From the NCBI RefSeq assembly GCF_000802205.1, contig NZ_CP012850.1, positions 2,356,001-2,420,000 of the forward strand: a stretch of 64,000 nucleotides of DNA. Reading direction: 5' to 3'. Within the stretch, counting starts at the first letter, position 1. Each line of letters starts with the position of its first letter. The translations under genes were made by a program, and so were the position numbers. Under the pieces are notes generated by a model. It was not told where the DNA came from and made no database searches. It was given only the letters and a program-made list of their open reading frames with translations. Source of the DNA: Candidatus Nitrosocosmicus oleophilus. GTDB taxonomy: Archaea > Thermoproteota > Nitrososphaeria > Nitrososphaerales > Nitrososphaeraceae. Below are positions 1 to 64,000 of this stretch, piece by piece.

Positions 1-399
1 TTTTGGATTTAGTGCGAAATTAGTATGGATGGTTAAAATACAAGGAACCCCATATTTTTTGGAAGATCTTATGGCCAGCCATGACGTTGGATAGTGCTGA
101 CCATGTGTATGTACCAGGTCAAAATTTCCATTCTTTATTATTTTATCGATTCGCATACCCAGGTCTACCGGAAAACTAAAATTTTTTAGCGTAGAATACG
201 GCCAGGGCAATAAGTACAACGAAGGAATTTTGATCAATTTGTTAATATCGTTTGCATTATTTCTCTCAGTAATTTTATGCGGAGCTATGATAGTAACATC
301 ATGGCCATCTAATTGTAGATTCTTAGAAATGGCATATACATGGTCCGAAATTCCACCTATGTCTGGAGGGAAAAAGGGTGTAACTTGTAGAATTTTCAA
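1..399 (-). CDS. GT4 glycosyltransferase, N-terminal part (cut by window edge)
   Basis: Reading the minus strand from a TTG at 399 gives an open frame of 133 codons that runs off the left edge. The N-terminus reads MKILQVTPFFPPDIGGISDH, the classic beta-strand plus Gly-rich loop that opens GT-B glycosyltransferases of family 4; further on come a 'VHTHGQ' and a 'LTIHTNF' segment, also typical of the acceptor-binding half of GT4 enzymes. No ATG is available, so the TTG is chosen because it sits right before the conserved first strand. It would transfer a sugar from a nucleotide or lipid donor on the cytoplasmic face. It is the last member seen of a minus-strand series with the genes up to 9,889, which suggests surface glycan or protein glycosylation work. 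The donor-binding half lies outside the window. Family is clear; substrate is unknown. Confidence 0.85.
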   Translation of the reverse strand, partial: MKILQVTPFFPPDIGGISDHVYAISKNLQLDGHDVTIIAPHKITERNNANDINKLIKIPSLYLLPWPYSTLKNFSFPVDLGMRIDKIIKNGNFDLVHTHGQHYPTSWLAIRSSKKYGVPCILTIHTNFALNPK

Positions 400-505
400 A
401 ATAAACAATTAATTTAGAATACCAGACAGATTTATGGCTTATGTTGGTAACAACACAGTCAAATCTTGCAAGTCCCCAGAATATGTTTGGTTGAGAAAGA
501 TAAAA

Positions 506-2350
506 TTATTGGCCAGGATAAAAATGAAAATTCATTACTGTCCTTACTGATACTGTGATCAAACTAATACAAATGAACAGGAGTAAAAGATTTCCGTTGT
601 ACCTTATTATTCTTGAAAGTCCTATGGCAGCGGGGATCTGTAATGGTATTTCATAAATTAGCCTGGTCAAAATTTCCGTTTCCCCAAATAATATGGGAAA
701 TAAGGTCAGAGAAGAAAAAATGAGGAAGAAGATAGTCCCTGTTTCCCTTGTCGAGCAATATATAATCCAATAGACTACAAGTGAGAGTATTATAGGATTC
801 CCAATTTGGCCAGCCATGTATATTTGGGTGGTGTCAACCAAGTTGTGCCAAATTGTATAAATATCATTAACGCCGAGTCCTTGATTGTTCGCAAATGTGA
901 AATTTTCAGTAACTCCAGAGTTATTAGTTAAAATCATTTTCGAAGTATCTATGGCTATAGATGGAATAAGCGCCAAAAATAGGAAGAGAATGAGTTTTCT
1001 CTGTTTACTATGGGAAAAAAGTAATGTTGTAAGGAAAATTAACAGAACAAGACAAAAAATGGTCCATGTAGGAGCATGACTAAAATGCACAAGAACTAAT
1101 AACAATGAAAAAATTACTATGTAGCGAATTGATTTTTTCCTTAGTGATTTAAACAAGAAATATATGGCCAGGTAACCGAAAATTAGAGAAAACCAATTTG
1201 CATATAGTCCAGCATAAATCCCAATAAGAACTTGGAAAGGTATTGTAAATAATGCAGCTATTAATGCAGTCCTATAACTTGAAGTCAGTTCTACAGTAAG
1301 GAAATAGACGCTAAGTATAAGTAAAGGTCCTAACAGTAGAGGTAATAGTTCTAAAGTGGTACCATAGCCATTGGTATTTAGTATGTTAGAAATAGAATAG
1401 AAAACTAGCAGGGAAACAGCCCTATCTCCGCTTGACTGGTTATGAAATACTTGATAAAGAATTTCAGGAATCGAAGTTGACTCAGATTGAGTGTTGTTTA
1501 AAAATCTAATGTAATCAAGCGTATCATCACCAATAAACTGTGCGTCTGGATTTATTGTTATTAAATGAGGGATCAAAGAAATACTGGTCGAAATACAGAT
1601 AATGATAAGCAGATAAATTACCCTATCCTTAAGGTTTGGTTGTGGACCAGAAATACAAAATTGCTTCGCCTGATCTTGATGAGGATCAATATGAGGTCTA
1701 AATATTTTTGAGATTGCCATCTTTATTGGAATAGCTAAAGCGATGAGGAATAACATAATCGGCGTAAGAACTGTAAATAACAAATAACCATAATAAAAAA
1801 AGTTCATTGGCGGAAATAACAAATCTGGGTCAAATACTAATGGAATGGTAATAGCCAGACTGAGGAGCGCTAAAGCAATACCCATGATCGAGATATAATT
1901 AATGCAAAGTTTTTCATCTATTAGTAACAAATTTCTTTTTGAAATCCGGTTGAATATAATAAGGGATACGATTGATGGTGGGATTATTAGAGATAGATAC
2001 GTGATAAAGGTTGATAAATTGAGTACAATGCACGTCAAAACTAATATATAAAGTGGAATCCACATTTTCAAAGGATTTTTACTTCTTATGACTAAAGTGA
2101 ACCAAGCTGCAGAACAAATTATGATAATCAAGGAATCCACATAATCGGAAAAAAAATGCTTGTCTACAAAGGGAGTAGAATATGTTACCCGATCTAAAAG
2201 TGGATAGATGGTCGGGCCGAAATAAGACCCCATGTTTAGAATAAAAAAATACAAAACTATCGAAAGGATAGTTGAACTCAGTACGACTCTGACAGCCGTA
2301 GTCTTCTCTAAGCGCCGAAAGGGGTTAACATAATATTCAATTTTGGTCAC
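506..2350 (-). CDS. Multi-pass membrane protein, possible GT-C-like glycosyltransferase
   Basis: This 614-residue protein is almost entirely hydrophobic, with roughly a dozen membrane segments interrupted by short polar loops. An extracytoplasmic loop around residues 270-310 ('IGDDTLDYIRFLNN') has the acidic pair often seen in the first outer loop of dolichyl-phosphate-sugar-dependent (GT-C) enzymes; this resemblance is suggestive only. The C-terminus ends shortly after the last membrane helix. It lies between a GT4 glycosyltransferase and a second giant membrane protein on the same strand, so a role in assembling or transferring surface glycans is a reasonable inference from context. No catalytic motif that proves this was recognised. 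It could also be an uncharacterised envelope protein without enzyme activity. Confidence 0.75.
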   Translation of the reverse strand: MTKIEYYVNPFRRLEKTTAVRVVLSSTILSIVLYFFILNMGSYFGPTIYPLLDRVTYSTPFVDKHFFSDYVDSLIIIICSAAWFTLVIRSKNPLKMWIPLYILVLTCIVLNLSTFITYLSLIIPPSIVSLIIFNRISKRNLLLIDEKLCINYISIMGIALALLSLAITIPLVFDPDLLFPPMNFFYYGYLLFTVLTPIMLFLIALAIPIKMAISKIFRPHIDPHQDQAKQFCISGPQPNLKDRVIYLLIIICISTSISLIPHLITINPDAQFIGDDTLDYIRFLNNTQSESTSIPEILYQVFHNQSSGDRAVSLLVFYSISNILNTNGYGTTLELLPLLLGPLLILSVYFLTVELTSSYRTALIAALFTIPFQVLIGIYAGLYANWFSLIFGYLAIYFLFKSLRKKSIRYIVIFSLLLVLVHFSHAPTWTIFCLVLLIFLTTLLFSHSKQRKLILFLFLALIPSIAIDTSKMILTNNSGVTENFTFANNQGLGVNDIYTIWHNLVDTTQIYMAGQIGNPIILSLVVYWIIYCSTRETGTIFFLIFSSLTLFPILFGETEILTRLIYEIPLQIPAAIGLSRIIRYNGNLLLLFICISLITVSVRTVMNFHFYPGQ

Positions 2351-2484
2351 TATTTACTAATTACATAATACACTTATCTTTAAATCTTGGTTAATTATGA
2401 TATCTTACAAATTTCTAGCCACGATTTGAATAATGCTATCGTGACATACCAATCTTATCCTTGCTTGATACAGAAACAGATGAA

Positions 2485-5400
2485 TCATCTTAATCTCCTT
2501 TGAGTCAATCTTTTGACAAGGTAGATTGAGAGGATAATAGACGTCAGAGCGATCAGCACGTAAACCGAAATCGAATCCGAAGAAAGAAAGTTAAAAGTCG
2601 TTTTAAGAAAATCCGCATCAGTATATAACTTAGACGAAGGGATCTTTTGCATTTCCCCATGTGCCTTAAAATTAGAAACTAATGTGTATAAATCGGATAG
2701 CTCTGAAGTGAATGAGACTGTTCCATTTAACATGCGGTCTTGTTTAGCGTTTATGAACTTTCCAAAATAAAAATCTTTGATAAAGATGTCTCCATTGATT
2801 TGCACAACAGGATGATTGACATACATTCCTATCTGCTGATCATTTAAATCAATTTTTGATATATTAGGAAATTCAAAATATTTGCCGTTAGAAACTCCTG
2901 TTATTGTAGAATTCTCAGGTATGATAGACACTGAAGAATCGTTAGAACCTTCGAATTGGATATTATTATACAAGCCCCTTCCATTACCTAATCTAAATTC
3001 ATCATTTCCCAGGACAGATACAGTATCGTAATCAGTGATTGATAAATCAGTAATATTGTTGAGCTTGTAAGAATTGTGGTTTTGTTCTAAAATAACTTCT
3101 GGATATGAATCATTTAACAAAATTACGGATGTTGAATTTATCACGATATTTCCTCGTCCCTTTATTTCTTGAAAAACATTTAGTCCATTTAGATCTATTG
3201 ATGGTTTGGTTGAATTCTCTAAAGGTAAGACACTCGAAATTTCTCTAATGACCTCCGAAAAGTCTTGTGATGAGATAGAATTGGTCAGATATTTAGTCAG
3301 AGTAGGATATATATCGAAATATGTTATCTTACCTTTGCCGATATGTTTTTCAAATACAGGGACTACGACTTTAGTGTTATTGATGGTTATAATAGACTTG
3401 ATGACATTGCCACCAAATATTGAAATCAAATCCTTGCTTTCTAAATCATTTTCAATCGAGTCATTATATTGAAGATTCATAGGCCTACCATTGCCACCAA
3501 ATATTGAAATCAAATCCTTGCTTTCTAAATCATTTTCAATCGAGTCATTATATTGAAGATTCATAGGCCTACCATTGCCACCAAATATTGAAATCAAATC
3601 CTTGCTTTCTAAATCATTTTCAATCGAGTCATTATATTGAAGATTCATAGGCCTACCATTGCCACCAAATATTGAAATCAAATCCTTGCTTTCTAAATCA
3701 TTTTCAATCGAGTCATTATATTGAAGATTCATAGGCCTACCATTGCCACCAAATATTGAAATCAAATCCTTGCTTTCTAAATCATTTTCAATCGAATTAA
3801 ATTCAACAGTATTATTGAGTAATTTGACTAGGGTACCATAGTCATAAGTGTTAAATATATATAAATTCCCCCCATTATTGAGATATTCCAGATATCTTTT
3901 TATCTTTGATTCTTTGAACATGCTAGAGTCTTTTCGACCATAGTCCTTAAAGTCTAAGTCCTTTACTCCATTGTACTCTAATCCTACGTAACCATTTTTA
4001 CCTAATGATTTATCATTAAATAAATGATATTTTGTACCATTTATGACCAAATAATGTGAACCATTTTGAATAATTAATTTCAATTCATAAAGAGATCCTG
4101 GGTTCCACTTTAAATTGGTCTTTACTCCGGGCCAAATAAATTCACCGCTCCGTTGACCATTCTCCACCTTATAAGAATTAACATAAATATCATCCTCCAA
4201 AAAATTGATACCTGTATATCTATAATTTCTATTATCCACAAATGAATAAATTAAGGAAACATAATTCGAGATATTCTTATTTAGACTATTAACATGGAAG
4301 GAAGTAGATAACTCAGTTAAATTTTCAGTGACTGGTTTTCTTATTATTATATTTTCGACCGCATTTGTATTTGTGCCCCCATGCAAGCTCTCCCCTGAAT
4401 AACTCCAATATCCTGAAATAACATTCCACTTATTCGAATAATTGTCAAGAGTAAAATTGTCAATGCTATGTGAAGAGAAATCAGGATCGTAACTTAACAG
4501 AATATTTTTTCCTTTAAACATTTGTGGATCTTGATCCAATTTTTCTGTATAGCTAAGATTACCCTTCTTGTTAAATATTTCATTTAGATACAACCACTGA
4601 TCATCCGAGAAAATAGTAGGATTAACAAGAGTTAGATTTGAATTCAATACGGGAGATGAACCCTTTGTGACATTAAATATCGTAACCACCCCGTTCGTGT
4701 AAATGATGGGTAATTTTGCAAGTAGATGACTTGACAGCCAGTCATCAGGAGATTGCTTTAGCAGAAAAGCATCTCTCTGGTGAAGATATAGATAACCATG
4801 ATCAAAACCATTTACAGAGAAGGAAAGCAGAGGAATGTTGGGATACAAAGCAGAGGTTATAATCTGCGGTATAGGAAAATTGTATGCAGGAGCAGTAAAA
4901 ACCATCAGCTCTCTTGACTGCGAAGTAGGAGCTATGACAAATGAGTATTTATCTTTACTCAATAATTCTCTAAGATAGTCAATAGCTTCTAATTCCTTTT
5001 CACTGATTTTCATACTATGAATATAGATATTCCAAAATTCAACTTGGAGCATTAATGAAGAGAATCCTAAAAGTACTAGTAACGAAATTGTAAATGCAAG
5101 AAGAGCGACGTATGGCAATCCCTTATCTCTAAATGACAAATAGTCACTAAGTTTGATCAAAGGTATAGGGGCGACTAGAGATGCGAAGAGGAAAGCAATC
5201 ATGATCAATCTCTGCTCATAGTAACCCGTAATTATCAGATTACTATTCAAAACGGAAATAACTTTGCCTATCAGGAACATGGTTAATATCATTAGTAAAA
5301 TGATTGTAAACCCGGATCTTTTTTCCTTAGACGAGTTCGAATAATGGTTTAAACTCAATATTGCCATTATTCCTACCACCCCAAATGCTATAGGGTAAAT

Positions 5401-7089
5401 GAACCAGGGTATGTAACCAGTTTCATTCACTGAAGATATATCAATAGAGTCAGTTGAAAGCCAGATTACTATGCTAACAATGTATATAAGGATGAGTGAC
5501 CACATCAACAAACTATAGAATCTATACTTTAGAGTGATATCCTTTATCGAAACTAACCTTTTTCTTAATTTTGGGGTAGTTCTATTTAGCTTTTGAATCA
5601 GGATGTCCGATATCTTGACTCTGTAAATGAATGCGAAGGTTAGCAGTAAGGGCATTGTGAAAAATATTAAAGATATTATACTAAATTGAGGAAATCGAAA
5701 ATCTCCTGTCATAACAACTGTTTCGGTTATCAAAAAAATGTCAGTTATAACGGTTCCTATTATACATCCTAACAATAGTCTTTCTAAATTCAATAATCTA
5801 GATGTAGTAGCAAAAGACAAGACAAAAATAAAGATCAAAAATGCTAATCCTTCCGATACATGAATTAAGTTTAAGGATAGGGTCAGTATGGAAACCATCC
5901 CAATAAATCTAAATCTTGATTGATCTCCAATTCTTAACAAGAGGAATAAGGCGATTAAAATTATGAAGGAAATTGACATGGGTGTAAAATAATGAAATGG
6001 TTGTAGAAAGATCGAACCTCCGAGCGCCTTTTCACCAACTAATTGGAATAAATCAAGATTGGTAGGATGTCCAGCTACTTTCAATGATAGAAAGTATAAG
6101 AATGTAAAATTGCTAAAAAATGAATATACAATTACTGACAGGGATGGAATCCTGTTATCAATCGTTGTAAGATATCTCTTGGACAGGGTATAAACTGACA
6201 AGGGTAGGACTAAGTTTATCACAATTTGAATAGATTGAATATCGGTAATCTTTTGACCAAGCCCCGAGAGGGTATGTAATGATGCACCGAACGCGTGGAA
6301 TAACAAATAATTAAATCCACTATATAAGTCGGGTGATTTTGATAAAATAATGAAGTTATGAAAATGCCTTGTAATATCCACATCTCTCATCATCGTTGCT
6401 TGTGGGTATAAAAGCCAGAATACAAAGCAAAAGAGGGTTACAGAAATCAGTATAGCATATATATCTTTGCCGTTAGATAGTGAGGAAATACTCAGGTCAA
6501 TCGACGTCAGTTTTCTTTGTTTTATGACAAAAATGATTCCAAGAATAATAAAAATTGAGCAAAGAAAAATAATTCGTGCATGTTCCTCTATGGGTAATAA
6601 GCCAAGGAGAGAAAACCCAGAAACAACAAAACTTATGATAACAGAAAAAAGTATTATTTCAAGCAAGGAAAGACTTTTTGAAATCCCGCTTAATCTAACG
6701 ATTGCATATCCTGGTAAAAAAGATACGCATGAAAAAGCCATGATCAATTGAATGTATTTTTGTTCGTAGTTTATGGAATTGAGAACTAAAATACAAATTG
6801 GAAATATAATGAGGAGTAGACCTAAAAATCTGTCAATATTGTTACTCTTATAGTTAGTTAGTGATTTTCTACTGACTCGGAAGAAGCGATGTAGTAAAAA
6901 TATATTTTCTGAGGTAGAATTTCTTAAGATAAAATAAACCAAGATAATAATTGACATTTCAAATACAAAAAAAGGATATTTTATCCATGATTCGATCAAC
7001 CATAGAGTGAATGCAGAAAATAAAACTGCAATTAGTGTAACGATTACAAAATCTTTTTTCTGAAATTTCTCGTCTATGGCTATATTCAT
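2485..7089 (-). CDS. Giant membrane-anchored envelope protein with laminin-G-like domain and tandem repeat
   Basis: The 1,534-residue product has three parts. Residues about 14-725 form many membrane helices. A long outer region follows, containing a laminin-G/concanavalin-like beta domain at about 885-1045 (motifs 'SGYWSYSGESLHGG', 'WPGVKTNLKWNPG', 'INGTKYHLF'), and then a segment beginning 'NNGGNLYIFNTYDYG' that resembles a class I glutamine-amidotransferase-like fold. This segment is interrupted by 4.6 exact copies of a 28-residue repeat (about 1099-1228). The outer part ends in a single membrane helix (about 1505-1525) and an Arg-rich tail. Many N-x-S/T sites fit an exposed glycoprotein. 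It lies 16 bases downstream of a GT4 gene, so the two are probably co-transcribed. The laminin-G-like part closely resembles the secreted protein at 16,203-17,321. Exact function is unknown; an envelope polysaccharide or glycosylation role is inferred from neighbours. Confidence 0.85.
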   Translation of the reverse strand: MNIAIDEKFQKKDFVIVTLIAVLFSAFTLWLIESWIKYPFFVFEMSIIILVYFILRNSTSENIFLLHRFFRVSRKSLTNYKSNNIDRFLGLLLIIFPICILVLNSINYEQKYIQLIMAFSCVSFLPGYAIVRLSGISKSLSLLEIILFSVIISFVVSGFSLLGLLPIEEHARIIFLCSIFIILGIIFVIKQRKLTSIDLSISSLSNGKDIYAILISVTLFCFVFWLLYPQATMMRDVDITRHFHNFIILSKSPDLYSGFNYLLFHAFGASLHTLSGLGQKITDIQSIQIVINLVLPLSVYTLSKRYLTTIDNRIPSLSVIVYSFFSNFTFLYFLSLKVAGHPTNLDLFQLVGEKALGGSIFLQPFHYFTPMSISFIILIALFLLLRIGDQSRFRFIGMVSILTLSLNLIHVSEGLAFLIFIFVLSFATTSRLLNLERLLLGCIIGTVITDIFLITETVVMTGDFRFPQFSIISLIFFTMPLLLTFAFIYRVKISDILIQKLNRTTPKLRKRLVSIKDITLKYRFYSLLMWSLILIYIVSIVIWLSTDSIDISSVNETGYIPWFIYPIAFGVVGIMAILSLNHYSNSSKEKRSGFTIILLMILTMFLIGKVISVLNSNLIITGYYEQRLIMIAFLFASLVAPIPLIKLSDYLSFRDKGLPYVALLAFTISLLVLLGFSSLMLQVEFWNIYIHSMKISEKELEAIDYLRELLSKDKYSFVIAPTSQSRELMVFTAPAYNFPIPQIITSALYPNIPLLSFSVNGFDHGYLYLHQRDAFLLKQSPDDWLSSHLLAKLPIIYTNGVVTIFNVTKGSSPVLNSNLTLVNPTIFSDDQWLYLNEIFNKKGNLSYTEKLDQDPQMFKGKNILLSYDPDFSSHSIDNFTLDNYSNKWNVISGYWSYSGESLHGGTNTNAVENIIIRKPVTENLTELSTSFHVNSLNKNISNYVSLIYSFVDNRNYRYTGINFLEDDIYVNSYKVENGQRSGEFIWPGVKTNLKWNPGSLYELKLIIQNGSHYLVINGTKYHLFNDKSLGKNGYVGLEYNGVKDLDFKDYGRKDSSMFKESKIKRYLEYLNNGGNLYIFNTYDYGTLVKLLNNTVEFNSIENDLESKDLISIFGGNGRPMNLQYNDSIENDLESKDLISIFGGNGRPMNLQYNDSIENDLESKDLISIFGGNGRPMNLQYNDSIENDLESKDLISIFGGNGRPMNLQYNDSIENDLESKDLISIFGGNVIKSIITINNTKVVVPVFEKHIGKGKITYFDIYPTLTKYLTNSISSQDFSEVIREISSVLPLENSTKPSIDLNGLNVFQEIKGRGNIVINSTSVILLNDSYPEVILEQNHNSYKLNNITDLSITDYDTVSVLGNDEFRLGNGRGLYNNIQFEGSNDSSVSIIPENSTITGVSNGKYFEFPNISKIDLNDQQIGMYVNHPVVQINGDIFIKDFYFGKFINAKQDRMLNGTVSFTSELSDLYTLVSNFKAHGEMQKIPSSKLYTDADFLKTTFNFLSSDSISVYVLIALTSIILSIYLVKRLTQRRLR
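3406..3795 (-). repeat. 84-bp exact tandem repeat, 4.6 copies, in frame
   Basis: Four full units plus a 54-base partial unit follow one another with a period of exactly 84 bases (starts at 3406, 3490, 3574, 3658 and 3742). Aligning them by eye shows no base differences between units until the array ends at 3795. Eighty-four bases is 28 codons, so gain or loss of units keeps the reading frame of the surrounding membrane protein. Each unit encodes an acidic stretch, 'SIENDLESKDLISIFGGN', followed by 'GRPMNLQYND'. Perfect identity, even at silent positions, points to recent expansion. Confidence 0.97.
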
Positions 7090-7105
7090 CTTTTATCAAT
7101 CAAAA

Positions 7106-8314
7106 TTATCTTTTTTCTGTAACTAGGTTCATCAATTCATTAGCCAACTTTTCGCTATCAAATCTTTCCTTTATAAGGGAGATGCCTCTAGTACTAGCGT
7201 TGGTAACAAAATGACGATCCCAGAATACTGTGTATATGTTCTCCGAAAGCATTTGCACATTTTCTGGAGGGGATATCAGTCCAATCTGATTTTCTTCTAT
7301 AAATCTACCAAGTAACGAAGTCCTATATGTAGTGGCCAAAATTGGAATTCCGCAAGACAAATACTCAAGAGCCTTAACTGGCATAGCATTATTTAGAAAA
7401 ACATGATTCTCATGATAAGGAATCACTCCTACGTCTGAAGCAGATACGATATCAGCTACATCTGATCGGTTATTTTTTTTCCCTAAATATTTTACATTTT
7501 CACTGATACCCAAATTCTCAGCAAGATTCATGATGTTATCTATATCAGAACCGCCACCAATCAATATGAGCTTCAAAGTTGGAATTTTTGGCAAAAGGAT
7601 TTTCATTGCATGAACTATTACCTCAATTTTATAATACTCTCCCAATAGACCGCTATGAATTAAAACAAAATCCTTAGTATCTAATCCAACCTTCTTTCTT
7701 ATGGAATTCTTATTTTTAATATTAGGCTTAAAAATTTTAGTATTGGCCCCATTTGAAATAACTCGATTATTTGTTACACCTCTCAAAGAAAGTTTATTCG
7801 ATACGGACTCTGTAACTGTAATTACGAGATTACTTTTCTTATAACATTTAGTCATAATTGTTTTCAATATTTTATACATGAATGTGAACACTTTGGCTTG
7901 TGAATTTGATATGGCATAGTCCTCCCATTCATCGCGGTAGTCAAAAAAAATTCGTTTGGTCCGTACTAGCTTTGCCAAAATAAAGGCCCCCAACGAAGCT
8001 TCTCCCGGCGGTACTGAAATTATCACTATATCAGGTTTTGCTATAACATAGGGTATCCAAGAAGTAAAGAAAAGTGAAAATAAATTAAAGACAAGGGTCA
8101 ACGGCGTTAGATTTAATATTAGCGGAACATAATTAATTATCTTAATACCATTCCAATATCTTGATCCTGGTTTTCCTCCTCTCGTAGGATCAAAGATGCA
8201 TGAGACTGTTACACTGTTTCCCATTCGCCTCAGATAGTCGGCATTATATTCTACCCTTGTTGATGCAATTCCGGGCCCAGAATTTTGAAGCGAAAGTATA
8301 AACAATATATTCAT
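7106..8314 (-). CDS. GT4 family glycosyltransferase
   Basis: A 402-residue GT-B enzyme. The N-terminal half begins 'MNILFILSLQNSGPGIASTR' and includes 'FDYRDEW', a pattern common in GT4 enzymes that act on lipid-linked acceptors. The C-terminal donor half has 'LIHSGLLGEYY', 'LILIGGGSDI' and the late 'LEYLSCGIPILAT' segment that carries the nucleotide-sugar-contacting Glu in this family. No signal peptide or clear membrane anchor is seen, so it should act at the inner face of the membrane. The following gene starts only 16 bases after this stop, implying an operon with the giant membrane protein. Family assignment is firm; the sugar and acceptor cannot be read from the sequence. Confidence 0.93.
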   Translation of the reverse strand: MNILFILSLQNSGPGIASTRVEYNADYLRRMGNSVTVSCIFDPTRGGKPGSRYWNGIKIINYVPLILNLTPLTLVFNLFSLFFTSWIPYVIAKPDIVIISVPPGEASLGAFILAKLVRTKRIFFDYRDEWEDYAISNSQAKVFTFMYKILKTIMTKCYKKSNLVITVTESVSNKLSLRGVTNNRVISNGANTKIFKPNIKNKNSIRKKVGLDTKDFVLIHSGLLGEYYKIEVIVHAMKILLPKIPTLKLILIGGGSDIDNIMNLAENLGISENVKYLGKKNNRSDVADIVSASDVGVIPYHENHVFLNNAMPVKALEYLSCGIPILATTYRTSLLGRFIEENQIGLISPPENVQMLSENIYTVFWDRHFVTNASTRGISLIKERFDSEKLANELMNLVTEKR

Positions 8315-8809
8315 ATTAAATCTAGTATTTGCAATTTTCGAAATCCAAATGATCTGATTTTAGCATCTTGGATGATAATTCCATAAAGACAAAGAAATGT
8401 CATATACTTGATCATTAATATTACTTTTAGAAACATAACAGATGATTAGAAAATCCTAGTTATTTATTTATTTCTTCTATGAAAGGCTATGAATATCTAG
8501 TTTCTAATGTATTGGAATGATGAGAATGTTTTAGTTCAATAGAAGCGAGAGGACCACTAAAGATTTCATTTGAATTAAAAGGGTTGATCTTTAATATTAG
8601 AATACAAACAAATAATTCATGAAAAACTTAATAGTTCCAGTTTTGATCTGTAATTTGAATTATGTTTTCAACTTACTGAACTTAATTTAAATCCATTAAC
8701 ATAAAAACAATAGGTACCGTAACAACCAATATTAGGTTTAGATACTCTATCTATTTTCGATCGAATTTTTTTGATGATGCCATTTTATAACAGAATTGTT
8801 AAATCAAAT
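8315..8809. other. Intergenic, no gene seen
   Basis: About 500 AT-rich bases separate two minus-strand glycosyltransferase genes. Stop codons are dense in all frames and no RNA fold, repeat or coding remnant was recognised. The promoter of the downstream glycosyltransferase operon presumably lies near 8,330-8,360. Confidence 0.6.
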
Positions 8810-9889
8810 TTAACCCAAATCAACTGACAAAATCTTGCAATAGAGTTTATGATAGGCAATCGATACTGTTTTTGACGAGTATTTTGATAATGCATTTTTT
8901 CTATTATTCAAACCTTTTTGATAGAATGATTCCGGATTAATCTTGATCTCATGAACAATAGATCTAACTGCATTGACAACATGAGTCTCATCTAATATTA
9001 CAATATAATTGTTAATAGAGTCAACCATTTCAGTTAACGCTTGCAAATTATTACAGAGGATCACATTTCCTCTCATAAGAGCGTCAACCAATGCATAAGG
9101 TTGATTGTCAAAGGTTGAAAAGTGAGCATATATATCTGAGGTTTGTAACGAATTTCCAAAATCACTTCGAAAACCCATAAATTTGATATTCGCGACCCCT
9201 CCAAACCTAGTCTTAAAATCTCTGAGATACTTCCCGTCTCCAAAAATGAAAAGTTTGATCTGCACCGTATCCTTTGAAACTTTGGTAAATGAATCACAAA
9301 GAACGTATAGGGCCGATACCTTCTCCTTTATATTAAAATTTGAAGCAGAAGTAATTATGATATCATCATCTTTAGATGTTTTTGGCTTTCTAGAAAAGCC
9401 CGTTATCTGTTCCAAGTCAAAAGGATTTGGGATTACGAATGATTTCTTAGAATCAAATTTTAGTTCGCTAAATAAATATTCGCTAGGTGATACAAGAGCA
9501 TGTGAAAATTTTCTAAAAAGTTTATCACCTACCCAAAATAAGGCATTTAAAAGCGGATGACCAGTGATGGAATTCTGTTTCAGGTAGTCACCATGATAAG
9601 TAGTTAATATCTTTTTTCCAAATAATTTTGCCAATAATATGATTGGAATTTCTGCAGGGGACATCACAACAAAGTGAACTACGTTTACTCTAGTCATTTT
9701 TGAACAAAAATCCTTCATGAGTTGTATATAACCTCGGAAAATTCCATCACGCTTATTCCAATAGATACAGTATGTTGAAGGTTCCATGGCACTAATTCCT
9801 TTTATTATCTCTTTAGAAAATCTATGAACGCCAGTTTCGTTACCCATTTCAAAACCACAAAAAATCAATATAGATAATTGTTTTTCCAA
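8810..9889 (-). CDS. GT4 family glycosyltransferase
   Basis: A 359-residue GT-B glycosyltransferase. The N-terminus 'LSILIFCGFEMGNETGVHRF' gives the first strand and Gly-containing loop; 'LTTYHGDYLKQN' and 'LVSPSEYLFSEL' are the usual acceptor-side landmarks, and 'VIPNPFDLEQI' marks the start of the donor domain. 'FIFGDGKYL' and 'ALVDALMRGNVILCNN' correspond to the conserved C-terminal segments, although the common E-x7-E pair is only partly kept (D and L in place of the usual residues), so donor handling may be atypical. It is divergent from the methyltransferase at 10,101 and belongs to the same surface-glycan neighbourhood. Substrate unknown. Confidence 0.9.
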   Translation of the reverse strand: MEKQLSILIFCGFEMGNETGVHRFSKEIIKGISAMEPSTYCIYWNKRDGIFRGYIQLMKDFCSKMTRVNVVHFVVMSPAEIPIILLAKLFGKKILTTYHGDYLKQNSITGHPLLNALFWVGDKLFRKFSHALVSPSEYLFSELKFDSKKSFVIPNPFDLEQITGFSRKPKTSKDDDIIITSASNFNIKEKVSALYVLCDSFTKVSKDTVQIKLFIFGDGKYLRDFKTRFGGVANIKFMGFRSDFGNSLQTSDIYAHFSTFDNQPYALVDALMRGNVILCNNLQALTEMVDSINNYIVILDETHVVNAVRSIVHEIKINPESFYQKGLNNRKNALSKYSSKTVSIAYHKLYCKILSVDLG

Positions 9890-10068
9890 TTTTATATAGT
9901 ACTACAGTAAATGGCGAATATATAATTTGTCCAAATGAAAAAAAGTCTCAGTTTGGTAACAACATGAAAGGCAGTAACCAAAGTAATGGACCAAAAATAT
10001 CATTACTAGGATGATGGTATAGTTGAGTTTTTCAAATACGGGACTCTCTGAATTAATAACTCAAAGGA

Positions 10069-10078
10069 CTTAAATATT
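10069..10078 (+). promoter_or_regulatory. TATA box of the methyltransferase gene
   Basis: The sequence cttaaatatt is an archaeal TATA-like element centred about 27 bases before the TTG at 10101. That distance would place the transcription start at or next to the start codon, so the message is probably leaderless, which supports the TTG start. Confidence 0.6.
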
Positions 10079-10100
10079 TGATAAAAAAATATAAAACAAC

Positions 10101-10775
10101 TTGAGACAAAATCTTTGGGATAATAAGGGGATAGCCTTAAATAGACAAATAAGAAGATCTCAGGTCGTTAAGAAGAGTTTAGATCGAAATAGTACAATGT
10201 TATTGGATATAGGGTGTGCAGAAGGTTTCACAACTAATTTTATTAAAAATATTGCCGAAACTGTTATTGGATTGGAATTAAACTTTGAATATTTAAAAAT
10301 TGCCATCAAAAAGGTCACAACGGTGCATTTCCTAAATGCATCAATTGAATTCTTACCCTTTAGAGAAAAAACCTTCGATGCTGTTACTATTTTGGAAGTA
10401 TTAGAGCACTTACCCACACAGTTACAGGTTGATGGGCTTCGAGAAGCAAGTCGGGTGTTGCAATCGACGGGTACTTTGATAATTTCCGTCCCGTACAAAG
10501 AACAAAGAACTTTTACTACGTGTATACATTGCAATAAGGATACTCCGTTGTATGGACACTTGCACTCCTTGGATGAGGACATGATAGGTTCAATTTTACC
10601 TAATAGACTATTTGAACCTGTTAAGAAATACTATTTGCCACATTTAGAAATGATATCCTGTTTGAATATTTTTCGTTTTCTACCCCTTTCGGCATGGTTG
10701 AAAATCAACAATATTCTAGGGAAATTTAATGTTATGAGAGGCTATTGGATAGTTTTGAAATATATTAAAATTTAA
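10101..10775 (+). CDS. Class I SAM-dependent methyltransferase
   Basis: The 224-residue protein carries the SAM-binding motif I 'LLDIGCAEGFTT' near residues 34-45, the acidic end of strand 2 in 'VIGLELN', and a motif-IV-like 'FDAVTILEVLEHL', matching Methyltransf_11-type enzymes. A CxxC pair in 'TCIHCNKDTPLYGHLHSLDE' follows the catalytic core and resembles a family of methyltransferases found in polysaccharide clusters, where the Cys/His residues may bind zinc. The TTG start is chosen because a TATA box sits 27 bases upstream and no ATG precedes motif I at a suitable distance. It likely methylates a sugar or lipid-linked glycan, judging by the glycosyltransferases and flippase around it. Target is not known. 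Confidence 0.88.
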   Translation: MRQNLWDNKGIALNRQIRRSQVVKKSLDRNSTMLLDIGCAEGFTTNFIKNIAETVIGLELNFEYLKIAIKKVTTVHFLNASIEFLPFREKTFDAVTILEVLEHLPTQLQVDGLREASRVLQSTGTLIISVPYKEQRTFTTCIHCNKDTPLYGHLHSLDEDMIGSILPNRLFEPVKKYYLPHLEMISCLNIFRFLPLSAWLKINNILGKFNVMRGYWIVLKYIKI

Positions 10776-11124
10776 ATACTGAATTTATTATTAATTAAAT
10801 GTAACTAAATAGTAGATTATTCCCTCATTGAATTTAAGCCCTTATTGAGAGATGGATATAGAGATCAATTATGCATAAAAAGAGTTCTACACTTTGAAAG
10901 GATCAAAGATGGGATTGGTGCAATTTGATTATTTTATCATTGATTGTAGAAGATCAGATAGATTGACATTACCATTAAATAGGAAAAATGAATGACCTAG
11001 TTTGGTCATATTTTCTCCTAGTTTAGATTGGATAATTGATCGCTAAAAAAAATTAAATTACATTGCTTTATTAGTGGACAGAGAACAAGATAGATAATCT
11101 ATATTTTTAATAGTTGATGATAAA
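10776..11124. other. Intergenic, no gene seen
   Basis: About 350 AT-rich bases lie between the methyltransferase and the flippase genes on the same strand. No open frame, repeat or RNA structure was recognised. TATA-like sequence near 11,095-11,110 may serve the flippase. Confidence 0.55.
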
Positions 11125-12639
11125 ATGAGCGAAATAAATAAAAAGAATGTAGGAACCGGAGCAGCATACCTCTACATAGAAGCACTTAGTTTGATGTTTT
11201 CCGGATATATTTATTGGTTAATATTATCAAGAATCGCAACTCCTTCGGAAATTGGAATTTCTTCTACAACTATATCTATAGCTTTAATTTTCATGACAAT
11301 AGCGTCTTTTGGGATTTCGAATGGAATCCAAAGTTATCTTGGAAGATCTTTACTTAACAAAAATTCAGAAGAAATGAGGCAGGTTATTAATTCGTCAATT
11401 CTCATGCTTAGTATTGGAGTTATCGCTTCGGGCATCTTTATGATTTCTTATTCTGGTTGGATATATGGATCGTTTAAGGTAGATTTTGTATTAAGCATAA
11501 TATCAGTTTTAATCATGGGGTTTTCTACATATGCAGGGCTCCTACGTGCTATTATTATTCCATCACTAAAAACAAGAGTAATAACAATTTCCTCAGTCTT
11601 GGCTACGATTGCGAAAATTTTAGTAGCAGTAATATTAGTAATGTTAGACTGGGGTGTAATCGGGATCTTAATAGGTTACATGATGTATCCAATTACCTCT
11701 ATCTTCATACTGGCCTTCGCAGCTAAAAGAATACTTTATAGCGATCTAGATTTGAAATCTTGCAAAGAATATCTAAAAATAGGCAGTATATTTCAGATCC
11801 GTAATATTCTAAATTCAAGTCTTGCATTCTGGATCCCAAATATTGTAAATATCATTGGTTCTCAACTAGGAACAGTCACAGTATTCGTATCCAACGGTGC
11901 TGCTGATGCGGGAATTTACTTCATTGCTTTTTCGATCGTGACAGGTATCTCTATCATTCTATCAGTTTTCTCGACAATAGCTTATCCTACTTTGAGCACA
12001 ATGAATGATGGGAGAAAACGCGCGGTTTGGAGACTCATTAAAATTTCACTTTTGATTACCATCCCTATTTCAAACATTCTGCTATACTATACCAATGAAA
12101 TCATGACTCTATTCGGAAGCTCCTATTCAGCGGGTTCATCAAACCTAGCTATTTTATTGCTGTCCATCTTGCCAACGGCTTTAATTACTGGGGTAAGTGT
12201 TTTATCATACTCATACAATAACAACCGAAACGTTCTATACCTAGGACTCTTTACAAGTTTCCCAAGAACCCTTTTTTATTTGATTTTAGTTCCGATTTGG
12301 GGTGGAGATGGAGCAGCAATTACATACTTTGCTGGTTCTCTGATAGGATGCGTTGCTTCCCTTTTGATTGCTAAGAAAATGGGTCTAAAGTTTAACTGGA
12401 CAATGATCGGAACAATATGTTTTGTTCCCCTATTAATAGCATTACCTTTTAAATTATTTGATATCAATTACGGTATTAGTATCATTGTTAGTATTATAAT
12501 TTCGTATTTGATCTTATTAAGATTAAAAATCATTGAACTGGAAGATATTCAAGACATCCTGAGAATACTCCCTAATTTCATTGTAGAGCCATTCGTAAGG
12601 CTTGTTAAAAATGTAACTAGTAGGATAAGAAGGTTTTGA
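11125..12639 (+). CDS. Polysaccharide flippase (Wzx/MATE-like, MOP superfamily)
   Basis: A 504-residue integral membrane protein with about 12-14 helices. The opening 'KKNVGTGAAYLYIEALSLMFSGYIYWLILSR' pattern, amphipathic start then helix 1 ending in an Arg, and the second-helix 'IGISSTTISIALIF' are characteristic of Wzx-type flippases (Polysacc_synt family). Gly/Ser-rich helix breaks and 'LFGSSYSAGSSNLAILLLSILPTA' in the second half fit the same family. It would move a lipid-linked oligosaccharide from the inner to the outer face of the membrane, which fits the glycosyltransferases upstream. It ends in a short basic tail. The carried glycan is unknown. Confidence 0.88.
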   Translation: MSEINKKNVGTGAAYLYIEALSLMFSGYIYWLILSRIATPSEIGISSTTISIALIFMTIASFGISNGIQSYLGRSLLNKNSEEMRQVINSSILMLSIGVIASGIFMISYSGWIYGSFKVDFVLSIISVLIMGFSTYAGLLRAIIIPSLKTRVITISSVLATIAKILVAVILVMLDWGVIGILIGYMMYPITSIFILAFAAKRILYSDLDLKSCKEYLKIGSIFQIRNILNSSLAFWIPNIVNIIGSQLGTVTVFVSNGAADAGIYFIAFSIVTGISIILSVFSTIAYPTLSTMNDGRKRAVWRLIKISLLITIPISNILLYYTNEIMTLFGSSYSAGSSNLAILLLSILPTALITGVSVLSYSYNNNRNVLYLGLFTSFPRTLFYLILVPIWGGDGAAITYFAGSLIGCVASLLIAKKMGLKFNWTMIGTICFVPLLIALPFKLFDINYGISIIVSIIISYLILLRLKIIELEDIQDILRILPNFIVEPFVRLVKNVTSRIRRF

Positions 12640-12731
12640 AAGTTCTTTCGACATAGTCCTCAGAATTTGCACAAAATATGAAGTATATTGAATTTTATAT
12701 CATTTAATCATCATAAACAGAAATTTCTTGA

Positions 12732-12780
12732 TCCCTGTGTAGTTTTATAAGCTCGTTGTAAGGGTTCAATACCCCACGGA
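12732..12780 (+). other. tRNA-like fragment (possible remnant or attachment site)
   Basis: The stretch ends with a good T-arm (gggttcaataccc) followed by ccacgga, and begins with tccctgtgtag, which partly pairs with that end and is followed by tagttttataagctc, like the position 8-9 and D-arm region. There is no anticodon arm between them, so this is not a working tRNA gene. It may be a decayed tRNA or the kind of tRNA end left by an integrated element; chance resemblance is also possible. Confidence 0.25.
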
Positions 12781-12792
12781 ATTCTGCATTCC

Positions 12793-13911
12793 CTATTCAC
12801 CTAATCTTATAGATTGGATCATTGTAATTATCTGAGGCATGAACGCATCAAATTTTTCATACGAATTTGCAAAATAGGTATAAACAAATAATGAATTGTC
12901 TACAAACTTCCACAACTGCAGCCCTTTAAAGTATTGAGTTCCATTTTCATACGTAAATAAAATCATTGGTGTAGGATATCCCAATAAATTCGTTGTTGTA
13001 GAATTAATCACGCTGAAATTATGTAATGTTTGATTTAGAGAGATCATATGGTCGACGACAAAATCGTTATATGAGCTGTTAGAAAGCGGTATTCTAGAGG
13101 CAGTAATAGCAATTCCATCATCTTTGGAAGAAAATATCAAGCCGTCATTCGCTTCGATTTTTTTTAAGTTTGCAGGGTATTTTAGTGATAGGCTTAACTT
13201 CTGATTCTCATAATTTGACAATATGGTCTTTTTGGCTTGCTGAGTTTGTGATTTGTTGCCTTGTGAATCATTCAAGTGGTGTGATTGATTCAAGTTTTCT
13301 AAATATCGTACGGGTTCAAAAATATTTACAAACGAGGGCATTTGAAGTGATGAGTACATGTGTGAAGCCAACGGGAAAAAACGATCGAATAAATTTTCTT
13401 CAGAGTAATATGTAAAAACTATTGTTCTATCGTCATATATTTTGATGAATAAAAGAATCTTGTATGAATTATTTTCCTCTCCGTACCTAAATAATAATGT
13501 CTGTGTGGCTAAATTAGATGAGTCCTCAGACAGGTCAGTATTTAAGATTTGAACATTAGGAAACTTGGTTTGAATAGAAGAGATCATGTTCATTGTAATT
13601 TCATCTAATGATTCGTTTATACTGGGCTTATTTTGAATTATTACGCCGGTATTCGTAATAGGCGATTGGAAAGAAATTTCATTTGAATTACTTTGTGTCA
13701 TTATTGTCCAAAATGAAGGATACTGAATCTTAATCATCTCATATGGATCATAGTAATTAAGAAATTTAGTACTTAAATTTACTTCGTTCTCAAAAGAAAG
13801 AGCATCTTGATATTGAGATGGAAGATTCAGTCCGAAGTATAATAAAAATAGGAGTGAAAATGTTATCAAAGTCAATTGAATCTTGCTTGACTGCATTACA
13901 GAATTAGGCAT
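12793..13911 (-). CDS. Secreted or anchored protein with two PsbP-like domains
   Basis: The 372-residue protein has an N-terminal hydrophobic segment (about residues 12-30) that serves as signal or anchor. Two similar domains follow, about 52-195 ('YDPYEMIKIQYPSFWTI', ending 'DRFFPLASHMYSSLQMP') and 230-371 ('YENQKLSLSLKYPANLKKIE', ending 'DAFMPQIITMIQSIRL'). The pattern of a short-hydrophilic 'I-x-YPxxW' start and an 'F-x-x-F-x-x-M-x-x-S' end is that of PsbP-like proteins, which are numerous in ammonia-oxidising archaea despite their name from photosystem II. The role there is not established. Several N-x-S/T sites support an outside location. Neighbours give no functional clue. Confidence 0.78.
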   Translation of the reverse strand: MPNSVMQSSKIQLTLITFSLLFLLYFGLNLPSQYQDALSFENEVNLSTKFLNYYDPYEMIKIQYPSFWTIMTQSNSNEISFQSPITNTGVIIQNKPSINESLDEITMNMISSIQTKFPNVQILNTDLSEDSSNLATQTLLFRYGEENNSYKILLFIKIYDDRTIVFTYYSEENLFDRFFPLASHMYSSLQMPSFVNIFEPVRYLENLNQSHHLNDSQGNKSQTQQAKKTILSNYENQKLSLSLKYPANLKKIEANDGLIFSSKDDGIAITASRIPLSNSSYNDFVVDHMISLNQTLHNFSVINSTTTNLLGYPTPMILFTYENGTQYFKGLQLWKFVDNSLFVYTYFANSYEKFDAFMPQIITMIQSIRLGE

Positions 13912-14337
13912 ATTGCATTATATTAATATTAGTCATGAATGCGATCGCTCAGATTACTCCGCCATTTTATTACTGACTATAAGTACGATAGGTTCTTTAA
14001 TACCAAGCTAAACATAAAAGGGCTAAGAGCGAGATTGAAAAACAATTATTGAATCCAAAATTATCCACTAGATTCAAGAAATATGAATATTTCTCTAAAT
14101 TTAAATTTGAATTAGAACTATCAAAGTTGAAATTCAATATTTTATATTTGATTTGAACAATAACATTTATTTGACAATTCAGGTCTTAAAATTTGGATTT
14201 ATTCGCTGTCTTCCAAAAGTGAACGTCATAAGTATCAAGGCACATAACTAGGAAGTGCATCGTAAAACCATGGAAAGATCAGATTAGTTCCAAGGTAAGA
14301 TATTAATTTAAACATATTAAAAAAGTTCAAAAAATGA
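13912..14337. other. Intergenic, no gene seen
   Basis: About 425 AT-rich bases between two minus-strand genes for exported proteins. A small open frame that overlaps the end of the sugar dehydrogenase on the same strand is judged a shadow. No repeat or RNA fold was recognised. Confidence 0.55.
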
Positions 14338-15663
14338 TCATTTGGGGTATAGTTTAAAGATCCTATGTACAGGAGGATTATCATCAATTTTACCATAGCC
14401 ATAATCGACGACGTATAATAATCCATCCGGGCCTGTTTTGACATCTGTAATTCTTCCAAAACCAGTTCCAAAAACTATTGGGGACTGTTCGAGATTATTA
14501 TCCGCTACTAGATCTTGAAGCCCAGGTATATCATCGAAATTCAAACCTGTCCTAGTTTTATTTACCATCAAATGATACAGATTTCCGTTATTAAAGTCAC
14601 CAACAAATAAATTATTAAGATATTTCGTTCCAAGTTTAGAAGATTTCATGAAATCTATGCCAGTAATACCTACGGGGATCTTCCAACTAAATACAGGATC
14701 GATATATTTGGCTCCGTGTAACTGAGTCAAATTCGCCAACGTTGAGTTGGTTCTTGATATTGGTCCATGCACAATTTTCCACCCGCCGTTGAAACCCGGA
14801 TTTAAAATGTTTATCTCATCATATGATTCAGGGCCATTTTCTGATTCCCACAATTTGCCTGTAATTGGATCAAAGCTTATTCCGAAGCTATTCCGGATCC
14901 CATACCCAAAGTATTTACCTAAAGGGTCGCCAGTGTTATTGGAAAAAAAAGGATTATCGATTGGTTGTGAACCATCACTCCCATTAAGTCTTAATATCAC
15001 ACCTGTATCATCGGGAGCTGTTCCATTTTTGATATTTTGGAGTATCCCATTATGTCGATAATCTCCAATATGTTCATAATCGCCTATTGTAACATACAAG
15101 AATCCATCAGGACCCATTGCCAACTCACCTCCGTTATGGTGTGGGCCAGGAGGTAGTGGCAAATTCAAGATGAGATGCGGATTAATAAGTCTACTGCCGT
15201 TCCAATCATATTTGTATAATCTGTTATGAGTCAGGTTCCCGTCATGAATTTCTGTAAAATATAAATAAACACTCGTTCCTAATTCATTGTAAATGGTTTG
15301 ATTAATGCTATCAATTGAGAATGGATCCTTTTCTATGGCTATGCCTAATAACCCCCTTTCAACTTCCCCACTAACATTTAGATTAAGCACCGGATTAGGT
15401 TGCAGTATCTCATTTGAAATTAGATAAATTTCTCCAGATGTTTTACCTAAAGCAAGTATATTATTCCTATCTAAAAAATCTATATTTGAAATTGAATCTG
15501 GCAATCCTTTACCTATTTCCTTTACACCTATGGAAGAATCGTTAACGGTGGGCAGTTTTTCTAAATTAAGTGTTGCATATACAAAATTTTGAGAGAAAAT
15601 CATGACAACACATAATAATGCTGAATATAGAAACCCTATTAAGAGAACGATATTATAATTCAT
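14338..15663 (-). CDS. PQQ-type aldose sugar dehydrogenase (glucose/sorbosone dehydrogenase family), exported
   Basis: The 441-residue protein starts with a signal peptide (hydrophobic about 4-26). The rest is a six-bladed propeller of the GSDH/Asd family: 'RGLLGIAIEKDP', 'HHNGGELAMGPDGFLYVTIGD' with the His that acts as base in soluble glucose dehydrogenase, 'GKYFGYGIRNSFGISFDP', 'WESENGPESYDEINI' and the late 'TDVKTGPDGLLYVVDYG'. Known members oxidise aldose sugars using pyrroloquinoline quinone and calcium outside the cytoplasm. No PQQ biosynthesis genes are present in this window, so cofactor supply is an open question; some family members may bind none. Its position among surface-glycan genes suggests action on exported or environmental sugars, which is inference. 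Confidence 0.88.
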   Translation of the reverse strand: MNYNIVLLIGFLYSALLCVVMIFSQNFVYATLNLEKLPTVNDSSIGVKEIGKGLPDSISNIDFLDRNNILALGKTSGEIYLISNEILQPNPVLNLNVSGEVERGLLGIAIEKDPFSIDSINQTIYNELGTSVYLYFTEIHDGNLTHNRLYKYDWNGSRLINPHLILNLPLPPGPHHNGGELAMGPDGFLYVTIGDYEHIGDYRHNGILQNIKNGTAPDDTGVILRLNGSDGSQPIDNPFFSNNTGDPLGKYFGYGIRNSFGISFDPITGKLWESENGPESYDEINILNPGFNGGWKIVHGPISRTNSTLANLTQLHGAKYIDPVFSWKIPVGITGIDFMKSSKLGTKYLNNLFVGDFNNGNLYHLMVNKTRTGLNFDDIPGLQDLVADNNLEQSPIVFGTGFGRITDVKTGPDGLLYVVDYGYGKIDDNPPVHRIFKLYPK

Positions 15664-16202
15664 TTCCTAGTTTTTGTAACAATTTCTACAATATAAGCTT
15701 AGCCAAAGGTGAATGCATCACGACATTGCAAAGGGATCATCCACCACTTTGATGCCAATTTTATCTGATAATCATCAATCATTTAACTTGATTTTTATAT
15801 TGACAGGATATTTAGATACTGATTAAATGAGTTAGGACTTGCAAATATACTGGGGAAGTAATCTTGTATTCCACTCAAATTAATCGCATTAGAAAAATTA
15901 AATGATTTATCAATAACATGCAGTTGCTTCAAATGTAATTCGATTGGCTAGGCCTATACGCACTTTAAAGAACATATTTCTATGTTTTGTTTACTATTGA
16001 GGGTGAGCACGGAACCAACTGTTCCTTCAATATTGACGCCATTTGCTTTTCGGATCTTAGGATGGGAGTAATGTAATATTCTGAATGTTGCAGCTTTTCA
16101 GTTCGACTCCTAATCCATCGACTTTGAAAGGGATCCATTAAGAATGATCAATTGATGGTTTGAAACTAGATCTATAAAACTATTCTTTTCATGCAAAAAT
16201 CC
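15664..16202. other. Intergenic, no gene seen
   Basis: About 540 bases lacking any convincing open frame. A short stretch near 16,100 (cagttcgactcctaatcc) resembles a tRNA T-arm but has no pairing partners, so it is not called. No repeats were noticed. Confidence 0.55.
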
Positions 16203-17321
16203 TTAAGGTCTAGACATTTCATTTAGGCTGATCAATATGCTACTTTTACTTGGAAATTCAATATCATCTGTAGAGTTATTTTGAATGGCTATATCTGTAA
16301 TAGGATTTGTTTCATCTGAAGCAACATTTACATGATATAAACAGAGTTCTCCAAGAGTAGACAATGGATCTACTAATTCCAAATCAGCTGGGTTTAGGTT
16401 TGGGACTTGACCAACGAGGACATTTAAATCAGTAGAACCATCACCATCACAGGGAAGATTCATAGCTACGTGGCCACTCAGGATTTTGTATGGGGAGCTA
16501 TCATATATTTGAATATATTCGCCTCCGGGAATAGTTTTACCATCAAGTAAAATAGTTTGACTGTCCTGGGTTGTATATGATTTACCCACAGAATTATTTG
16601 GTTGCTCAGTAGTAAAACTAAAGAAATCCAGATCTTTAATTCTACCATAGTCTAGTCCTACCATGCCATCAGAAAGAAAATCCTCGGTGACGGGAATTGA
16701 ATAGTAAGTTGTACCATTAATTATCAAATCCAAAGATGAATCATGATTTACTAGAGACATATTAAACAAAGTTCCTGGTTTCCAATTCAGATCTGTTTTT
16801 ATTCCTGGCCATTGAGGGTATGAGGTCAAGATACCGTTAGTGACATTATAGAAAATCCCGTAAATAGCATCATCAAAAAGATTGATGCCAGCATATTTGT
16901 AATTATTAGAATCGAGGAAAGAATGCACTATTGCAACATAATTTGGAACTACCATGTTCAGATCGTTAATCCTAAAAGAGGTTGACAGATTCTCTATGGT
17001 ATTATTGATGGCCGGATCCAATATTATGTTACTTACTAGCACTTTGCCACTACCGTCCGAGCCCCCATGAAAACCTCTTTCATCCGAAGTCCAATGCCCA
17101 GAAATATTTACCCATTGAATTGGAATATTATTTGATTGACTCTCATTTACAGATAAGTTTGATTCAGCACTGGGTGGTGTAATTGTTTGATTAGCATTTT
17201 CGTTTGCGACCAATTGGTTAAAGAGGCTCTGTCCGAAGATTGTTTGATCAAGAGTAGATATATTCAAAATTATTGTTAACATTACTAACGAAAATGTTAC
17301 CCAATAGTACTTTGATTTCAT
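16203..17321 (-). CDS. Secreted protein with laminin-G/concanavalin-like domain
   Basis: The start is set at 17321, where MKSKYYWVTF leads straight into a signal peptide; an upstream ATG at 17345 would add eight residues before it. The mature part has a Thr/Ser/Asn-rich linker, then a laminin-G-like domain (about residues 68-237 from the chosen start) with 'NISGHWTSDERGFHGGSDG', 'NYVAIVHSFLDSNNYKYAG', 'WPGIKTDLNWKPG' and 'INGTTYYSIP'. The same motifs occur in the outer part of the giant membrane protein at 2,485-7,089. The C-terminal about 110 residues form a separate region with two Cys residues. Domains of this type often bind or cleave carbohydrates; no catalytic residues were recognised, so a glycan-binding role is only inferred. 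Confidence 0.8.
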   Translation of the reverse strand: MKSKYYWVTFSLVMLTIILNISTLDQTIFGQSLFNQLVANENANQTITPPSAESNLSVNESQSNNIPIQWVNISGHWTSDERGFHGGSDGSGKVLVSNIILDPAINNTIENLSTSFRINDLNMVVPNYVAIVHSFLDSNNYKYAGINLFDDAIYGIFYNVTNGILTSYPQWPGIKTDLNWKPGTLFNMSLVNHDSSLDLIINGTTYYSIPVTEDFLSDGMVGLDYGRIKDLDFFSFTTEQPNNSVGKSYTTQDSQTILLDGKTIPGGEYIQIYDSSPYKILSGHVAMNLPCDGDGSTDLNVLVGQVPNLNPADLELVDPLSTLGELCLYHVNVASDETNPITDIAIQNNSTDDIEFPSKSSILISLNEMSRP

Positions 17322-17629
17322 ATTGAATTCATGATCATCAGTCAATAAAAAGATATTGAAAATCTTGATAAATACATATTAAAAATAGTAACGTAACTAA
17401 AAGTATACAAAGTTTCTTCTGTTAAGCGAATTTTAATAAAATGTTCTTAAAAAGTTATGCCATTTTAAATGTATTTGAACGTCTTTTAAAAGATGCGCCA
17501 AATCGAATTTGGATTAACCCATGTATTTATCCAAAATGGAAACACTATTTCCTTGGATGAAATTAGCATTTGTATACCTTTCCCTAAGGCATTCTGTCCT
17601 CGTGTAGGATTACCACTTCTGGAATTAGA

Positions 17630-18016
17630 TCATTTTTTACGATAGGCTATACGGTAATACTTTCTTACGTGAGGTCTGTACATATAGTAAATGATAATAG
17701 CGTTGTAGAGTACCCCAAATATAGAAATAAACTGCCCGTTTACGACATTTAGCAAATACCCGGCTGCTCCAAATCCTGACAAAACCAACAAAAGTTTCCA
17801 TGACCAGTTCCTACCCATATAAAGTCCATATGCAGTTAACAACGATGCTACTCCCAAAATCAACAAAAATGCTGGCCCCATAAGATATACCCCGCCTAAC
17901 GGTAGCAATAGATTAAATGCATAAGCAGACATCATTATAAGAAGTATACCACTAATTGTCGTAAGTATAGTGATTATCAAAATTCCTCGAGGAAGCTTTT
18001 TGTTTATTTTTTCCAC
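17630..18016 (-). CDS. Small four-helix membrane protein
   Basis: The 128-residue protein begins with a charged stretch and then has four closely spaced hydrophobic helices (about 12-32, 38-62, 70-88 and 93-113), ending in a Tyr/Arg/Lys-rich tail. The pattern resembles small uncharacterised integral membrane proteins common in archaea. It is divergent from the SIMPL gene, 111 bases away, so the two may share a promoter region. No function can be read. Confidence 0.75.
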   Translation of the reverse strand: MEKINKKLPRGILIITILTTISGILLIMMSAYAFNLLLPLGGVYLMGPAFLLILGVASLLTAYGLYMGRNWSWKLLLVLSGFGAAGYLLNVVNGQFISIFGVLYNAIIIYYMYRPHVRKYYRIAYRKK

Positions 18017-18097
18017 TTTTTTATCTAAAAGTTGTGGGAATATAACTTTTAACTAGCGATTTAGAAATTTTATAACTGATCGATTTCAACAAAAAAT

Positions 18098-18106
18098 CTT
18101 AAATAA
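18098..18106 (+). promoter_or_regulatory. TATA box of the SIMPL gene
   Basis: The sequence cttaaataa is centred 26 bases before the ATG at 18128, the usual archaeal TATA to transcription-start distance. The transcript should begin at or beside the start codon, so it is leaderless. Confidence 0.6.
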
Positions 18107-18127
18107 GAATATTATCACAATTTTTTT

Positions 18128-18892
18128 ATGGTTTTTAATAGAAAATTATACCTAGCTCTATCTTTTCTTATTGTGCTTCCGCTCACTGTCATTACCTCAA
18201 ACGTCGCTATAGTTGATGCACAGAGTTTTGTCATCCCAGAAGAAAAGCCTACAATTTCCACAACTGGAAGTGCAGAAAAAGAAATTCCCTCCGATGAATC
18301 TCGAATATCTTTGGCGGTTGAAAATACGAATGCAAATCCCAATACTGCTAGAAAAAATAATGCTGACAAGATGAATGCAATAATTAATATCTTAAAACAG
18401 TCGGGACTTTCAGATGAAAACATTACCACTTCAAACTATCAAATAACGCCAAATTATGACTATGAAAATAGTAATTATGACAAAATAATTTCTTATACGG
18501 CTCTAAATAAAATAGAACTCAAGACTTCTGCAAATGCAAATATTTCCAAATTCATTGACCTTGCTGTTAATAATGGGGCTAATAGGGTTGAGAACATCGA
18601 CTTTGTAATTTCAAAGAAAACTCTGGATGAGAACAGTATGGAGTTGCTCAAGGATGCTTTTAGAAATGCCAAACTTAAGGCTGAAATTTTGGCTACAGAA
18701 GGTAATTTTACAATAACAGGTGTAAAAAAAATTGATACTAGTTCTGAAGGAGGTTATACCCCACCAGTCTATTTCTACAATAATTATGCCGGAGATACTG
18801 CAGAAAAAATGCCATCTCCTTCTACTCAAATAATGCCTCAAAAAAACAAGATTACAATAACCCTGCCTGTAGTTTTTTATATAGGTAACTAG
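18128..18892 (+). CDS. SIMPL domain (DUF541) exported protein
   Basis: The 254-residue product has a signal peptide (hydrophobic about 7-28). The body follows the SIMPL/DUF541 pattern: 'ISTTGSAEKEIPSDESRISLAVENT' at the start, a helical segment 'NADKMNAIINILKQSGLSDENITTSNYQITPNYDY', then 'NGANRVENIDFVIS' and 'AFRNAKLKAEILATEGN', ending with a beta-rich tail. The family is widespread, forms assemblies outside the cytoplasmic membrane in some bacteria, and has no settled activity. Nothing is missing compared with a normal-length member. Leaderless start supported by the TATA box 26 bases upstream. Confidence 0.9.
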   Translation: MVFNRKLYLALSFLIVLPLTVITSNVAIVDAQSFVIPEEKPTISTTGSAEKEIPSDESRISLAVENTNANPNTARKNNADKMNAIINILKQSGLSDENITTSNYQITPNYDYENSNYDKIISYTALNKIELKTSANANISKFIDLAVNNGANRVENIDFVISKKTLDENSMELLKDAFRNAKLKAEILATEGNFTITGVKKIDTSSEGGYTPPVYFYNNYAGDTAEKMPSPSTQIMPQKNKITITLPVVFYIGN

Positions 18893-19450
18893 ACCCAATA
18901 GTCAATACATCATTCTTTATCTTTGTGGCATAGTTCGCTTAATCTACTGGATATGTGAAGTATTCAGACTGCAATAATATTTCATTACTATTTAATGGCA
19001 ATGTCATGGTAATAGAATAGTAGCAGAAAATTTAGTGTAAAATATGATTATGAACTAAATACAAATAATATACAACTCTCCTTTTTTGAAAACATGTACA
19101 GATATGATAAAAAGTGCACAAATAAGAATTTCTTATCCAAAGTCAAAAAAAGAATATCAAATGTATAGCAAAATTCAATGGTATTGATTCTATTTAGATT
19201 CTTCATAGGCATATATCAAGAGATGAGACATGCATTTTGTTTAGATGTAGACAAGATTATTTCTCATACAAATAAGGACATGGTAAAAGTACCAGTAATT
19301 GCCAAAAAAAGGACTATAAAATGTCCTAATTTAGGAGAAAATACCATATCCATTAAGCACTAGATGACCGGTTGTTTCTTACCTAGTAGGGAATAGGTCT
19401 GGATTAACAAATATTAAATAATTGGATCATATTGTTTCCCATAGTGAATA
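18893..19450. other. Intergenic; TATA box for the Trm112-like gene near its end
   Basis: No gene is called in these 560 bases. A 61-codon frame at 19,178-19,363 has no recognisable features and is left out. The sequence atattaaata at 19,411-19,420 lies about 35 bases before the next start codon and is a plausible TATA box for it. Confidence 0.5.
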
Positions 19451-19873
19451 ATGATGAATAAGAAACTTTTAGATATACTAGTTTGTCCGTTTGACAAGGT
19501 GTCTAGTCTCGAACTATTTCAATTCAAGGCTAAAACAAATTCTAACAATCCTACCTCAATTGTCAATAACATAGGTCCAGAAAGTAAAAATTCTTTAACA
19601 AATCAGAAGGAAAATGATCAAGAGTCAAAGGATATTAACACGAATACAAAAGACCCATCTGTTTCAGAATTAGACATGGAGTCTTCTGAAATTGTTGAGG
19701 AAGGATTATTACTATGCCGGACATGCCTTAGATTTTATCCCATCACTGAGGAAATTCCGATAATTCTGCCAGACGAGCTCAGGGATAAGAAAAAAGACTT
19801 GGAATTTCTGAAGACGTGGAACGAAGCAATTCCCAAGGACCTCTTAAAGAATCTAAAACCTTGGACTATATGA
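19451..19873 (+). CDS. Trm112-family zinc-binding protein with acidic insertion
   Basis: The 140-residue protein starts 'KKLLDILVCPFDKVSSLELF' and ends with 'LLLCRTCLRFYPITEEIPIILPDELR', the two halves of the Trm112/UPF0434 fold. In eukaryotes and archaea Trm112 partners and activates SAM methyltransferases acting on tRNA, rRNA and release factor. The halves are separated by about 60 residues that are polar and poor in hydrophobic residues (rich in N, S, E, K, D), which is likely a disordered loop. Only C12 and the later CxxC are present; the usual first knuckle partner is not obvious, so zinc binding may be weaker. ATG codons at 19451 and 19454 are both usable. Confidence 0.82.
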   Translation: MMNKKLLDILVCPFDKVSSLELFQFKAKTNSNNPTSIVNNIGPESKNSLTNQKENDQESKDINTNTKDPSVSELDMESSEIVEEGLLLCRTCLRFYPITEEIPIILPDELRDKKKDLEFLKTWNEAIPKDLLKNLKPWTI

Positions 19874-20035
19874 AAATACGTAAAAATAGGATCAGAAACT
19901 TCAATGTTAAATCAAATATTCAGACCAGTTTCAACTTAAAAATGGCTCTTTACTTTAGTTCCAAAACCCAATCTTGAGCAAGATATTGCCAAACGGGATT
20001 CTATAAATTAAACATCGGCACACTAGAAATATTTG

Positions 20036-20236
20036 TCAAGTTCGGTTTATCATGACGCTTGTTCTGCGATAATTCCGCATTACATTTAAAACCTGACTTA
20101 ATTCTATTATCTCATTTTCGATAATATCCTTGTCATTTTCCTCTTCATAAGGTAGTCTTAGTAGCCTTTGACAGGCTTTCAGCTGTGCCTGTAATAGTTC
20201 TTCCTTGTCCAAACAAGTTGGATGAGCCGACTCCAT
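20036..20236 (-). CDS. Small hypothetical cytoplasmic protein
   Basis: The start at 20236 (MESAHPTCLDKEELLQAQLK) gives 66 residues with strong helical, charged character (Glu/Lys/Arg-rich, with heptad-like Leu) and the two Cys at 8 and about 19. An open frame continues 50 residues upstream, but that part overlaps the promoter region of the plus-strand gene and looks non-coding. Possibly a small DNA- or protein-binding helix bundle; not recognised. The plus-strand exported protein begins 165 bases away, divergently. Confidence 0.55.
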   Translation of the reverse strand: MESAHPTCLDKEELLQAQLKACQRLLRLPYEEENDKDIIENEIIELSQVLNVMRNYRRTSVMINRT

Positions 20237-20401
20237 AAAATGATAAGTAATATTTCTGTTTTTTCTGTTATTACAATCAGTTGTTTTTGCCTCCACTATA
20301 AAAGGAATTTCTGTTTTGATTATGTTCATATTATTAATACCATTGGAAGGAGTGCAGCTTACTATATAACGGTAATCAATGATCAAAATTTTTTATACTA
20401 T

Positions 20402-20704
20402 ATGGTGATACATTTCTTATTGACCAAAAAATCGACTCCCTCAATCTTTATAATCCTAGTTCTATCAATTTTTGTTGCATATTACCTCCAAAACAACTTT
20501 CATACAGTTTCAGCAACTACCGGTAGTCCCAAAGATCAACTAATGCCATTTGACATCAAGGATATGTTTGATGCCGGAGCCGCTCAAAATGAAACTGCAG
20601 AGAATTCATCAAATATTGTTACAGAAGACAATCAAGACAGTCCCGTAAACTGTGAAATGCCCCCATGTCCACCAGGACAGGCCTGCATACAAAGCTGCCC
20701 TTAA
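20402..20704 (+). CDS. Small exported Cys-rich protein
   Basis: Starting at the ATG at 20402, the 100-residue product has a basic N-terminus and one hydrophobic segment (about 12-28), then a polar acidic middle and a Cys/Pro-rich tail 'CEMPPCPPGQACIQSCP'. Four Cys residues within 17 residues suggest disulfides or metal binding outside the cell. The frame is open 60 codons further upstream, but that extension overlaps the divergent gene and lacks coding character. Function unknown. Confidence 0.65.
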   Translation: MVIHFLLTKKSTPSIFIILVLSIFVAYYLQNNFHTVSATTGSPKDQLMPFDIKDMFDAGAAQNETAENSSNIVTEDNQDSPVNCEMPPCPPGQACIQSCP

Positions 20705-20713
20705 TTTATTAAA

Positions 20714-20959
20714 TTATGCTGTGACTGCATATCTTGGATTCTTATTTGATATTTCTTGTATTTGGTAATAGGTACGACAAAATCGACAAGTCCACCTCAC
20801 ATAAGTAAATAAATTTTCACTTGAAAAAGTAATCTGTAAGTCTATAACAGTCATCCGATGATTACCCAAACTTTTTTCACTGCAAGGATGAGTTAATCCA
20901 CTTCCCAATTGTTGTTGTATTATTCCTAAACATTGAGGTTCCTTTAAAGTAGAGGTCAT
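20714..20959 (-). CDS. Hypothetical small protein with CxxC
   Basis: The 81-residue frame contains 'CxxC' in 'RWTCRFCRTYYQIQEI' near residue 58 and two other Cys earlier (positions 10 and about 26), so a single zinc site is conceivable. It stops 10 bases past the end of the convergent small exported protein. No family is recognised and amino-acid composition is only moderately gene-like, so this call is uncertain. Confidence 0.4.
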   Translation of the reverse strand: MTSTLKEPQCLGIIQQQLGSGLTHPCSEKSLGNHRMTVIDLQITFSSENLFTYVRWTCRFCRTYYQIQEISNKNPRYAVTA

Positions 20960-21095
20960 GGAATGGCTAAATAGCCATTAGTATGATAAAATAAAAGATG
21001 TGCCAGGTGGATCCCATCATAATTAGGTAATTCATAGTTGAGAAAATATCTTTAAGTGCTTAGATCTAAAAATTAAACTTAGCAGTCAAATCTCT

Positions 21096-21893
21096 CTAAG
21101 GTGCCATAGGTTCTATGTCCGGTGAAAAGACTTCTAGAACTGCACTTGGTAGCGTTTGTGCAAAAGCCTGAGCCATTACATCCTTTTCTACATAGTCAAC
21201 AATAGGAAGTTGCTCAATTGATTCGATGACTTTATCATTTGGTACCTTGATTGTCAATCCGTTTATGACATTTTCATAAACTTGAAGAACTTCAATGTTT
21301 TGTGTGTCAGATTTTTTAGATAACATTGAAAAAAAGTCAGATACAGTCGTATCATCGTCCTTAAAAACAACAATATATTGCCCGGGGATTTCTTCGTCTT
21401 CAGAACCCATTGTATTTGAAAGAAAAGTAGATGGGGCGTCAGAATAATCACCGACCAAAGGTAAAGTATCTTGGAGTTCAAAGGGAGTTTTGCTGATCTT
21501 ATCAGTGTTATCATCTTCGTTACTATAAACCTGTGTCATCATATTCGCCGGAAAAGGGAGGGAGGCGGATCGAGATGAGGTAGTATCTTCATTGGACTGC
21601 CCATCGCTATCCCTGTTATGTGTAGTGTCTAGGTCAGAATCCATATTATCCTTCTTATCGTCTTCGTCGGCATTAAATTTAGGAATACTATTTGTAATTG
21701 CACCAAAGTCAATAATAGACGAACTGTCCTTCTTAGGAGAACTATTGTCAAAATTAAAATTAAGAAAAGGAATATCAGGCAAGCCTATGCTAAATGCGTC
21801 GGCTCTTTGAATGACGCTTGTACTCAAAATACTCAAAAGTACCAATAAAGATAAAAAGTATAATTTAGCATGTTGACGGCCTTTGCTATTCAC
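21096..21893 (-). CDS. Exported stand-alone peptidase-inhibitor I9 protein
   Basis: The 265-residue protein has a signal peptide (hydrophobic about 12-33), then a long Asp/Ser/Asn-rich linker, and a C-terminal domain from about residue 168: 'PGQYIVVFKDDDTTVSDFF', 'VYENVINGLTIKVPNDKVI' and 'LPIVDYVEKDVMAQAFAQT'. This is the inhibitor I9 fold, normally the propeptide of subtilisin-type proteases, where the last strand occupies the active site. Here no protease domain follows: the protein stops about 25 residues later. It may act as a separate inhibitor or chaperone of a secreted subtilase encoded elsewhere. No subtilase is present in the window. Confidence 0.85.
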   Translation of the reverse strand: MNSKGRQHAKLYFLSLLVLLSILSTSVIQRADAFSIGLPDIPFLNFNFDNSSPKKDSSSIIDFGAITNSIPKFNADEDDKKDNMDSDLDTTHNRDSDGQSNEDTTSSRSASLPFPANMMTQVYSNEDDNTDKISKTPFELQDTLPLVGDYSDAPSTFLSNTMGSEDEEIPGQYIVVFKDDDTTVSDFFSMLSKKSDTQNIEVLQVYENVINGLTIKVPNDKVIESIEQLPIVDYVEKDVMAQAFAQTLPSAVLEVFSPDIEPMAP

Positions 21894-21991
21894 ATATTAG
21901 TATCGATGCTAGAACATTTATGAAATATTGAAAATTTTCTCTTCTCATAGTTTCAGATCTTGATTATACAACACTCGACAAATATCAAATA

Positions 21992-22099
21992 CTGGTATAG
22001 TTTTATGATAGATAAAATTACTAATGAGGAATTAGTTTATAGATAGTATATTAACTTCTGGTATAGTTTTATGATAGATAAAATTACTAATGAGGAATT
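21992..22099. repeat. Exact 42-bp direct repeat pair
   Basis: The 42 bases from ctggtatagttttatgatag to taatgaggaatt occur at 21,992-22,033 and again, without a change, at 22,058-22,099, with 24 unrelated bases between (period 66). They lie in the space upstream of the I9 inhibitor gene and downstream of a small exported-peptide gene. A duplicated regulatory site or a recent slippage event are both possible. Confidence 0.95.
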
Positions 22100-22269
22100 T
22101 TGTTTAATTAAGTAATATAATCAAAACAGGTAATTCATAAAAAAGTGAAAAGAGTAACTTTTCTTTTAAATTCTTGAATATCATATATGACAGAAAAAGA
22201 TAGGTTAGGTAAATATATTAAAATACGGATTTCTATTAAAAATTTGATTTATGAAAATAAAAAAAGGTC

Positions 22270-22554
22270 TTATTGTTGACCTAATGCGTTGTTGCCGTCA
22301 TTTAAGTTCAATGACAAGGCTACGTTGTTACATGATGCAGTTGTATCGTTACCAGAACCACATCTTGATGATTGGAGTGTTTCTGTATCTTGAGCGATCC
22401 CTTGTGCTGCTTCATTAGATTTTTTCTTGTGTTTATCCCCATGGTGATTATCCCCACCTGCAAAGGCCATGTTATCACCAAATGTTGCTACTGAGCCAAT
22501 CAAAGCTGCTGCTATAAAGATTGACAAGATTGACAATTGAATTTTTTTATTCAT
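22270..22554 (-). CDS. Small exported His/Cys-rich peptide, copy A
   Basis: The 94-residue product has a clean signal peptide (MNKKIQLSILSIF..., cleavage near 'AFAGG', residue 32), then a His/Lys-rich stretch 'GDNHHGDKHKKKSNE' and a C-terminal part 'CGSGNDTTASCNNVALSLNLN' with two Cys (65 and 75) likely to form a disulfide. A second gene at 27,034-27,318 is identical at the base level over most of its length and 80 bases upstream, except for a 51-base block covering residues about 48-64. A TATA-like tattatataa sits about 22 bases upstream of the ATG. No family with known function was recognised. Confidence 0.8.
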   Translation of the reverse strand: MNKKIQLSILSIFIAAALIGSVATFGDNMAFAGGDNHHGDKHKKKSNEAAQGIAQDTETLQSSRCGSGNDTTASCNNVALSLNLNDGNNALGQQ

Positions 22555-22635
22555 GCAAGATAAAGTGTCGTATTATATAATTGGATTGTTAAATCAGATT
22601 CTGAAATAATCTTACTAAATATGATTCTTGAATAA
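22276..22635 (-). repeat. Segmental duplicate (partner at 27,040-27,399) with a 51-bp unlike block
   Basis: By eye, 22,276-22,363 equals 27,040-27,127 and 22,415-22,635 equals 27,179-27,399, each shifted by exactly 4,764 bases. The 51 bases between (22,364-22,414 versus 27,128-27,178) are of equal length but largely different. The duplicate includes the gene's promoter and ends 80 bases upstream of the start codon. Confidence 0.93.
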
Positions 22636-22854
22636 TATTTCTCGATAAAATTCAACCACAAATTATTCGATGACTTATAGTTCTAGTATTGTATACGTAT
22701 CTCATAATTTCCACGTCAAAATTCATTGATAAGCATGTTACATATACAGCAAACGTCTCAAAAATAGTTCGATGAAAACCGTGAATGGTTAATTATCTAT
22801 ATTTTTGATTAAAAAACTAATCATTTCTATCTCGGAATCAACTATCATCATATA

Positions 22855-22863
22855 ACTTAAATA
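22855..22863 (+). promoter_or_regulatory. TATA box of the giant adhesin gene
   Basis: The sequence acttaaata is centred 27 bases before the TTG at 22886. Because a transcript starting there cannot include the earlier in-frame TTG at 22865, this element decides the start codon of the adhesin. Confidence 0.6.
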
Positions 22864-22885
22864 GTTGCTTTTTTTTGATTTAATA

Positions 22886-25800
22886 TTGAACAAGAATTTC
22901 ATACTTGTGATTATTTTAATATTATCGGCAACCGTGTACATCAATTATTCAGTCTGGATTGACATATACGCACAAAATAACGGATCTGGGGATAATGATG
23001 AAAAAGACCCAGTTATCACTGTCCCGGCCAATCCAATAATCGCGGAAGCTACAGGACCACTAGGCTCCCTTGTTTCCTATAATGTTTCAGCAACAAATGC
23101 TACTGGGACCCCTATAGACGTTAGCTGTACACCACCAAGTGACAGCATGTTTGCCTTGGGAACTTCAACGGTAGAGTGTATCGCTATAGATGAAGCAGGA
23201 AATGATGCAAAGGCTTCGTTTGCAGTATTAGTTCAAGATACAACTCCACCTACAACCGAACTAGGAATTGTTAAGACAGGTTGGATGGGCATATTAATTG
23301 ACAATGATTCTACAAATTCTGATGATATTGGATTTGCCTTTACAGGTTCCGATCTTGTAGGTGTCAAAGGCTTTGAATGTAAACTGGATGATGGGAATTG
23401 GCGTCCAAGTACAATAGATTATCAGGAAACTGATAAAGCTGGGTGTTATTACATGAACGTCGAAGAAGGCCCTCATTCGTTTCAGGTTAGGGCAGTAGAT
23501 ACATCAGACAACAAAGATCCAAATCCACAATCCTTTTCATGGACAATCATATCTCTTGAAGATGCAATAGTTAATCTTCGTGATTTTGTATCGACAATAG
23601 TTATGCCTCCTAATTTGGAAGAAGAATTAATAGATTCGCTAAACAATGCGATTGGTAATATTCAGGATGATGGCAGCTACGACCATCTAATTTGCGAATA
23701 CCTAGATTCATTTAGTTATAGTTTTGCAAAGGCTTCTGTACTAGATTTGTTTAATCAAGACGTCACAAATTATGTAGATAACTCATTCACATCAATCAGA
23801 GACAGAACAGGTTGTAATCCACCAGTAGTGAGTCTAGAAAATGAGATCACAGTGGACGAGGGGGTCAAAGGTGTGATTTTGGATGCTTCTGGTAGCTTTG
23901 ACTCAAAGGATGGGAAAAATTTAGACTACGAATGGAGTCAAATCGCAGGTACTACAGTAGATTTGTCAAATATTTACAAGTCAAAGGCCTCCTTTGATGC
24001 CCCAATTCTTGAAGGCACTTCAAACCAAGTAGTATTTTTCAAAGTACAAGTAACTGACAAGAATGATCTATCATCAGAAAAAACTATCAAAGTGGTAATT
24101 CGAAATTTGGTACCGGTCCATGTTCCACCAGTAGCCGATGATCAGCGTGTGTCAGCAAATACGGCTGATCCTACAGAGATAACTCTCACAGCTACAGATC
24201 CAGGTGGTAATCCTTTGACATATTCCATAGTTTCACAGCCACAGTCAGGCACCATCACAGACCTTAACGAAGACACAGGTAGTTTGGTCTATACATCCAA
24301 TGCCGGATTTACAGGACAGGATAGATTCACATTCAAGGCCAATGATGGAACCGTCGACAGCAATACAGCCACAGTAAGAGTAACAGTGAACGCAGTCAAT
24401 GTTCCACCAGTAGCCGATGATCAGCGTGTGTCAGCAAATACGGCTGATCCTACAGAGATAACTCTCACAGCTACAGATCCAGGTGGTAATCCTTTGACAT
24501 ATTCCATAGTTTCACAGCCACAGTCAGGCACCATCACAGACCTTAACGAAGACACAGGTAGTTTGGTCTATACATCCAATGCCGGATTTACAGGACAGGA
24601 TAGATTCACATTCAAGGCCAATGATGGAACCGTCGACAGCAATACAGCCACAGTAAGAGTAACAGTGAACGCAGTCAATGTTCCACCAGTAGCCGATGAT
24701 CAGCGTGTGTCAGCAAATACGGCTGATCCTACAGAGATAACTCTCACAGCTACAGATCCAGGTGGTAATCCTTTGACATATTCCATAGTTTCACAGCCAC
24801 AGTCAGGCACCATCACAGACCTTAACGAAGACACAGGTAGTTTGGTCTATACATCCAATGCCGGATTTACAGGACAGGATAGATTCACATTCAAGGCCAA
24901 TGATGGAACCGTCGACAGCAATACAGCCACAGTAAGAGTAACAGTGAACGCAGTCAATGTTCCACCAGTAGCCGATGATCAGCGTGTGTCAGCAAATACG
25001 GCTGATCCTACAGAGATAACTCTCACAGCTACAGATCCAGGTGGTAATCCTTTGACATATTCCATAGTTTCACAGCCACAGTCAGGCACCATCACAGACC
25101 TTAACGAAGACACAGGTAGTTTGGTCTATACATCCAATGCCGGATTTACAGGACAGGATAGATTCACATTCAAGGCCAATGATGGAACCGTCGACAGCAA
25201 TACAGCCACAGTAAGAGTAACAGTGAACGCAGTCAATGTTCCACCAGTAGCCGATGATCAGCGTGTGTCAGCAAATACGGCTGATCCTACAGAGATAACT
25301 CTCACAGCTACAGATCCAGGTGGTAATCCTTTGACATATTCCATAGTTTCACAGCCACAGTCAGGCACCATCACAGACCTTAACGAAGACACAGGTAGTT
25401 TGGTCTATACATCCAATGCCGGATTTACAGGACAGGATAGATTCACATTCAAGGCCAATGATGGAACCGTCGACAGCAATACAGCCACAGTAAGAGTAAC
25501 AGTGAACGCAGTCAATGTTCCACCAGTAGCCGATGATCAGCGTGTGTCAGCAAATACGGCTGATCCTACAGAGATAACTCTCACAGCTACAGATCCAGGT
25601 GGTAATCCTTTGACATATTCCATAGTTTCACAGCCACAGTCAGGCACCATCACAGACCTTAACGAAGACACAGGTAGTTTGGTCTATACATCCAATGCCG
25701 GATTTACAGGACAGGATAGATTCACATTCAAGGCCAATGATGGAACCGTCGACAGCAATACAGCCACAGTAAGAGTAACAGTGAACGCAGTCAATGTTCC

Positions 25801-26587
25801 ACCAGTAGCCGATGATCAGCGTGTGTCAGCAAATACGGCTGATCCTACAGAGATAACTCTCACAGCTACAGATCCAGGTGGTAATCCTTTGACATATTCC
25901 ATAGTTTCACAGCCACAGTCAGGCACCATCACAGACCTTAACGAAGACACAGGTAGTTTGGTCTATACATCCAATGCCGGATTTACAGGACAGGATAGAT
26001 TCACATTCAAGGCCAATGATGGAACCGTCGACAGCAATACAGCCACAGTAAGAGTAACAGTGAACGCAGTCAATGTTCCACCAGTAGCCGATGATCAGCG
26101 TGTGTCAGCAAATACGGCTGATCCTACAGAGATAACTCTCACAGCTACAGATCCAGGTGGTAATCCTTTGACATATTCCATAGTTTCACAGCCACAGTCA
26201 GGCACCATCACAGACCTTAACGAAGACACAGGTAGTTTGGTCTATACATCCAATGCCGGATTTACAGGACAGGATAGATTCACATTCAAGGCCAATGATG
26301 GAACCGTCGACAGCAATACAGCCACAGTAAGAGTAACAGTGAATGAAGTTAGTACTCAGCCTGTGCCTAAGCCAGAATCTGAACCAGAGGTAGACAACTC
26401 ATCTGAGGATACCACACCTCCAACATCAACTAAAGATACCACACCTCCAACATCAACTAAAGACAGTAAACCTTCAACTTCCAAATCAACCGGTCTTAAC
26501 AGTACAAGCCTCAGCAGTGGCGGGGGCCTCTTTTCTGATGGATTTCCAGGGTTTACAGGTAATATGAAGAATCTATTTGGCAATTAA
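22886..26587 (+). CDS. Giant exported adhesin-like protein with eight identical cadherin-like repeats
   Basis: The TTG at 22886 gives MNKNFILVIILILSATVYIN, a signal peptide, and fits the TATA box 27 bases upstream; 1,233 residues result. Domains in order: a HYR-type beta domain (about 42-120), a Cys-containing beta domain (about 125-222), a helical linker, a PKD/REJ-like domain (about 312-405), eight copies of a 93-residue Ig/cadherin-like module (about 413-1153; motifs 'ADDQRVSANTADPTEITL' and 'TDPGGNPLTYSI'), and a Pro/Thr/Ser-rich tail with a duplicated 'DTTPPTSTK'. The module matches the tandem 95-type/Cadherin_4 class common in calcium-dependent surface adhesins. No membrane helix or sortase-like signal is seen at the C-terminus, so attachment is unclear. 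A cell-cell or cell-surface adhesion role is inferred. Confidence 0.9.
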   Translation: MNKNFILVIILILSATVYINYSVWIDIYAQNNGSGDNDEKDPVITVPANPIIAEATGPLGSLVSYNVSATNATGTPIDVSCTPPSDSMFALGTSTVECIAIDEAGNDAKASFAVLVQDTTPPTTELGIVKTGWMGILIDNDSTNSDDIGFAFTGSDLVGVKGFECKLDDGNWRPSTIDYQETDKAGCYYMNVEEGPHSFQVRAVDTSDNKDPNPQSFSWTIISLEDAIVNLRDFVSTIVMPPNLEEELIDSLNNAIGNIQDDGSYDHLICEYLDSFSYSFAKASVLDLFNQDVTNYVDNSFTSIRDRTGCNPPVVSLENEITVDEGVKGVILDASGSFDSKDGKNLDYEWSQIAGTTVDLSNIYKSKASFDAPILEGTSNQVVFFKVQVTDKNDLSSEKTIKVVIRNLVPVHVPPVADDQRVSANTADPTEITLTATDPGGNPLTYSIVSQPQSGTITDLNEDTGSLVYTSNAGFTGQDRFTFKANDGTVDSNTATVRVTVNAVNVPPVADDQRVSANTADPTEITLTATDPGGNPLTYSIVSQPQSGTITDLNEDTGSLVYTSNAGFTGQDRFTFKANDGTVDSNTATVRVTVNAVNVPPVADDQRVSANTADPTEITLTATDPGGNPLTYSIVSQPQSGTITDLNEDTGSLVYTSNAGFTGQDRFTFKANDGTVDSNTATVRVTVNAVNVPPVADDQRVSANTADPTEITLTATDPGGNPLTYSIVSQPQSGTITDLNEDTGSLVYTSNAGFTGQDRFTFKANDGTVDSNTATVRVTVNAVNVPPVADDQRVSANTADPTEITLTATDPGGNPLTYSIVSQPQSGTITDLNEDTGSLVYTSNAGFTGQDRFTFKANDGTVDSNTATVRVTVNAVNVPPVADDQRVSANTADPTEITLTATDPGGNPLTYSIVSQPQSGTITDLNEDTGSLVYTSNAGFTGQDRFTFKANDGTVDSNTATVRVTVNAVNVPPVADDQRVSANTADPTEITLTATDPGGNPLTYSIVSQPQSGTITDLNEDTGSLVYTSNAGFTGQDRFTFKANDGTVDSNTATVRVTVNAVNVPPVADDQRVSANTADPTEITLTATDPGGNPLTYSIVSQPQSGTITDLNEDTGSLVYTSNAGFTGQDRFTFKANDGTVDSNTATVRVTVNEVSTQPVPKPESEPEVDNSSEDTTPPTSTKDTTPPTSTKDSKPSTSKSTGLNSTSLSSGGGLFSDGFPGFTGNMKNLFGN
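24122..26343 (+). repeat. Eight exact 279-bp tandem repeats in frame
   Basis: Units start at 24122, 24401, 24680, 24959, 25238, 25517, 25796 and 26075. All encode the same 93 residues and look base-for-base identical, including silent positions, until the last unit diverges at 26,344. The array is within a surface protein gene; unit number is likely to vary between strains or be collapsed in short-read assemblies. Confidence 0.97.
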
Positions 26588-27033
26588 GCAAAGGGGAATA
26601 CATACATTATTGATTGATTACCTAACACTGATCTAAAAGCGCTCTTATTTTTTTAGATTTTAAACATTTACATTAAAATTATTTTTCTAAAATTCGATTG
26701 TCCCAGAATAAAAAATTTAGTTCATAATCATATGTCAACTTTGAAAAAGAGTCATTTTTGATCTTGTCGATTTAAATATGATAAATTTGACCCATCTGAA
26801 CTTAGAGGATATCAAAAGAGAACTCAAGTTTGGTTAATATTTTGATCTGATAAATAATTTATTACCATTCAAAAACTGAGACAATTAGATCATAAAAAAA
26901 CCTGATTAGTCATTTAAGATCTAGTAACAGTATTTCACGACATCATAAACCAAATATGGTAATATACAAAATGCATAGAACTTGAGAATAATTTTTTGAT
27001 ATAAAATATCTGAGATAAAAAAGAATAGGTCCT
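26588..27033. other. Intergenic; probable U-rich terminator after the adhesin
   Basis: No gene is seen in about 445 bases. The run cttatttttttag at 26,644-26,656, 60 bases past the adhesin stop, would give the U-rich RNA 3' end typical of archaeal termination; this is weak evidence. The rest is AT-rich without repeats. Confidence 0.4.
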
Positions 27034-27318
27034 TTACTCTTGACCTAATGCGTTGTTGCCGTCATTTAAGTTCAATGACAAGGCTACGTTGTTACATGAT
27101 GCAGTTGTATCGTTACCAGAACCACATGATGAATCTTGACCAGTTCCTGAAAATTGTTCTAGATCTTGGAGTGCTTCGTTAGATTTTTTCTTGTGTTTAT
27201 CCCCATGGTGATTATCCCCACCTGCAAAGGCCATGTTATCACCAAATGTTGCTACTGAGCCAATCAAAGCTGCTGCTATAAAGATTGACAAGATTGACAA
27301 TTGAATTTTTTTATTCAT
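27034..27318 (-). CDS. Small exported His/Cys-rich peptide, copy B
   Basis: The 94-residue product shares its signal peptide, His/Lys-rich stretch and Cys-containing C-terminus with the gene at 22,270-22,554, and its upstream 80 bases are the same. Residues about 48-64 differ ('LQDLEQFSGTGQDSS' here against 'AQGIAQDTETLQSSR'), as does the final residue (Glu rather than Gln). The differing block is acidic-polar in both copies and has equal length. It closes the island whose centre is the giant adhesin. Function unknown. Confidence 0.8.
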   Translation of the reverse strand: MNKKIQLSILSIFIAAALIGSVATFGDNMAFAGGDNHHGDKHKKKSNEALQDLEQFSGTGQDSSCGSGNDTTASCNNVALSLNLNDGNNALGQE

Positions 27319-27399
27319 GCAAGATAAAGTGTCGTATTATATAATTGGATTGTTAAATCAGATTCTGAAATAATCTTACTAAATATGATTCTTGAATAA
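27040..27399 (-). repeat. Segmental duplicate (partner at 22,276-22,635)
   Basis: This is the second copy of the duplicated gene and promoter; see the partner for the matching blocks. Identity stops on one side at the last two codons of the gene and on the other 80 bases upstream of its start. Confidence 0.93.
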
Positions 27400-27851
27400 G
27401 ATAGTATTATAGAATTTTATTATTTGATTTTCGTATGTTTGAATGGAAACGAAATAAGGCTAATCTCTATTTGTACGGTATATTGTAATCATGCTATTAC
27501 ATAATATGGATATCAAACTTGTTTATATAGAATAAATGGTTTAAATTGAGTTTCTACAGGGGCCTTTTTTTAAATCCGTGCGTATCATATAACTCAAATT
27601 AAATTAGGCGAGTTCGCTTAGACAAATATTAGATAAGCCTGACTTTTGAAACTTTTTTATGGCAAAAAGTTCATGGACAATTGGACATGTCTAATAAGAT
27701 TGGAGTAGATATAAGAATAGTGGATAGCAAGTCATGTCTTTGAAAGTTCATAAAAAATTATACCAATAATGTCATGTTCTCATTTAGAAAACACCGGTAA
27801 AAAAGATGAAATTTGAATCTCTAGTACAGTATGGTATTAAAACTCATTATC
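27319..27851. other. Intergenic, no gene seen beyond the duplicated promoter
   Basis: The first 81 bases are part of the duplication. The remaining 450 bases are AT-rich and closed in all frames, with no recognised element. Confidence 0.5.
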
Positions 27852-28598
27852 CTAATTATTTGCTCTCAGTGTCCCTGTGCCATTTGGATATAGGTTTACA
27901 CTAGTTGATGCATCCGAAAATATTACACCACCAATCTCAATATTTTCTACCAAATTAGGACTGTTGATAATTGTTTTAGAGCCGTCGGGGTTCTGCGTTG
28001 TATTTACCGGATTTGAGAACACTTTCATGTACACGGGCAGAGCACTACCAGTGGAATTGTCTAATTTAATTGTAGCTCTCATTGAAATAAGAATATCAGT
28101 AATAGTAATCTCATCGCTAGTATCATTTAAAAATTCATATGTTAGAGGAACGTTATTTATCAAAACCTTCGGTTTGCCTACTATTAGATAATCAGTGTCA
28201 AGTCCCACCGGTTTAGATGAAAAATTAGCAACAAGAGTCACATTTTCTGTCCCAGTTAACTGAGTATCATTTACTATAGAACCAGCGGTGCCTGTTACAT
28301 TTGTCAGGTTATCCATGCTAGCAAATTGTTCGCTCAGCGGGGTATTATTGATCAATCCCAATGTAGAATTAGAGAGATTAAGGTTAAGGTCAAGGGTTGA
28401 TGCATTTGTAAGGATAGAGGAAGACAAAAGAGAAGAGTTTGAAGAGTTTGTTCCAGACAAATTAGGGGATGTACTTTCATCAGTAGAGGCCACCGTGGAA
28501 AATGCTGGATTTAACGATATAAGCATCAAAACTATTGAAAGTGTCAAGCAGGAAATTATGCTATATTTTATTCCAGCCAATTTACATAAAAACTGCAT
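27852..28598 (-). CDS. Exported Asn/Ser/Thr-rich hypothetical protein
   Basis: The 248-residue protein has a signal peptide (hydrophobic about 12-34) followed by a Ser/Asn/Leu-rich region with many N-x-S/T sites, and a beta-rich C-terminal half ('GLDTDYLIVGKPKVLINNVPL', 'ITITDILISMRATIKLDNSTGSALPVYMKVF'). The C-terminal part has the look of a small immunoglobulin-like surface domain, but no family was recognised. It sits at the edge of the surface-protein island. Confidence 0.7.
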   Translation of the reverse strand: MQFLCKLAGIKYSIISCLTLSIVLMLISLNPAFSTVASTDESTSPNLSGTNSSNSSLLSSSILTNASTLDLNLNLSNSTLGLINNTPLSEQFASMDNLTNVTGTAGSIVNDTQLTGTENVTLVANFSSKPVGLDTDYLIVGKPKVLINNVPLTYEFLNDTSDEITITDILISMRATIKLDNSTGSALPVYMKVFSNPVNTTQNPDGSKTIINSPNLVENIEIGGVIFSDASTSVNLYPNGTGTLRANN

Positions 28599-28838
28599 TA
28601 AAAAAATACATAGATTGTAACGTAATTAAGTTTTTACTTAGAAAGTATTCGGTCCGGCTCATATTTACACCCCATTCAAGATTTATCAAAATTCAAGAAT
28701 TTGGCTGTCTTAGAACAAGATGGAAAATCAAGGTAAATACCTCATAAAAAAATTAGCGATAATCCAAAATCAAGACAATTCATATCCTTAATTTCATGAA
28801 AATTCAAACTTTATAAAAAAATTTGCGTAGGGGAAAAT

Positions 28839-29291
28839 ATGTATAAAGATCTCAATATTTCTAGAATCCTGGTTGGAATTGATGGATCAGAGTATTCAAT
28901 CAGGGCCTTAGAATTCTCAAAAAACTTGGCACATAAATACAATTCTCAAATCATCGCGTTTACTGCATTTAATATTCCAGATATGTACAAGATATTTGAA
29001 AAAAGGGAAGAAGATTACAACACTATCTCCATAGAAAAAGAGATTCGTGAATTAAAGATACTATTATCAAATTTAACAAAGAAGGCAATAGAAGAAGGGA
29101 TCAATTTGAAAAGCGTATTTTACGATACAAAATTAACTCCAGATCTGGCAATGACAGAATATGCCGAAAGCGAAGGAGTAAACCATATTGTAATAGGCTA
29201 TAGAGGTAGATCATTTGAAAACCTCTTGATTGGTAATATCGCAACTTCTATTGTGAAAATATCAAAATGCTCAGTCACCATAATAAAGTAA
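28839..29291 (+). CDS. Universal stress protein (UspA family)
   Basis: The 150-residue protein has the single-domain USP fold: 'RILVGIDGSEYSIRALEFSKNLA' at the start, a middle 'IEEGINLKSVFYDTK' region and the end 'VNHIVIGYRGRSFENLLIGNIATSIVKISKCSVTIIK'. In ATP-binding members the last motif is G-x2-G-x9-G-(S/T); here the gap is one residue shorter and the final Ser/Thr is Asn, so nucleotide binding may be altered. A TATA-like ctttataaaa is about 25-30 bases upstream. Cytoplasmic; exact stress role unknown. Confidence 0.93.
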   Translation: MYKDLNISRILVGIDGSEYSIRALEFSKNLAHKYNSQIIAFTAFNIPDMYKIFEKREEDYNTISIEKEIRELKILLSNLTKKAIEEGINLKSVFYDTKLTPDLAMTEYAESEGVNHIVIGYRGRSFENLLIGNIATSIVKISKCSVTIIK

Positions 29292-29561
29292 GATAGGAAT
29301 CCAAAATAAGTTTTGATAAAATTGAAACTTTTTGTCCATTCAGAAGAGCCATCGAACCTGACTAATATTATTTCAACCGAGTATCTAACAAGACGACCCT
29401 TAGAGGACAAACATAGCGGACAATTACTATAACAAAATTATTTTTATCATACGGCCATCCATATTACACTCAAAAAATTGTATGATCTTTAGAAATTTAT
29501 TGAAATGCCGCCTTGATTCTGCCTGATTCCCAGGCTTTTCTCTTTTTTGAGTAAATAGACA

Positions 29562-30353
29562 ATGGAAAAAACAATTTTAATATGGTACAATAGTCTAAGT
29601 CTAATGCTTCAAATCCAGTACGGTAGTAACCTTATCAGTTTAGGGTTGGTAATAGTAGACATGCAGAATGGATTCGTTAGTAAAGATGGATCCTATGATA
29701 AACTTGGCATGAATATTGAAAATTACCAACAAATAATTCCTAATATTAAGAGGTTGATAAGTTTTTGTAGGACTGAAAAAATTCCAATCTTTTATACCGA
29801 AGCCATCAGGGAACCAAGCGGTATTGATCTTCTACTTAACATTCACAACATTCTTCCCAGGGCAAGGGAAGAGAGGCTTCAAAACAAAAAAATTCCAATA
29901 TGTATGAGAGATACGTGGGATGCACATATTATTGACGATATAAAACCCGCCCCTGAGGATCATGTTATCCTCAAGCGACGTGATTCAGCATTTCAGGATA
30001 CAGAATTAAGAGTATGGTTGCAAAGTATTCACGTGAATACTTTGATTTTTTGTGGTATAGATACCTCGATTTGTGTCGAGACATCTTTAAGAGATGCTTT
30101 TAATTTAGGATATGATGTTATTTTGGTATCCGATGCAACGGCATCTGGATCAAAAAAACATTATGAAACTACTATTGAAAGAGTACGAGACTACTATGGA
30201 GTTGTTATCAAGATTGATGATCTAAAAAAAATGATTCAGACACTAGATGATCTAAGTAAGGATGAAATGCAATCTAATGAGGAGGAAAATGAAAGTATTA
30301 GCCAATTCCTTGAGAAGCATAATTTGATAAACGTGAGAAGAGAAAAGAAGTAG
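29562..30353 (+). CDS. Isochorismatase-family cysteine hydrolase
   Basis: The 263-residue protein carries the family's catalytic triad: Asp33 in 'LVIVDMQNGF', Lys138 in 'HVILKRRDSAF' and Cys171 in 'GIDTSICVETS', preceded by the usual cis-peptide region. 'PICMRDTWDAHI' and 'VSDATAS' are further landmarks. Family members include nicotinamidase, N-carbamoylsarcosine amidase, ureidoacrylate amidase and biuret hydrolase; the metal-binding Asp-x-His-x-x-His set of nicotinamidase is not seen, so an amide or carbamoyl hydrolase is more likely. A later ATG at 29604 is an alternative start. An acidic 40-residue tail (from about 223) is unusual. Confidence 0.88.
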   Translation: MEKTILIWYNSLSLMLQIQYGSNLISLGLVIVDMQNGFVSKDGSYDKLGMNIENYQQIIPNIKRLISFCRTEKIPIFYTEAIREPSGIDLLLNIHNILPRAREERLQNKKIPICMRDTWDAHIIDDIKPAPEDHVILKRRDSAFQDTELRVWLQSIHVNTLIFCGIDTSICVETSLRDAFNLGYDVILVSDATASGSKKHYETTIERVRDYYGVVIKIDDLKKMIQTLDDLSKDEMQSNEEENESISQFLEKHNLINVRREKK

Positions 30354-31175
30354 TTTTTCAATTTCGGTTTAGAGCATTCATTACGTCTGTTACAATCATG
30401 GATAAAAAACCTATTCTGAAAGACTTGTAAATTTAAGATAGTGTCATCTTGAGTTGATTCCTTTGCTTATAAGCGCGGGGATATCATTTGTTTAAAGGAT
30501 GTTCATAAGTATTATAAATCTCAGATCAGAGCTGAATTGGATTTACATGATTTCTTAGTCTTATTGAAGTTACAGTTGGGGTCAAACCTGCAATAATTAT
30601 GATAAAAGCGTATGTTTGAAGAATGGATGGTACTTGTCGCTTAAGCACTTGCAATTATTGCTTGATTGATTCCTAGAAAATATCCTACATTTAGTATCTT
30701 GGCTCTAGATTTATCATTAGGAAACAGAATATTTGGTAATTTACATCCTGCAAGTCTCCTAGATAATGCTATAAACATCAATTGATTTGCAAAAACTATT
30801 ATTATCAAATTCTGCTAGATGGTTTATATTAGAAATCTTGACATGGGCATGGGCATAAAATCCTACAATGATGGGTCTACATGAAGAATAGTATATATCG
30901 TTTCAAAACTCAGTAATGGTATACAATAATTAATTAATCTACTAATGATCCTCATCCAATAAACCGTGCCAATAAATTGATACTAACTAAGAGATCTATC
31001 ATTTTTTGGTGGGTCGGCATGTAGAATAACTTATCCTACAGTCTTTCAGAATTTTATTCTAGCATAATCATTAACAAAATTTAATAAATAATTTCATTTT
31101 AATATAGTAATGAAACTATGTTTTGATGGAACATATTTAAAGCGATCTCCTTCAATTAGAAACACAACCAAAAGT
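30354..31175. other. Long gap holding one possible decayed gene
   Basis: Apart from the possible pseudogene at 30,612-30,785, no gene, repeat or RNA was recognised in about 820 bases. An in-frame start 22 codons before the next gene's chosen start also falls here and is considered untranslated or part of a longer signal region. Confidence 0.5.
30612..30785 (+). pseudogene. Possible decayed small membrane-protein gene with two in-frame stops
   Basis: From an ATG at 30612 the frame reads MFEEWMVLVA, a TAA, ALAIIA, a TGA, then LIPRKYPTFSILALDLSLGN and a further 20 residues to a TGA at 30783. Removing the two stops gives a gene-like protein: a hydrophobic segment followed by an amphipathic tail. 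The reading frame is closed just upstream. This suggests a gene broken by two point changes, but chance cannot be excluded. Confidence 0.3.
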
Positions 31176-31562
31176 ATGAGGATTAATTCATTATATGCAT
31201 GCGCTTTACTAGTCTTAATTGGATCAATTGCCATTTCTTGGGGTATTAAAGACGTAAATGCCCAAAGCGCACAAAGCGGTCAATTTAAGGTAATAGTTCA
31301 AGTGCAAAATACAGGCAATTTAGACGAACATGGAGCTTTACATGTTGCTATTGACGGCTCACGCAATCCTCAAACTATGGCCGGATTAATCTTTCCAGGT
31401 TTACAAACTAGTTCATATACATTTGAATTCAGTTCTGCTGAAGTGCCAGTAGGAAAAGGCTTTACTGCGGAAGTAATTTACGGAGATGACGATGTAAAGA
31501 GAGCAACTGGAACAAATAGCGCCTCTAACACACCAGAAATGGTGACTTTATTAATTCCATAG
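31176..31562 (+). CDS. Exported hypothetical beta-rich protein
   Basis: The start at 31176 (MRINSLYACALLVLIGSIAI) leads into a signal peptide ending near 'VNAQSAQ'; an in-frame ATG at 31110 would add 22 residues that are less typical. The mature about 105 residues are beta-rich ('QFKVIVQVQNTGNLDEHGALHVAI', 'TSSYTFEFSSAEVP', 'FTAEVIYGDDDVKR') and look like a small single-domain secreted protein. No family recognised. Confidence 0.7.
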   Translation: MRINSLYACALLVLIGSIAISWGIKDVNAQSAQSGQFKVIVQVQNTGNLDEHGALHVAIDGSRNPQTMAGLIFPGLQTSSYTFEFSSAEVPVGKGFTAEVIYGDDDVKRATGTNSASNTPEMVTLLIP

Positions 31563-31910
31563 GCCGTCTATCCTTCTTTATGTATCTAGTTTCATTCTAA
31601 TGTGCCTTTATTTTTTTATGACAAATAAGGTAATACTTTATACATTCTACGCTGCAACCAAGTAATTATAATGAAATTCTGAGCAAACAGTTTCATCTAC
31701 AAAGCGATGGAGTCTGAAACTGAATTTATCCCCCATCATAAATATTCGTGGTTTTAGTTTGTTTTTCTATTACCTAAAGACAAAAATAGATTCACACAAA
31801 ATTGAGATTCATCAAATAAAAACGAGTGATTAATAGGGTTTTTAAAGTTGGCTGCATAGAAAAGTTTAAAATGATTTGTCATACCATCTTTACTAAATTC
31901 TGAAGAAATA
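31563..31910. other. Intergenic, no gene seen
   Basis: About 350 AT-rich bases before the TrkH fusion gene. A run of T at 31,608-31,618 past the previous stop could end that transcript. Nothing else was recognised. Confidence 0.45.
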
Positions 31911-33815
31911 ATGGACACAGACCCTCTCAACCGTCCTGTATTAACCTATGCGCATCACAACTATATAATTTTAGATGAAGAGACAGACGCGGCAAATGCT
32001 GTTAAACTAATGCATGGAAAAAAGGCCGAAACCATTATTGTAACGAACAAGAAGGAAGAACACGTAGGGATTATAACTGATAGCGATATTTTAGACAAAA
32101 TTGTTATGAGAGGAGAGGATTCTGACCAGGTCTCAATTAAATCAATAATGTCTTCCCCCCTCATCACAATATCAGCTAAGGCAAACGTAAGGCAAGCGTT
32201 AGAATTGATGAGATTAAATCTGATCAAGAGAATTCCCGTAACCGACAATGTGCATATTTTGGGGATGGTAACTCAAGAAGGGTTGGCAAATGCAATTAGG
32301 ACATCAGTTCTAGAACGGCAGTTTAGGAGTTATAGGGTAGTAATCAGGGAAAGGTACAAACCAATTTGGGGAAACCTAGGGTTCATCCTTCAATTCTCAG
32401 GTTTACTTTTCATTGCCCCAGCCATTTTAGCCACAGCACTAGGTGAAGTAGTTTCTGCAACCGGAATATTCCTTGGAATTACCACAATGTCCATTACAGG
32501 ATTCGTCTTGAATGCTTATGGAGAAAAGACGCCGATGAACCTTAGACAAGCGTCAATTCTAATGGTCTTTAGTTTTGTCTTACTAAGTTTTTTTGGGAGT
32601 ATCCCCTACATGTATGTTAATCCTTTCGGTCAAGGTACAGACCCTTTAACTCTGGTGGTAAACAGTTTCTTTGAAAGTGCGTCAGGTTTTACAACCACTG
32701 GGTTATCTATGATAGTATATCCCGAAAATCTCCCACAGAGTTTTGATTTTTATAGAGCATTTACCCAGTGGATAGGGGGTTTAAGTTTCGTATACTTGGT
32801 AATCACTTTCTTCTACCCCGAAAGGAAGTTGGCTCATATGAAAGGCATGTTAGGTGGAGGAAGCCTTCGTTTAAAGCAATTGATCCTAACAATAGGAGTT
32901 ATTTTTAGTATATACACTGTTTCCTTGTCAGTTTTATTATATATTTCAGGAAACCATAATATCATCTCTAATATTTCGCTAATATTTAGCGCGGTAACAG
33001 GTGGAGGCTTTGTACCTTCTTCTACATCCCTAATTTCTGAAAACTTTTTGGAATTATTTGTGATAATGGCTGGTATGATCATTTCTGCCTTACCATTTGC
33101 TTTTCATTATGCTGTTTTTAGCAAAGAAATGCATACCACAAAAATGCGTCCAGAAGTAATATTATACTTTGCGATCATGTTTACTGCTATTCCCATTTTC
33201 ACATATCTTCTTTTCTTATCTTATCCGGATGCAAATATTGTAACTGGAATTTTTCATACCGTGAGTGCTGCAACCACTACCGGGTTTCAATTCATAGATA
33301 TTACACTATTATCGGATGATGGCAAGATTCTATTGATAATTATGATGCTGATTGGAGGAACGGCTTTTTCAACTGCGGGTGGAATTAAGGTTGGAAGAAT
33401 TTTACAAATAGTCCAGAAATTGACAAAAAAGAAATTTTCTGCAGACGTAACAACTCGATCAATTTCAGCAGTCTCTTCCAGGTACAACAATTCATATCAT
33501 GGCTTTGAAAAAAAATCCGACATTCATAAGGAAGAAAAAACATTCAACGAAGCCATCCTTGTTATTTTCCTTTTTATCTTTATGTCTTTTTTTACTGGTG
33601 CGCTATTATCAATATTTACAGAAAAGAATTTTTTAGATTCATTATTTGAATCAGTATCAGCATTAACGACTACGGGTTTGACAGCAGGAATAACAAACAT
33701 CAATGCAGATCTGCTTTCTAAAATATTACTTATCGTTAACATGATTATAGGTAGATTCGAAATAATTGCAGTGATTTATCTATTTTTAGAAATTTCAAAA
33801 ATAAAAAAACATTGA
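31911..33815 (+). CDS. Potassium transporter, CBS-pair fused to TrkH
   Basis: The 634-residue protein starts with two CBS domains (about 12-65 and 70-125; 'HVGIITDSDIL' and 'HILGMVTQEGL'), followed by a TrkH/KtrB-type channel subunit. Four pore loops are visible: 'SASGFTTTGLSM' near 256, 'SAVTGGGFVPSS' near 360, 'SAATTTGFQFID' near 452 and 'SALTTTGLTAGI' near 584, each with the filter Gly. TrkH proteins usually bind a separate RCK/TrkA ring that senses nucleotides; here the regulatory CBS pair, which often binds adenine nucleotides, is on the same chain at the N-terminus. No TrkA gene lies nearby. It should take up K+ (or Na+) across the cytoplasmic membrane under CBS control; the direction of control is unknown. 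Confidence 0.92.
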   Translation: MDTDPLNRPVLTYAHHNYIILDEETDAANAVKLMHGKKAETIIVTNKKEEHVGIITDSDILDKIVMRGEDSDQVSIKSIMSSPLITISAKANVRQALELMRLNLIKRIPVTDNVHILGMVTQEGLANAIRTSVLERQFRSYRVVIRERYKPIWGNLGFILQFSGLLFIAPAILATALGEVVSATGIFLGITTMSITGFVLNAYGEKTPMNLRQASILMVFSFVLLSFFGSIPYMYVNPFGQGTDPLTLVVNSFFESASGFTTTGLSMIVYPENLPQSFDFYRAFTQWIGGLSFVYLVITFFYPERKLAHMKGMLGGGSLRLKQLILTIGVIFSIYTVSLSVLLYISGNHNIISNISLIFSAVTGGGFVPSSTSLISENFLELFVIMAGMIISALPFAFHYAVFSKEMHTTKMRPEVILYFAIMFTAIPIFTYLLFLSYPDANIVTGIFHTVSAATTTGFQFIDITLLSDDGKILLIIMMLIGGTAFSTAGGIKVGRILQIVQKLTKKKFSADVTTRSISAVSSRYNNSYHGFEKKSDIHKEEKTFNEAILVIFLFIFMSFFTGALLSIFTEKNFLDSLFESVSALTTTGLTAGITNINADLLSKILLIVNMIIGRFEIIAVIYLFLEISKIKKH

Positions 33816-34422
33816 TTCTTTTTTTGCTGGAAATGGAGATTAGATAGATCGAACTCCCAACTATTCTTTATTTGAGGACCGTAATCCTAATAATCCCAAC
33901 GACCTGATCAAGTCGAAATAGTCTATTTGATAGAAGATTATCCATGTAATGCTCCTTTGCAATGTTACTTCGTGTTAGTGTACTCTCTTATTCAATTCTT
34001 ATTAACCAAGATTAAACATAAAAAGAGAATGGGGACCAAAATGATAGTAGTGTTAGCAATAATAGCCTATAGACTGACACTTGTAATTCTAATTTTGACA
34101 CCAAAAGCTTAATTTTGTCGTGTCATGATTTTAATGAATATCTTAAATTCCAGTTTCTGAGTAGTGGGATGAAGTACTAGATCTTAATTCCGGTTTGAAC
34201 TATTCAAATGAGAGGAACTATGACAATTAAATTTTCAAACCTTTTAATTATTATCACAATCACGAATAGACCTTACAATTTTGATTTGAATAAAAAACGG
34301 TAAGTATAACTATACTAATGAAATAATTGGGATAGTGCTCCTTTACTACCAAGAATAAGTAATAATTTTCTATTGAAATAATATAGTATATACTTTTATA
34401 TTTTGAAATTCATTAAATTGCA
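33816..34422. other. Intergenic, no gene called
   Basis: About 600 bases with one 61-codon frame at 33,927-34,112 that ends in hydrophobic residues but has no other sign of being a gene. A TATA-like tatatactttta lies at 34,387-34,398, about 30 bases before the next start codon. Confidence 0.45.
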
Positions 34423-35067
34423 ATGAATACAAAAAATTCATTTACCTTTGTGTTTCTGGCAGGACTATTGGCAGCATCGATTGGATTTTTACCGTTGATG
34501 AATTCAAATAATGCCTTAGCCCAAACTAATTCAACAACTAGCACCGGTTCAACTAATATGACCGGTGGAGACGATATGATGATGAAGAAAGACAATTATA
34601 CCAACCCTATGATGATGAAAGAATATAAAAAGTATGAAAAAATCAATGGAACATTGAACATGATGGAAACAATGTTTCAGGCTATTGGAGATAAATTTAA
34701 TGTAACACTACCACAGGCTATATCCACAGCCGAACAATCGGTAGGAAATGGTTCTTTTGCGATGTCAGCCAATGGTGAGGAGAAAGACGGATTTCTTGTA
34801 ATTTCAGTAATTCTGGGCTCCCCTGACATGAAATTTACGAAAGTGCTCGTTGATCCTGGAACTGGTCTAGTACTACAAACAAAGCCACTTTCTATGATGG
34901 AATGGATGAAAATGATGCACTCTCAAGGGCATGAAGACAAGAAAATGAAAGGAATGCATGGTGAATATGGTATGGGAATGGAAGGAATGTCTGGTGAAGG
35001 ATATGGTGAATATGGTATGGGAATGGAAGGAATGCATAGTGGAGGCGGTCAGGGACCAGGATGGTAG
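34423..35067 (+). CDS. Exported Met-rich PepSY-like protein
   Basis: The 214-residue product has a signal peptide (about 1-33, 'NALAQT'). A Met-rich stretch 'GGDDMMMKKDNYTNPMMMKE' is followed by a PepSY-like domain (about 80-150; 'TLPQAISTAEQSVGNGSFAM' and 'KFTKVLVDPGTGLVLQ'). The C-terminal 60 residues are rich in Met, Gly, His and Glu, with the 10-residue 'GEYGMGMEGM' present twice: an exact 30-bp repeat at 34,960-34,989 and 35,005-35,034. Met/His-rich exported segments often bind copper, and ammonia oxidisers depend on copper enzymes, so copper handling is a fair but untested guess. Confidence 0.75.
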   Translation: MNTKNSFTFVFLAGLLAASIGFLPLMNSNNALAQTNSTTSTGSTNMTGGDDMMMKKDNYTNPMMMKEYKKYEKINGTLNMMETMFQAIGDKFNVTLPQAISTAEQSVGNGSFAMSANGEEKDGFLVISVILGSPDMKFTKVLVDPGTGLVLQTKPLSMMEWMKMMHSQGHEDKKMKGMHGEYGMGMEGMSGEGYGEYGMGMEGMHSGGGQGPGW

Positions 35068-35294
35068 TAAATCAATTTTGGCAAGATTTCAACCCTTACC
35101 CATTTTTTTATGATTTTATAGGTATTTTTTAGTCACACGATTGCTCTAGTTATTAAAAAGGTTTAGTAAAAAACCACGTTCAAAACCTTACACGCTACTT
35201 AATTCAGCATCAAGACTGTAATTATTTTAGTTTCGTCACTTAAATCACAGACATTATATTATTTGTTTGATATGATCTTGATAGAAAGACAAGT

Positions 35295-35597
35295 ATGTCC
35301 GATCCCGACAAAAATGAGGCAAGCGTAGATACCATATTATTTTCAGAATTTGAAATTGAAAAAATCTCAAAATTATATCAAACAGCTTTGGATTTAACGA
35401 CTGCAAATGAGCATGGACTTTCAAATAATGTAAATCCAGAAACTTCCAAATCAGACCTCATTAACAAAAAACGCCAGGCTTGGCATGAAGTTCAAAATTA
35501 TTTGGAAGAATTAGGGAAAAAATATAATTATGATCCGGAAAAATATGTAATAAACAAGATTACAAGGAAATTAGAACTTTACAAGCCAAAATCTTGA
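35295..35597 (+). CDS. Hypothetical charged small protein
   Basis: The 100-residue product has no signal peptide or membrane segment. It is helical and charged, with 'KISKLYQTALDLTTANEHG' and 'RQAWHEVQNYLEELGKKYNYDPEKY' as the most ordered-looking parts. No family recognised. A plausible cytoplasmic protein of normal codon use. Confidence 0.65.
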   Translation: MSDPDKNEASVDTILFSEFEIEKISKLYQTALDLTTANEHGLSNNVNPETSKSDLINKKRQAWHEVQNYLEELGKKYNYDPEKYVINKITRKLELYKPKS

Positions 35598-35760
35598 TCT
35601 TTTAGAATCTTTATTTGGATCAAAAAATAACCCCTAACTATCTGTTCAATAAGTCCAAAGGTTATATCAGGTCGTTTCTAAATCAAGCATGGTTGAAAAG
35701 GAGGGTTAAAAAAAACTACGTTCTTTTTCACATCCTACAAGGTAAAAGATGGTATGCGTG

Positions 35761-36258
35761 TCACTTGGTTGAAAATATCTTGTAAATGTGTTCCCCAGTC
35801 TCGCAATCATCATCAGGATCATCAGCTATAATTTGAAGAGTGTAAGCTTTTGATACATTTGTAATGACAGTTTGTTTCGGAACGTACTCGGCTTTTTTAC
35901 CACTGAATTTTGGTTCCCCGGTAGCGTCCTTATGATTAACGCATTCACCTATTTGGAACTTTTTAATGTCAAAATGATCGGCACTATAGTATGGTTTGTT
36001 CCCATCTTCATCTAGAGCAACCGAAGCTGCAAAGATGCCATTATTAGTTACAAATGTATATGCATAGTAACTCTCATCTCCCCCACTTACTGAAAATGAT
36101 CTACCAGGTTGACCCTGTAATTCCATGAAGGGAACTCCATTACTAACGCCGATATTGGTAATTAGAAAGTCTTCTCTATGAAAGACTGCAAATGCATTTG
36201 GAACACATATTGCAAATAGCAAACCTAGTCCAATAACGAACATAATTAAATTTTGCAC
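35761..36258 (-). CDS. Exported hypothetical protein
   Basis: The 165-residue protein starts with a signal peptide (hydrophobic about 4-22, 'PNAFAVF'). The mature part is beta-rich, 'REDFLITNIGVSNGVPFME', 'YAYTFVTNNGIFAASVALDEDG', with two Cys about 40 residues apart ('GECVNHKDATGE' and 'DDDCETGEHIYKI') that may form a disulfide. It resembles small secreted proteins of ammonia-oxidising archaea in general style only; no function. Confidence 0.7.
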   Translation of the reverse strand: MQNLIMFVIGLGLLFAICVPNAFAVFHREDFLITNIGVSNGVPFMELQGQPGRSFSVSGGDESYYAYTFVTNNGIFAASVALDEDGNKPYYSADHFDIKKFQIGECVNHKDATGEPKFSGKKAEYVPKQTVITNVSKAYTLQIIADDPDDDCETGEHIYKIFSTK

Positions 36259-36428
36259 AAAATTTCTATATTGCTTTTATATTTATGTATTTATTTAATA
36301 ATTTCCTAAAATGTAATATTATTGAAATGGTAATCGATTGGTGTGATCGAATCTAGTATTGCCACAAATAATGATAGATAAAATGTGATTGTCAAAATGA
36401 TCATTGCATTATCTTATCAATGTCTGTC

Positions 36429-37835
36429 CTAACCCCTTGAAAAATTCTTTATGATTTCAATAAAACACCTGGTACCTTTTTTTAATAGATCAAGATTAGT
36501 GAATTCATTTGGTGAATGCATCTTATTTGGCAAAATAGTACTTCCAATACAAATTGAATCGACGTTTAGGATTTCCTTAAAAACATACATAGGTCCAGTT
36601 CCTGACGAGGAAACATTCAAAACGACACCGTTAAATATCTTTGATGCAGAATCCACAATCATTTTTACATACTCATTATTCAACGGTGTTCTGAAAGATG
36701 GCTCACCACTTACATAGTTAATAGTAACATCTTTTTCTGAATAACCTTTTGATCTCAAGTACTTTACCAATTTATTGAATTGTATACCCGGATCCATATT
36801 TGGCACTAATCTAAAATCCATCTTGACGGTAGCAGTCGAGGGAAGTATCGTTTTTACGCCTTTATTGGTATAGCCTGTAACCAATCCCGAAATGTTACAG
36901 GAGGGTTCTGTAGCAAGGGCTTTCTTTATATCGTAAGAAGATTGTCCCTTTATGAAACTTGAAATACCGTATTCCTTTTTGAATGCTTCCTCATTGAATG
37001 GTTCATTGGCGATTAATTGCAATTCCTGTTTACTTAAAGATGTTACTTCATCATACCACCCTTTAATGAGGACTTTTCCGTCATTCGAGTCATACAACAA
37101 AGACAATAAATGTACCAATCTCCAAGCAGGGCTCTCAATAGCGACCGCTAAACTAGAATGAACATCCCTGCTAGGTCCATGTACCTTTATTTCTACGTTT
37201 AGGATCCCTTTTTGACCCAATGAAATTATTGCTCTATCATCTTTATCAACATAACCACTTTCCCAGATCACCAGGTTTGATTTGAACTTTTCCTTGTATC
37301 TTTGAACATATTTTATCAAGTTTGGACTTCCAATTTCTTCCTCACCTTCTATTATGAATTTGATGTTGCAAGGTACATCCCCTGTCTCTTGTAAATGATA
37401 TTCTACAGCCTTTATTCTAGTGATTAATTCTCCCTTATCGTCAGAGGACCCACGACCATATATCTGATTACCAATTACTTTCCCACTAAAAGGATCTTCA
37501 TTCCACTTTTCAATTGGATCTACAGGTTGTACATCATAATGATTATAGAACAATATAGTCTTTCCACTGGGATTTGATTTTGATTTAACCTCACCATAAA
37601 CAACAGGAGGTATCCTGCCCATGGTTCTACTTTCTACCTGTTCTTCTAAGGCTAAATACAAAAGTTCTGTTTGAATTCCAGCATTTTTCATCATATTCGA
37701 CAATAGAATCGAACACTCCTCCAAACCCTGATTGGTTGCAGAAATGCTTGGCTGCCTTATCAATATTTGCAGATCAGATATCAGATCATTCATTTGATCA
37801 TCTGTCAACGAAGTGGGAAGTAACATATTATCCAA
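36429..37835 (-). CDS. M20-family metallopeptidase (dipeptidase-like)
   Basis: The 468-residue protein has the M20 metal-binding set in order: His in 'LFYNHYDVQPVDP', Asp in 'YGRGSSDDKGELI' (shared by both zinc ions), the catalytic Glu pair in 'FIIEGEEEIGSPNL', and the closing His in 'PNKMHSPNEF'. The lid/dimerisation domain lies between about 190 and 345 ('INVEIKVHGPSRDVHSSLAV'-like segment). Members hydrolyse dipeptides, or acylated amino acids. There is no signal peptide, so it acts in the cytoplasm. The gene ends 178 bases before the GCS2-like gene upstream; no functional link is clear. Confidence 0.9.
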   Translation of the reverse strand: MDNMLLPTSLTDDQMNDLISDLQILIRQPSISATNQGLEECSILLSNMMKNAGIQTELLYLALEEQVESRTMGRIPPVVYGEVKSKSNPSGKTILFYNHYDVQPVDPIEKWNEDPFSGKVIGNQIYGRGSSDDKGELITRIKAVEYHLQETGDVPCNIKFIIEGEEEIGSPNLIKYVQRYKEKFKSNLVIWESGYVDKDDRAIISLGQKGILNVEIKVHGPSRDVHSSLAVAIESPAWRLVHLLSLLYDSNDGKVLIKGWYDEVTSLSKQELQLIANEPFNEEAFKKEYGISSFIKGQSSYDIKKALATEPSCNISGLVTGYTNKGVKTILPSTATVKMDFRLVPNMDPGIQFNKLVKYLRSKGYSEKDVTINYVSGEPSFRTPLNNEYVKMIVDSASKIFNGVVLNVSSSGTGPMYVFKEILNVDSICIGSTILPNKMHSPNEFTNLDLLKKGTRCFIEIIKNFSRG

Positions 37836-38013
37836 TTAATTCATCTGTCTCCCAATAAACCACAATAATTAAAAAACCTTCCTTCTTTCCATATCCGGCT
37901 GACCTATTTAACACACATTATTATCTATTAAAATTTTGTTAAATGAATTAGATGAAAATTTACCTGAACAAAAAGATAGAAAATATGAATGTAACAAATG
38001 GAATAGAAAATTT

Positions 38014-39258
38014 CTAAAGCAAAGGAGAATTATTCTTTGTTTTATCCCAAACATGTTGAATAATTTCCGATACTGTTTGATAAACATTCCCATTGAAATT
38101 AGAGTCCCATAATCTGGTAACGTATTCCCCGGGAGAAGTCTTGTTTTCTAGCCTTTTTTCAAGTATTCCTATAAATTCAGGTCCAAGGCCCAAGTCTTTC
38201 AAGCCTTTTTTGGCAACATGTAACTGAGTCTTTGCAGTTTCTGAAATATTAAAATGAGTTTTAGAATTATACCCGGTACGGATCACTGCTAGTCTTTCTT
38301 CTCTTATTGATGATAATGGTCTTAGCGGCTTTCCCTCCAGAATTGAGCGATACAAAAAACCAATAAAAAACTCAATCATTGCCACCATTTCCTTTGGGGT
38401 CGGTTGGACAGACATTATTCTAGTCTCAACTCTGTAATATGGGGAATTCAACCGTATCCTCAGATCATCATGTCTGTCTTTTTCAAGACCAAAATAATCA
38501 TTAGTACTGTCAGGACCTGGTCTTGATGCAATATAGTCTACATAATCTTCTATCCTATCTAAATATTTTGCAATGGCCGGAAATCCAGAATTTTGTTGTT
38601 CTGAGTGATCATATAAATAGACTCGTGGTTCATAAAGTGAAAATAGTTTGCCCGCAAATAATCTACTATTTGAACCTAGTAATATTGCCGAAGGTAACAA
38701 ATTTAAGATATAATTAAACATGTATGTAGTATAGACAGGATTTAGACCTTGTAAATGAAGATGAAACCCCTGAATAGCGGTGGCAATGTCACACGACTTG
38801 AATTGTTGACCATCAATTTCGATCTTTGGAAACTTCTTTTGCAATTCATAGATATTGAGATAGCGCTCCTTTCTTGTTATTAGTTTCTTTTTGAATATAT
38901 CAGGCGAAGGATTTCCTCCAAGAAAAACAGGGATTATATTCCTATTTTTGTAGACTTTCTTAATTGCGACACTCAGATAGTCTATAAATTCTTCAAAAAA
39001 AACATTCACGCTCGACAAACCGTGCATAGAAATTGGGTCAGTTTTGACTTCAAATTGACACTTTCCGTATTCATGATCTACATCATACTTGGTACTTAAT
39101 TCTTTTATCAAAGTATGTGCGTTCACGGGAAGTGACTTGTCATCAAGTAAACAAATTTCAATTTCAACGCCAACCCTGTAGATTTCGTCCAGACGCCGGA
39201 GGTCATCTTGGATTCTTCTTTTTAACCCAAGAGTCTGGTCTGCCAAGATATTATTCAA
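38014..39258 (-). CDS. Glutamate-cysteine ligase-like (GCS2 family) carboxylate-amine ligase
   Basis: The 414-residue protein has the early 'RVGVEIEICLLDDKSLPVNA' strand, the 'YGKCQFEVKTDP' segment and 'AIQGFHLHLQG', which match the ATP- and metal-binding positions of GCS2-type ligases; 'YRVETRIMSVQPTPKEM' is the late conserved segment. Real GCS2 enzymes join glutamate to cysteine; the family also holds related ligases of unknown substrate. Whether this archaeon makes gamma-glutamylcysteine as a thiol is not shown here, so the substrate is open. Length and motif order are normal. Confidence 0.72.
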   Translation of the reverse strand: MNNILADQTLGLKRRIQDDLRRLDEIYRVGVEIEICLLDDKSLPVNAHTLIKELSTKYDVDHEYGKCQFEVKTDPISMHGLSSVNVFFEEFIDYLSVAIKKVYKNRNIIPVFLGGNPSPDIFKKKLITRKERYLNIYELQKKFPKIEIDGQQFKSCDIATAIQGFHLHLQGLNPVYTTYMFNYILNLLPSAILLGSNSRLFAGKLFSLYEPRVYLYDHSEQQNSGFPAIAKYLDRIEDYVDYIASRPGPDSTNDYFGLEKDRHDDLRIRLNSPYYRVETRIMSVQPTPKEMVAMIEFFIGFLYRSILEGKPLRPLSSIREERLAVIRTGYNSKTHFNISETAKTQLHVAKKGLKDLGLGPEFIGILEKRLENKTSPGEYVTRLWDSNFNGNVYQTVSEIIQHVWDKTKNNSPLL

Positions 39259-39524
39259 ATTTGTTAAACCTATTAATGATATATACTATAAATTTCTTTA
39301 TATAATTATTCTGGTAAAATCTAATATAACATAAAATCTTGGTGATAAACAATATAGATCATATAGATACGATTGTTAGGGATAATATGAACTACCTATT
39401 TCCAATTCCAAATAGTGAGGGCAATATTCTCTATTAGTATTATTTTAAACATTGTTCTTCCATTTAGATTCAGTAAAGGTACCTAGATCTACTATTCTAT
39501 AGTTATCTTCCTAATCATGTTTTC

Positions 39525-40181
39525 TCAATTATCATCGTTTACGTTAATAAGCAATGCCTTTGTCTTGAAATTATTTAATGTTACTTCCTTATGACATTTA
39601 TAGCATAAAGTTCTTAAATTTTTATCATTATGTAAAAATTCCAATACTGTCTTAACCTTATTTTCTAATGTGTCAAAATTATATCCTAAAAAAGTGTAGT
39701 AAGATTTAGGTATGATATGATCACACTCAAGCCAATTCTCAATTTTTTTGTTGTGCCTTTTCTTTTTATTTAATTTTAACCCGCAAATCTGGCAAGTATA
39801 ATTGTCCCTTTTCAAAATACTATTGCGAATATTACGCCAATAAAAATTCTTATTGTACCATCTTGTAAATTCCACGCTACACTTTCTCGAACAATATTTT
39901 CTAAATGGTTTACAAACAAATTTTTCACAATTGTTATTTCTGCATTTTTGATTTCCTTCCTCGTCTAATCTATCAAACTCATTTATGTAAACAACTAGTC
40001 TAAGGATTCTTTTGGACTCTTCTCTATAAGAAACAGCTGGAGAAACATCCTTCTCTCTATTTTTATACAATTCGCGATCTGTGGTGTGTGACGAGTTTAA
40101 TGAGATAGTAGGTTTGTCATTAGATTTGTTTGATTGTTTAGTATTTGATTTTCCTTTCCTTTTTCTCTTTTTAATTATCAT
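39525..40181 (-). CDS. HNH endonuclease domain protein
   Basis: The 218-residue protein is very basic at the N-terminus (KKRKRKGKSNTK). Two Cys pairs follow: 'CRNNNCEKF' and 'KYCSRKCSVEF' form one likely zinc knuckle, and 'YTCQICGLKL' with 'LCYKCHKEVT' frames a classic HNH site containing 'ECDHIIPKSYY' (the H-N-H beta-beta-metal motif, with the Asn position read as 'N' in 'KNLRTLCYKCH'). It should be a metal-dependent DNA nuclease. There is no neighbouring methylase, phage or restriction gene, so it stands alone; it could be an orphan homing or defence enzyme. Confidence 0.82.
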   Translation of the reverse strand: MIIKKRKRKGKSNTKQSNKSNDKPTISLNSSHTTDRELYKNREKDVSPAVSYREESKRILRLVVYINEFDRLDEEGNQKCRNNNCEKFVCKPFRKYCSRKCSVEFTRWYNKNFYWRNIRNSILKRDNYTCQICGLKLNKKKRHNKKIENWLECDHIIPKSYYTFLGYNFDTLENKVKTVLEFLHNDKNLRTLCYKCHKEVTLNNFKTKALLINVNDDN

Positions 40182-40241
40182 TTAGATTTATCCTTTATCT
40201 GAACTTCAAATCTAGTTTCTATACTCAAGTCTTTATTCAAT

Positions 40242-41018
40242 TTAGTGAGTATTGGGCCATAACCAGATTGTTCTTTGGGTTGTGGGAGTAGCAGAAGTAG
40301 CAGAAGTAGTGGATGAAGATGAAGATGAAGTGGAAAGATGAGAGGGAGAAGGAGATTTGGTAATGTCGTCAGCCTCAATTGAAAATTCGTATATTCCCAC
40401 TCGGTTTTTTAGCAAGGATAATTCATCATTCTTGCCTGCGACAACAGGAGAGAAAAATATCATTCCTGCGTAGTGAACCGTATCATTTGATTTGTTGATA
40501 ATTTGGTCGAATGCATCCCATTCAATAATATCTCCGTTCTCTGTCAAAAAAATGCCAGAGCCTTTATAGTAATTCGGGCTTGGTTTAGTTTCGAGACCGC
40601 TGCTTAGAGGCTTGAATTCAGGCTTAGACCCATCGATGGTAGAATCTTCTACATAATACCCCACATTGTACGTTACCAAAGTAGAATTAATTACTCCTCT
40701 TTCAACATAAAATTGAACTTCTTTATTTATTGAGCTTGATTTCTCTATTGGGACTTTAGCTAACATTATAGTAGCATTTGATGAATAGTAAGGATTTGAA
40801 AAAATCAAAGTATCTGACTTTTTATTTTGGATCGTGTGGTGTAAACTATTACTTTGCGGATAGCTTTGAGTTTGACCTTTACTATAAAAAGTCTCGTTAG
40901 ATGCTTGGACTTTAATAGGTTCACTTGATTGGTAGGCATATAGCATAAAAGAAACAATTAGGAAGGACGATGAGAAGATAATGATAATAAAACTACAAGT
41001 AATTTTCATAGGTTTCAT
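40242..41018 (-). CDS. Exported hypothetical protein with Ser-rich tail
   Basis: The 258-residue protein has a signal or anchor helix (about 7-29). The middle is beta-rich ('IMLAKVPIEKSSSINKEVQFYVE', 'TLVTYNVGYYVEDSTIDGSKPE', 'SGIFLTENGDIIEWDAFDQ'), and the C-terminus is a Ser/Thr run (SSSSSSTTSATSATPTT) followed by a short end. It lies 60 bases before the HNH gene on the same strand and may be co-transcribed. No family recognised. Confidence 0.65.
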   Translation of the reverse strand: MKPMKITCSFIIIIFSSSFLIVSFMLYAYQSSEPIKVQASNETFYSKGQTQSYPQSNSLHHTIQNKKSDTLIFSNPYYSSNATIMLAKVPIEKSSSINKEVQFYVERGVINSTLVTYNVGYYVEDSTIDGSKPEFKPLSSGLETKPSPNYYKGSGIFLTENGDIIEWDAFDQIINKSNDTVHYAGMIFFSPVVAGKNDELSLLKNRVGIYEFSIEADDITKSPSPSHLSTSSSSSSTTSATSATPTTQRTIWLWPNTH

Positions 41019-41116
41019 AGGTTTGAGATCATTAGTTTGAATTTAGGAACTCTAATAAATTTTAAACTTGCTATAAACATTTAAAAATACGATAGAAAAA
41101 TGAATATTTATTTAAT

Positions 41117-41575
41117 TTGAAGAGCATAGGCCAGGATGGCTTTCCAAGCAAATCATTGTTTATCATTACTTTCATGATTCTGAGTTTAATCTTTTCTATA
41201 ATGATTGTAGGAGTCTATCTTTCATCAATCCATCAAGGATATTCCTGTAAGACATGGCCTTTATGTCCTAATGGCTTTGACTTTCCACCAAAGGAATACT
41301 TTTATGAGCACTTTCATCGATTTTTGGGACTAATTCTGGCGATATCATTATTTTCATTTACTGCGTTTTCAGTCATCAAACTCAGAAACAGGAATTTTAG
41401 TATAAAACTTTTGATTGCATCTACTCTTCTTGTTTCACAAATAATTCTCGGTTGGGCAGTAATTGCAACTAAATTGCAGCCATTAGTTGTTGCAAGTCAC
41501 CTTTCCACCGGAATTGCATTATTTGGAATTTTGGTAGTTACTCTGATCTCGTTGCAACACAAGATGAAACCATAA
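41117..41575 (+). CDS. Half-size heme A synthase-like protein (CtaA/Cox15 family)
   Basis: The 152-residue protein has four membrane helices, half the length of the bacterial eight-helix CtaA. It keeps the family's 'EHFHRFLGLILA' (E-x-x-H-R) and a later helix His in 'VVASHLSTGIALFG', the two heme-side positions, and a Cys pair 'YSCKTWPLCP' in the first loop, as in the loop Cys of CtaA. Such four-helix members are known in archaea and are thought to dimerise. It would convert heme O to heme A for a terminal oxidase. A TTG at 41117 is the only reasonable start. Confidence 0.8.
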   Translation: MKSIGQDGFPSKSLFIITFMILSLIFSIMIVGVYLSSIHQGYSCKTWPLCPNGFDFPPKEYFYEHFHRFLGLILAISLFSFTAFSVIKLRNRNFSIKLLIASTLLVSQIILGWAVIATKLQPLVVASHLSTGIALFGILVVTLISLQHKMKP

Positions 41576-41639
41576 AGGATAGTTTTTGGATTTTTAGAAC
41601 CTCTGGCAGTGGCAGGTATATATGAAAAGAAGTATATTG

Positions 41640-42671
41640 CTAGATTTTTGTAAGTTTAAAGAGGTTTAACATATTAATTTCCATTCCAAACCTATCTTCA
41701 CTCTTTTTCATGTACTTGTAAATTTTGAGAAGTTCAACAAAATCCCTAATAATGTTGAAATTTTGAGATATTCGTTTTTTAATAAAGTTATATACACTTG
41801 TATAAATTTTAAATGTTGACAATACTTGTGAAAAGTATTTCTCCTTGTCGTACAGGTTATCAACAAAGAGTTGAGCACAAATTGTAGATGGTATGATACC
41901 CTCACCCAACAGAGCATATACCGTTCCTATCGATTCACCCACTCCAATCGTTTTGTTTCCATCATCAAATGGAAGGCACTTTGAGGGAGGTGTAATCCTA
42001 ACAGGTCTACCCACTTTTTTGATTACTTCGCATGGGTATTTTTTCATAAAAGAGTCCATAAAAACATGAGTTTGCTTTCTTCTAAAGTCTCCTGATCCTA
42101 TATGTGCGTATCCATTGCCTAGCGGAAAGTACCAAAAGTACCCTGATAACAATGGAAAAGCCTTTAAGTAAAAATCATCAAAAGGTACTTGATCATACTT
42201 TACTTTGTACTGAATACATGGTATCCATAATTCATCGCTTAACTTGGGTAAATAGTGTCTGTGAAATCCGGTGGAATCAATAATCAAGTCAAAATCTTGT
42301 TCAAGATTTTTCTTATTCGGCACTTTTTCAAATACAATGTCAGTTCCCCTTATCATATCCTGGATTAGTTTTAATTTATCATAACTTATCATACCTTTTA
42401 GTTTAATGTCGATTGTGTTGCCAGAGTTTATCCCATTCCCTATATCTACTCTCATCTTTTTTCCATCATGTAAAACATAATTGTCAAAATTTAGACCACA
42501 TATGTTGGCATAATCTCTCATTACATTATCGCATGTAGCCCAAGCACATACGGCATCGTGTTCCTTTTCCGGCATTCTTTCAAATCCTTGCACGTGTACA
42601 TCGTGCAGATCACTAAGTTGATTCATTAAATATGCACCTGCGACTCCTATCCCAACTACAGCAATCTTCAT
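41640..42671 (-). CDS. FAD-dependent reductase, geranylgeranyl-reductase-like
   Basis: The chosen start at 42671 (MKIAVVGIGVAGAYLMNQL) places the Rossmann Gly motif GxGxxG at residue 7 and removes 14 non-conserved residues of a longer frame. The 343-residue protein then follows the FAD-oxidoreductase pattern of geranylgeranyl reductases: 'FERMPEKE' after the second strand, 'LIIDSTGFHRHYLP' and a late 'TIGVGESIGTVYALLGEGI' with the FAD-binding Asp/Glu replaced by Glu. The closest roles are reduction of archaeal lipid isoprenoids or quinone tails. Its neighbours do not settle it. Family confidence is good, exact substrate is not. Confidence 0.78.
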   Translation of the reverse strand: MKIAVVGIGVAGAYLMNQLSDLHDVHVQGFERMPEKEHDAVCAWATCDNVMRDYANICGLNFDNYVLHDGKKMRVDIGNGINSGNTIDIKLKGMISYDKLKLIQDMIRGTDIVFEKVPNKKNLEQDFDLIIDSTGFHRHYLPKLSDELWIPCIQYKVKYDQVPFDDFYLKAFPLLSGYFWYFPLGNGYAHIGSGDFRRKQTHVFMDSFMKKYPCEVIKKVGRPVRITPPSKCLPFDDGNKTIGVGESIGTVYALLGEGIIPSTICAQLFVDNLYDKEKYFSQVLSTFKIYTSVYNFIKKRISQNFNIIRDFVELLKIYKYMKKSEDRFGMEINMLNLFKLTKI

Positions 42672-42768
42672 AATATCAGAACATACGGTTAATGACAAAT
42701 AAATTGATTTCATTAGGTGGAATGTGAATGGATATGATTAAAAAGATCCCGAGTAAGTAATGTAATAC

Positions 42769-43002
42769 ATGGTTGCAAATAAGGCGCCCAAACCAAAAAA
42801 AAGGAAAATGGCTGGGCCATTGAGGGCGGGCATCGCATTAATGATCCTTGGAGCAATACTTGTGGGATTTGGAAGTTTATATGGCAGAGAATCACTTTCT
42901 ATTTATGGTTTTATAGTAGTCGTTAGCGGGTTTTTTTTATATTTTGTGTCTTATTACTACCTAGATAGACTACAGAAGCAAAAAACGAATAATCGACGCT
43001 AG
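42769..43002 (+). CDS. Small two-helix membrane protein
   Basis: The 77-residue protein has a very basic N-terminus (KAPKPKKRKMAGPLR), two helices (about 20-36 and 44-63) and a basic tail, so both ends should be cytoplasmic. It is divergent from the flavoprotein gene, 97 bases away. Function unknown. Confidence 0.7.
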   Translation: MVANKAPKPKKRKMAGPLRAGIALMILGAILVGFGSLYGRESLSIYGFIVVVSGFFLYFVSYYYLDRLQKQKTNNRR

Positions 43003-43049
43003 AAGGTATCAGAATCTAATCTGAGAATTAACAGTAGATTTTAAAAACC

Positions 43050-43550
43050 ATGAATGCTAGTTATTTGTCATATAGAAAAATAATGGATGACATTTTATTC
43101 AAAAGATTTTACAGTAAAAACATGGGGATCTCATTTTTTTATGACGCCTCCCTTCTGCCTGATGATGATTCCTCAAGTAATGATACAAACTATAGCCTTA
43201 ATTTGAGAAATAAAGATTTGCAATTTAATTTAATTAAATTGTCGACTGAAGCAAACGTTGGGCTGAGGATTTTTGGTTTGGAAAAGGGATTAAAATCATC
43301 ACTTGGCGAAATTGAAATTTTAATAGAGGAAGTAAGAACACAAAATTATGAGATAAATGGTAATAAGACCGCTTACACTACTAGTATTTATCCCTCTGAA
43401 TCCGGTAATATCAAGATAAAACGCTTCCTTGTTTCTCATGACGGTCAAGGATATCTCTTGGCATTTCAAAATAAAGTCGAACAATTTGAATCTGAAGAAA
43501 GCCGAGGGACGTTTGATACGATACTCGATACTTTCAAATTCTTAAAGTGA
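43050..43550 (+). CDS. Cytoplasmic PsbP-like protein
   Basis: The 166-residue protein lacks a signal peptide. 'FYSKNMGISFFYDASLLP' at its start and 'DGQGYLLAFQNKVEQF' plus 'TFDTILDTFKFLK' at its end follow the PsbP-like pattern seen twice in the protein at 12,793-13,911. It starts 48 bases after the small membrane protein, so the two are likely one transcript. PsbP-like proteins in these archaea have no settled role. Confidence 0.6.
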   Translation: MNASYLSYRKIMDDILFKRFYSKNMGISFFYDASLLPDDDSSSNDTNYSLNLRNKDLQFNLIKLSTEANVGLRIFGLEKGLKSSLGEIEILIEEVRTQNYEINGNKTAYTTSIYPSESGNIKIKRFLVSHDGQGYLLAFQNKVEQFESEESRGTFDTILDTFKFLK

Positions 43551-44014
43551 TTTACAATATGTGAAAATCGGTATTTTGATAATTCATTTTCAAAAAATGG
43601 AATGATTATATCCCAAGTTATAACTCATTTGTAAGATTTGGTAAGAAGTTAGAATTCAATTGCATAATAGGCAATTGAGATATAATAGAAAGGCCCAAAG
43701 GCAACTAGTTCTGCACCACAACTGAATTAATTCATTCTGATTTGGACTAAAAAAATATTTAGTATCGAATCAAGTTACGATCACGTTACCTAAACTAAAA
43801 GAATTTTCTTGTTATTAAATTAGTAGGACAAATGGACATTGGGGTTTACTGTTACGAAGGACGTATAGCCAGTAACTAATACAGAACCAATACAAAAATC
43901 TAAGCGATTTTGAATTATTTAGCCAAATTAAAAGAGGAGATTTGGGACTGGGCCTTTATGGGATTATTTAGTAGGACCTTATGAATAAAAGATCTGACTA
44001 AAATCTTGATTTGA
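43551..44014. other. Intergenic, no gene seen
   Basis: About 465 bases between convergent genes. No gene, repeat or stable RNA was recognised; termination signals of both genes should lie here. Confidence 0.5.
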
Positions 44015-47000
44015 TTATTCAAGATATATTGCGGGTTTAAAAGGCCTAGAGAACCTTGCCTTATTTTTAGGATCATAAATTTTGGGATCATTTTCGTGGT
44101 ATATCTTTATGGATGAATCTTTAACATCAAATTCAGAGGATATCAATCCAATCCCATCCACTAATGCAATGTATTCATCAAACAAACCAATGGTTATCCT
44201 TCTTTTTTGTTCTACAGGGGACAAAGAAAGGATATCCTCATTTATTTTCTTAATGAAATCTGTATTACTTTTCACTAAATCCTTATGTTCAACAGACATT
44301 GAAGGATCCGAAAGCAATGATTTCATAATAAGTCCAAAATTCTTAATGTTAGAGTTCGTCACCAGATTTAGGACTTTATCATAAAGGATTTTTTTGTCAT
44401 TTGATGATAAATAGATATGAATATTTTTTAGTTGAGTATTTTTTGTTACTTTTACAATTTTATGCAAATCGTCAAGAATATTAAAAATTTCCCGTTCGTT
44501 TTCATCGGTGACTGGATTGATTAATCCATTGTTAATGATAGGCCAGTTGTCTTGAAAAATGGATCCTTTCTGTGGTTCTAATAACTCCCACAGCTCTTCA
44601 GCAAGAAATGGACAAAAAGGCGCCAACATCTTGATTCTCGCCTTAAAAAAGTATGAAATAACAGATAGATTTGTATTATTATCAGAAACATGATCAGACC
44701 TGGATTCCTTCCTTTTTTTGTACCATTCAAAATCCTTATCCATCAAATACAAAGCGGTATTTAGTGCATCTCTTATTCGCATTTCTTCAAATGAATTAGT
44801 AATATCTTTTACGGTAGAGTTTACGCGTTGAAGTAACCATTTATCCTCCCAATCTAAATCAATAAAAAGTTCAGTAAAGTCATAGTCAATAGCTCTCAGG
44901 TTGGTAGCAGCCTTTTGTTTTTCAACTAAATCTTTTCCAAATTCATATATTTCATTTAGCCTCGAATATATTCCCTTTAACGTTGAAAAGGAAAAATCAA
45001 CATCTTGTAATAATTCTCCCAAAACTAACATTGCCACTCTTATGGAATCGGCGTTAAACTGTTTTATAGTACTTCTCAATGGTATTATGTTACCCATGGA
45101 CTTTGACATTTTCTTTCCGTCCATTAGAACAGAGCCATTGACAACTATTTGTTTTGGCCATAAAGATTTTGGAAAAATTATTGAATGATTAAAAATAAAA
45201 AATGATAAATGATTTGGTACCAAGTCTCTCCCCGAATGTCGAGAATCTAAAGGATAATAGTACTTAAATTCTTCGCGAATTTGTTTAGACTCGACCAAAA
45301 ACTCATTTAAGATTGATAAATCCGCACCCGGATCAATCTTGATGGAAGTTAGATCGCCTGAGAAATTATCATTTTCGTCAAGTGCGAGAAAATGACCAGA
45401 CTTTAAATTCAGAAGAACGTAATCAAAAAATGAACTATCGATAAAATCTGAATATTTATCCAAATCATGCAATTTTACGTATTTAGATATGATGTAGTAA
45501 ACCATGTAGATAACTGAGTCAGACAGACTCTCAATTATCCAATCTTTGTCCCATGGTAATGGTGTACCTAACCCAGTCTTTCTCGCGCATGCTCTAACTT
45601 TAAGCCAATCAAATACGTTCCTAAATTCTTTAATTATCTCCGAGGGTATCACTTCCATTCTGTTTAAACATTCAAGGGCCAAGGTTTTCCATTCAGGATT
45701 ACCATAGTTTAGGAACCATTGGTTATTTAGTAATTTGACATAACATAGAGTTCCACATCTGCAGTAAACCGGTTTGTTGGTCATTTCAAAAAACTGAATA
45801 GACTTTTGTAATGCAATTAAACGGTCCTTGACTAGATCTTTGGCTTTTAAAACTGGCATCCCTGAATATTCAAAAGTTCCTTCATTCATTTTTCCGCTAT
45901 AAAATTCTAATGAATACAATTCAGACGTAGCCTTCTCCAAATTAGGGTCAATTTGGGAGGATATACCGTATTTCTCGAGGAAAACCACAGCGGGAATCAC
46001 TCTATTACCTAAATTACCTTTATCGGCTCCCTGTATAAAAAGTCCTTTTGCATTGTTTAGAGTCTCGTTATCAACGTGATGTGGCAATTGATCGTCTTGT
46101 CGCTGAACTTTAGAATCTATAATTACTATAGGAACAATTGTGTCTAAACTCAATAAAGATGGGTAGTCTGAAGATCGTTTTCTAAAATCCAACAGGGCTT
46201 GCATATCAAATGGAGCATGAGCAGGAACCGACATTACTATTCCACTGCCTTCATCCAATGTAACAAACGTAGCGGGCAAGATTGGAATAAATCGGTTAGT
46301 CAGAGGGGATTCAACCAAAGAGCCTATCAATTCTTTGCCCAAAAGTGTCTTTGTTATTTTTACCGAATAATTTAGATATTCTAATTTCTTTGCGGCTAAT
46401 CTGCTCAATACCCAATTTTCAGTATCATTGACAAGTACTTGAGTATACTCTTCTTCAGGATTTATCCAGAGATTAGTTGCCCCAAAAATGGTTTCGGGTC
46501 TGAGGGTAGCAACAGGGATGATCAAATCCTGACTCTTAATTTTGAATTTGATTAGCGAATACTCTGTAAATGATGGCTCAACGTCACCCAGGGTATCATG
46601 CTGACTAACTGGGTTTAAGTCATTGGGGCACCAACCAACCGGATGGGACCCTTGTTCGATCACTCCGAGTTTTTTAAGAGTTTCAAATTGCCAAGATATT
46701 AGTTTCTTATATACAGGATCAATGGTTGTAAATTCTCGTCTCCAATCAATTGAATATCCCATCTCCTTCATTCCAGCCTTTATCTCGTTATGAAAATATT
46801 TGGCTATGTGAAGAGGCTCGCTAAAAGTGAGTATATCCTGGTCACTGATATTGTATATTTTTTTGAAATTTTCTATAATTTCTTTATCCCCTGCTTGTAC
46901 CCGCTTTGCCATTCCAAGAATTGGGGTACCGGTATAATGAAATGCCATAGGAAAGAGTACATTAAAGCCTCTTAGCCTCTTGTACCGGGCATGCACATCT

Positions 47001-47173
47001 GCTATAGTGTAAGTTCTTCCGTGTCCAATGTGTTGCGGTGAGTTGGGATACGGATAGGCAACTGTAATAAAGAATTTTTTTTTGCCTGGAACGGGATCCG
47101 ATGTATTTGTTGCATTTTGCTCCCAAATTTGTAACCATTTGTTTTCTAGCGAATTCCAGATATTGGTGTCCAT
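44015..47173 (-). CDS. leuS: Leucyl-tRNA synthetase, archaeal type
   Basis: The 1,052-residue protein has the class I signature 'PYPNSPQHIGHGRTYTIADV' (HIGH) near residue 42-60 and 'DGKKMSKSMGN' (KMSKS) near 685. The editing domain (about 200-500) has 'VATLRPETIFGATNLWIN' with the Thr-rich motif and 'PAHAPFDMQAL', which matches LeuRS (IleRS and ValRS differ here). Length, the insertion pattern and the C-terminal extension fit the archaeal/eukaryotic LeuRS class. It charges tRNA-Leu with leucine and removes mischarged products. It is the only tRNA synthetase seen. Confidence 0.97.
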   Translation of the reverse strand: MDTNIWNSLENKWLQIWEQNATNTSDPVPGKKKFFITVAYPYPNSPQHIGHGRTYTIADVHARYKRLRGFNVLFPMAFHYTGTPILGMAKRVQAGDKEIIENFKKIYNISDQDILTFSEPLHIAKYFHNEIKAGMKEMGYSIDWRREFTTIDPVYKKLISWQFETLKKLGVIEQGSHPVGWCPNDLNPVSQHDTLGDVEPSFTEYSLIKFKIKSQDLIIPVATLRPETIFGATNLWINPEEEYTQVLVNDTENWVLSRLAAKKLEYLNYSVKITKTLLGKELIGSLVESPLTNRFIPILPATFVTLDEGSGIVMSVPAHAPFDMQALLDFRKRSSDYPSLLSLDTIVPIVIIDSKVQRQDDQLPHHVDNETLNNAKGLFIQGADKGNLGNRVIPAVVFLEKYGISSQIDPNLEKATSELYSLEFYSGKMNEGTFEYSGMPVLKAKDLVKDRLIALQKSIQFFEMTNKPVYCRCGTLCYVKLLNNQWFLNYGNPEWKTLALECLNRMEVIPSEIIKEFRNVFDWLKVRACARKTGLGTPLPWDKDWIIESLSDSVIYMVYYIISKYVKLHDLDKYSDFIDSSFFDYVLLNLKSGHFLALDENDNFSGDLTSIKIDPGADLSILNEFLVESKQIREEFKYYYPLDSRHSGRDLVPNHLSFFIFNHSIIFPKSLWPKQIVVNGSVLMDGKKMSKSMGNIIPLRSTIKQFNADSIRVAMLVLGELLQDVDFSFSTLKGIYSRLNEIYEFGKDLVEKQKAATNLRAIDYDFTELFIDLDWEDKWLLQRVNSTVKDITNSFEEMRIRDALNTALYLMDKDFEWYKKRKESRSDHVSDNNTNLSVISYFFKARIKMLAPFCPFLAEELWELLEPQKGSIFQDNWPIINNGLINPVTDENEREIFNILDDLHKIVKVTKNTQLKNIHIYLSSNDKKILYDKVLNLVTNSNIKNFGLIMKSLLSDPSMSVEHKDLVKSNTDFIKKINEDILSLSPVEQKRRITIGLFDEYIALVDGIGLISSEFDVKDSSIKIYHENDPKIYDPKNKARFSRPFKPAIYLE

Positions 47174-47593
47174 TTCTTTTTCCTATCCTTATTTTAACGA
47201 ATTAATCACGGGTATTTCAAAATTCGTAACCTGCTTATCATATGTATTTTCTTTAAATTGAATCTGCGTACAAATCTTTGATTTATTGAAAGTATAGTGA
47301 TCAAAAATAGTGGTTGACAGAAATAAAAATGGGATTTGATCAATATCTTGATAACTTAATTTCACAATTCTAAAAAATCCGTTCCCTGTTATATTTAGGT
47401 TATCAAATCAAACTACAGAGTTAATAAAGCAGCAAAAAGAATGCTTAGATATTTTTTTGGTTGTTGGCTTTTGCGTCAATATCTTAAATCCTATCACTAC
47501 AACAAGAATTTGGGTGATTTGTAGTTTTTTTAGGTTTGAATGGTTTTGACGAGCACCCTGAAACGCTTAATTTAAACTTGTAATGAAATTAAC
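47174..47593. other. Intergenic between divergent genes
   Basis: About 420 bases with the promoters of leuS and of the membrane protein. No gene or repeat was recognised. Poly-T at 47,523-47,530 is unassigned. Confidence 0.45.
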
Positions 47594-48553
47594 ATGATAT
47601 TGAATAAGTACCAGAATTATTCAAAGTATAAGAACGGTATAGTGATTCCTGCCTTGATTGGTACAGTTTTATTCTTTATTCTTTATTCATATTCTCGCCT
47701 TACTACACCTGGTGTAGAAGTTTTCCTGTCTGATTCATTGTATTGCCTTGCTGCCACAGTACTGATAACGTATTTGGCTTGTCTTTTTCTCTTGTATTTG
47801 AGTATTCACAGGTATTACTTTTCAAGGTCAAGAACTGAAAACAATCCTCAGAATTTGCTATACTACCTGCAATCTCCTTTTAAGTCGACAAAGTATAAGC
47901 TCATTTTGGTAATTTCTTGTCTGATTTATTTTGTGTTTTTTGGATTCGTTTCAAATGTTTTTATTTATTTCGTAGATGAAAATACTGTTTTTTCAATTTT
48001 TCCTATTCCTTCACCCGGCCATTTATCACATGAAACAAACGGATCTCATACTACCAGTAATCACCAAAGTGAATCAGAATCAAGTAACCAACATACGGAT
48101 CAAATAAGGAGCATCGCATACCCCACATCCAAGCTCATTATTTGTTGCAACTATATTGGGTATCTCCCTATGCTGATTCTTCAATTAAGTGAAAGCCTAT
48201 CCATTCTGATAATACCACTGAATTTCATAATTGGGATAACACTTTCTATTTTGGTTGGGTTGAATGTTACCCTAAACATATTTATTTTGTCAAAAAATCG
48301 AACAGCGGAAATGTCAAGAAGAAACCTATTTGGAGTTGTAGGAATTTCTACTGGATTGTTTGTGGGATGTCCAACCTGCACAGGTAGTTTGTTCTACTCT
48401 TTAGTGGGACTTAGTTCGACGGTGCTTTTATCATCATTAAACATTTATCAGATCCTGTTTGTAGTTATCAGCATACCTATGCTATTTGCATCTCTATTTC
48501 TGATGATGAATGTTCTCCGGAAATCTTATCTTAAATCTTGTCAAATAAAATGA
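47594..48553 (+). CDS. Integral membrane protein with CPTC motif
   Basis: The 319-residue protein has six or seven helices with a His/Ser-rich loop in the middle ('HLSHETNGSHTTSNHQSESES', about 144-165). Near the end, 'GVVGISTGLFVGCPTCTGSL' holds a C-P-T-C pair at a helix mouth; Cys pairs of this kind are common in redox-active or metal-binding membrane proteins. No named family was recognised. The His-rich loop plus CPTC could suggest metal or thiol chemistry; that is inference only. Confidence 0.7.
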   Translation: MILNKYQNYSKYKNGIVIPALIGTVLFFILYSYSRLTTPGVEVFLSDSLYCLAATVLITYLACLFLLYLSIHRYYFSRSRTENNPQNLLYYLQSPFKSTKYKLILVISCLIYFVFFGFVSNVFIYFVDENTVFSIFPIPSPGHLSHETNGSHTTSNHQSESESSNQHTDQIRSIAYPTSKLIICCNYIGYLPMLILQLSESLSILIIPLNFIIGITLSILVGLNVTLNIFILSKNRTAEMSRRNLFGVVGISTGLFVGCPTCTGSLFYSLVGLSSTVLLSSLNIYQILFVVISIPMLFASLFLMMNVLRKSYLKSCQIK

Positions 48554-48601
48554 TTGAATTCAATCCTAAGGAAAAAGAGTGGATGAAATACTTATTTGCT
48601 A

Positions 48602-50806
48602 TTATTCTTTATCTATGAATTCGTCTGGTGAGGGAGGTTCTGGATTGATGCCCTTTCTTTTTCTTATGTCAGTAATAATATTTCTTATAACAGATTGAGG
48701 TACTGCTTGCCATGTTTTAAAATAGGTACTCCACATTGCTTTTCCGGCTGTTCCTCCTCTCATCATTTCAGACAAATCAAATGTTTCTGAGGCAGGTACT
48801 TCTCCCAAGATAATAGCAATTACACCCTTTTGATCCACGTTTAGCAATTTACCTCTTTTCCCGGATAGTATGCCGGCGACCGTACCGATCTGTTCCTGTG
48901 GACATTTTACTTCTATTCCTAGGATTGGTTCTAACAAGACAGGATCGGCTATCAACATAGATCCCAGCATAGCTCGTCTTGTTGCAGGCATTAACTGAGC
49001 CAAACCTCTGTGTGCTGGATCCTCGTGAGGTACAAAGTGGTGCAATACAAAGCGCAACCCTCTGACAGATTCTTGAGCGATTGGTCCTGAATGAATTACA
49101 TCCTCAAACCCTGATTTTATTGAATCCATGGACTCTTGAATAAATTGAACTCCTTTTGTCTCGTCAGAGAGCATATTCCCGGTAGGGTCAACTGTAACTA
49201 CGCTCCTAGCATCATCCGTACTCCAACCCTTTTCCCTAAGAAGCCTAGATAATTCTTTCTTGTCCATATCTTCTCGAAGTTGCCCTGTTCTAATCATATC
49301 GATGACTTCCTCGCTCAATGGTTCTACTCTCAAGAATATCTTATTGTGCTTGTTTGGTGATTTGCTCATTATTGGGCCTGCTCTTCCTCTGATGGTTTCT
49401 CTGTAGTTAATCAAAGGTTGTGTCGTTTTTATATCCAGGCCTAATTCTTGCAATAAGGATGTTGCAATTTCAAGGTGCAAAACCCCCATGCCTGCCATTA
49501 GTGTTTCTCCAGTTTCTTCATTAATCTTTACAATCAGGTTAGGATCCTCAACGGTTATCCTTCTCAATCCTTCAACAAGCTTTGGCAAATCTTTTGGATG
49601 CTTGGGTTCAACGGCGATGGTAACTACAGGTTCTGAAACATACTTTATGGATTCAAAGGCGGGCACATTCTTAATAGAGGAAATAGTTTCTCCTGCTACG
49701 GCATAATCCAAACCTAATAGAGCAGGAATATTACCACATGGAATAACACTTACGACCTCACGTGTGTTCCCCATATAAATATTCACAGATTGTACCTTTC
49801 CAGTTCGCTTAGCGTCGATAAGGAAAACTTCATCTCCGTCTTTGATTGTACCAGAAAATAACCTACCGGTAGCAACTCTTCCAGCTTGAGGATCTACGTT
49901 AATTGTTGTTACCATCATCAAAACCGGACCATTTTCATCACAATTCAAAAGCGCCTTTCCAATATCAGAATCCAAATCACCTGGCCAAATTTTTGGAATT
50001 CTGTATTTTTGTGCTACATGAGGTGGAGGATGATGTTGAACCACCATACCAAGGACTGCATCATGCAAAGGTGCTCTTTCGGATAACTTCTTAATAGATG
50101 TAGGATCAGTTGATGTGTATGCATCATACACATCCTTGAAGCTAATCCCTTTTTTCTGTGCCACCTTAAAATTAAAGCCCCATCTATCCTTTGCAGATCC
50201 AAATGCTACTGTATTTCCCTGGATGCTTACCTTCCATTTTTCTTTTAGTTCAGGCTCGGCGTATAGATCTACTAATCTATTAAATTCTGCGATAATATTA
50301 GATAGCCATTTTTGCATGGCCGCTGGATCCAAACGAAGTTCCTTAACCAACCTATCTATCTTATTTATATACAATACTGGTCTAACCCGTTCTTCTAATG
50401 CTTGTCGGGTTACTGTTTCGGTCTGTGTCATTATACCCTCTACTGAATCTGAAACTACAACTACCCCATCGATTGCTCTTAAGGCTCTAGTAACTCTACC
50501 AGTAAAATCAATGTGCCCAGGAGTATCTATCATGTTTATGACATATTCCTTACCATCATCATTTTCATAAAATAGAGTCACATTTGCTCCTCTAATTGTC
50601 ATCTGTCTATTCTGTTCTAGTTTCATGGAATCCAAGGCCAATGCTTGTCCTGCAACACTTGGGGAAATAATTCCCGAAGCGGCCAAAAGGCTATCGCTCA
50701 TGGTAGTTTTGCCGTGATCCACATGAGCAATAACTCCGAAATTTCTAATTTGATCTTTATTTCCAATTATCCTGAGAATATCTTGAGTCGATTTAAACTT
50801 GGGCAT
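48602..50806 (-). CDS. fusA: Translation elongation factor EF-2
   Basis: The start at 50806 (MPKFKSTQDILRII) matches the usual EF-2 N-terminus; an in-frame start 20 codons upstream is not conserved-looking. The 734-residue protein has all GTPase motifs: 'AHVDHGKTT' (G1), 'DTPGHIDF' (G3) and 'NKIDRL' (G4). The domain IV loop 'HEDPAHRGLAQLMPATRRA' contains the His that becomes diphthamide in archaea and eukaryotes, but the following residues are G-L-A-Q in place of the common G-G-G-Q. It moves the ribosome by one codon after each peptide bond. Not clustered with ribosomal genes here. Confidence 0.97.
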   Translation of the reverse strand: MPKFKSTQDILRIIGNKDQIRNFGVIAHVDHGKTTMSDSLLAASGIISPSVAGQALALDSMKLEQNRQMTIRGANVTLFYENDDGKEYVINMIDTPGHIDFTGRVTRALRAIDGVVVVSDSVEGIMTQTETVTRQALEERVRPVLYINKIDRLVKELRLDPAAMQKWLSNIIAEFNRLVDLYAEPELKEKWKVSIQGNTVAFGSAKDRWGFNFKVAQKKGISFKDVYDAYTSTDPTSIKKLSERAPLHDAVLGMVVQHHPPPHVAQKYRIPKIWPGDLDSDIGKALLNCDENGPVLMMVTTINVDPQAGRVATGRLFSGTIKDGDEVFLIDAKRTGKVQSVNIYMGNTREVVSVIPCGNIPALLGLDYAVAGETISSIKNVPAFESIKYVSEPVVTIAVEPKHPKDLPKLVEGLRRITVEDPNLIVKINEETGETLMAGMGVLHLEIATSLLQELGLDIKTTQPLINYRETIRGRAGPIMSKSPNKHNKIFLRVEPLSEEVIDMIRTGQLREDMDKKELSRLLREKGWSTDDARSVVTVDPTGNMLSDETKGVQFIQESMDSIKSGFEDVIHSGPIAQESVRGLRFVLHHFVPHEDPAHRGLAQLMPATRRAMLGSMLIADPVLLEPILGIEVKCPQEQIGTVAGILSGKRGKLLNVDQKGVIAIILGEVPASETFDLSEMMRGGTAGKAMWSTYFKTWQAVPQSVIRNIITDIRKRKGINPEPPSPDEFIDKE

Positions 50807-51099
50807 CCTATATTTCAAAAAAGTTTTTTTAGGGTTATTAAACCTTCCTTGTGTATAATACGACAATAAAAACCATTAAAAAGCCTGTCGAATTTTCTTA
50901 CTTTCGGTACTTTGTTTCAAAGAAAAAAGGCAGATCGGGATGGATTGGATGTAGGGAACGAATAGTGTTATACAATCCAAACATGGAGGTTCAAATGGAT
51001 AAAACAAAATTCAGCCTATACAACAACATAAGAGCGAGCTTAAGCTTGATCAACCCGTTAACTTATATGACAACAATTTATCAAAAAAATTGTTAACTC

Positions 51100-51933
51100 A
51101 TGGTGCTAGAAATTAGAGTAGGGCATACACCCGACGCTGATGATGCTTTCATGTTTTATGCTTTAGAAAAAGAACTTATTCCAATGGGAGACTTTAAGAT
51201 TGTTCATCAAGTAGATGATATTGAAAAACTAAACAAACTGGCGGTTAGTCATGAGTTAGAAGTTACGGCCATATCTGCACATGCACTTGCATTTCTCAAG
51301 GACTATAAAATTTTAAGTAGTGGAGGCAGTTTTGGAATTAACTATGGTCCAATCATTATTTCGTACAAAAAATCCTTAGATGAAATATCACATCACATCG
51401 TAGGAATTCCCGGATATATGACCTCTGCTTATCTTTTGATGTCAATAGCCCTTGGGAAATTAAATTGTCATGAAATGCTTTTTAGCGAGATTCCGGGAGC
51501 GATCAAAAATGGAACTGTTGATTACGGATTAATCATACATGAATCTCAAATTACTTATGTTAAACAAGATTTTAGCAAGTTATTTGATTTGGGTGAATGG
51601 TGGAATGCAAAAACTAACGGATTGCCAGTCCCATTAGGAATCAATGTGGCTAGTTCTAAGTTGATGACTAATGATATGATTAAAGCTTTTGATAGTATGT
51701 TGCAGAGTTCAATCAAATACAGTCTAAATCATTTAGAAGAGGCTATAGAATTTTCCTCTAAGTATGGTAGAGGAACAGAGAAATCAACACTAACCAAATT
51801 TGTCAAAATGTATGTAAATCCCTATACCGTAGAAATGGGAAAAGATGGAAGACAGGCAATTTCCAAGATGTTTGATATGGCACTAGAAAAAGGCATTATA
51901 AAAAGTATACCTCCACTTGACTATTCTTATTGA
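51100..51933 (+). CDS. mqnD: 1,4-dihydroxy-6-naphthoate synthase (MqnD)
   Basis: The 277-residue protein opens with 'IRVGHTPDADDAFMFYALEK', the defining motif of MqnD, the enzyme that turns cyclic dehypoxanthinyl futalosine into 1,4-dihydroxy-6-naphthoate. Later 'AISAHALAFL' and 'GVPGYMTSAYLL'-like segments belong to its periplasmic-binding-protein-like fold. The protein lacks a signal peptide, as expected. It is followed within 1.5 kb by MqnE and MqnC, so three steps of the futalosine menaquinone route are here; MqnA and MqnB are not in the window. Confidence 0.92.
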   Translation: MVLEIRVGHTPDADDAFMFYALEKELIPMGDFKIVHQVDDIEKLNKLAVSHELEVTAISAHALAFLKDYKILSSGGSFGINYGPIIISYKKSLDEISHHIVGIPGYMTSAYLLMSIALGKLNCHEMLFSEIPGAIKNGTVDYGLIIHESQITYVKQDFSKLFDLGEWWNAKTNGLPVPLGINVASSKLMTNDMIKAFDSMLQSSIKYSLNHLEEAIEFSSKYGRGTEKSTLTKFVKMYVNPYTVEMGKDGRQAISKMFDMALEKGIIKSIPPLDYSY

Positions 51934-52145
51934 AAATGCAGTCGTAGTTCGATTTTTATTCCCCCTTTTTTCAAAAAAATGAAATGATAAACTAATTAAT
52001 TTTGTAAGCTCTGTTTTCTATTTCTAGGATCTATATAAAATAAACTGATAAATGAAATGAGGATATATGATGAGCGTTGTAGTATATCACATCCGAAAAA
52101 GATTGTGGAAATATGTCTCAAACTTTAGGCCCTAAACAAATTACT

Positions 52146-53255
52146 CTATTTTATTATATTGAAAAAAGTGTCTCTTTGTACGGGGTTCCGCTTGATTTCT
52201 CTAATAAGATAGTTCAGCTCGTTTATAGAAATTTGGTTTGGTTTGCCTGCAGCCTTAAAAATTTCCTCTGAAAAAGCTGTTCCTACCAAATCATTACCAC
52301 CATAGCATAAAGCTACTTGAGCTAATTTTTTACCTAAAGCGATCCAATAAACTGAGACATTTTTGAGGACCTTACCGAGCAAAAGCCTTGAAATGGCGAT
52401 TATTCTAAGATCATAGATTGATGGGCTTTCAGAAACGAGGGTGTGTTCCTTTTCTAGCTGTGTATTTTCTAGGCTGAATTTTAGTGGGATAAATGTTGTA
52501 AATCCCCCAGTTTTCTTATTTAGTTCCCTTAACTTTATGATATGATCTACAATGTCCTCGGGTGTTTCGATATGGCCGAAAAGCATTGTGCAATTTCCCC
52601 TAAGGCCTAACTTATGTGCCTGATAGGCCGTATCTAGCCATTCGTCCCCTGAACACTTACCTAATACAATTTTATCACGCGTACGTTTACTAAATATCTC
52701 GGCTCCTCCACCAGGTAATGCATCTAGTCCAGCATGTTTTAGTCTCTCTAAAACTTCTTTAATTGAATTTTTAGTTACCCTTGATATGAAAAAAATCTCA
52801 GCCGGTGTAAGAGCCTTAATTACTACTTTTGGAAAACGATTTTTAATTGATTTAAACATGTCTTCATAATACTCCAACCCCAACTTTGGGTTGAATCCTC
52901 CTACAATATGAAGTTCAGTAGCACCTAAGTCATTTAAGGCAAACTCAGCCCTTTTTACAATTTGTTCATTTGATAGCGTGTATGCGTCATCATCTTTTTC
53001 CTTCCTATAAAATGCACATAGCTGACAACTTGCAGCACAAACATTGGTGTAATTGAGGTAATAAGATGATACAAAGCTTACGTTATCTCCACGAATATCT
53101 TTTCTCAATTGATTCGCGGCATTTCCTAGCAAAAAAAGATTCTCATTTTTGAGTAAATCGACTCCTTCGTTAAATGTCAATTCCTCCCCTGACATCACTT
53201 TTTCTAACGCAGCAGTAGGTCTTATGAGACTATTTGACAACACTATGCGTACCAC
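52146..53255 (-). CDS. mqnE: Aminofutalosine synthase-like radical SAM protein (MqnE)
   Basis: The 369-residue protein has the radical SAM cysteines in 'TNVCAASCQLCAFYRKEKDDDAY' (C-x3-C-x2-C). The segment after it, 'YTLSNEQIVKRAEFALNDLGATELHIVGG', and the 'DALPGGGAEIFSKRTRD' segment are typical of MqnE/MqnC proteins. It has 'ELHIVGGFNP' where the sister protein at 53,343 has 'QVLFQGGHNP', which points to MqnE here and MqnC there. It would form aminofutalosine from the MqnA product and SAM. The start is a GTG. Divergent from the mqnC gene, 87 bases away. Confidence 0.85.
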   Translation of the reverse strand: MVRIVLSNSLIRPTAALEKVMSGEELTFNEGVDLLKNENLFLLGNAANQLRKDIRGDNVSFVSSYYLNYTNVCAASCQLCAFYRKEKDDDAYTLSNEQIVKRAEFALNDLGATELHIVGGFNPKLGLEYYEDMFKSIKNRFPKVVIKALTPAEIFFISRVTKNSIKEVLERLKHAGLDALPGGGAEIFSKRTRDKIVLGKCSGDEWLDTAYQAHKLGLRGNCTMLFGHIETPEDIVDHIIKLRELNKKTGGFTTFIPLKFSLENTQLEKEHTLVSESPSIYDLRIIAISRLLLGKVLKNVSVYWIALGKKLAQVALCYGGNDLVGTAFSEEIFKAAGKPNQISINELNYLIREIKRNPVQRDTFFNIIK

Positions 53256-53342
53256 GTAAAAAAATATAAGTGCTTTTAATGCCTAAAGGCATTTATCCAA
53301 AATCAAAGAATAAATTATACCAAGAATAAGATTAAACAATCA

Positions 53343-54470
53343 TTGCAAAATACCCAGGTTCATCATGATATTTTTAAGGACTCTGAAATTGAAGAAACAA
53401 TAGATAGAATTCAAGAAAATCATGAAATTAAGTTAAATGATGTTATTTACTTGTTAGAATCACAAGAGATTCAACGCCTTGGGTTGGTTGGTAACTCCAT
53501 TAGAGAAGGCATGTTTGGCAAGAATGTCACTTTTATTAATAATATAATATTAAATTACACCAATGTATGTGTTACTTATTGTAAATTTTGTGCGTTTTAT
53601 AGACCTCCTGGACACGAAGAATCATACACTGTATCAAAGGAAGAAATTCTAAATAGGGTCATTTTTGCAAAGTCTAACTATAATATCAAGCAAGTCCTTT
53701 TTCAAGGAGGGCACAACCCAAAATTAGATACCGAATATTTTGAAGATATCTTTAAGACACTTAAAGCAAAATGTCCTGACGTTGCAATCCATGGATTGTC
53801 TGCTTCGGAAGTAGATATGATAGCAAGGGTCGATAGGACTTCGCCACTAGAGGTATTATCTCGTTTGCAAGTTGCCGGTCTCGAATCGCTTCCTGGAGCG
53901 GGCGCAGAAATTCTTGTTGACGAAGTTAAGGATGTTATAAGCCCATTAAAAATATCTAGTCAAACTTGGTTAGACATCATGGAAAAGGCTCACAGTATAG
54001 GAATAAAATCTTCTGCCACCATGATGTATGGAACTGTTGAGTCCGTAGAACAGCGGGCACGTCATATCCTTAAAATCGCAGATTTACAAAGAAAAACAAA
54101 TGGGTTTATGGCATTTATTCCCTGGAGTTTTGAACCCAATAAGACAGAAATGCAAGGTACTGGTTTGGTGCAACATCCCATGGGCGGTTTTGAATTATTA
54201 AAGATGATATCGGTGTCAAGGATTGTTTTTAATGGTCTGATAGATCATCTCCAGTCATCATGGCTGACTAATGGGATTGGAATGGCTCAACTAGCAATCT
54301 ACCATGGATCCGATGACTTTGGAGGAACTCTCATAGGAGAAGAAGTTGTAAGTGCTACTGGTGCGAGATCTACAGAATTGTTATCTAAGAATATAATTAC
54401 TGCTATAAAGGCCATGGGATATAAACCGGCAGAAAGAAACAACTCATATGATATAGTAAAACAGTACTAA
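53343..54470 (+). CDS. mqnC: Cyclic dehypoxanthinyl futalosine synthase (MqnC)
   Basis: The 375-residue radical SAM protein has 'TNVCVTYCKFCAFYRPPGHEE' (C-x3-C-x2-C), which is the MqnC form of the motif, followed by 'QVLFQGGHNPKLDTEYFED' and 'SLPGAGAEILVDEVKD'. MqnC cyclises dehypoxanthine futalosine. The start is a TTG at 53343, chosen because no ATG precedes the conserved region at the right distance. It lies back to back with mqnE and near mqnD, making a menaquinone group. Confidence 0.9.
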   Translation: MQNTQVHHDIFKDSEIEETIDRIQENHEIKLNDVIYLLESQEIQRLGLVGNSIREGMFGKNVTFINNIILNYTNVCVTYCKFCAFYRPPGHEESYTVSKEEILNRVIFAKSNYNIKQVLFQGGHNPKLDTEYFEDIFKTLKAKCPDVAIHGLSASEVDMIARVDRTSPLEVLSRLQVAGLESLPGAGAEILVDEVKDVISPLKISSQTWLDIMEKAHSIGIKSSATMMYGTVESVEQRARHILKIADLQRKTNGFMAFIPWSFEPNKTEMQGTGLVQHPMGGFELLKMISVSRIVFNGLIDHLQSSWLTNGIGMAQLAIYHGSDDFGGTLIGEEVVSATGARSTELLSKNIITAIKAMGYKPAERNNSYDIVKQY

Positions 54471-54551
54471 GAAAAATAACTCCTCGTGTTGGCATGAATC
54501 ATATTTTCTGACAGAATTCTTATGACTATCTACAAAGGGCTTTATAAATAG

Positions 54552-54561
54552 ATTTATAAAT
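54552..54561 (+). promoter_or_regulatory. TATA box of the HMG-CoA synthase gene
   Basis: The sequence tttataaatg is centred about 27 bases before the GTG at 54585; a second similar element (tttataaata) is ten bases further upstream at 54,541-54,550. The spacing predicts a leaderless message and supports the GTG start. Confidence 0.6.
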
Positions 54562-54584
54562 GTATTTTCATAAACTTTACAATT

Positions 54585-55982
54585 GTGCCAGTTGGAATAG
54601 ACGACATGGCTATCTACGTTCCGAAACTTTATATAGATTACAAAGACTTCGCTGAAGCAAGAGGGATAGACCCACAAAAACTAGAATATGGAATAGGAAT
54701 CAAAAAGATGGCTTTGGCCGACGCTAATCAAGATCCAGCAAGCATGGCTGCAAATGCTTGTATGAGATTAATGAAAAATAATGATCTGAATCCGCAGGAT
54801 ATAGGAAGAATTTATGTGGCTACCGAATCTGGATTGGACGAATCGAAAGCAATGAATTCATTTGTAATAGGAATGTTAGAACAGGTATATGGAGAAAGTA
54901 CCCTCGAACATGCAGGTGGTATAGAATGCAAGTTTGCATGTGTGAGCGGTTCGTACGCCTTATATGATAACACGAACTGGATCCGTGCTGGAGAGAGTAA
55001 CGATAAGGCGGCTATAGTCATTGTTAGTGATATTGCAAAATATGATATTGGTTCTGCTGGGGAATATACTCAAGGTGCTGGCGCTGTTGCATTGCTCATA
55101 AAGGAAAATCCTAGACTATTGTCATTTGATGAAAAAGTCACTTCAACCATAATTAAAAATGAATATGATTTTTATCGACCAATTGGAAAGGAAACCCCAC
55201 TTGTTAATGGTTTATACTCAAATTTGCTCTATTTGATTCAAGTAAGAAAGGCCCTTGAGACATATAAAGAAAAGGCAATAAAGTCTGGCATAATTAAACT
55301 TGGAAATGACGAATCAATCATAGACCATATCGATTACATAAGCGTTCATTTACCTTACAGAAGAATGGGTGAAAAGGCACTAGCATATTTGTTAAGACAT
55401 GAATGGAGACATTTATCCAGATGGGAGGATATTATTTCTGAAATAGGAACAGATGAACCTCTCCCCAAAGACCCCCGGGGCACTATTGAATCAATCTTAG
55501 CTGATACCGACTTCATGAAGGCGGATGAAAAATTTAGAAGAGAGTTTATGAAAACTAAACACTATAAAGAGATTTTTGACAGCAAGATGTCCTCATCCTT
55601 GCAAGCATCTGCTGTAATTGGTAACTTATACACTGCTTCAATGTATATGGGTTTGCGAAGTCTGCTAGAATTTGAATTTTTAAAGGGCGTAGATTTGTTT
55701 AACAAGCGGATAGGTTTTGGTTCATACGGCAGCGGCTGTAGTGCGATGGTATTTTCTGGAGTTATCCAAGAAAACTATAAAGATCTTGTAAAGCGTATGA
55801 ATTTGGAAAAGGACATAGGTCAAAGAACAAAAATATCAATAAAGGATTACGAAATTTTACACAAAAATACTCGCAAGTATGACGAGGCCTTCTTAAATGC
55901 GGAAGATGAATTTATCCTAATCAACATAGGTGGCACAACAGCTGATAGGGCCGGATTTAGAGAATATTGTTATGCATCATGA
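54585..55982 (+). CDS. Hydroxymethylglutaryl-CoA synthase
   Basis: The 465-residue protein begins 'VGIDDMAIYVPKLYIDYKDF', the archaeal HMG-CoA synthase opening. The catalytic Cys is Cys119 in 'ECKFACVSGSYAL'; the active-site Glu lies in 'ATESGLDESK'-type sequence near residue 80, and the CoA-orienting His in 'ISVHLPYRRMGEKALAYL' near 249. 'GFGSYGSGCSAMVFSG' near 380 closes the thiolase-like fold. It joins acetyl-CoA and acetoacetyl-CoA in the mevalonate pathway that supplies isoprenoids for archaeal lipids and quinone tails, which fits its position next to the menaquinone genes. GTG start, leaderless. Confidence 0.95.
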   Translation: MPVGIDDMAIYVPKLYIDYKDFAEARGIDPQKLEYGIGIKKMALADANQDPASMAANACMRLMKNNDLNPQDIGRIYVATESGLDESKAMNSFVIGMLEQVYGESTLEHAGGIECKFACVSGSYALYDNTNWIRAGESNDKAAIVIVSDIAKYDIGSAGEYTQGAGAVALLIKENPRLLSFDEKVTSTIIKNEYDFYRPIGKETPLVNGLYSNLLYLIQVRKALETYKEKAIKSGIIKLGNDESIIDHIDYISVHLPYRRMGEKALAYLLRHEWRHLSRWEDIISEIGTDEPLPKDPRGTIESILADTDFMKADEKFRREFMKTKHYKEIFDSKMSSSLQASAVIGNLYTASMYMGLRSLLEFEFLKGVDLFNKRIGFGSYGSGCSAMVFSGVIQENYKDLVKRMNLEKDIGQRTKISIKDYEILHKNTRKYDEAFLNAEDEFILINIGGTTADRAGFREYCYAS

Positions 55983-56047
55983 TTTTAAGTGGTGATTTGA
56001 TGTGCAGAATACAATATGGTAATTTAGACCAGACTTTTTTATCCTAG

Positions 56048-57280
56048 TCATTTAATGATTTTATACTTTATTTTCTGTTTACTAAAAAGTTCAATCAACA
56101 CATTTGATTGCTCTTTGTTTTCAAGTTCCAAACTCAGATATACTCCGGCCGTTCCAGCAGGAATATTCGAACTAAGTCTGTCATGAACTACCTCAACAAT
56201 ATTCACATTTGCTTGTGCAATGTCATTAACTATATTTCTCAAAGCCCCAGGCTTATCTTTGAGTTCTATAAACAATTTTATTAACCTGCCTGTTTGCATC
56301 AATCCCTTTGCTACTACTTGACCTAATAGATACATGTCTACATTGCCACCTGATAATATAGATACAATATTCTTGTTTTTTGGGATACTTTTCTTATTTG
56401 AAATTAGATAAGCTAGGGATGCAGCACCTGCAGGTTCCGTTACAATTTTAGAACGTTCCAACAATAAAAACATAGTCTTTACTATGGAAAGGTCATCTAC
56501 TAACACAATATCATCAACCTTGTCCCTTATTATCTCATAAGGTAATTTTCCAGGTGATTTTACCGAAATCCCATCGGCTATCGTATAGCCTTCTTGAACT
56601 TTGCTGATTTTCCCCTTTTTAATAGCCTTTTTCATAGATGGAAAAGCTGTAGATTCGACCCCAATTATACTAATTTTAGGATTAATTGACTTTATTGCTA
56701 ACGACACTCCTGCGATCAACCCACCTCCACCGACTGGAACATAAATCTCATCAATGTGTTTCAAATCCTGGAGGATCTCAAGACCAACTGTACCTTGGCC
56801 TGCAATGACATCAGGATCATCAAAAGCAGGTACAATGGTTCTACCCTCCTTTGTAGCAATTTCCTTAGCATAAACGGACGATTCTTCATAGTTATTACCT
56901 TCTAAAATTACATCTGCCCCATAAGATCTAGTAGCAGCAATCTTCGCTGGGGAAGCATTTTTTGGCATGATTATAGTACACGACATCTTGTTCATAGCAG
57001 ATGCATAGGCTACCCCTTGGGCATGATTGCCAGCAGACGCCGCGATAACACCTGCTTTTTTGGAATCAGCGTCTAGTCTATCAATCATGGTTACTGCGCC
57101 TCTAACTTTAAATGACCCAGTCTTTTGATAACATTCTAATTTTAGAAAAATGTTATTACCACACATATTTGAGAAGGTATTTGACCGGATTAGATCAATT
57201 TTTCTAATTGCTGACTTTGCTAACACCCCTTGTGCCTCTCTTATGCTGCTTACATCTATTCTAGAAATTTTTTTTCTCAA
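56048..57280 (-). CDS. ilvA: Threonine ammonia-lyase with C-terminal ACT domain
   Basis: The 410-residue PLP enzyme has its cofactor Lys58 in 'CYQKTGSFKVRGAV' and the phosphate-binding Gly run 'PVGGGGLIAGVSLA' near 185-198. 'IIMPKNASPAKIAATRSYGA' is typical of threonine/serine dehydratases. The C-terminal 75 residues form an ACT domain ('LIKLFIELKDKPGALRNIV'), the amino-acid-sensing part of the short, biosynthetic or catabolic enzymes. It would deaminate threonine to 2-oxobutanoate, feeding isoleucine synthesis. The C-terminal domain suggests regulation by an amino acid. Confidence 0.92.
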   Translation of the reverse strand: MRKKISRIDVSSIREAQGVLAKSAIRKIDLIRSNTFSNMCGNNIFLKLECYQKTGSFKVRGAVTMIDRLDADSKKAGVIAASAGNHAQGVAYASAMNKMSCTIIMPKNASPAKIAATRSYGADVILEGNNYEESSVYAKEIATKEGRTIVPAFDDPDVIAGQGTVGLEILQDLKHIDEIYVPVGGGGLIAGVSLAIKSINPKISIIGVESTAFPSMKKAIKKGKISKVQEGYTIADGISVKSPGKLPYEIIRDKVDDIVLVDDLSIVKTMFLLLERSKIVTEPAGAASLAYLISNKKSIPKNKNIVSILSGGNVDMYLLGQVVAKGLMQTGRLIKLFIELKDKPGALRNIVNDIAQANVNIVEVVHDRLSSNIPAGTAGVYLSLELENKEQSNVLIELFSKQKIKYKIIK

Positions 57281-58534
57281 AGAAATGGTAACTCAGGGTT
57301 TATTTAAATTTAGTTCCGCTAGTATTATGACAAGATATTTTTTGGTCGAGTAATAGAAGAAGCGGGGTAGTTTTCTTCTTGTAGTCTTATCTTAAGGGAT
57401 TTCCTAGATCCTTCTCACACTACATTGCGATTTTGTCTTTTTCCGCAATTCCCACAAAATTCAGCTCTGATATGGAATCAGAATGAAAAAATGTATTGTC
57501 CCCCTAGCAAGGCGTATTTAATCAGTAAACCCTGGTCAGAGCCATAAATTCCTCTCAAATTTACATTCTATGTTCTGAAATTCCAAGTACATTGCTTAGA
57601 TCGGGAGTCTCACTTTTCCATATTGCTTTCTTGCCGATATTGTGTTTGATCATGTCAATATTCTTGGTAGGAAATGAAATTGTTTAGGGTTCGTCACCTA
57701 ATAGCAATTGGTCATGACTATAGGTTGGCATTTCAAACTTTCTAGGTAGTATTATGATATGCATATCTCCCTGCGAAGTATTGATCAATTCAAAATTTTC
57801 ATAGTATGTCACAATTGCAAGTAATTGACAAGGAGTAGTCAAAATTTTATCTTGGTAGAGATGGAATGAGAAATAATAAAGGAATATTGATGTGCAAACC
57901 CCTAGTTTACTTCTCATCCATGCACTATGACACAAAGCAATAGCAAAGTAGACATCTTCAATAGCATTTAGTGCAGTATTGTTTAGAGTATAAATTATTA
58001 AGTTTGTATCATGATTATTGAAATTGAGAATAAATTAGAAAAAGTGAATTAATTGATTTCTGGAATTCCTCTCTTTAAAAGCATGGTCAAACCGAATTAA
58101 ATAATAGAGTTGTATCAAACAAATCAAAGGTGTGGACAACCCTGCGGGCATCAACGTCAGGCAATGATAATAACCCTTCTCATGCTTTCATATCTGCTAA
58201 ATCTTCCAAGCTTATCGAAAGATTTAGAAACATTTATCACATGAATGTAGCCCTGTTATTGATCATCCTCACATCCTTTAACTTGTTTAGTGAATATTTG
58301 ATTTGCCGTATGTGCTTTCGCTAGGTATGATAGTTAAAAACTGTATATATTATTGATCCAGATTTTCTTTCTAGAAATCCAGAATCCAAAAATGAAACGA
58401 CCTCCCTAACAATTCCGCTGCAGAAATCTCTTAAATAATACCTCAAAGCATTTTCATCTTTTTTTGAGAGAAAATAACACTACTTGAGTGTCTTACTCCA
58501 CCAAACGCCAAAGACCTTATAGACATATTTGTAA
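57281..58534. other. Long gap with gene scraps
   Basis: About 1,250 bases hold no firm gene. On the minus strand near 57,420-57,475 there is a zinc-ribbon-like scrap (FCGNCGKRQ) between stop codons. A 64-codon plus-strand frame at 58,130-58,324 starts with GTG and is gene-like in composition but is not recognised. The low-confidence frame at 57,684-57,935 is listed separately. The region may be a graveyard of decayed genes. Confidence 0.45.
57684..57935 (-). CDS. Doubtful small hypothetical protein
   Basis: An 83-codon frame ends 'PRKFEMPTYSHDQLLLGDEP', which looks more gene-like than its Cys/aromatic-rich start. No family, signal peptide or promoter was recognised. It sits in a gene-poor gap with other scraps and may be a remnant. 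Confidence 0.3.
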   Translation of the reverse strand: MCHSAWMRSKLGVCTSIFLYYFSFHLYQDKILTTPCQLLAIVTYYENFELINTSQGDMHIIILPRKFEMPTYSHDQLLLGDEP

Positions 58535-58783
58535 TTATAATGTTATTGCGGTTGTGATCTGTTCTTTTCTCTGTCTGATAATTTCATCACACCTGAGTTT
58601 GAGCTCACCCTCACGGAGTTTTATTCGTAATTTGTTTCCACAGCAAGGACAGTAATTATTAGTTTGCCAAATTAAATAAATCTGACAAACTTGACACCGC
58701 TTCTGTCCTTCTGCGTACCTGAGTGTGTAACTTCCTCCTCCATGATTTGCTTTATGTCTCACACAAACACCTTTAAAAGCCAT
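58535..58783 (-). CDS. Zinc-ribbon protein
   Basis: The 82-residue protein has two Cys pairs, 'KRCQVCQIYL' and 'NYCPCCGNKLRIK', 14 residues apart, which define a zinc ribbon, followed by a charged C-terminal helix. The N-terminal part contains 'CVRHKANHGGGSYTLRYAEG'. Such small ribbons are common in archaea and usually bind nucleic acid or protein partners. The particular role is not known. Confidence 0.75.
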   Translation of the reverse strand: MAFKGVCVRHKANHGGGSYTLRYAEGQKRCQVCQIYLIWQTNNYCPCCGNKLRIKLREGELKLRCDEIIRQRKEQITTAITL

Positions 58784-59052
58784 AGGATATATTTTAAAGA
58801 TCTCATTCTAAAAACGTGTATCATGATTTTTATTTTAGAGAATAACTTCTAAAAGAACCGATGATAACATCATAGGCGACAAAACACTGATTGGTTGGTT
58901 TAATGCTAGAAATTATTTTTTGTGGAGAGGTCCTTTTATGAAATGGAAGCAACTACTTTTCACATTTCACTTGCCATCCTGATATTTACTAAAGTACCAT
59001 GTTCAGTTTTGAAATCCTACAATCTCTGGAACAAGACTGGTTAATTACAGAT

Positions 59053-59940
59053 TCAGGCTTTTAATTCATTTTTCATCAAGTCATACAGGAAATCAAGTTC
59101 ATTCTTTATCGTCTCAGTAGATTCTTTTGGTATTTTTTCAAAATTAATTACCGAAGTCTTTTCTTTTGTTTTTTTGTTCTTTATCATTTCAAAATCGACG
59201 TACAAAACCATCCCGTTTTCACCTTGGAGCATCTTGTTTTGGTCAAGTGATGCCAAGTCAATATGAAAGGTTTCTATTATCAGATTTTCAAGATCTTTTT
59301 TTAACTTTGCGATTTGGTCGATGTTCCTTTCCATCTCGGGGTAATTTCCTTCAATAGATGAAGCTTTTTCTATCAGTCTGTTTGACAAATCTGTATGTGT
59401 GAATAATTCTTCAAACAATTGAGTGTTATCAACGTCTTTATAACCTAGTTTCTCAAGTTCATTTTTTATTATTTGGTCACCTTTTAAAGTAATTTCACTT
59501 TTTGCGCTATTGTTTAATTCTTGCAACTCACGGATTTGCTTTGAAATTTGAATTACCTGTTTATCAACTTGATAGTATAGTAACGAATGAAATTGGATCC
59601 CCATATATATATAAAAATAGAATTTATCAACTTCTAAGCTCACCTGGAAGTAAAGTCTACGTATATCGTCAGATTTTGTTGATTGGATAGGCACACTCTG
59701 CCAATTCTTTGATCTATTGTTTACCATCTTCTCGAAATTCTGAAAGAGAGTTACTATCTTGTTTGGGTCAAAGGAAGAGATATCTATTACTGAAAAATCT
59801 GCTAGCATTACTTTAGTATCTACGGTGACAATGTTTGCCCTAATGGAATTTTCAAAAACATCTTTAATATTTTCATAAAATTTGTTTAAAAGGATGATTG
59901 TATCTGGGTTTTTTCCCTTTTCTTTCAGCGGTAATCGCAT
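59053..59940 (-). CDS. Hypothetical coiled-coil protein
   Basis: The 295-residue protein has no signal peptide or membrane helix. The middle third (about 130-225) is rich in Glu, Lys, Leu and Ile in heptad-like order ('VIQISKQIRELQELNNSAKSE', 'NYPEMERNIDQIAKLKKDLENL') and should form coiled coils. The N-terminal domain 'FENSIRANIVTVDTKVMLADFSV' has an alternating strand pattern. No family recognised; a scaffold or DNA-associated role cannot be judged. Confidence 0.65.
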   Translation of the reverse strand: MRLPLKEKGKNPDTIILLNKFYENIKDVFENSIRANIVTVDTKVMLADFSVIDISSFDPNKIVTLFQNFEKMVNNRSKNWQSVPIQSTKSDDIRRLYFQVSLEVDKFYFYIYMGIQFHSLLYYQVDKQVIQISKQIRELQELNNSAKSEITLKGDQIIKNELEKLGYKDVDNTQLFEELFTHTDLSNRLIEKASSIEGNYPEMERNIDQIAKLKKDLENLIIETFHIDLASLDQNKMLQGENGMVLYVDFEMIKNKKTKEKTSVINFEKIPKESTETIKNELDFLYDLMKNELKA

Positions 59941-60024
59941 CTGTTTCTATCTTAATGATGACTATTTAAAATTTGAATTTATCTATGAGATATCAATAGA
60001 TTAAAATATCATCCCAGTGACATA

Positions 60025-60279
60025 ATGCTTATGCCTACAGCCTATATCTTAATTAATTGTATTTTAGGAAAGGAAGAAGAAATAATTAAACAAATATCTC
60101 AAATTCCACAAGTAAAGGAAGTTCGTGGAACTTATGGTGTTCATGACATGTTTGTGAAAATTCAGACAGATACAGTAGACGAAATGAACAATACAATTAC
60201 CAACAGTATAAGAAAAATCAACGGAATAACCTCGACTGTTACATTGGTCTCCATACCTGAGCAGGGTGGCAGGGGCTAA
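60025..60279 (+). CDS. Stand-alone AsnC/Lrp ligand-binding domain (RAM domain)
   Basis: The 84-residue protein consists only of the beta-alpha-beta-beta-alpha-beta RAM fold: 'AYILINCILGKEEEIIKQI', 'VKEVRGTYGVHDMFVKIQT' and 'NGITSTVTLVS'. There is no helix-turn-helix, so it cannot bind DNA alone; single RAM proteins form rings that bind amino acids and may modulate full-length Lrp partners. ATG at 60031 is an alternative and more usual start. It converges with the two small minus-strand genes. Confidence 0.88.
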   Translation: MLMPTAYILINCILGKEEEIIKQISQIPQVKEVRGTYGVHDMFVKIQTDTVDEMNNTITNSIRKINGITSTVTLVSIPEQGGRG

Positions 60280-60284
60280 AATTT

Positions 60285-60461
60285 CTATTTCTTAATGTGC
60301 AGAATTATAAGAAAACTACTGATTCCAACACATATCCAACCAACTGATCCAACTATGAAAAAAAGATAGTAGATTGGGATTAGCAACGCAATTGCTGCTA
60401 GAGCTGCCCCAATACACCATATAAAAATCAGAATTTGTATATCTATTTCAGAAACCTTCAA
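60285..60461 (-). CDS. Very small two-helix membrane protein
   Basis: A 58-codon frame reads MKVSEIDIQILIFIWCIGAA and continues with a second hydrophobic segment (about 31-53) to end 'HIKK'. The start is a TTG at 60461; an in-frame stop lies 12 bases upstream, so the start is firm. It begins one base after the stop of the zinc-knuckle gene at 60,463-60,630, and its stop is five bases from the end of the plus-strand RAM gene. Two helices joined by a short loop suggest a hairpin in the membrane. Confidence 0.6.
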   Translation of the reverse strand: MKVSEIDIQILIFIWCIGAALAAIALLIPIYYLFFIVGSVGWICVGISSFLIILHIKK

Positions 60462-60462
60462 C

Positions 60463-60630
60463 TTAGCCCCTTATGTCCTCGTCAAATCCGCATATCGTGT
60501 TCACAATCTTTCCACAACTCCTGCAGACATTAAACTCTATAAACTCAAAATCATCATATTTTCTGTAAGAAAATTTATCATCATGAGTACAAAAAATCCT
60601 TTTTATGTTCTTTATCATTTTTTTTGGCAT
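60463..60630 (-). CDS. Very small Cys-containing protein
   Basis: A 55-codon frame from an ATG at 60630 reads MPKKMIKNIKRIFCTHDDKF at its start and contains 'FNVCRSCGKIVNTICGFDED'. Cys14 and His16, then C-x2-C and a later Cys, form a probable zinc knuckle. Its stop is one base before the start of the small membrane protein, so the two are tightly coupled. The CxxCG pattern is typical of small ribbon proteins. Not recognised further. Confidence 0.62.
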   Translation of the reverse strand: MPKKMIKNIKRIFCTHDDKFSYRKYDDFEFIEFNVCRSCGKIVNTICGFDEDIRG

Positions 60631-60648
60631 CTCAGGTCGATATTTTAG

Positions 60649-60744
60649 TGCCGCCGGTGAGATTTGAGCTCACGACAGCTCGGTCTTCAGCTTCACCCTG
60701 CAATTTAAACAGTCGAGTGCTCTTCCAGGCTGAGCTACGACGGC
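60649..60744 (-). tRNA. tRNA, probably Phe (GAA), with an intron
   Basis: On the minus strand the acceptor strand gccgtcg (positions 1-7) pairs with cggcggc (66-72), one G-U pair included, with A73; no CCA is encoded. The D-arm is gctc...gagc, and the T-arm is gtgag-ctcaaat-ctcac. Taken straight, the anticodon region is 22 bases too long. Removing 60,692-60,713 gives the stem ctcgg/ccgag and loop ctgaaga, anticodon GAA (Phe), and the rest of the tRNA body matches archaeal tRNA-Phe. Boundaries can slide by a few bases (as far as 60,688-60,709), in which case the stem has one A-C mismatch. The intron lies before or within the anticodon loop, so it is not at the usual 37/38 site. Confidence 0.85.
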
Positions 60745-60894
60745 ACATTCTAGAATCATTGGTTTATAGTATATATATTATTGCTTTAAATCAGTCAAAA
60801 ATAATATTCTTAGGTTAAAAAGATATATTTAATTATTAAATAAAATTCGACCCCAATCCTAATAAATAAATGAGTATAAACTAAAGAATTAGCT

Positions 60895-61080
60895 ATGACA
60901 GATAAAAATGAAATGGATAGTTCAGCTAATGAATCATCTTCAATATTAGAAAGTCCTGAAGAAAAGAAGAAAAGATTCCTAATGGAGTTTGAGAATCCAT
61001 TTAAATGTGACAAATGTAGTGAACGATTTAAGAAGAAAAAATATTTGAGAGAGCACAAAGCCGAAGTGCATGCGTATTAA
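60895..61080 (+). CDS. Small C2H2 zinc-finger protein
   Basis: The 61-residue protein has an acidic/Ser-rich start and one finger at its C-terminus, 'FKCDKCSERFKKKKYLREHK' followed by 'AEVH' (C-x2-C-x12-H-x4-H), almost a textbook C2H2 finger. Such single-finger proteins occur in many ammonia-oxidising archaea. DNA or protein binding is likely; target unknown. It precedes the cobalamin adenosyltransferase by 72 bases on the same strand. Confidence 0.85.
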   Translation: MTDKNEMDSSANESSSILESPEEKKKRFLMEFENPFKCDKCSERFKKKKYLREHKAEVHAY

Positions 61081-61152
61081 ACCAGCCTATTTTGAAAATC
61101 ATGATCTAGTCGAAGCCAGGCAGTTCTAAATATCGTTGTTAATAGTAAAAGC

Positions 61153-61704
61153 ATGAAAATTTACACAAAGACAGGAGATCAGGGTGAAACAGGTTTAGCT
61201 GATGGCACAAGAGTAAGAAAATCAAACAGCCGGATACAATCTTACGGAGCGGTTGATGAAGTTAACAGCCATGTTGGAATGTTGATATCCTTAATGAGTG
61301 CTAAATCAAATTTGAAAGATATAGTAGAGGACCTGATAATGATACAGCACCAATTGTTTACCCTTGGTAGTGATCTGGCTAATCCACAAAAGAAGTTAGA
61401 GAATTATCCTCGTATTACTGAGAGAGAAATTACCTTTTTAGAGAATTGCATTGATAAATTTGATATAGAACTTGAACCCTTAAGGGCTTTTATCCTGCCC
61501 GGGGGTACAATTGAGGCTTCTCAGTGTCATGTGATTCGTACTGTTACTCGTAGGAGCGAGATCAAAATAGTCGATTTATACCTTAATGACGAAATCAGCA
61601 AGAGTTGCTTTGTTTATATTAATAGACTATCAGATCTTTTTTTCATATTGGCAAGAGTTTGTAATAAAAGACAGGATCAATCAGACGTCATATGGAAAAA
61701 ATAG
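61153..61704 (+). CDS. Cob(I)alamin adenosyltransferase, PduO type
   Basis: The 183-residue protein has the family start 'YTKTGDQGETGLADGTRVRK' and the 'GAVDEVNSHVGML' segment with the catalytic Asp-Glu, plus 'QHQLFTLGSDLANP' and 'CHVIRTVTRRSE' from the ATP-binding helix bundle. It adds adenosine to cob(I)alamin to make coenzyme B12. That fits methylmalonyl-CoA mutase in the carbon-fixation cycle of ammonia-oxidising archaea; the mutase is not in the window. Short spacing to the finger protein suggests a common transcript. Confidence 0.93.
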   Translation: MKIYTKTGDQGETGLADGTRVRKSNSRIQSYGAVDEVNSHVGMLISLMSAKSNLKDIVEDLIMIQHQLFTLGSDLANPQKKLENYPRITEREITFLENCIDKFDIELEPLRAFILPGGTIEASQCHVIRTVTRRSEIKIVDLYLNDEISKSCFVYINRLSDLFFILARVCNKRQDQSDVIWKK

Positions 61705-62449
61705 ACATACTAGATACTATTTTTCTGAGTTGAATTTATCTATTTCATGATCATAGGGTATTGACATTCTATTACTGGTCTGGTACTGTTGTCGATATTT
61801 AGAATTATAAAATATAGTTGAAATTGACTGGCGATATCGAAGGTTACTAAATTACAAAGCACATCATTTCCATCCTTAGATCGTAATAAATGGGATTCTA
61901 AAAAATAGCAATTCAAAATTCCAAAAGGCCTTTCTGGGGTATTTAGTAGATTGTTGATGGAGATTTGTAAGATGCAAAATATGATTGTTAAAGCTATTGG
62001 AGTATCATAAATAGTGTCAATGGTATTAGGTTAAAGATTTTTTGTTTAGGCTCAAGACCACAGGCTTAACATCTAGATGAATGAGAAATTCATAAACTTG
62101 AAATAAATGGCTGTGAGTTGAGAGATTAGTCAAATACAAACCTATCAGATTCTATAATTCCAAACCTACTAAATTCTTAAATATATTATTTGAGGTGAAA
62201 AATAAATTTGGTTATCGAAATTATGGAAAGTACTTTAATTACTTTCATTAACAATAGTAGTAATATTTTTCGTATAACTATACTGTACATATTTCAGATT
62301 AGTATTCACATTAAATTAAGTCATTTCAAAATCTTCAATAACAATTGCGTCAGTTTCCCGAAAATTGGGACAATAATATCAAAAAAGACAAACAATAATT
62401 TCAAACGACCAGTAGAGATTAACTACCACGATGCATGGGGTAAAAATCT
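61705..62449. other. Intergenic; no convincing gene
   Basis: About 745 bases before the edge gene. An 81-codon frame at 62,208-62,453 is Asn/Ile/Ser-rich and overlaps the next start, with no sign of being coding. No repeat or RNA was recognised. Confidence 0.5.
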
Positions 62450-64000
62450 TTGAAATATACTCTTCATTCTAGATTTCGTATCTCGATTTGCGCTTCGTTT
62501 TGTTTTGTACTATTGGTGGTCAATAGCGTCATTCCAGTAAGTCTGCTTACTACTTCTTTTGGACAACAGTTTGAGCCGTCCTTGATTCAAATGCCCTTAG
62601 GTATATCTACCGAATTTGGGCTTCGCCAGGATGACGACAAAACTGCTCTGCATGATAACATTTTCGAAGGTTCTTCAGACATGTCCGCTCAGATCAGAGA
62701 TGAAAAAGAAATAAAGCAAGATAATATTGCATATGAGAGACAGGATATTGATTCTCAATCTGGGAATGTTAAGAATTTAGTTCAAGCTGATTCTGAAAGG
62801 GTTAGTGTAAAAGAACAGGATAATTATGAAGATGAAAAGCAGAATGGTCATCATGAAGATGAAAAACAGAATGGTCAGAATGGTCAGAATGGTCAGAATG
62901 GTCAGAATGGTCAGAATGGTCAGAATGGTCAGAATGGTCAGAATGGTCAGAATGGTCAGAATGGTCAGAATGGTCAGAAAAACATCAAAGGTCCTGTTAA
63001 ACTAAATTTTGTCGATTCGTACTGGACAAATAATATTGCTCCAGAAACTGTAGTTGCGAGTATTTCATCTGGTCAAGTAACTGCCCAGCAAATGCCACCT
63101 GTTCCTAGACAAGAAGTGGATCCCGCAGAAGGTAACTCAGTATTGGCGGTAACTATCATCAACCAAGGTTTTTCAGATATATCAGGGGTTAAAGGGTATT
63201 TTGACTTCCCAACTGGATTTAAAGCGTTAGTTACTCCTGATAATGTTGATTCTGATACAGCAATTTCCACATACAATGGTGTAGTAAAAGCTGGGCAATC
63301 ATTTGTTCTCTATTTCCCTGTAAGCATTTTGCAAAATACCCAAGTGGGAAAAGAGTATCAGGGACAATTGAAAATAAAGTATTTCAAATTGACTGAACAA
63401 TCTAAAAAGGATTTTAGAACAGCCAATATTGAGGTTCCATTTAGACTCTCTGGTAAAGTAATACTTGAAGTGCAGGGAAGTAACCAAAATTCAATCGCCC
63501 CAAATTCCAACGGGCAGTCCTCTCAATACCCCTTTTCGAATTCAGATATAATCAACGCAGTCGCTGGTACACCAAACACCCTAAAGATCGAAGTTTCTAA
63601 TCTGGGAAGCGCAAGTGCTACTGGAGTGATTGTAAATGTTTTGAATAACAATCAACAAATAACCAACGGCAATCAAGTTGTTGGGGCATCCAATTCAAGT
63701 ACTGCAAGTGACATAACCACCACCCAGGTTCCATACATAAATTTAGGTGACACAGTTTTTAATATTGGAACTCTATCACCCAATCAAAAATCTGAAATAG
63801 ACCCCATCATATTTCCGCCGGTTTCATCTGCAAACGCGATCCAAAATATCGAAATCAGAGTTTCATACAATGATGCATATGGCAACAAGAAAACAATTAA
63901 TCATTTGTTGGGAATACAGGTGGTACCTACATCTCCTCAAAATGATTTCTTTATTTCACCTGCCTCAAACGAAAAAGAAGCAATAATTCAAAACTTACCC
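62450..64000 (+). CDS. Secreted surface protein with Gln-Asn-Gly repeat (cut by window edge)
   Basis: From a TTG at 62450 the frame stays open for 517 codons to the edge; an in-frame stop nine bases upstream makes this the earliest start. Residues 1-38 form a signal peptide. A Glu/Asp/Gln/Asn-rich region follows, then twelve exact copies of Gln-Asn-Gly (62,867-62,974), and beta-rich domains from about residue 185 ('SVLAVTIINQGFSDISGVKGYF', 'APETVVASISSGQV', 'TLKIEVSNLGSASATGVIVN'). The latter look like the COG1361/CARDB class of archaeal S-layer or surface proteins. The C-terminus is outside the window, so anchoring is unknown. Confidence 0.82.
   Translation, partial: MKYTLHSRFRISICASFCFVLLVVNSVIPVSLLTTSFGQQFEPSLIQMPLGISTEFGLRQDDDKTALHDNIFEGSSDMSAQIRDEKEIKQDNIAYERQDIDSQSGNVKNLVQADSERVSVKEQDNYEDEKQNGHHEDEKQNGQNGQNGQNGQNGQNGQNGQNGQNGQNGQNGQNGQKNIKGPVKLNFVDSYWTNNIAPETVVASISSGQVTAQQMPPVPRQEVDPAEGNSVLAVTIINQGFSDISGVKGYFDFPTGFKALVTPDNVDSDTAISTYNGVVKAGQSFVLYFPVSILQNTQVGKEYQGQLKIKYFKLTEQSKKDFRTANIEVPFRLSGKVILEVQGSNQNSIAPNSNGQSSQYPFSNSDIINAVAGTPNTLKIEVSNLGSASATGVIVNVLNNNQQITNGNQVVGASNSSTASDITTTQVPYINLGDTVFNIGTLSPNQKSEIDPIIFPPVSSANAIQNIEIRVSYNDAYGNKKTINHLLGIQVVPTSPQNDFFISPASNEKEAIIQNLP
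62867..62974 (+). repeat. Twelve exact 9-bp repeats (cagaatggt)
   Basis: Twelve perfect copies encode (Gln-Asn-Gly)12 in a secreted protein. A related imperfect 30-base unit (gaagatgaaaagcagaatgg and similar) occurs twice just before. The period of nine keeps the frame, so the length may vary between cells. Confidence 0.97.

Follow-up and report, generated by a model that had tools for sequence, protein, structure and literature searches.

The homogenisation of one part of a paralogous gene pair beside another part that stays distinct is already known from the mtrA pair, RF1/RF2 and a wider survey, the first two of which involve whole domains. Specifically, in mtrA-1/mtrA-2 of methanogens, long-lasting conversion homogenises the shared domain and the other part remains distinct (PMC4632066), in the bacterial release factors RF1 and RF2 conversion is confined to the region of common function with the specificity regions kept apart (PMC4530459), and the long-lasting concerted evolution recorded in prokaryotes concerns mostly key members of important pathways (PMC6053082). 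The two peptide genes described here, termed A and B, are likewise an archaeal paralog pair in which a converted part adjoins a distinct one, but the distinct part of mtrA is a whole added terminal transmembrane domain, whereas in A/B it comprises 17 internal codons with homogenised sequence on both sides. As in RF1/RF2, conversion seems to have run in opposite directions in different lineages; unlike those two isolated and ancient cases, which concern a large domain, it is recurrent in A/B, with short tracts and in nearly every species. A and B share with the surveyed cases the greater closeness of paralogs within than between species, but their products are secreted repeat peptides whose family is nearly confined to the genus. 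On the side of the protein, the secreted Q/N-rich repeats, the regular conserved spacing, the presence of two paralogs and the variable repeat number recall the curli proteins CsgA/CsgB (PMC3521004), from which A/B differ in a unit of about 50 aa that carries a Cys pair. Membership of the curli family was considered and rejected: no Curlin_rpt (PF07012) match occurs in the genome at E<=1, with the control found in E. coli, and A, B and a relative with eight units contain the minimal motif QxGxxN 0 times.

In the window, the stretch of 64,000 nucleotides analysed here from the chromosome of the soil ammonia-oxidizing archaeon Candidatus Nitrosocosmicus oleophilus, gene A (22270-22554) and gene B (27034-27318) are minus-strand open reading frames, each coding for a 94-aa exported single-unit Q/N-repeat peptide, and they flank an adhesin gene at 22865-26587, as an earlier note on this DNA had reported. 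Both peptides consist of a Sec-type signal sequence that ends at about residue 32, as judged by eye, a His/Lys/Asp linker, a block that differs between the two genes, and a part with two Cys, which in gene A delimit a Cys65-Cys75 loop (22330-22362, minus strand) with a predicted disulfide. Exact alignment of the two regions bears out the 88-bp and 221-bp identical tracts of that note, both at an offset of 4764 bp. On the minus strand, the 221-bp tract (22415-22635 at gene A, 27179-27399 at gene B) covers the promoter, the signal peptide and the His/Lys linker, with identity that reaches 81 bp upstream of the ATG, so that the promoters are indeed included, and the 88-bp tract (22276-22363 and 27040-27127) covers the Cys loop and strand 2. 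The 51 bp that separate the tracts, corresponding to block A (22364-22414, minus strand, from the third base of codon 47 to the second base of codon 64) and block B (27128-27178, minus strand), are the apparently unconverted segments coding for strand 1 and contain all 23 mismatches between A and B; the chance that 23 random mismatches over 360 bp would all land in the block is 1.7e-22. To this largely different block, already recognised in the earlier note, the alignment adds the last codon, CAA (Gln) in A and GAG (Glu) in B, a difference that is found again in other species. Downstream of gene A, at 22005-22099, about three copies of a 33-bp sequence form an imperfect tandem repeat.

The identical promoter regions contain a conserved upstream element, AGTAAGATTATTTCAGAATCTGATT, at 22592-22616 for gene A and at 27356-27380 for gene B (both minus strand), detected by genome search and alignment. 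In the genome, a single contig of 3,430,706 bp from the genus Nitrosocosmicus, the 25-bp element AGTAAGATTATTTCAGAATCNGATT has three sites at <=3 mismatches, two of them upstream of A and B and the other upstream of a third relative at a distance of 33 kb, and the reversed control has none. Gene A also carries a TATA-like box, AATTATATAATA (22571-22582, minus strand), about 17-28 bp 5' of the ATG, read from the sequence and conserved in the alignment; its transcript is predicted to be leaderless. The 25-bp element and the TATA-like box are conserved upstream of most members of the A/B subfamily in the genus. Two other subfamilies (L019-L027 and L006-L016) show, by eye, long conserved upstream regions of their own, which suggests separate regulation of these subfamilies.

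The A/B pair is present in seven Nitrosocosmicus genomes. Where the loci are contiguous enough, namely in the window and in the relatives G001, G002, G003, G004 and G005, the order is the ortholog of 27852-28598, peptide B, the adhesin, peptide A and the ortholog of 21096-21893, in some cases with inserted genes. In every one of these loci the block type matches the position: the gene A position and block type agree in the five relatives, and a type B block occupies the orthologous position of gene B in the same number. Because block type agrees with syntenic position, A and B can be told apart without recourse to the block, and because both loci lie next to orthologous genes in six species, the present one among them, the duplication is older than the species. 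Such age bears on the possibility that A and B arose by a recent duplication, after which positive selection rapidly changed the block, with no gene conversion at all. The window taken alone, with identical flanks around a divergent block, has precisely this appearance, but besides the synteny the block split is equally deep within and between species and its dN/dS stays below 1; refuted by synteny and trees, this history is scarcely credible.

Regarding the neighbours of the pair, the protein between A and B (22865-26587, plus strand) is a 1240-aa adhesin-like protein with HYR, PKD and 8 Big_9/cadherin-like repeats in a domain search, and all contiguous genomes looked at have it between A and B. 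In the window it includes eight 279-bp repeats (24116-26343) with <=3 differences between any pair. In relatives the adhesin open reading frame is about 580 to 990 aa long, and because of this variation in length the number of repeats seems to change while the repeats stay alike. On the other side of gene A, the only match of the open reading frame at 21096-21893 is Inhibitor_I9, a protease propeptide; its orthologs measure 565-570 aa in G003 and G004 and about 260-286 aa in G000, G002 and G005, as if the remainder had been lost in one clade.

The types themselves can be written as QGIGQDTETLQS..C for A and Q.L.Q.SGTGQDS.C for B, and they are fixed by position; the left part of block B looks A-like in G003, G004 and G014, and residues 58 and 62 are the only positions fully disjoint between the types over the seven species. 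The last codon is type-specific in six of the seven species, with Gln in both G003 copies. The earlier note had proposed a cassette-like diversification, in which donor copies would replace the block and so vary a recognition segment. The sharp limits of the 51 bp, set between identical flanks, speak for such a process, but at the species level it is contradicted, since just two types exist. The comparison of related genomes thus returns the very outcome, the same two blocks fixed at the same positions, that the note had named as counting against its idea. Moreover, the search for donors finds no copies of block A or B in the genome beyond the A and B genes themselves, the open reading frame listing around the pair shows no template array, and WA-bin7, a near relative with about 86% DNA identity to the window around gene A, has a nearly unchanged A block in a gene copy whose small indels are maybe assembly errors. 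Diversification by cassettes is accordingly very improbable, so the pair seems to embody a lasting division of labour, or the remnant of one, and not a cassette undergoing shuffling. Of the two further suggestions of the note, gene conversion stands as a process but with its direction reversed, since distances, trees and silent sites indicate that everything except the block is homogenised, and the variable recognition segment gives way to a weaker form, a single predicted strand whose outward face differs by type.

Comparison of one genome per species makes this direction apparent. The N part (codons 1-46) has a mean nucleotide distance of 0.06 within genomes vs 0.25 between species, and the C part of 0.04 vs 0.10. 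Conversely, the block has a distance of 0.38 within genomes, and between species of 0.24 if the types match and 0.40 if they do not. In line with these values, among 64 relabelings the labelling of sequences as A or B comes 1st for the block, and it carries no signal in the flanks. Silent sites behave in the same way: for the N part, dS amounts to 0.08 within genomes (G005 left out) vs 1.3 between species, and the block gives about 0.9 in either comparison. Trees in which A forms one clade are rejected for the N part (AU p 1e-53) and the C part (AU p 1e-4), and the tree of the block, which rests on 54 nt only, recovers the A|B split with moderate support (93/83, not starred). The between-species dS of the C part (22276-22363 and orthologs) is low, about 0.33 vs 1.3 in the N part.

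These data also address an alternative without conversion, namely that the flanks of the two genes resemble each other through purifying selection alone. Conservation of the promoter element and of the C part among species is in keeping with it, but purifying selection does not account for silent sites homogenised within genomes and diverged between them, nor for linker indels that are species-specific and common to both copies of a species; the reading is refuted and practically untenable. Concerted evolution by recurrent two-way gene conversion between A and B, with one protected segment, very probably explains the pattern, and the three features by which such evolution is recognised are all found: paralogs are closer within a genome than orthologs are across genomes, silent sites included; the paralogs are older than the species, by synteny in G001-G005; and the tree of the converted part contradicts that of the unconverted part. 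The linker also hints at the direction of individual events. The long His/Asp linker is found in both G002 copies and the short form in both G000 copies, while in G005 gene A carries the long form and gene B the short form, with an unconverted N part and a homogenised C part. Because of this distribution of linker forms, and because G005 is nearer G000 than G002 is, judging from the identities of neighbouring proteins, the simplest history would be a B to A conversion towards G000 and an A to B conversion in G002.

The analysis partly establishes that the block is strand 1 of a Q/N-rich repeat of about 50 residues, whose family is undescribed and nearly restricted to the genus. The genome holds at least 75 unit matches, in proteins that range from 84-aa single-unit peptides to open reading frames with about ten units, with A and B at the single-unit end. 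The family occurs in 15 of the 15 Nitrosocosmicus genomes searched, in 1 of 55 other genomes of the taxonomic family and, with a two-unit query, in 0 of 286 other genomes of a class-wide sample. Sequence searches of Pfam, NCBIfam and PDB give no convincing match, the PHROGs search gives weak hits only, and the open-licence Nitrosocosmicus literature, at the level of titles and abstracts and from the angles of amyloid, curli and secreted proteome, holds no description of the family. Two-unit members (L075-L080 and others) are near-identical within genomes, as in G000, where four share 97-100% protein identity, and G003 has three equal-scoring two-unit members; because of this near-identity, homogenisation or recent duplication would extend beyond the A/B pair. 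In L030, a 344-aa open reading frame, a family unit stands ahead of a NosD/right-handed beta-helix domain, a natural repeat-solenoid fusion.

Within the repeat, residues 47-64 of A and B align to the pattern N-x-A-x-Q-x-I-x-Q-x-Q-x-S-x-Q of the multi-unit proteins, in which every second residue is conserved; head-to-tail repeats with alternating conserved residues are what characterises beta-solenoid and functional-amyloid-like proteins. Among single-unit members of the family, mean entropy is 0.84 bits for the odd residues (47, 49 ... 63) and 2.46 bits for the even ones. From this conservation, the face of the odd residues is predicted to point inward. The two Cys are both present or both absent in 117 of 121 family units, which are related and hence not independent, and this co-occurrence fits the predicted disulfide. 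AlphaFold (AF2) on four units gives each unit a 20-residue strand where the block lies (pLDDT 66, pTM 0.55), at moderate confidence and with disagreement among the five models (33-66), and the repeat array is thus modelled, with the same moderate confidence, as beta-solenoid-like; the single peptide gives no fold (pLDDT 48.7). Foldseek with the four-unit model returns no reliable match, although functional amyloids come out on top with TM-scores near 0.1, headed by FapC, the functional amyloid of Pseudomonas (9u4u: E 2.7e-3, probability 0.06, TM-score 0.09). FapC has no sequence match to the A/B family, and the likeness serves as a lead only, not as evidence of homology.

The differences between A and B follow the same alternation. 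The two types differ at 11 of 63 odd (inward) cells, mostly by I/L and T/S exchanges, and at 49 of 63 even (outward) cells, with a column-permutation p of 8e-4, to be preferred since the cells depend on one another. Even among copies of one type, the outward face varies from species to species, in 51.6% of comparisons, so part of the A/B outward difference may reflect loose constraint rather than a selected difference. Two explanations of the persistence of the block have therefore to be weighed. According to the first, which we moderately favour, selection keeps the block distinct, and the conservation of residues 58, 62 and 94 by type speaks for it. According to the second, a heterology barrier, the block diverged once, strand exchange stops at its mismatches and conversion tracts end on either side, leaving two drifting versions of one function with no selection for their difference. 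In agreement with a barrier, the two flank tracts behave independently, as in G005 with its C part homogenised and its N part not, and the outward residues drift; furthermore, dN/dS is higher in the block (0.4-0.5) than in the flanks (0.12-0.20), and it is because of this ratio and of the drift of the outward face within types that the looser reading has to be entertained. Against it, the inward residues are kept although their codons have changed silently, residues 58 and 62 follow the type in each of the seven species, and the last codon keeps its type in 6 of 7 species though adjoining an otherwise homogenised tract; a barrier alone is thus rather unlikely.

Selection on the block, together with conversion around it, would lead to the following mechanism. 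An old paralog pair flanks the adhesin, and conversion, running both ways and in opposite directions in different species, keeps the promoter, signal/linker and Cys/C-terminal parts near-identical within each species, while the 17 codons and the last codon stay as two ancient types tied to position, with differences that would fall on the strand face opposite the conserved inward ladder. The peptides are presumably secreted, with their two Cys disulfide-bonded, and on cells that lack an S-layer their units may pile up on one another and on those of multi-unit relatives to give matrix fibres of a beta-solenoid or amyloid-like kind. In that case a single promoter response and a single stacking core would be common to A and B, and their outer surfaces would differ, as might serve, for instance, an ordered co-assembly or the binding of two distinct partners; conversion of the block would erase this difference and be removed by selection. 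That A and B represent, in two surface types, one secreted matrix subunit able to stack on itself is a tentative proposal, possible though short of probable. It is attractive because the adhesin is a constant companion of the pair and the genus lacks an S-layer and known adhesion proteins, with its attachment to surfaces reported as unexplained (PMC12448741). The absence of adhesion proteins stated there appears to refer to homologs of those of other genera, and the cadherin-like adhesin between A and B is a different candidate for adhesion. If the inference of stacking holds, the A/B protein works like curli or Fap subunits.

The locus is a natural example, at an unusually fine grain, of gene conversion acting alongside a protected difference, with homogenised tracts as short as 88 bp and an adjoining stretch of 17 codons that keeps two types over the genus, and the alternation pattern provides a structural reason for where the conversion boundary runs. 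For the organism, the large secreted repeat family is candidate matrix material for Nitrosocosmicus, with gene sets and a testable pair now named. As a more doubtful extension, the matrix of Nitrosocosmicus might be built from its own functional-amyloid-like Q/N-ladder proteins, with A and B as co-assembling single-unit subunits whose core and promoter would be interchangeable by conversion and whose outward strand face, selectively held as two types, would set the order of assembly or the choice of partner.

Follow-up and report, generated by a model that had tools for sequence, protein, structure and literature searches.

The stretch analysed here, referred to as the window, comprises 64,000 nucleotides of the genome of Candidatus Nitrosocosmicus oleophilus, an ammonia-oxidising archaeon of soil (contig NZ_CP012850.1, positions 2,356,001 to 2,420,000) and belongs to a single contig of 3,430,706 bp. 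On its forward strand, an open reading frame running from a TTG codon at 22886 to a stop at 26587 encodes an adhesin-like protein with a hydrophobic N-terminus followed by a series of modules; an alternative in-frame TTG lies 21 bases upstream, at 22865. The protein is predicted to be secreted. With about 1,233 residues, it hardly deserves the term "giant" that was applied to it in the original prediction.

All the modules lie on the forward strand. The first one is a HYR domain (PF02494; 22997-23233, residues 45-123), recognised with 26.4 bits against a cut-off of 21.7. It is followed by a conserved four-helix domain (23534-23818), modelled with a mean pLDDT of 88.7, and by a PKD-type domain (PF22352; 23843-24097, residues 327-411; 38.9 bits, cut-off 27). 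Then come eight tandem units of 279 bp (24116-26347) and a tail rich in serine, threonine and proline (26348-26521), in which Tandem Repeats Finder and sequence comparison revealed an exact 27-bp repeat of its own (26408-26463); this tail varies and repeats in other species too. The last segment (26522-26587) is a conserved C-terminal motif with an end of the type FSDGFPGF..NMKNLFGN, which is unique in the genome.

In the four-helix domain, 44 of 95 alignment columns were invariant among five sequences. An identity with a known helical adhesin domain, which we presumed it to resemble, was dropped, as a Pfam search up to an E value of 10 gave no family above its cut-off and the best fold match in the PDB was 2gsc, with an E value of 0.12 (TM 0.78). 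No known ligand-binding domain was found by Pfam, NCBIfam and fold searches among the HYR, four-helix and PKD modules, and no membrane anchor was recognised by Pfam, NCBIfam and inspection of the C-terminus. When the last 28 residues were compared with the own genome for a shared C-terminal sorting signal, only the gene itself was matched. Similarly, the C-terminus displayed neither a hydrophobic segment nor a sortase-type motif on reading, and no NCBIfam sorting-signal family was found. Archaeal anchors could nevertheless escape recognition, and the conserved C-terminal motif might itself be one.

In an exact self-comparison, 1,945 consecutive positions carried the same base as the position 279 bases further on, which gives a 279-bp period without a mismatch over 24120-26343 (2,224 bp, 7.97 periods). 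The base identity described for the eight modules was thus confirmed. Tandem Repeats Finder reported 8.0 copies of the same period at 24116-26343. In the register 24116-26347, units 2 to 7 are identical, whereas unit 1 differs by one base and unit 8 by two, all of these deviant bases being situated at the outer edges of the array. Each unit corresponds to one cadherin-like domain: all eight match Pfam Big_9 (PF17963; 394 bits for the protein, cut-off 23.6) and NCBIfam tandem-95 (NF012211; 391 bits, cut-off 90). A profile search of the whole genome gave eight Big_9 matches, which are precisely these units, so that the gene is the sole Big_9 gene of the genome.

As a background, the same exact-period test was applied to 20 evenly spaced 20-kb stretches of the own genome (400 kb, about 12%), in which the only hits were a CATC microsatellite and some short arrays whose units measure 24-45 bp. 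Since, the CATC microsatellite apart, no unit longer than 45 bp occurred in this sample, the array lies beyond chance and does not reflect a genome-wide habit. The CATC tetranucleotide tract extends over about 0.9 kb of the contig (approximately 965303-966214) with few interruptions, immediately downstream of the gene encoding a 554-residue protein predicted to be oxidoreductase-like. Two other exact repeats were observed in the window: an 84-bp unit repeated 4.65 times (3405-3795; 28 residues per unit), which sits in another gene encoding a predicted membrane protein of 1,534 residues (2485-7089, minus strand), and a 9-bp unit, cagaatggt, repeated 12.6 times (62867-62979), which reads Gln-Asn-Gly in one frame.

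In a structural model of 659 residues (mean pLDDT 72.3, pTM 0.30), the units were folded as cadherin-like beta-sandwiches. Due to the low pTM, the arrangement of the domains is unreliable and an extended rod is not demonstrated by the model; the beta region that follows the HYR domain is poorly predicted, and residues 89-192 of the first model (pLDDT below 50) were left uninterpreted. Structural comparison with VIA-align retrieved the EC19-21 domains of cadherin-23 (Z 12.8 over 271 residues) with an rmsd of 27.0, meaning that the chain of domains as a whole fails to superpose on them, and the collar protein of phage Milano (Z 11.7, 1.3 Å over 83 residues). A sequence search of the PDB up to an E value of 0.01 returned a single, marginal match, protocadherin-15 (E 0.0045). 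In cadherins, DxNDN is the calcium-binding linker motif between domains. This motif was not found at the unit junctions, which read NAVNVPP in the present species and NQVNQPP or NAVNSPP in others.

In order to follow the gene among relatives, its N-terminal part was used as a query against 70 genomes of the family, 15 of which, including the own genome, belong to the genus. An N-terminal orthologue was present in 10 of these 15 (E at most 3.7e-76); the five others, all drafts of about 120 to 720 contigs, gave no match or a weak one. Orthologues at 40-42% were also detected in four genomes of another genus (G046, G050, G051 and G052). In every species with at least two copies, the unit is always 279 bp long and in the same domain register. 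The number of units, which the original prediction held to be probably variable, does differ between species, each represented by one genome: eight in the own genome (G000), five in G007, three in G006, three in G008 (copy G008b), at least two in G005 (two whole units and a partial one beside N), and a single one in G009 and in G012. Units were left uncounted in G013 and G016, which contain stops or frameshifts, and in G018, where the contig ends inside unit 1. If the single units of G009 and G012 are real, the stalk would be dispensable there.

Short-read assemblies underlie some of the low counts, in which the array may be collapsed. G007, taken as N. franklandus C13, is reported as sequenced with MinION and Illumina, while N. 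exaquare G61, to which G008 fits, was put together from Illumina reads (paired-end and mate-pair), and N. arcticus Kfb, to which G006 fits, is reported as sequenced with Illumina and IonTorrent. Because of its long reads, the count of G007 is the most trusted among the relatives. The same data bear on the idea that the assembly multiplied what is really one unit or a few, or that consensus polishing made the units identical. Long exact repeats are indeed hard to assemble, and the break inside unit 1 in G018, the N in G005 and a damaged tandem copy in G008 recall this difficulty. However, G007 independently carries five units, and the own assembly resolves the CATC tract, which is hardly possible with short reads. 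Moreover, the array begins and ends cleanly and in frame, and assemblies usually err by collapsing repeats, not by multiplying them. An artefactual origin of the array is therefore very unlikely.

Two further observations concern these genomes. The damaged copy in G008 (G008a, L151 4462-8132) is a frameshifted tandem copy of the adhesin gene, with 1,275 aligned bases at 97%, and could be either a real duplication or a short-read scaffolding error. Elsewhere in the window, on the minus strand (21096-21893), a protein is encoded that has an I9 peptidase inhibitor domain (subtilase propeptide) without a catalytic domain; its relatives in G006 and G018 are longer and continue with the beginning of a subtilase-like sequence.

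The comparison of modules within and between genomes was then made on in-register units, the frameshifted G008a and the out-of-register unit 1 of G005 being excluded from both the identity range and the tree. Within a genome, the DNA identity of the units is 96-100% (minimum 0.957, in G008b), against about 64-88% between species. A maximum-likelihood tree built from 23 units grouped them by species in all five species with at least two units, with support of at least 99/97. Between G000 and its nearest species, G009, fourfold-degenerate sites differ at 68 of 146 positions in the N-terminal region and at 12 of 48 positions in the unit. Among units 2 to 7 of G000 there is no difference at all, synonymous sites included. 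These comparisons show that the tandem array is under concerted evolution. The claim of a recent expansion or active homogenisation is well supported by them: near-identical, species-specific units recur in five Nitrosocosmicus species, and in G000 the units lack the synonymous differences that separate it from its nearest neighbour.

GC-biased conversion was considered, as the array stands out by a G+C content of 45-46%. At third codon positions, the units of G000 have 34-36% G+C and the N-terminal region 30%. Since the corresponding values in the single-unit species span 24% (G009) to 46% (G012), this explanation found no clear support. Separately, the fourfold sites of the unit diverge about half as fast as those of the rest of the gene in four of seven species pairs (unit against N-terminal region, Fisher p 0.0006 to 0.011), the three other pairs being not clearly slower (p 0.064, 0.094 and 0.85). 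As the pairs share lineages, no conclusion is drawn from this slower divergence, for which codon constraint or interspecies exchange may be the cause.

Recombination has also left traces beside the array. The adhesin gene is flanked by two paralogues encoding a small secreted-type protein, one of 94 residues upstream (22270-22554) and one downstream (27034-27318), both on the minus strand. They have the same orientation around the adhesin gene, likewise in G006 and G009. Codons 1-47 of the two copies are identical in G000 (140 of 140 bases), which marks a conversion tract, and are 99% identical in G006 and 72% in G009; compared between G000 and G009, this segment reaches 75% for the upstream gene and 92% for the downstream gene. 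In contrast, codons 48-64 track position and not genome, with 55% identity within G000 and 92% and 86% to the G009 counterparts. This mosaic is of the kind left by gene conversion and shows that recombination is active at the locus. As direct repeats (92% over 387 aligned bases), the two genes could also mediate deletion or duplication of the adhesin gene between them. The small Cys-motif protein belongs to no Pfam family; a search of the own genome returned 63 matches, part of which are internal repeats of longer proteins.

These traces weigh on another explanation, according to which each lineage went through one recent burst of tandem duplication, with neither continuing homogenisation nor a functional variation in length, and with the unit count as a neutral by-product of slippage. 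The six inner units without any difference suit a single, very recent expansion, and slippage appears common enough here, given the unrelated exact 84-bp and 9-bp arrays of the window and the long CATC tract. Such a burst would, however, have to be recent and independent in each of the five species with at least two units, and it has to contend with the gene conversion documented in the adjoining genes and with the domain register common to all species. We consider it unlikely.

We favour a reading in which the protein is secreted, fibrillar and adhesin-like, with the array as its variable-length stalk, working in a Periscope-like manner, and hold this to be probable. Because the units are identical in DNA, misaligned units would recombine by unequal crossing-over, slippage and gene conversion. 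Recombination would keep adding, deleting and overwriting units, and this continual rewriting would leave every lineage with a uniform unit and a copy number peculiar to it. The number of units would in turn set the reach of the N-terminal HYR, four-helix and PKD modules. The protein would then be displayed at the cell surface and serve adhesion or aggregation, its length would be a selected trait, and the unit number would vary within species as well. The role in adhesion or biofilm put forward in the original prediction seems a fair inference.

The surface of the genus is compatible with such a protein. According to PMC11559005, Nitrosocosmicus has no S-layer genes and its wall measures about 18 nm; MY3 and N. 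franklandus bear thin, hair-like structures given as about 30 nm, without mention of whether this is a length or a width. Type IV pili are likewise reported as absent from the genus (PMC7554672), and aggregates of N. arcticus as resistant to sonication (PMC6657660). A secreted stalk of tandem domains fits this surface. It also fits a structural protein of the envelope or matrix, in which the stalk would stand in a glycocalyx-like coat and its length would be unrelated to reaching a ligand, the stalk mechanics being those of the favoured reading. The missing S-layer, together with the wall and the hairs, is in keeping with a coat protein, as are Big_9, HYR and PKD domains, which are generic spacers accompanied by no identified binding domain. 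On the other side, a clear orthologue is absent from five of the 15 genomes of the genus, the genome has just one Big_9 gene, and no lattice-forming or anchoring signature was seen in the protein. A purely structural role is possible, at a rather low probability.

As the genus has hair-like filaments in the place of an S-layer and type IV pili, the adhesin-like protein is a candidate filament component. Ig-like domains are spaced by about 4 nm. Eight of them would amount to roughly 30-35 nm, and it is tempting to see in the protein the main component of the hairs of about 30 nm, with recombination in the array tuning both filament reach and aggregation. A simple ruler is countered by N. franklandus, which has similar hairs and a copy with five units (G007), and we regard this proposal as improbable. 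If it were true, a Periscope-type surface system of variable length would exist in archaea. On the favoured reading, the length-variation mechanism of bacterial adhesins would be extended to a genus of ammonia-oxidising archaea with a poorly understood surface. The array would offer a simple marker, testable by PCR, of surface variation in strongly aggregating cultures. Furthermore, the adhesin gene is probably broken or collapsed in Nitrosocosmicus assemblies made from short reads. In the literature covered, from which most subscription papers, including the MY3 description, were missing, no report on this gene or on length variation of tandem domains in Nitrosocosmicus was found.

Among known systems, cadherin ectodomains share the fold of the units, as seen with cadherin-23, but the units lack the calcium linker of classical cadherins and resemble them only marginally in sequence. 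In the concerted evolution of prokaryotic paralogous genes (PMC6053082), copies are likewise reported to be closer within a species than orthologues are between species; here, however, the copies are domains of one gene and their number changes. The protein is a member of the known tandem-95/Big_9 repeat proteins (NF012211, PF17963), its eight tandem stretches scoring far above the curated cut-offs, and stands apart by the identity of its units at the base level and by an N-terminal architecture specific to the genus; its interest lies in being an archaeal, genus-wide case. The closest parallel is found in the Periscope Proteins (SasG, Aap, Rib, Sgo_0707, CdrA; Whelan et al. 2021, PMC8201768), a model in which identity among the repeats causes the length to change and the length determines how far the protein reaches; that paper does not mention archaea. 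As in these proteins, a surface-type protein carries folded domains that are highly identical and arranged in tandem, the number of domains differs between relatives, a high DNA identity permits recombination, and the rule that adjacent domains diverge is broken. Unlike them, the present protein is archaeal, no wall-attachment motif or ligand-binding domain was recognised in it, and its variation is seen only between species.
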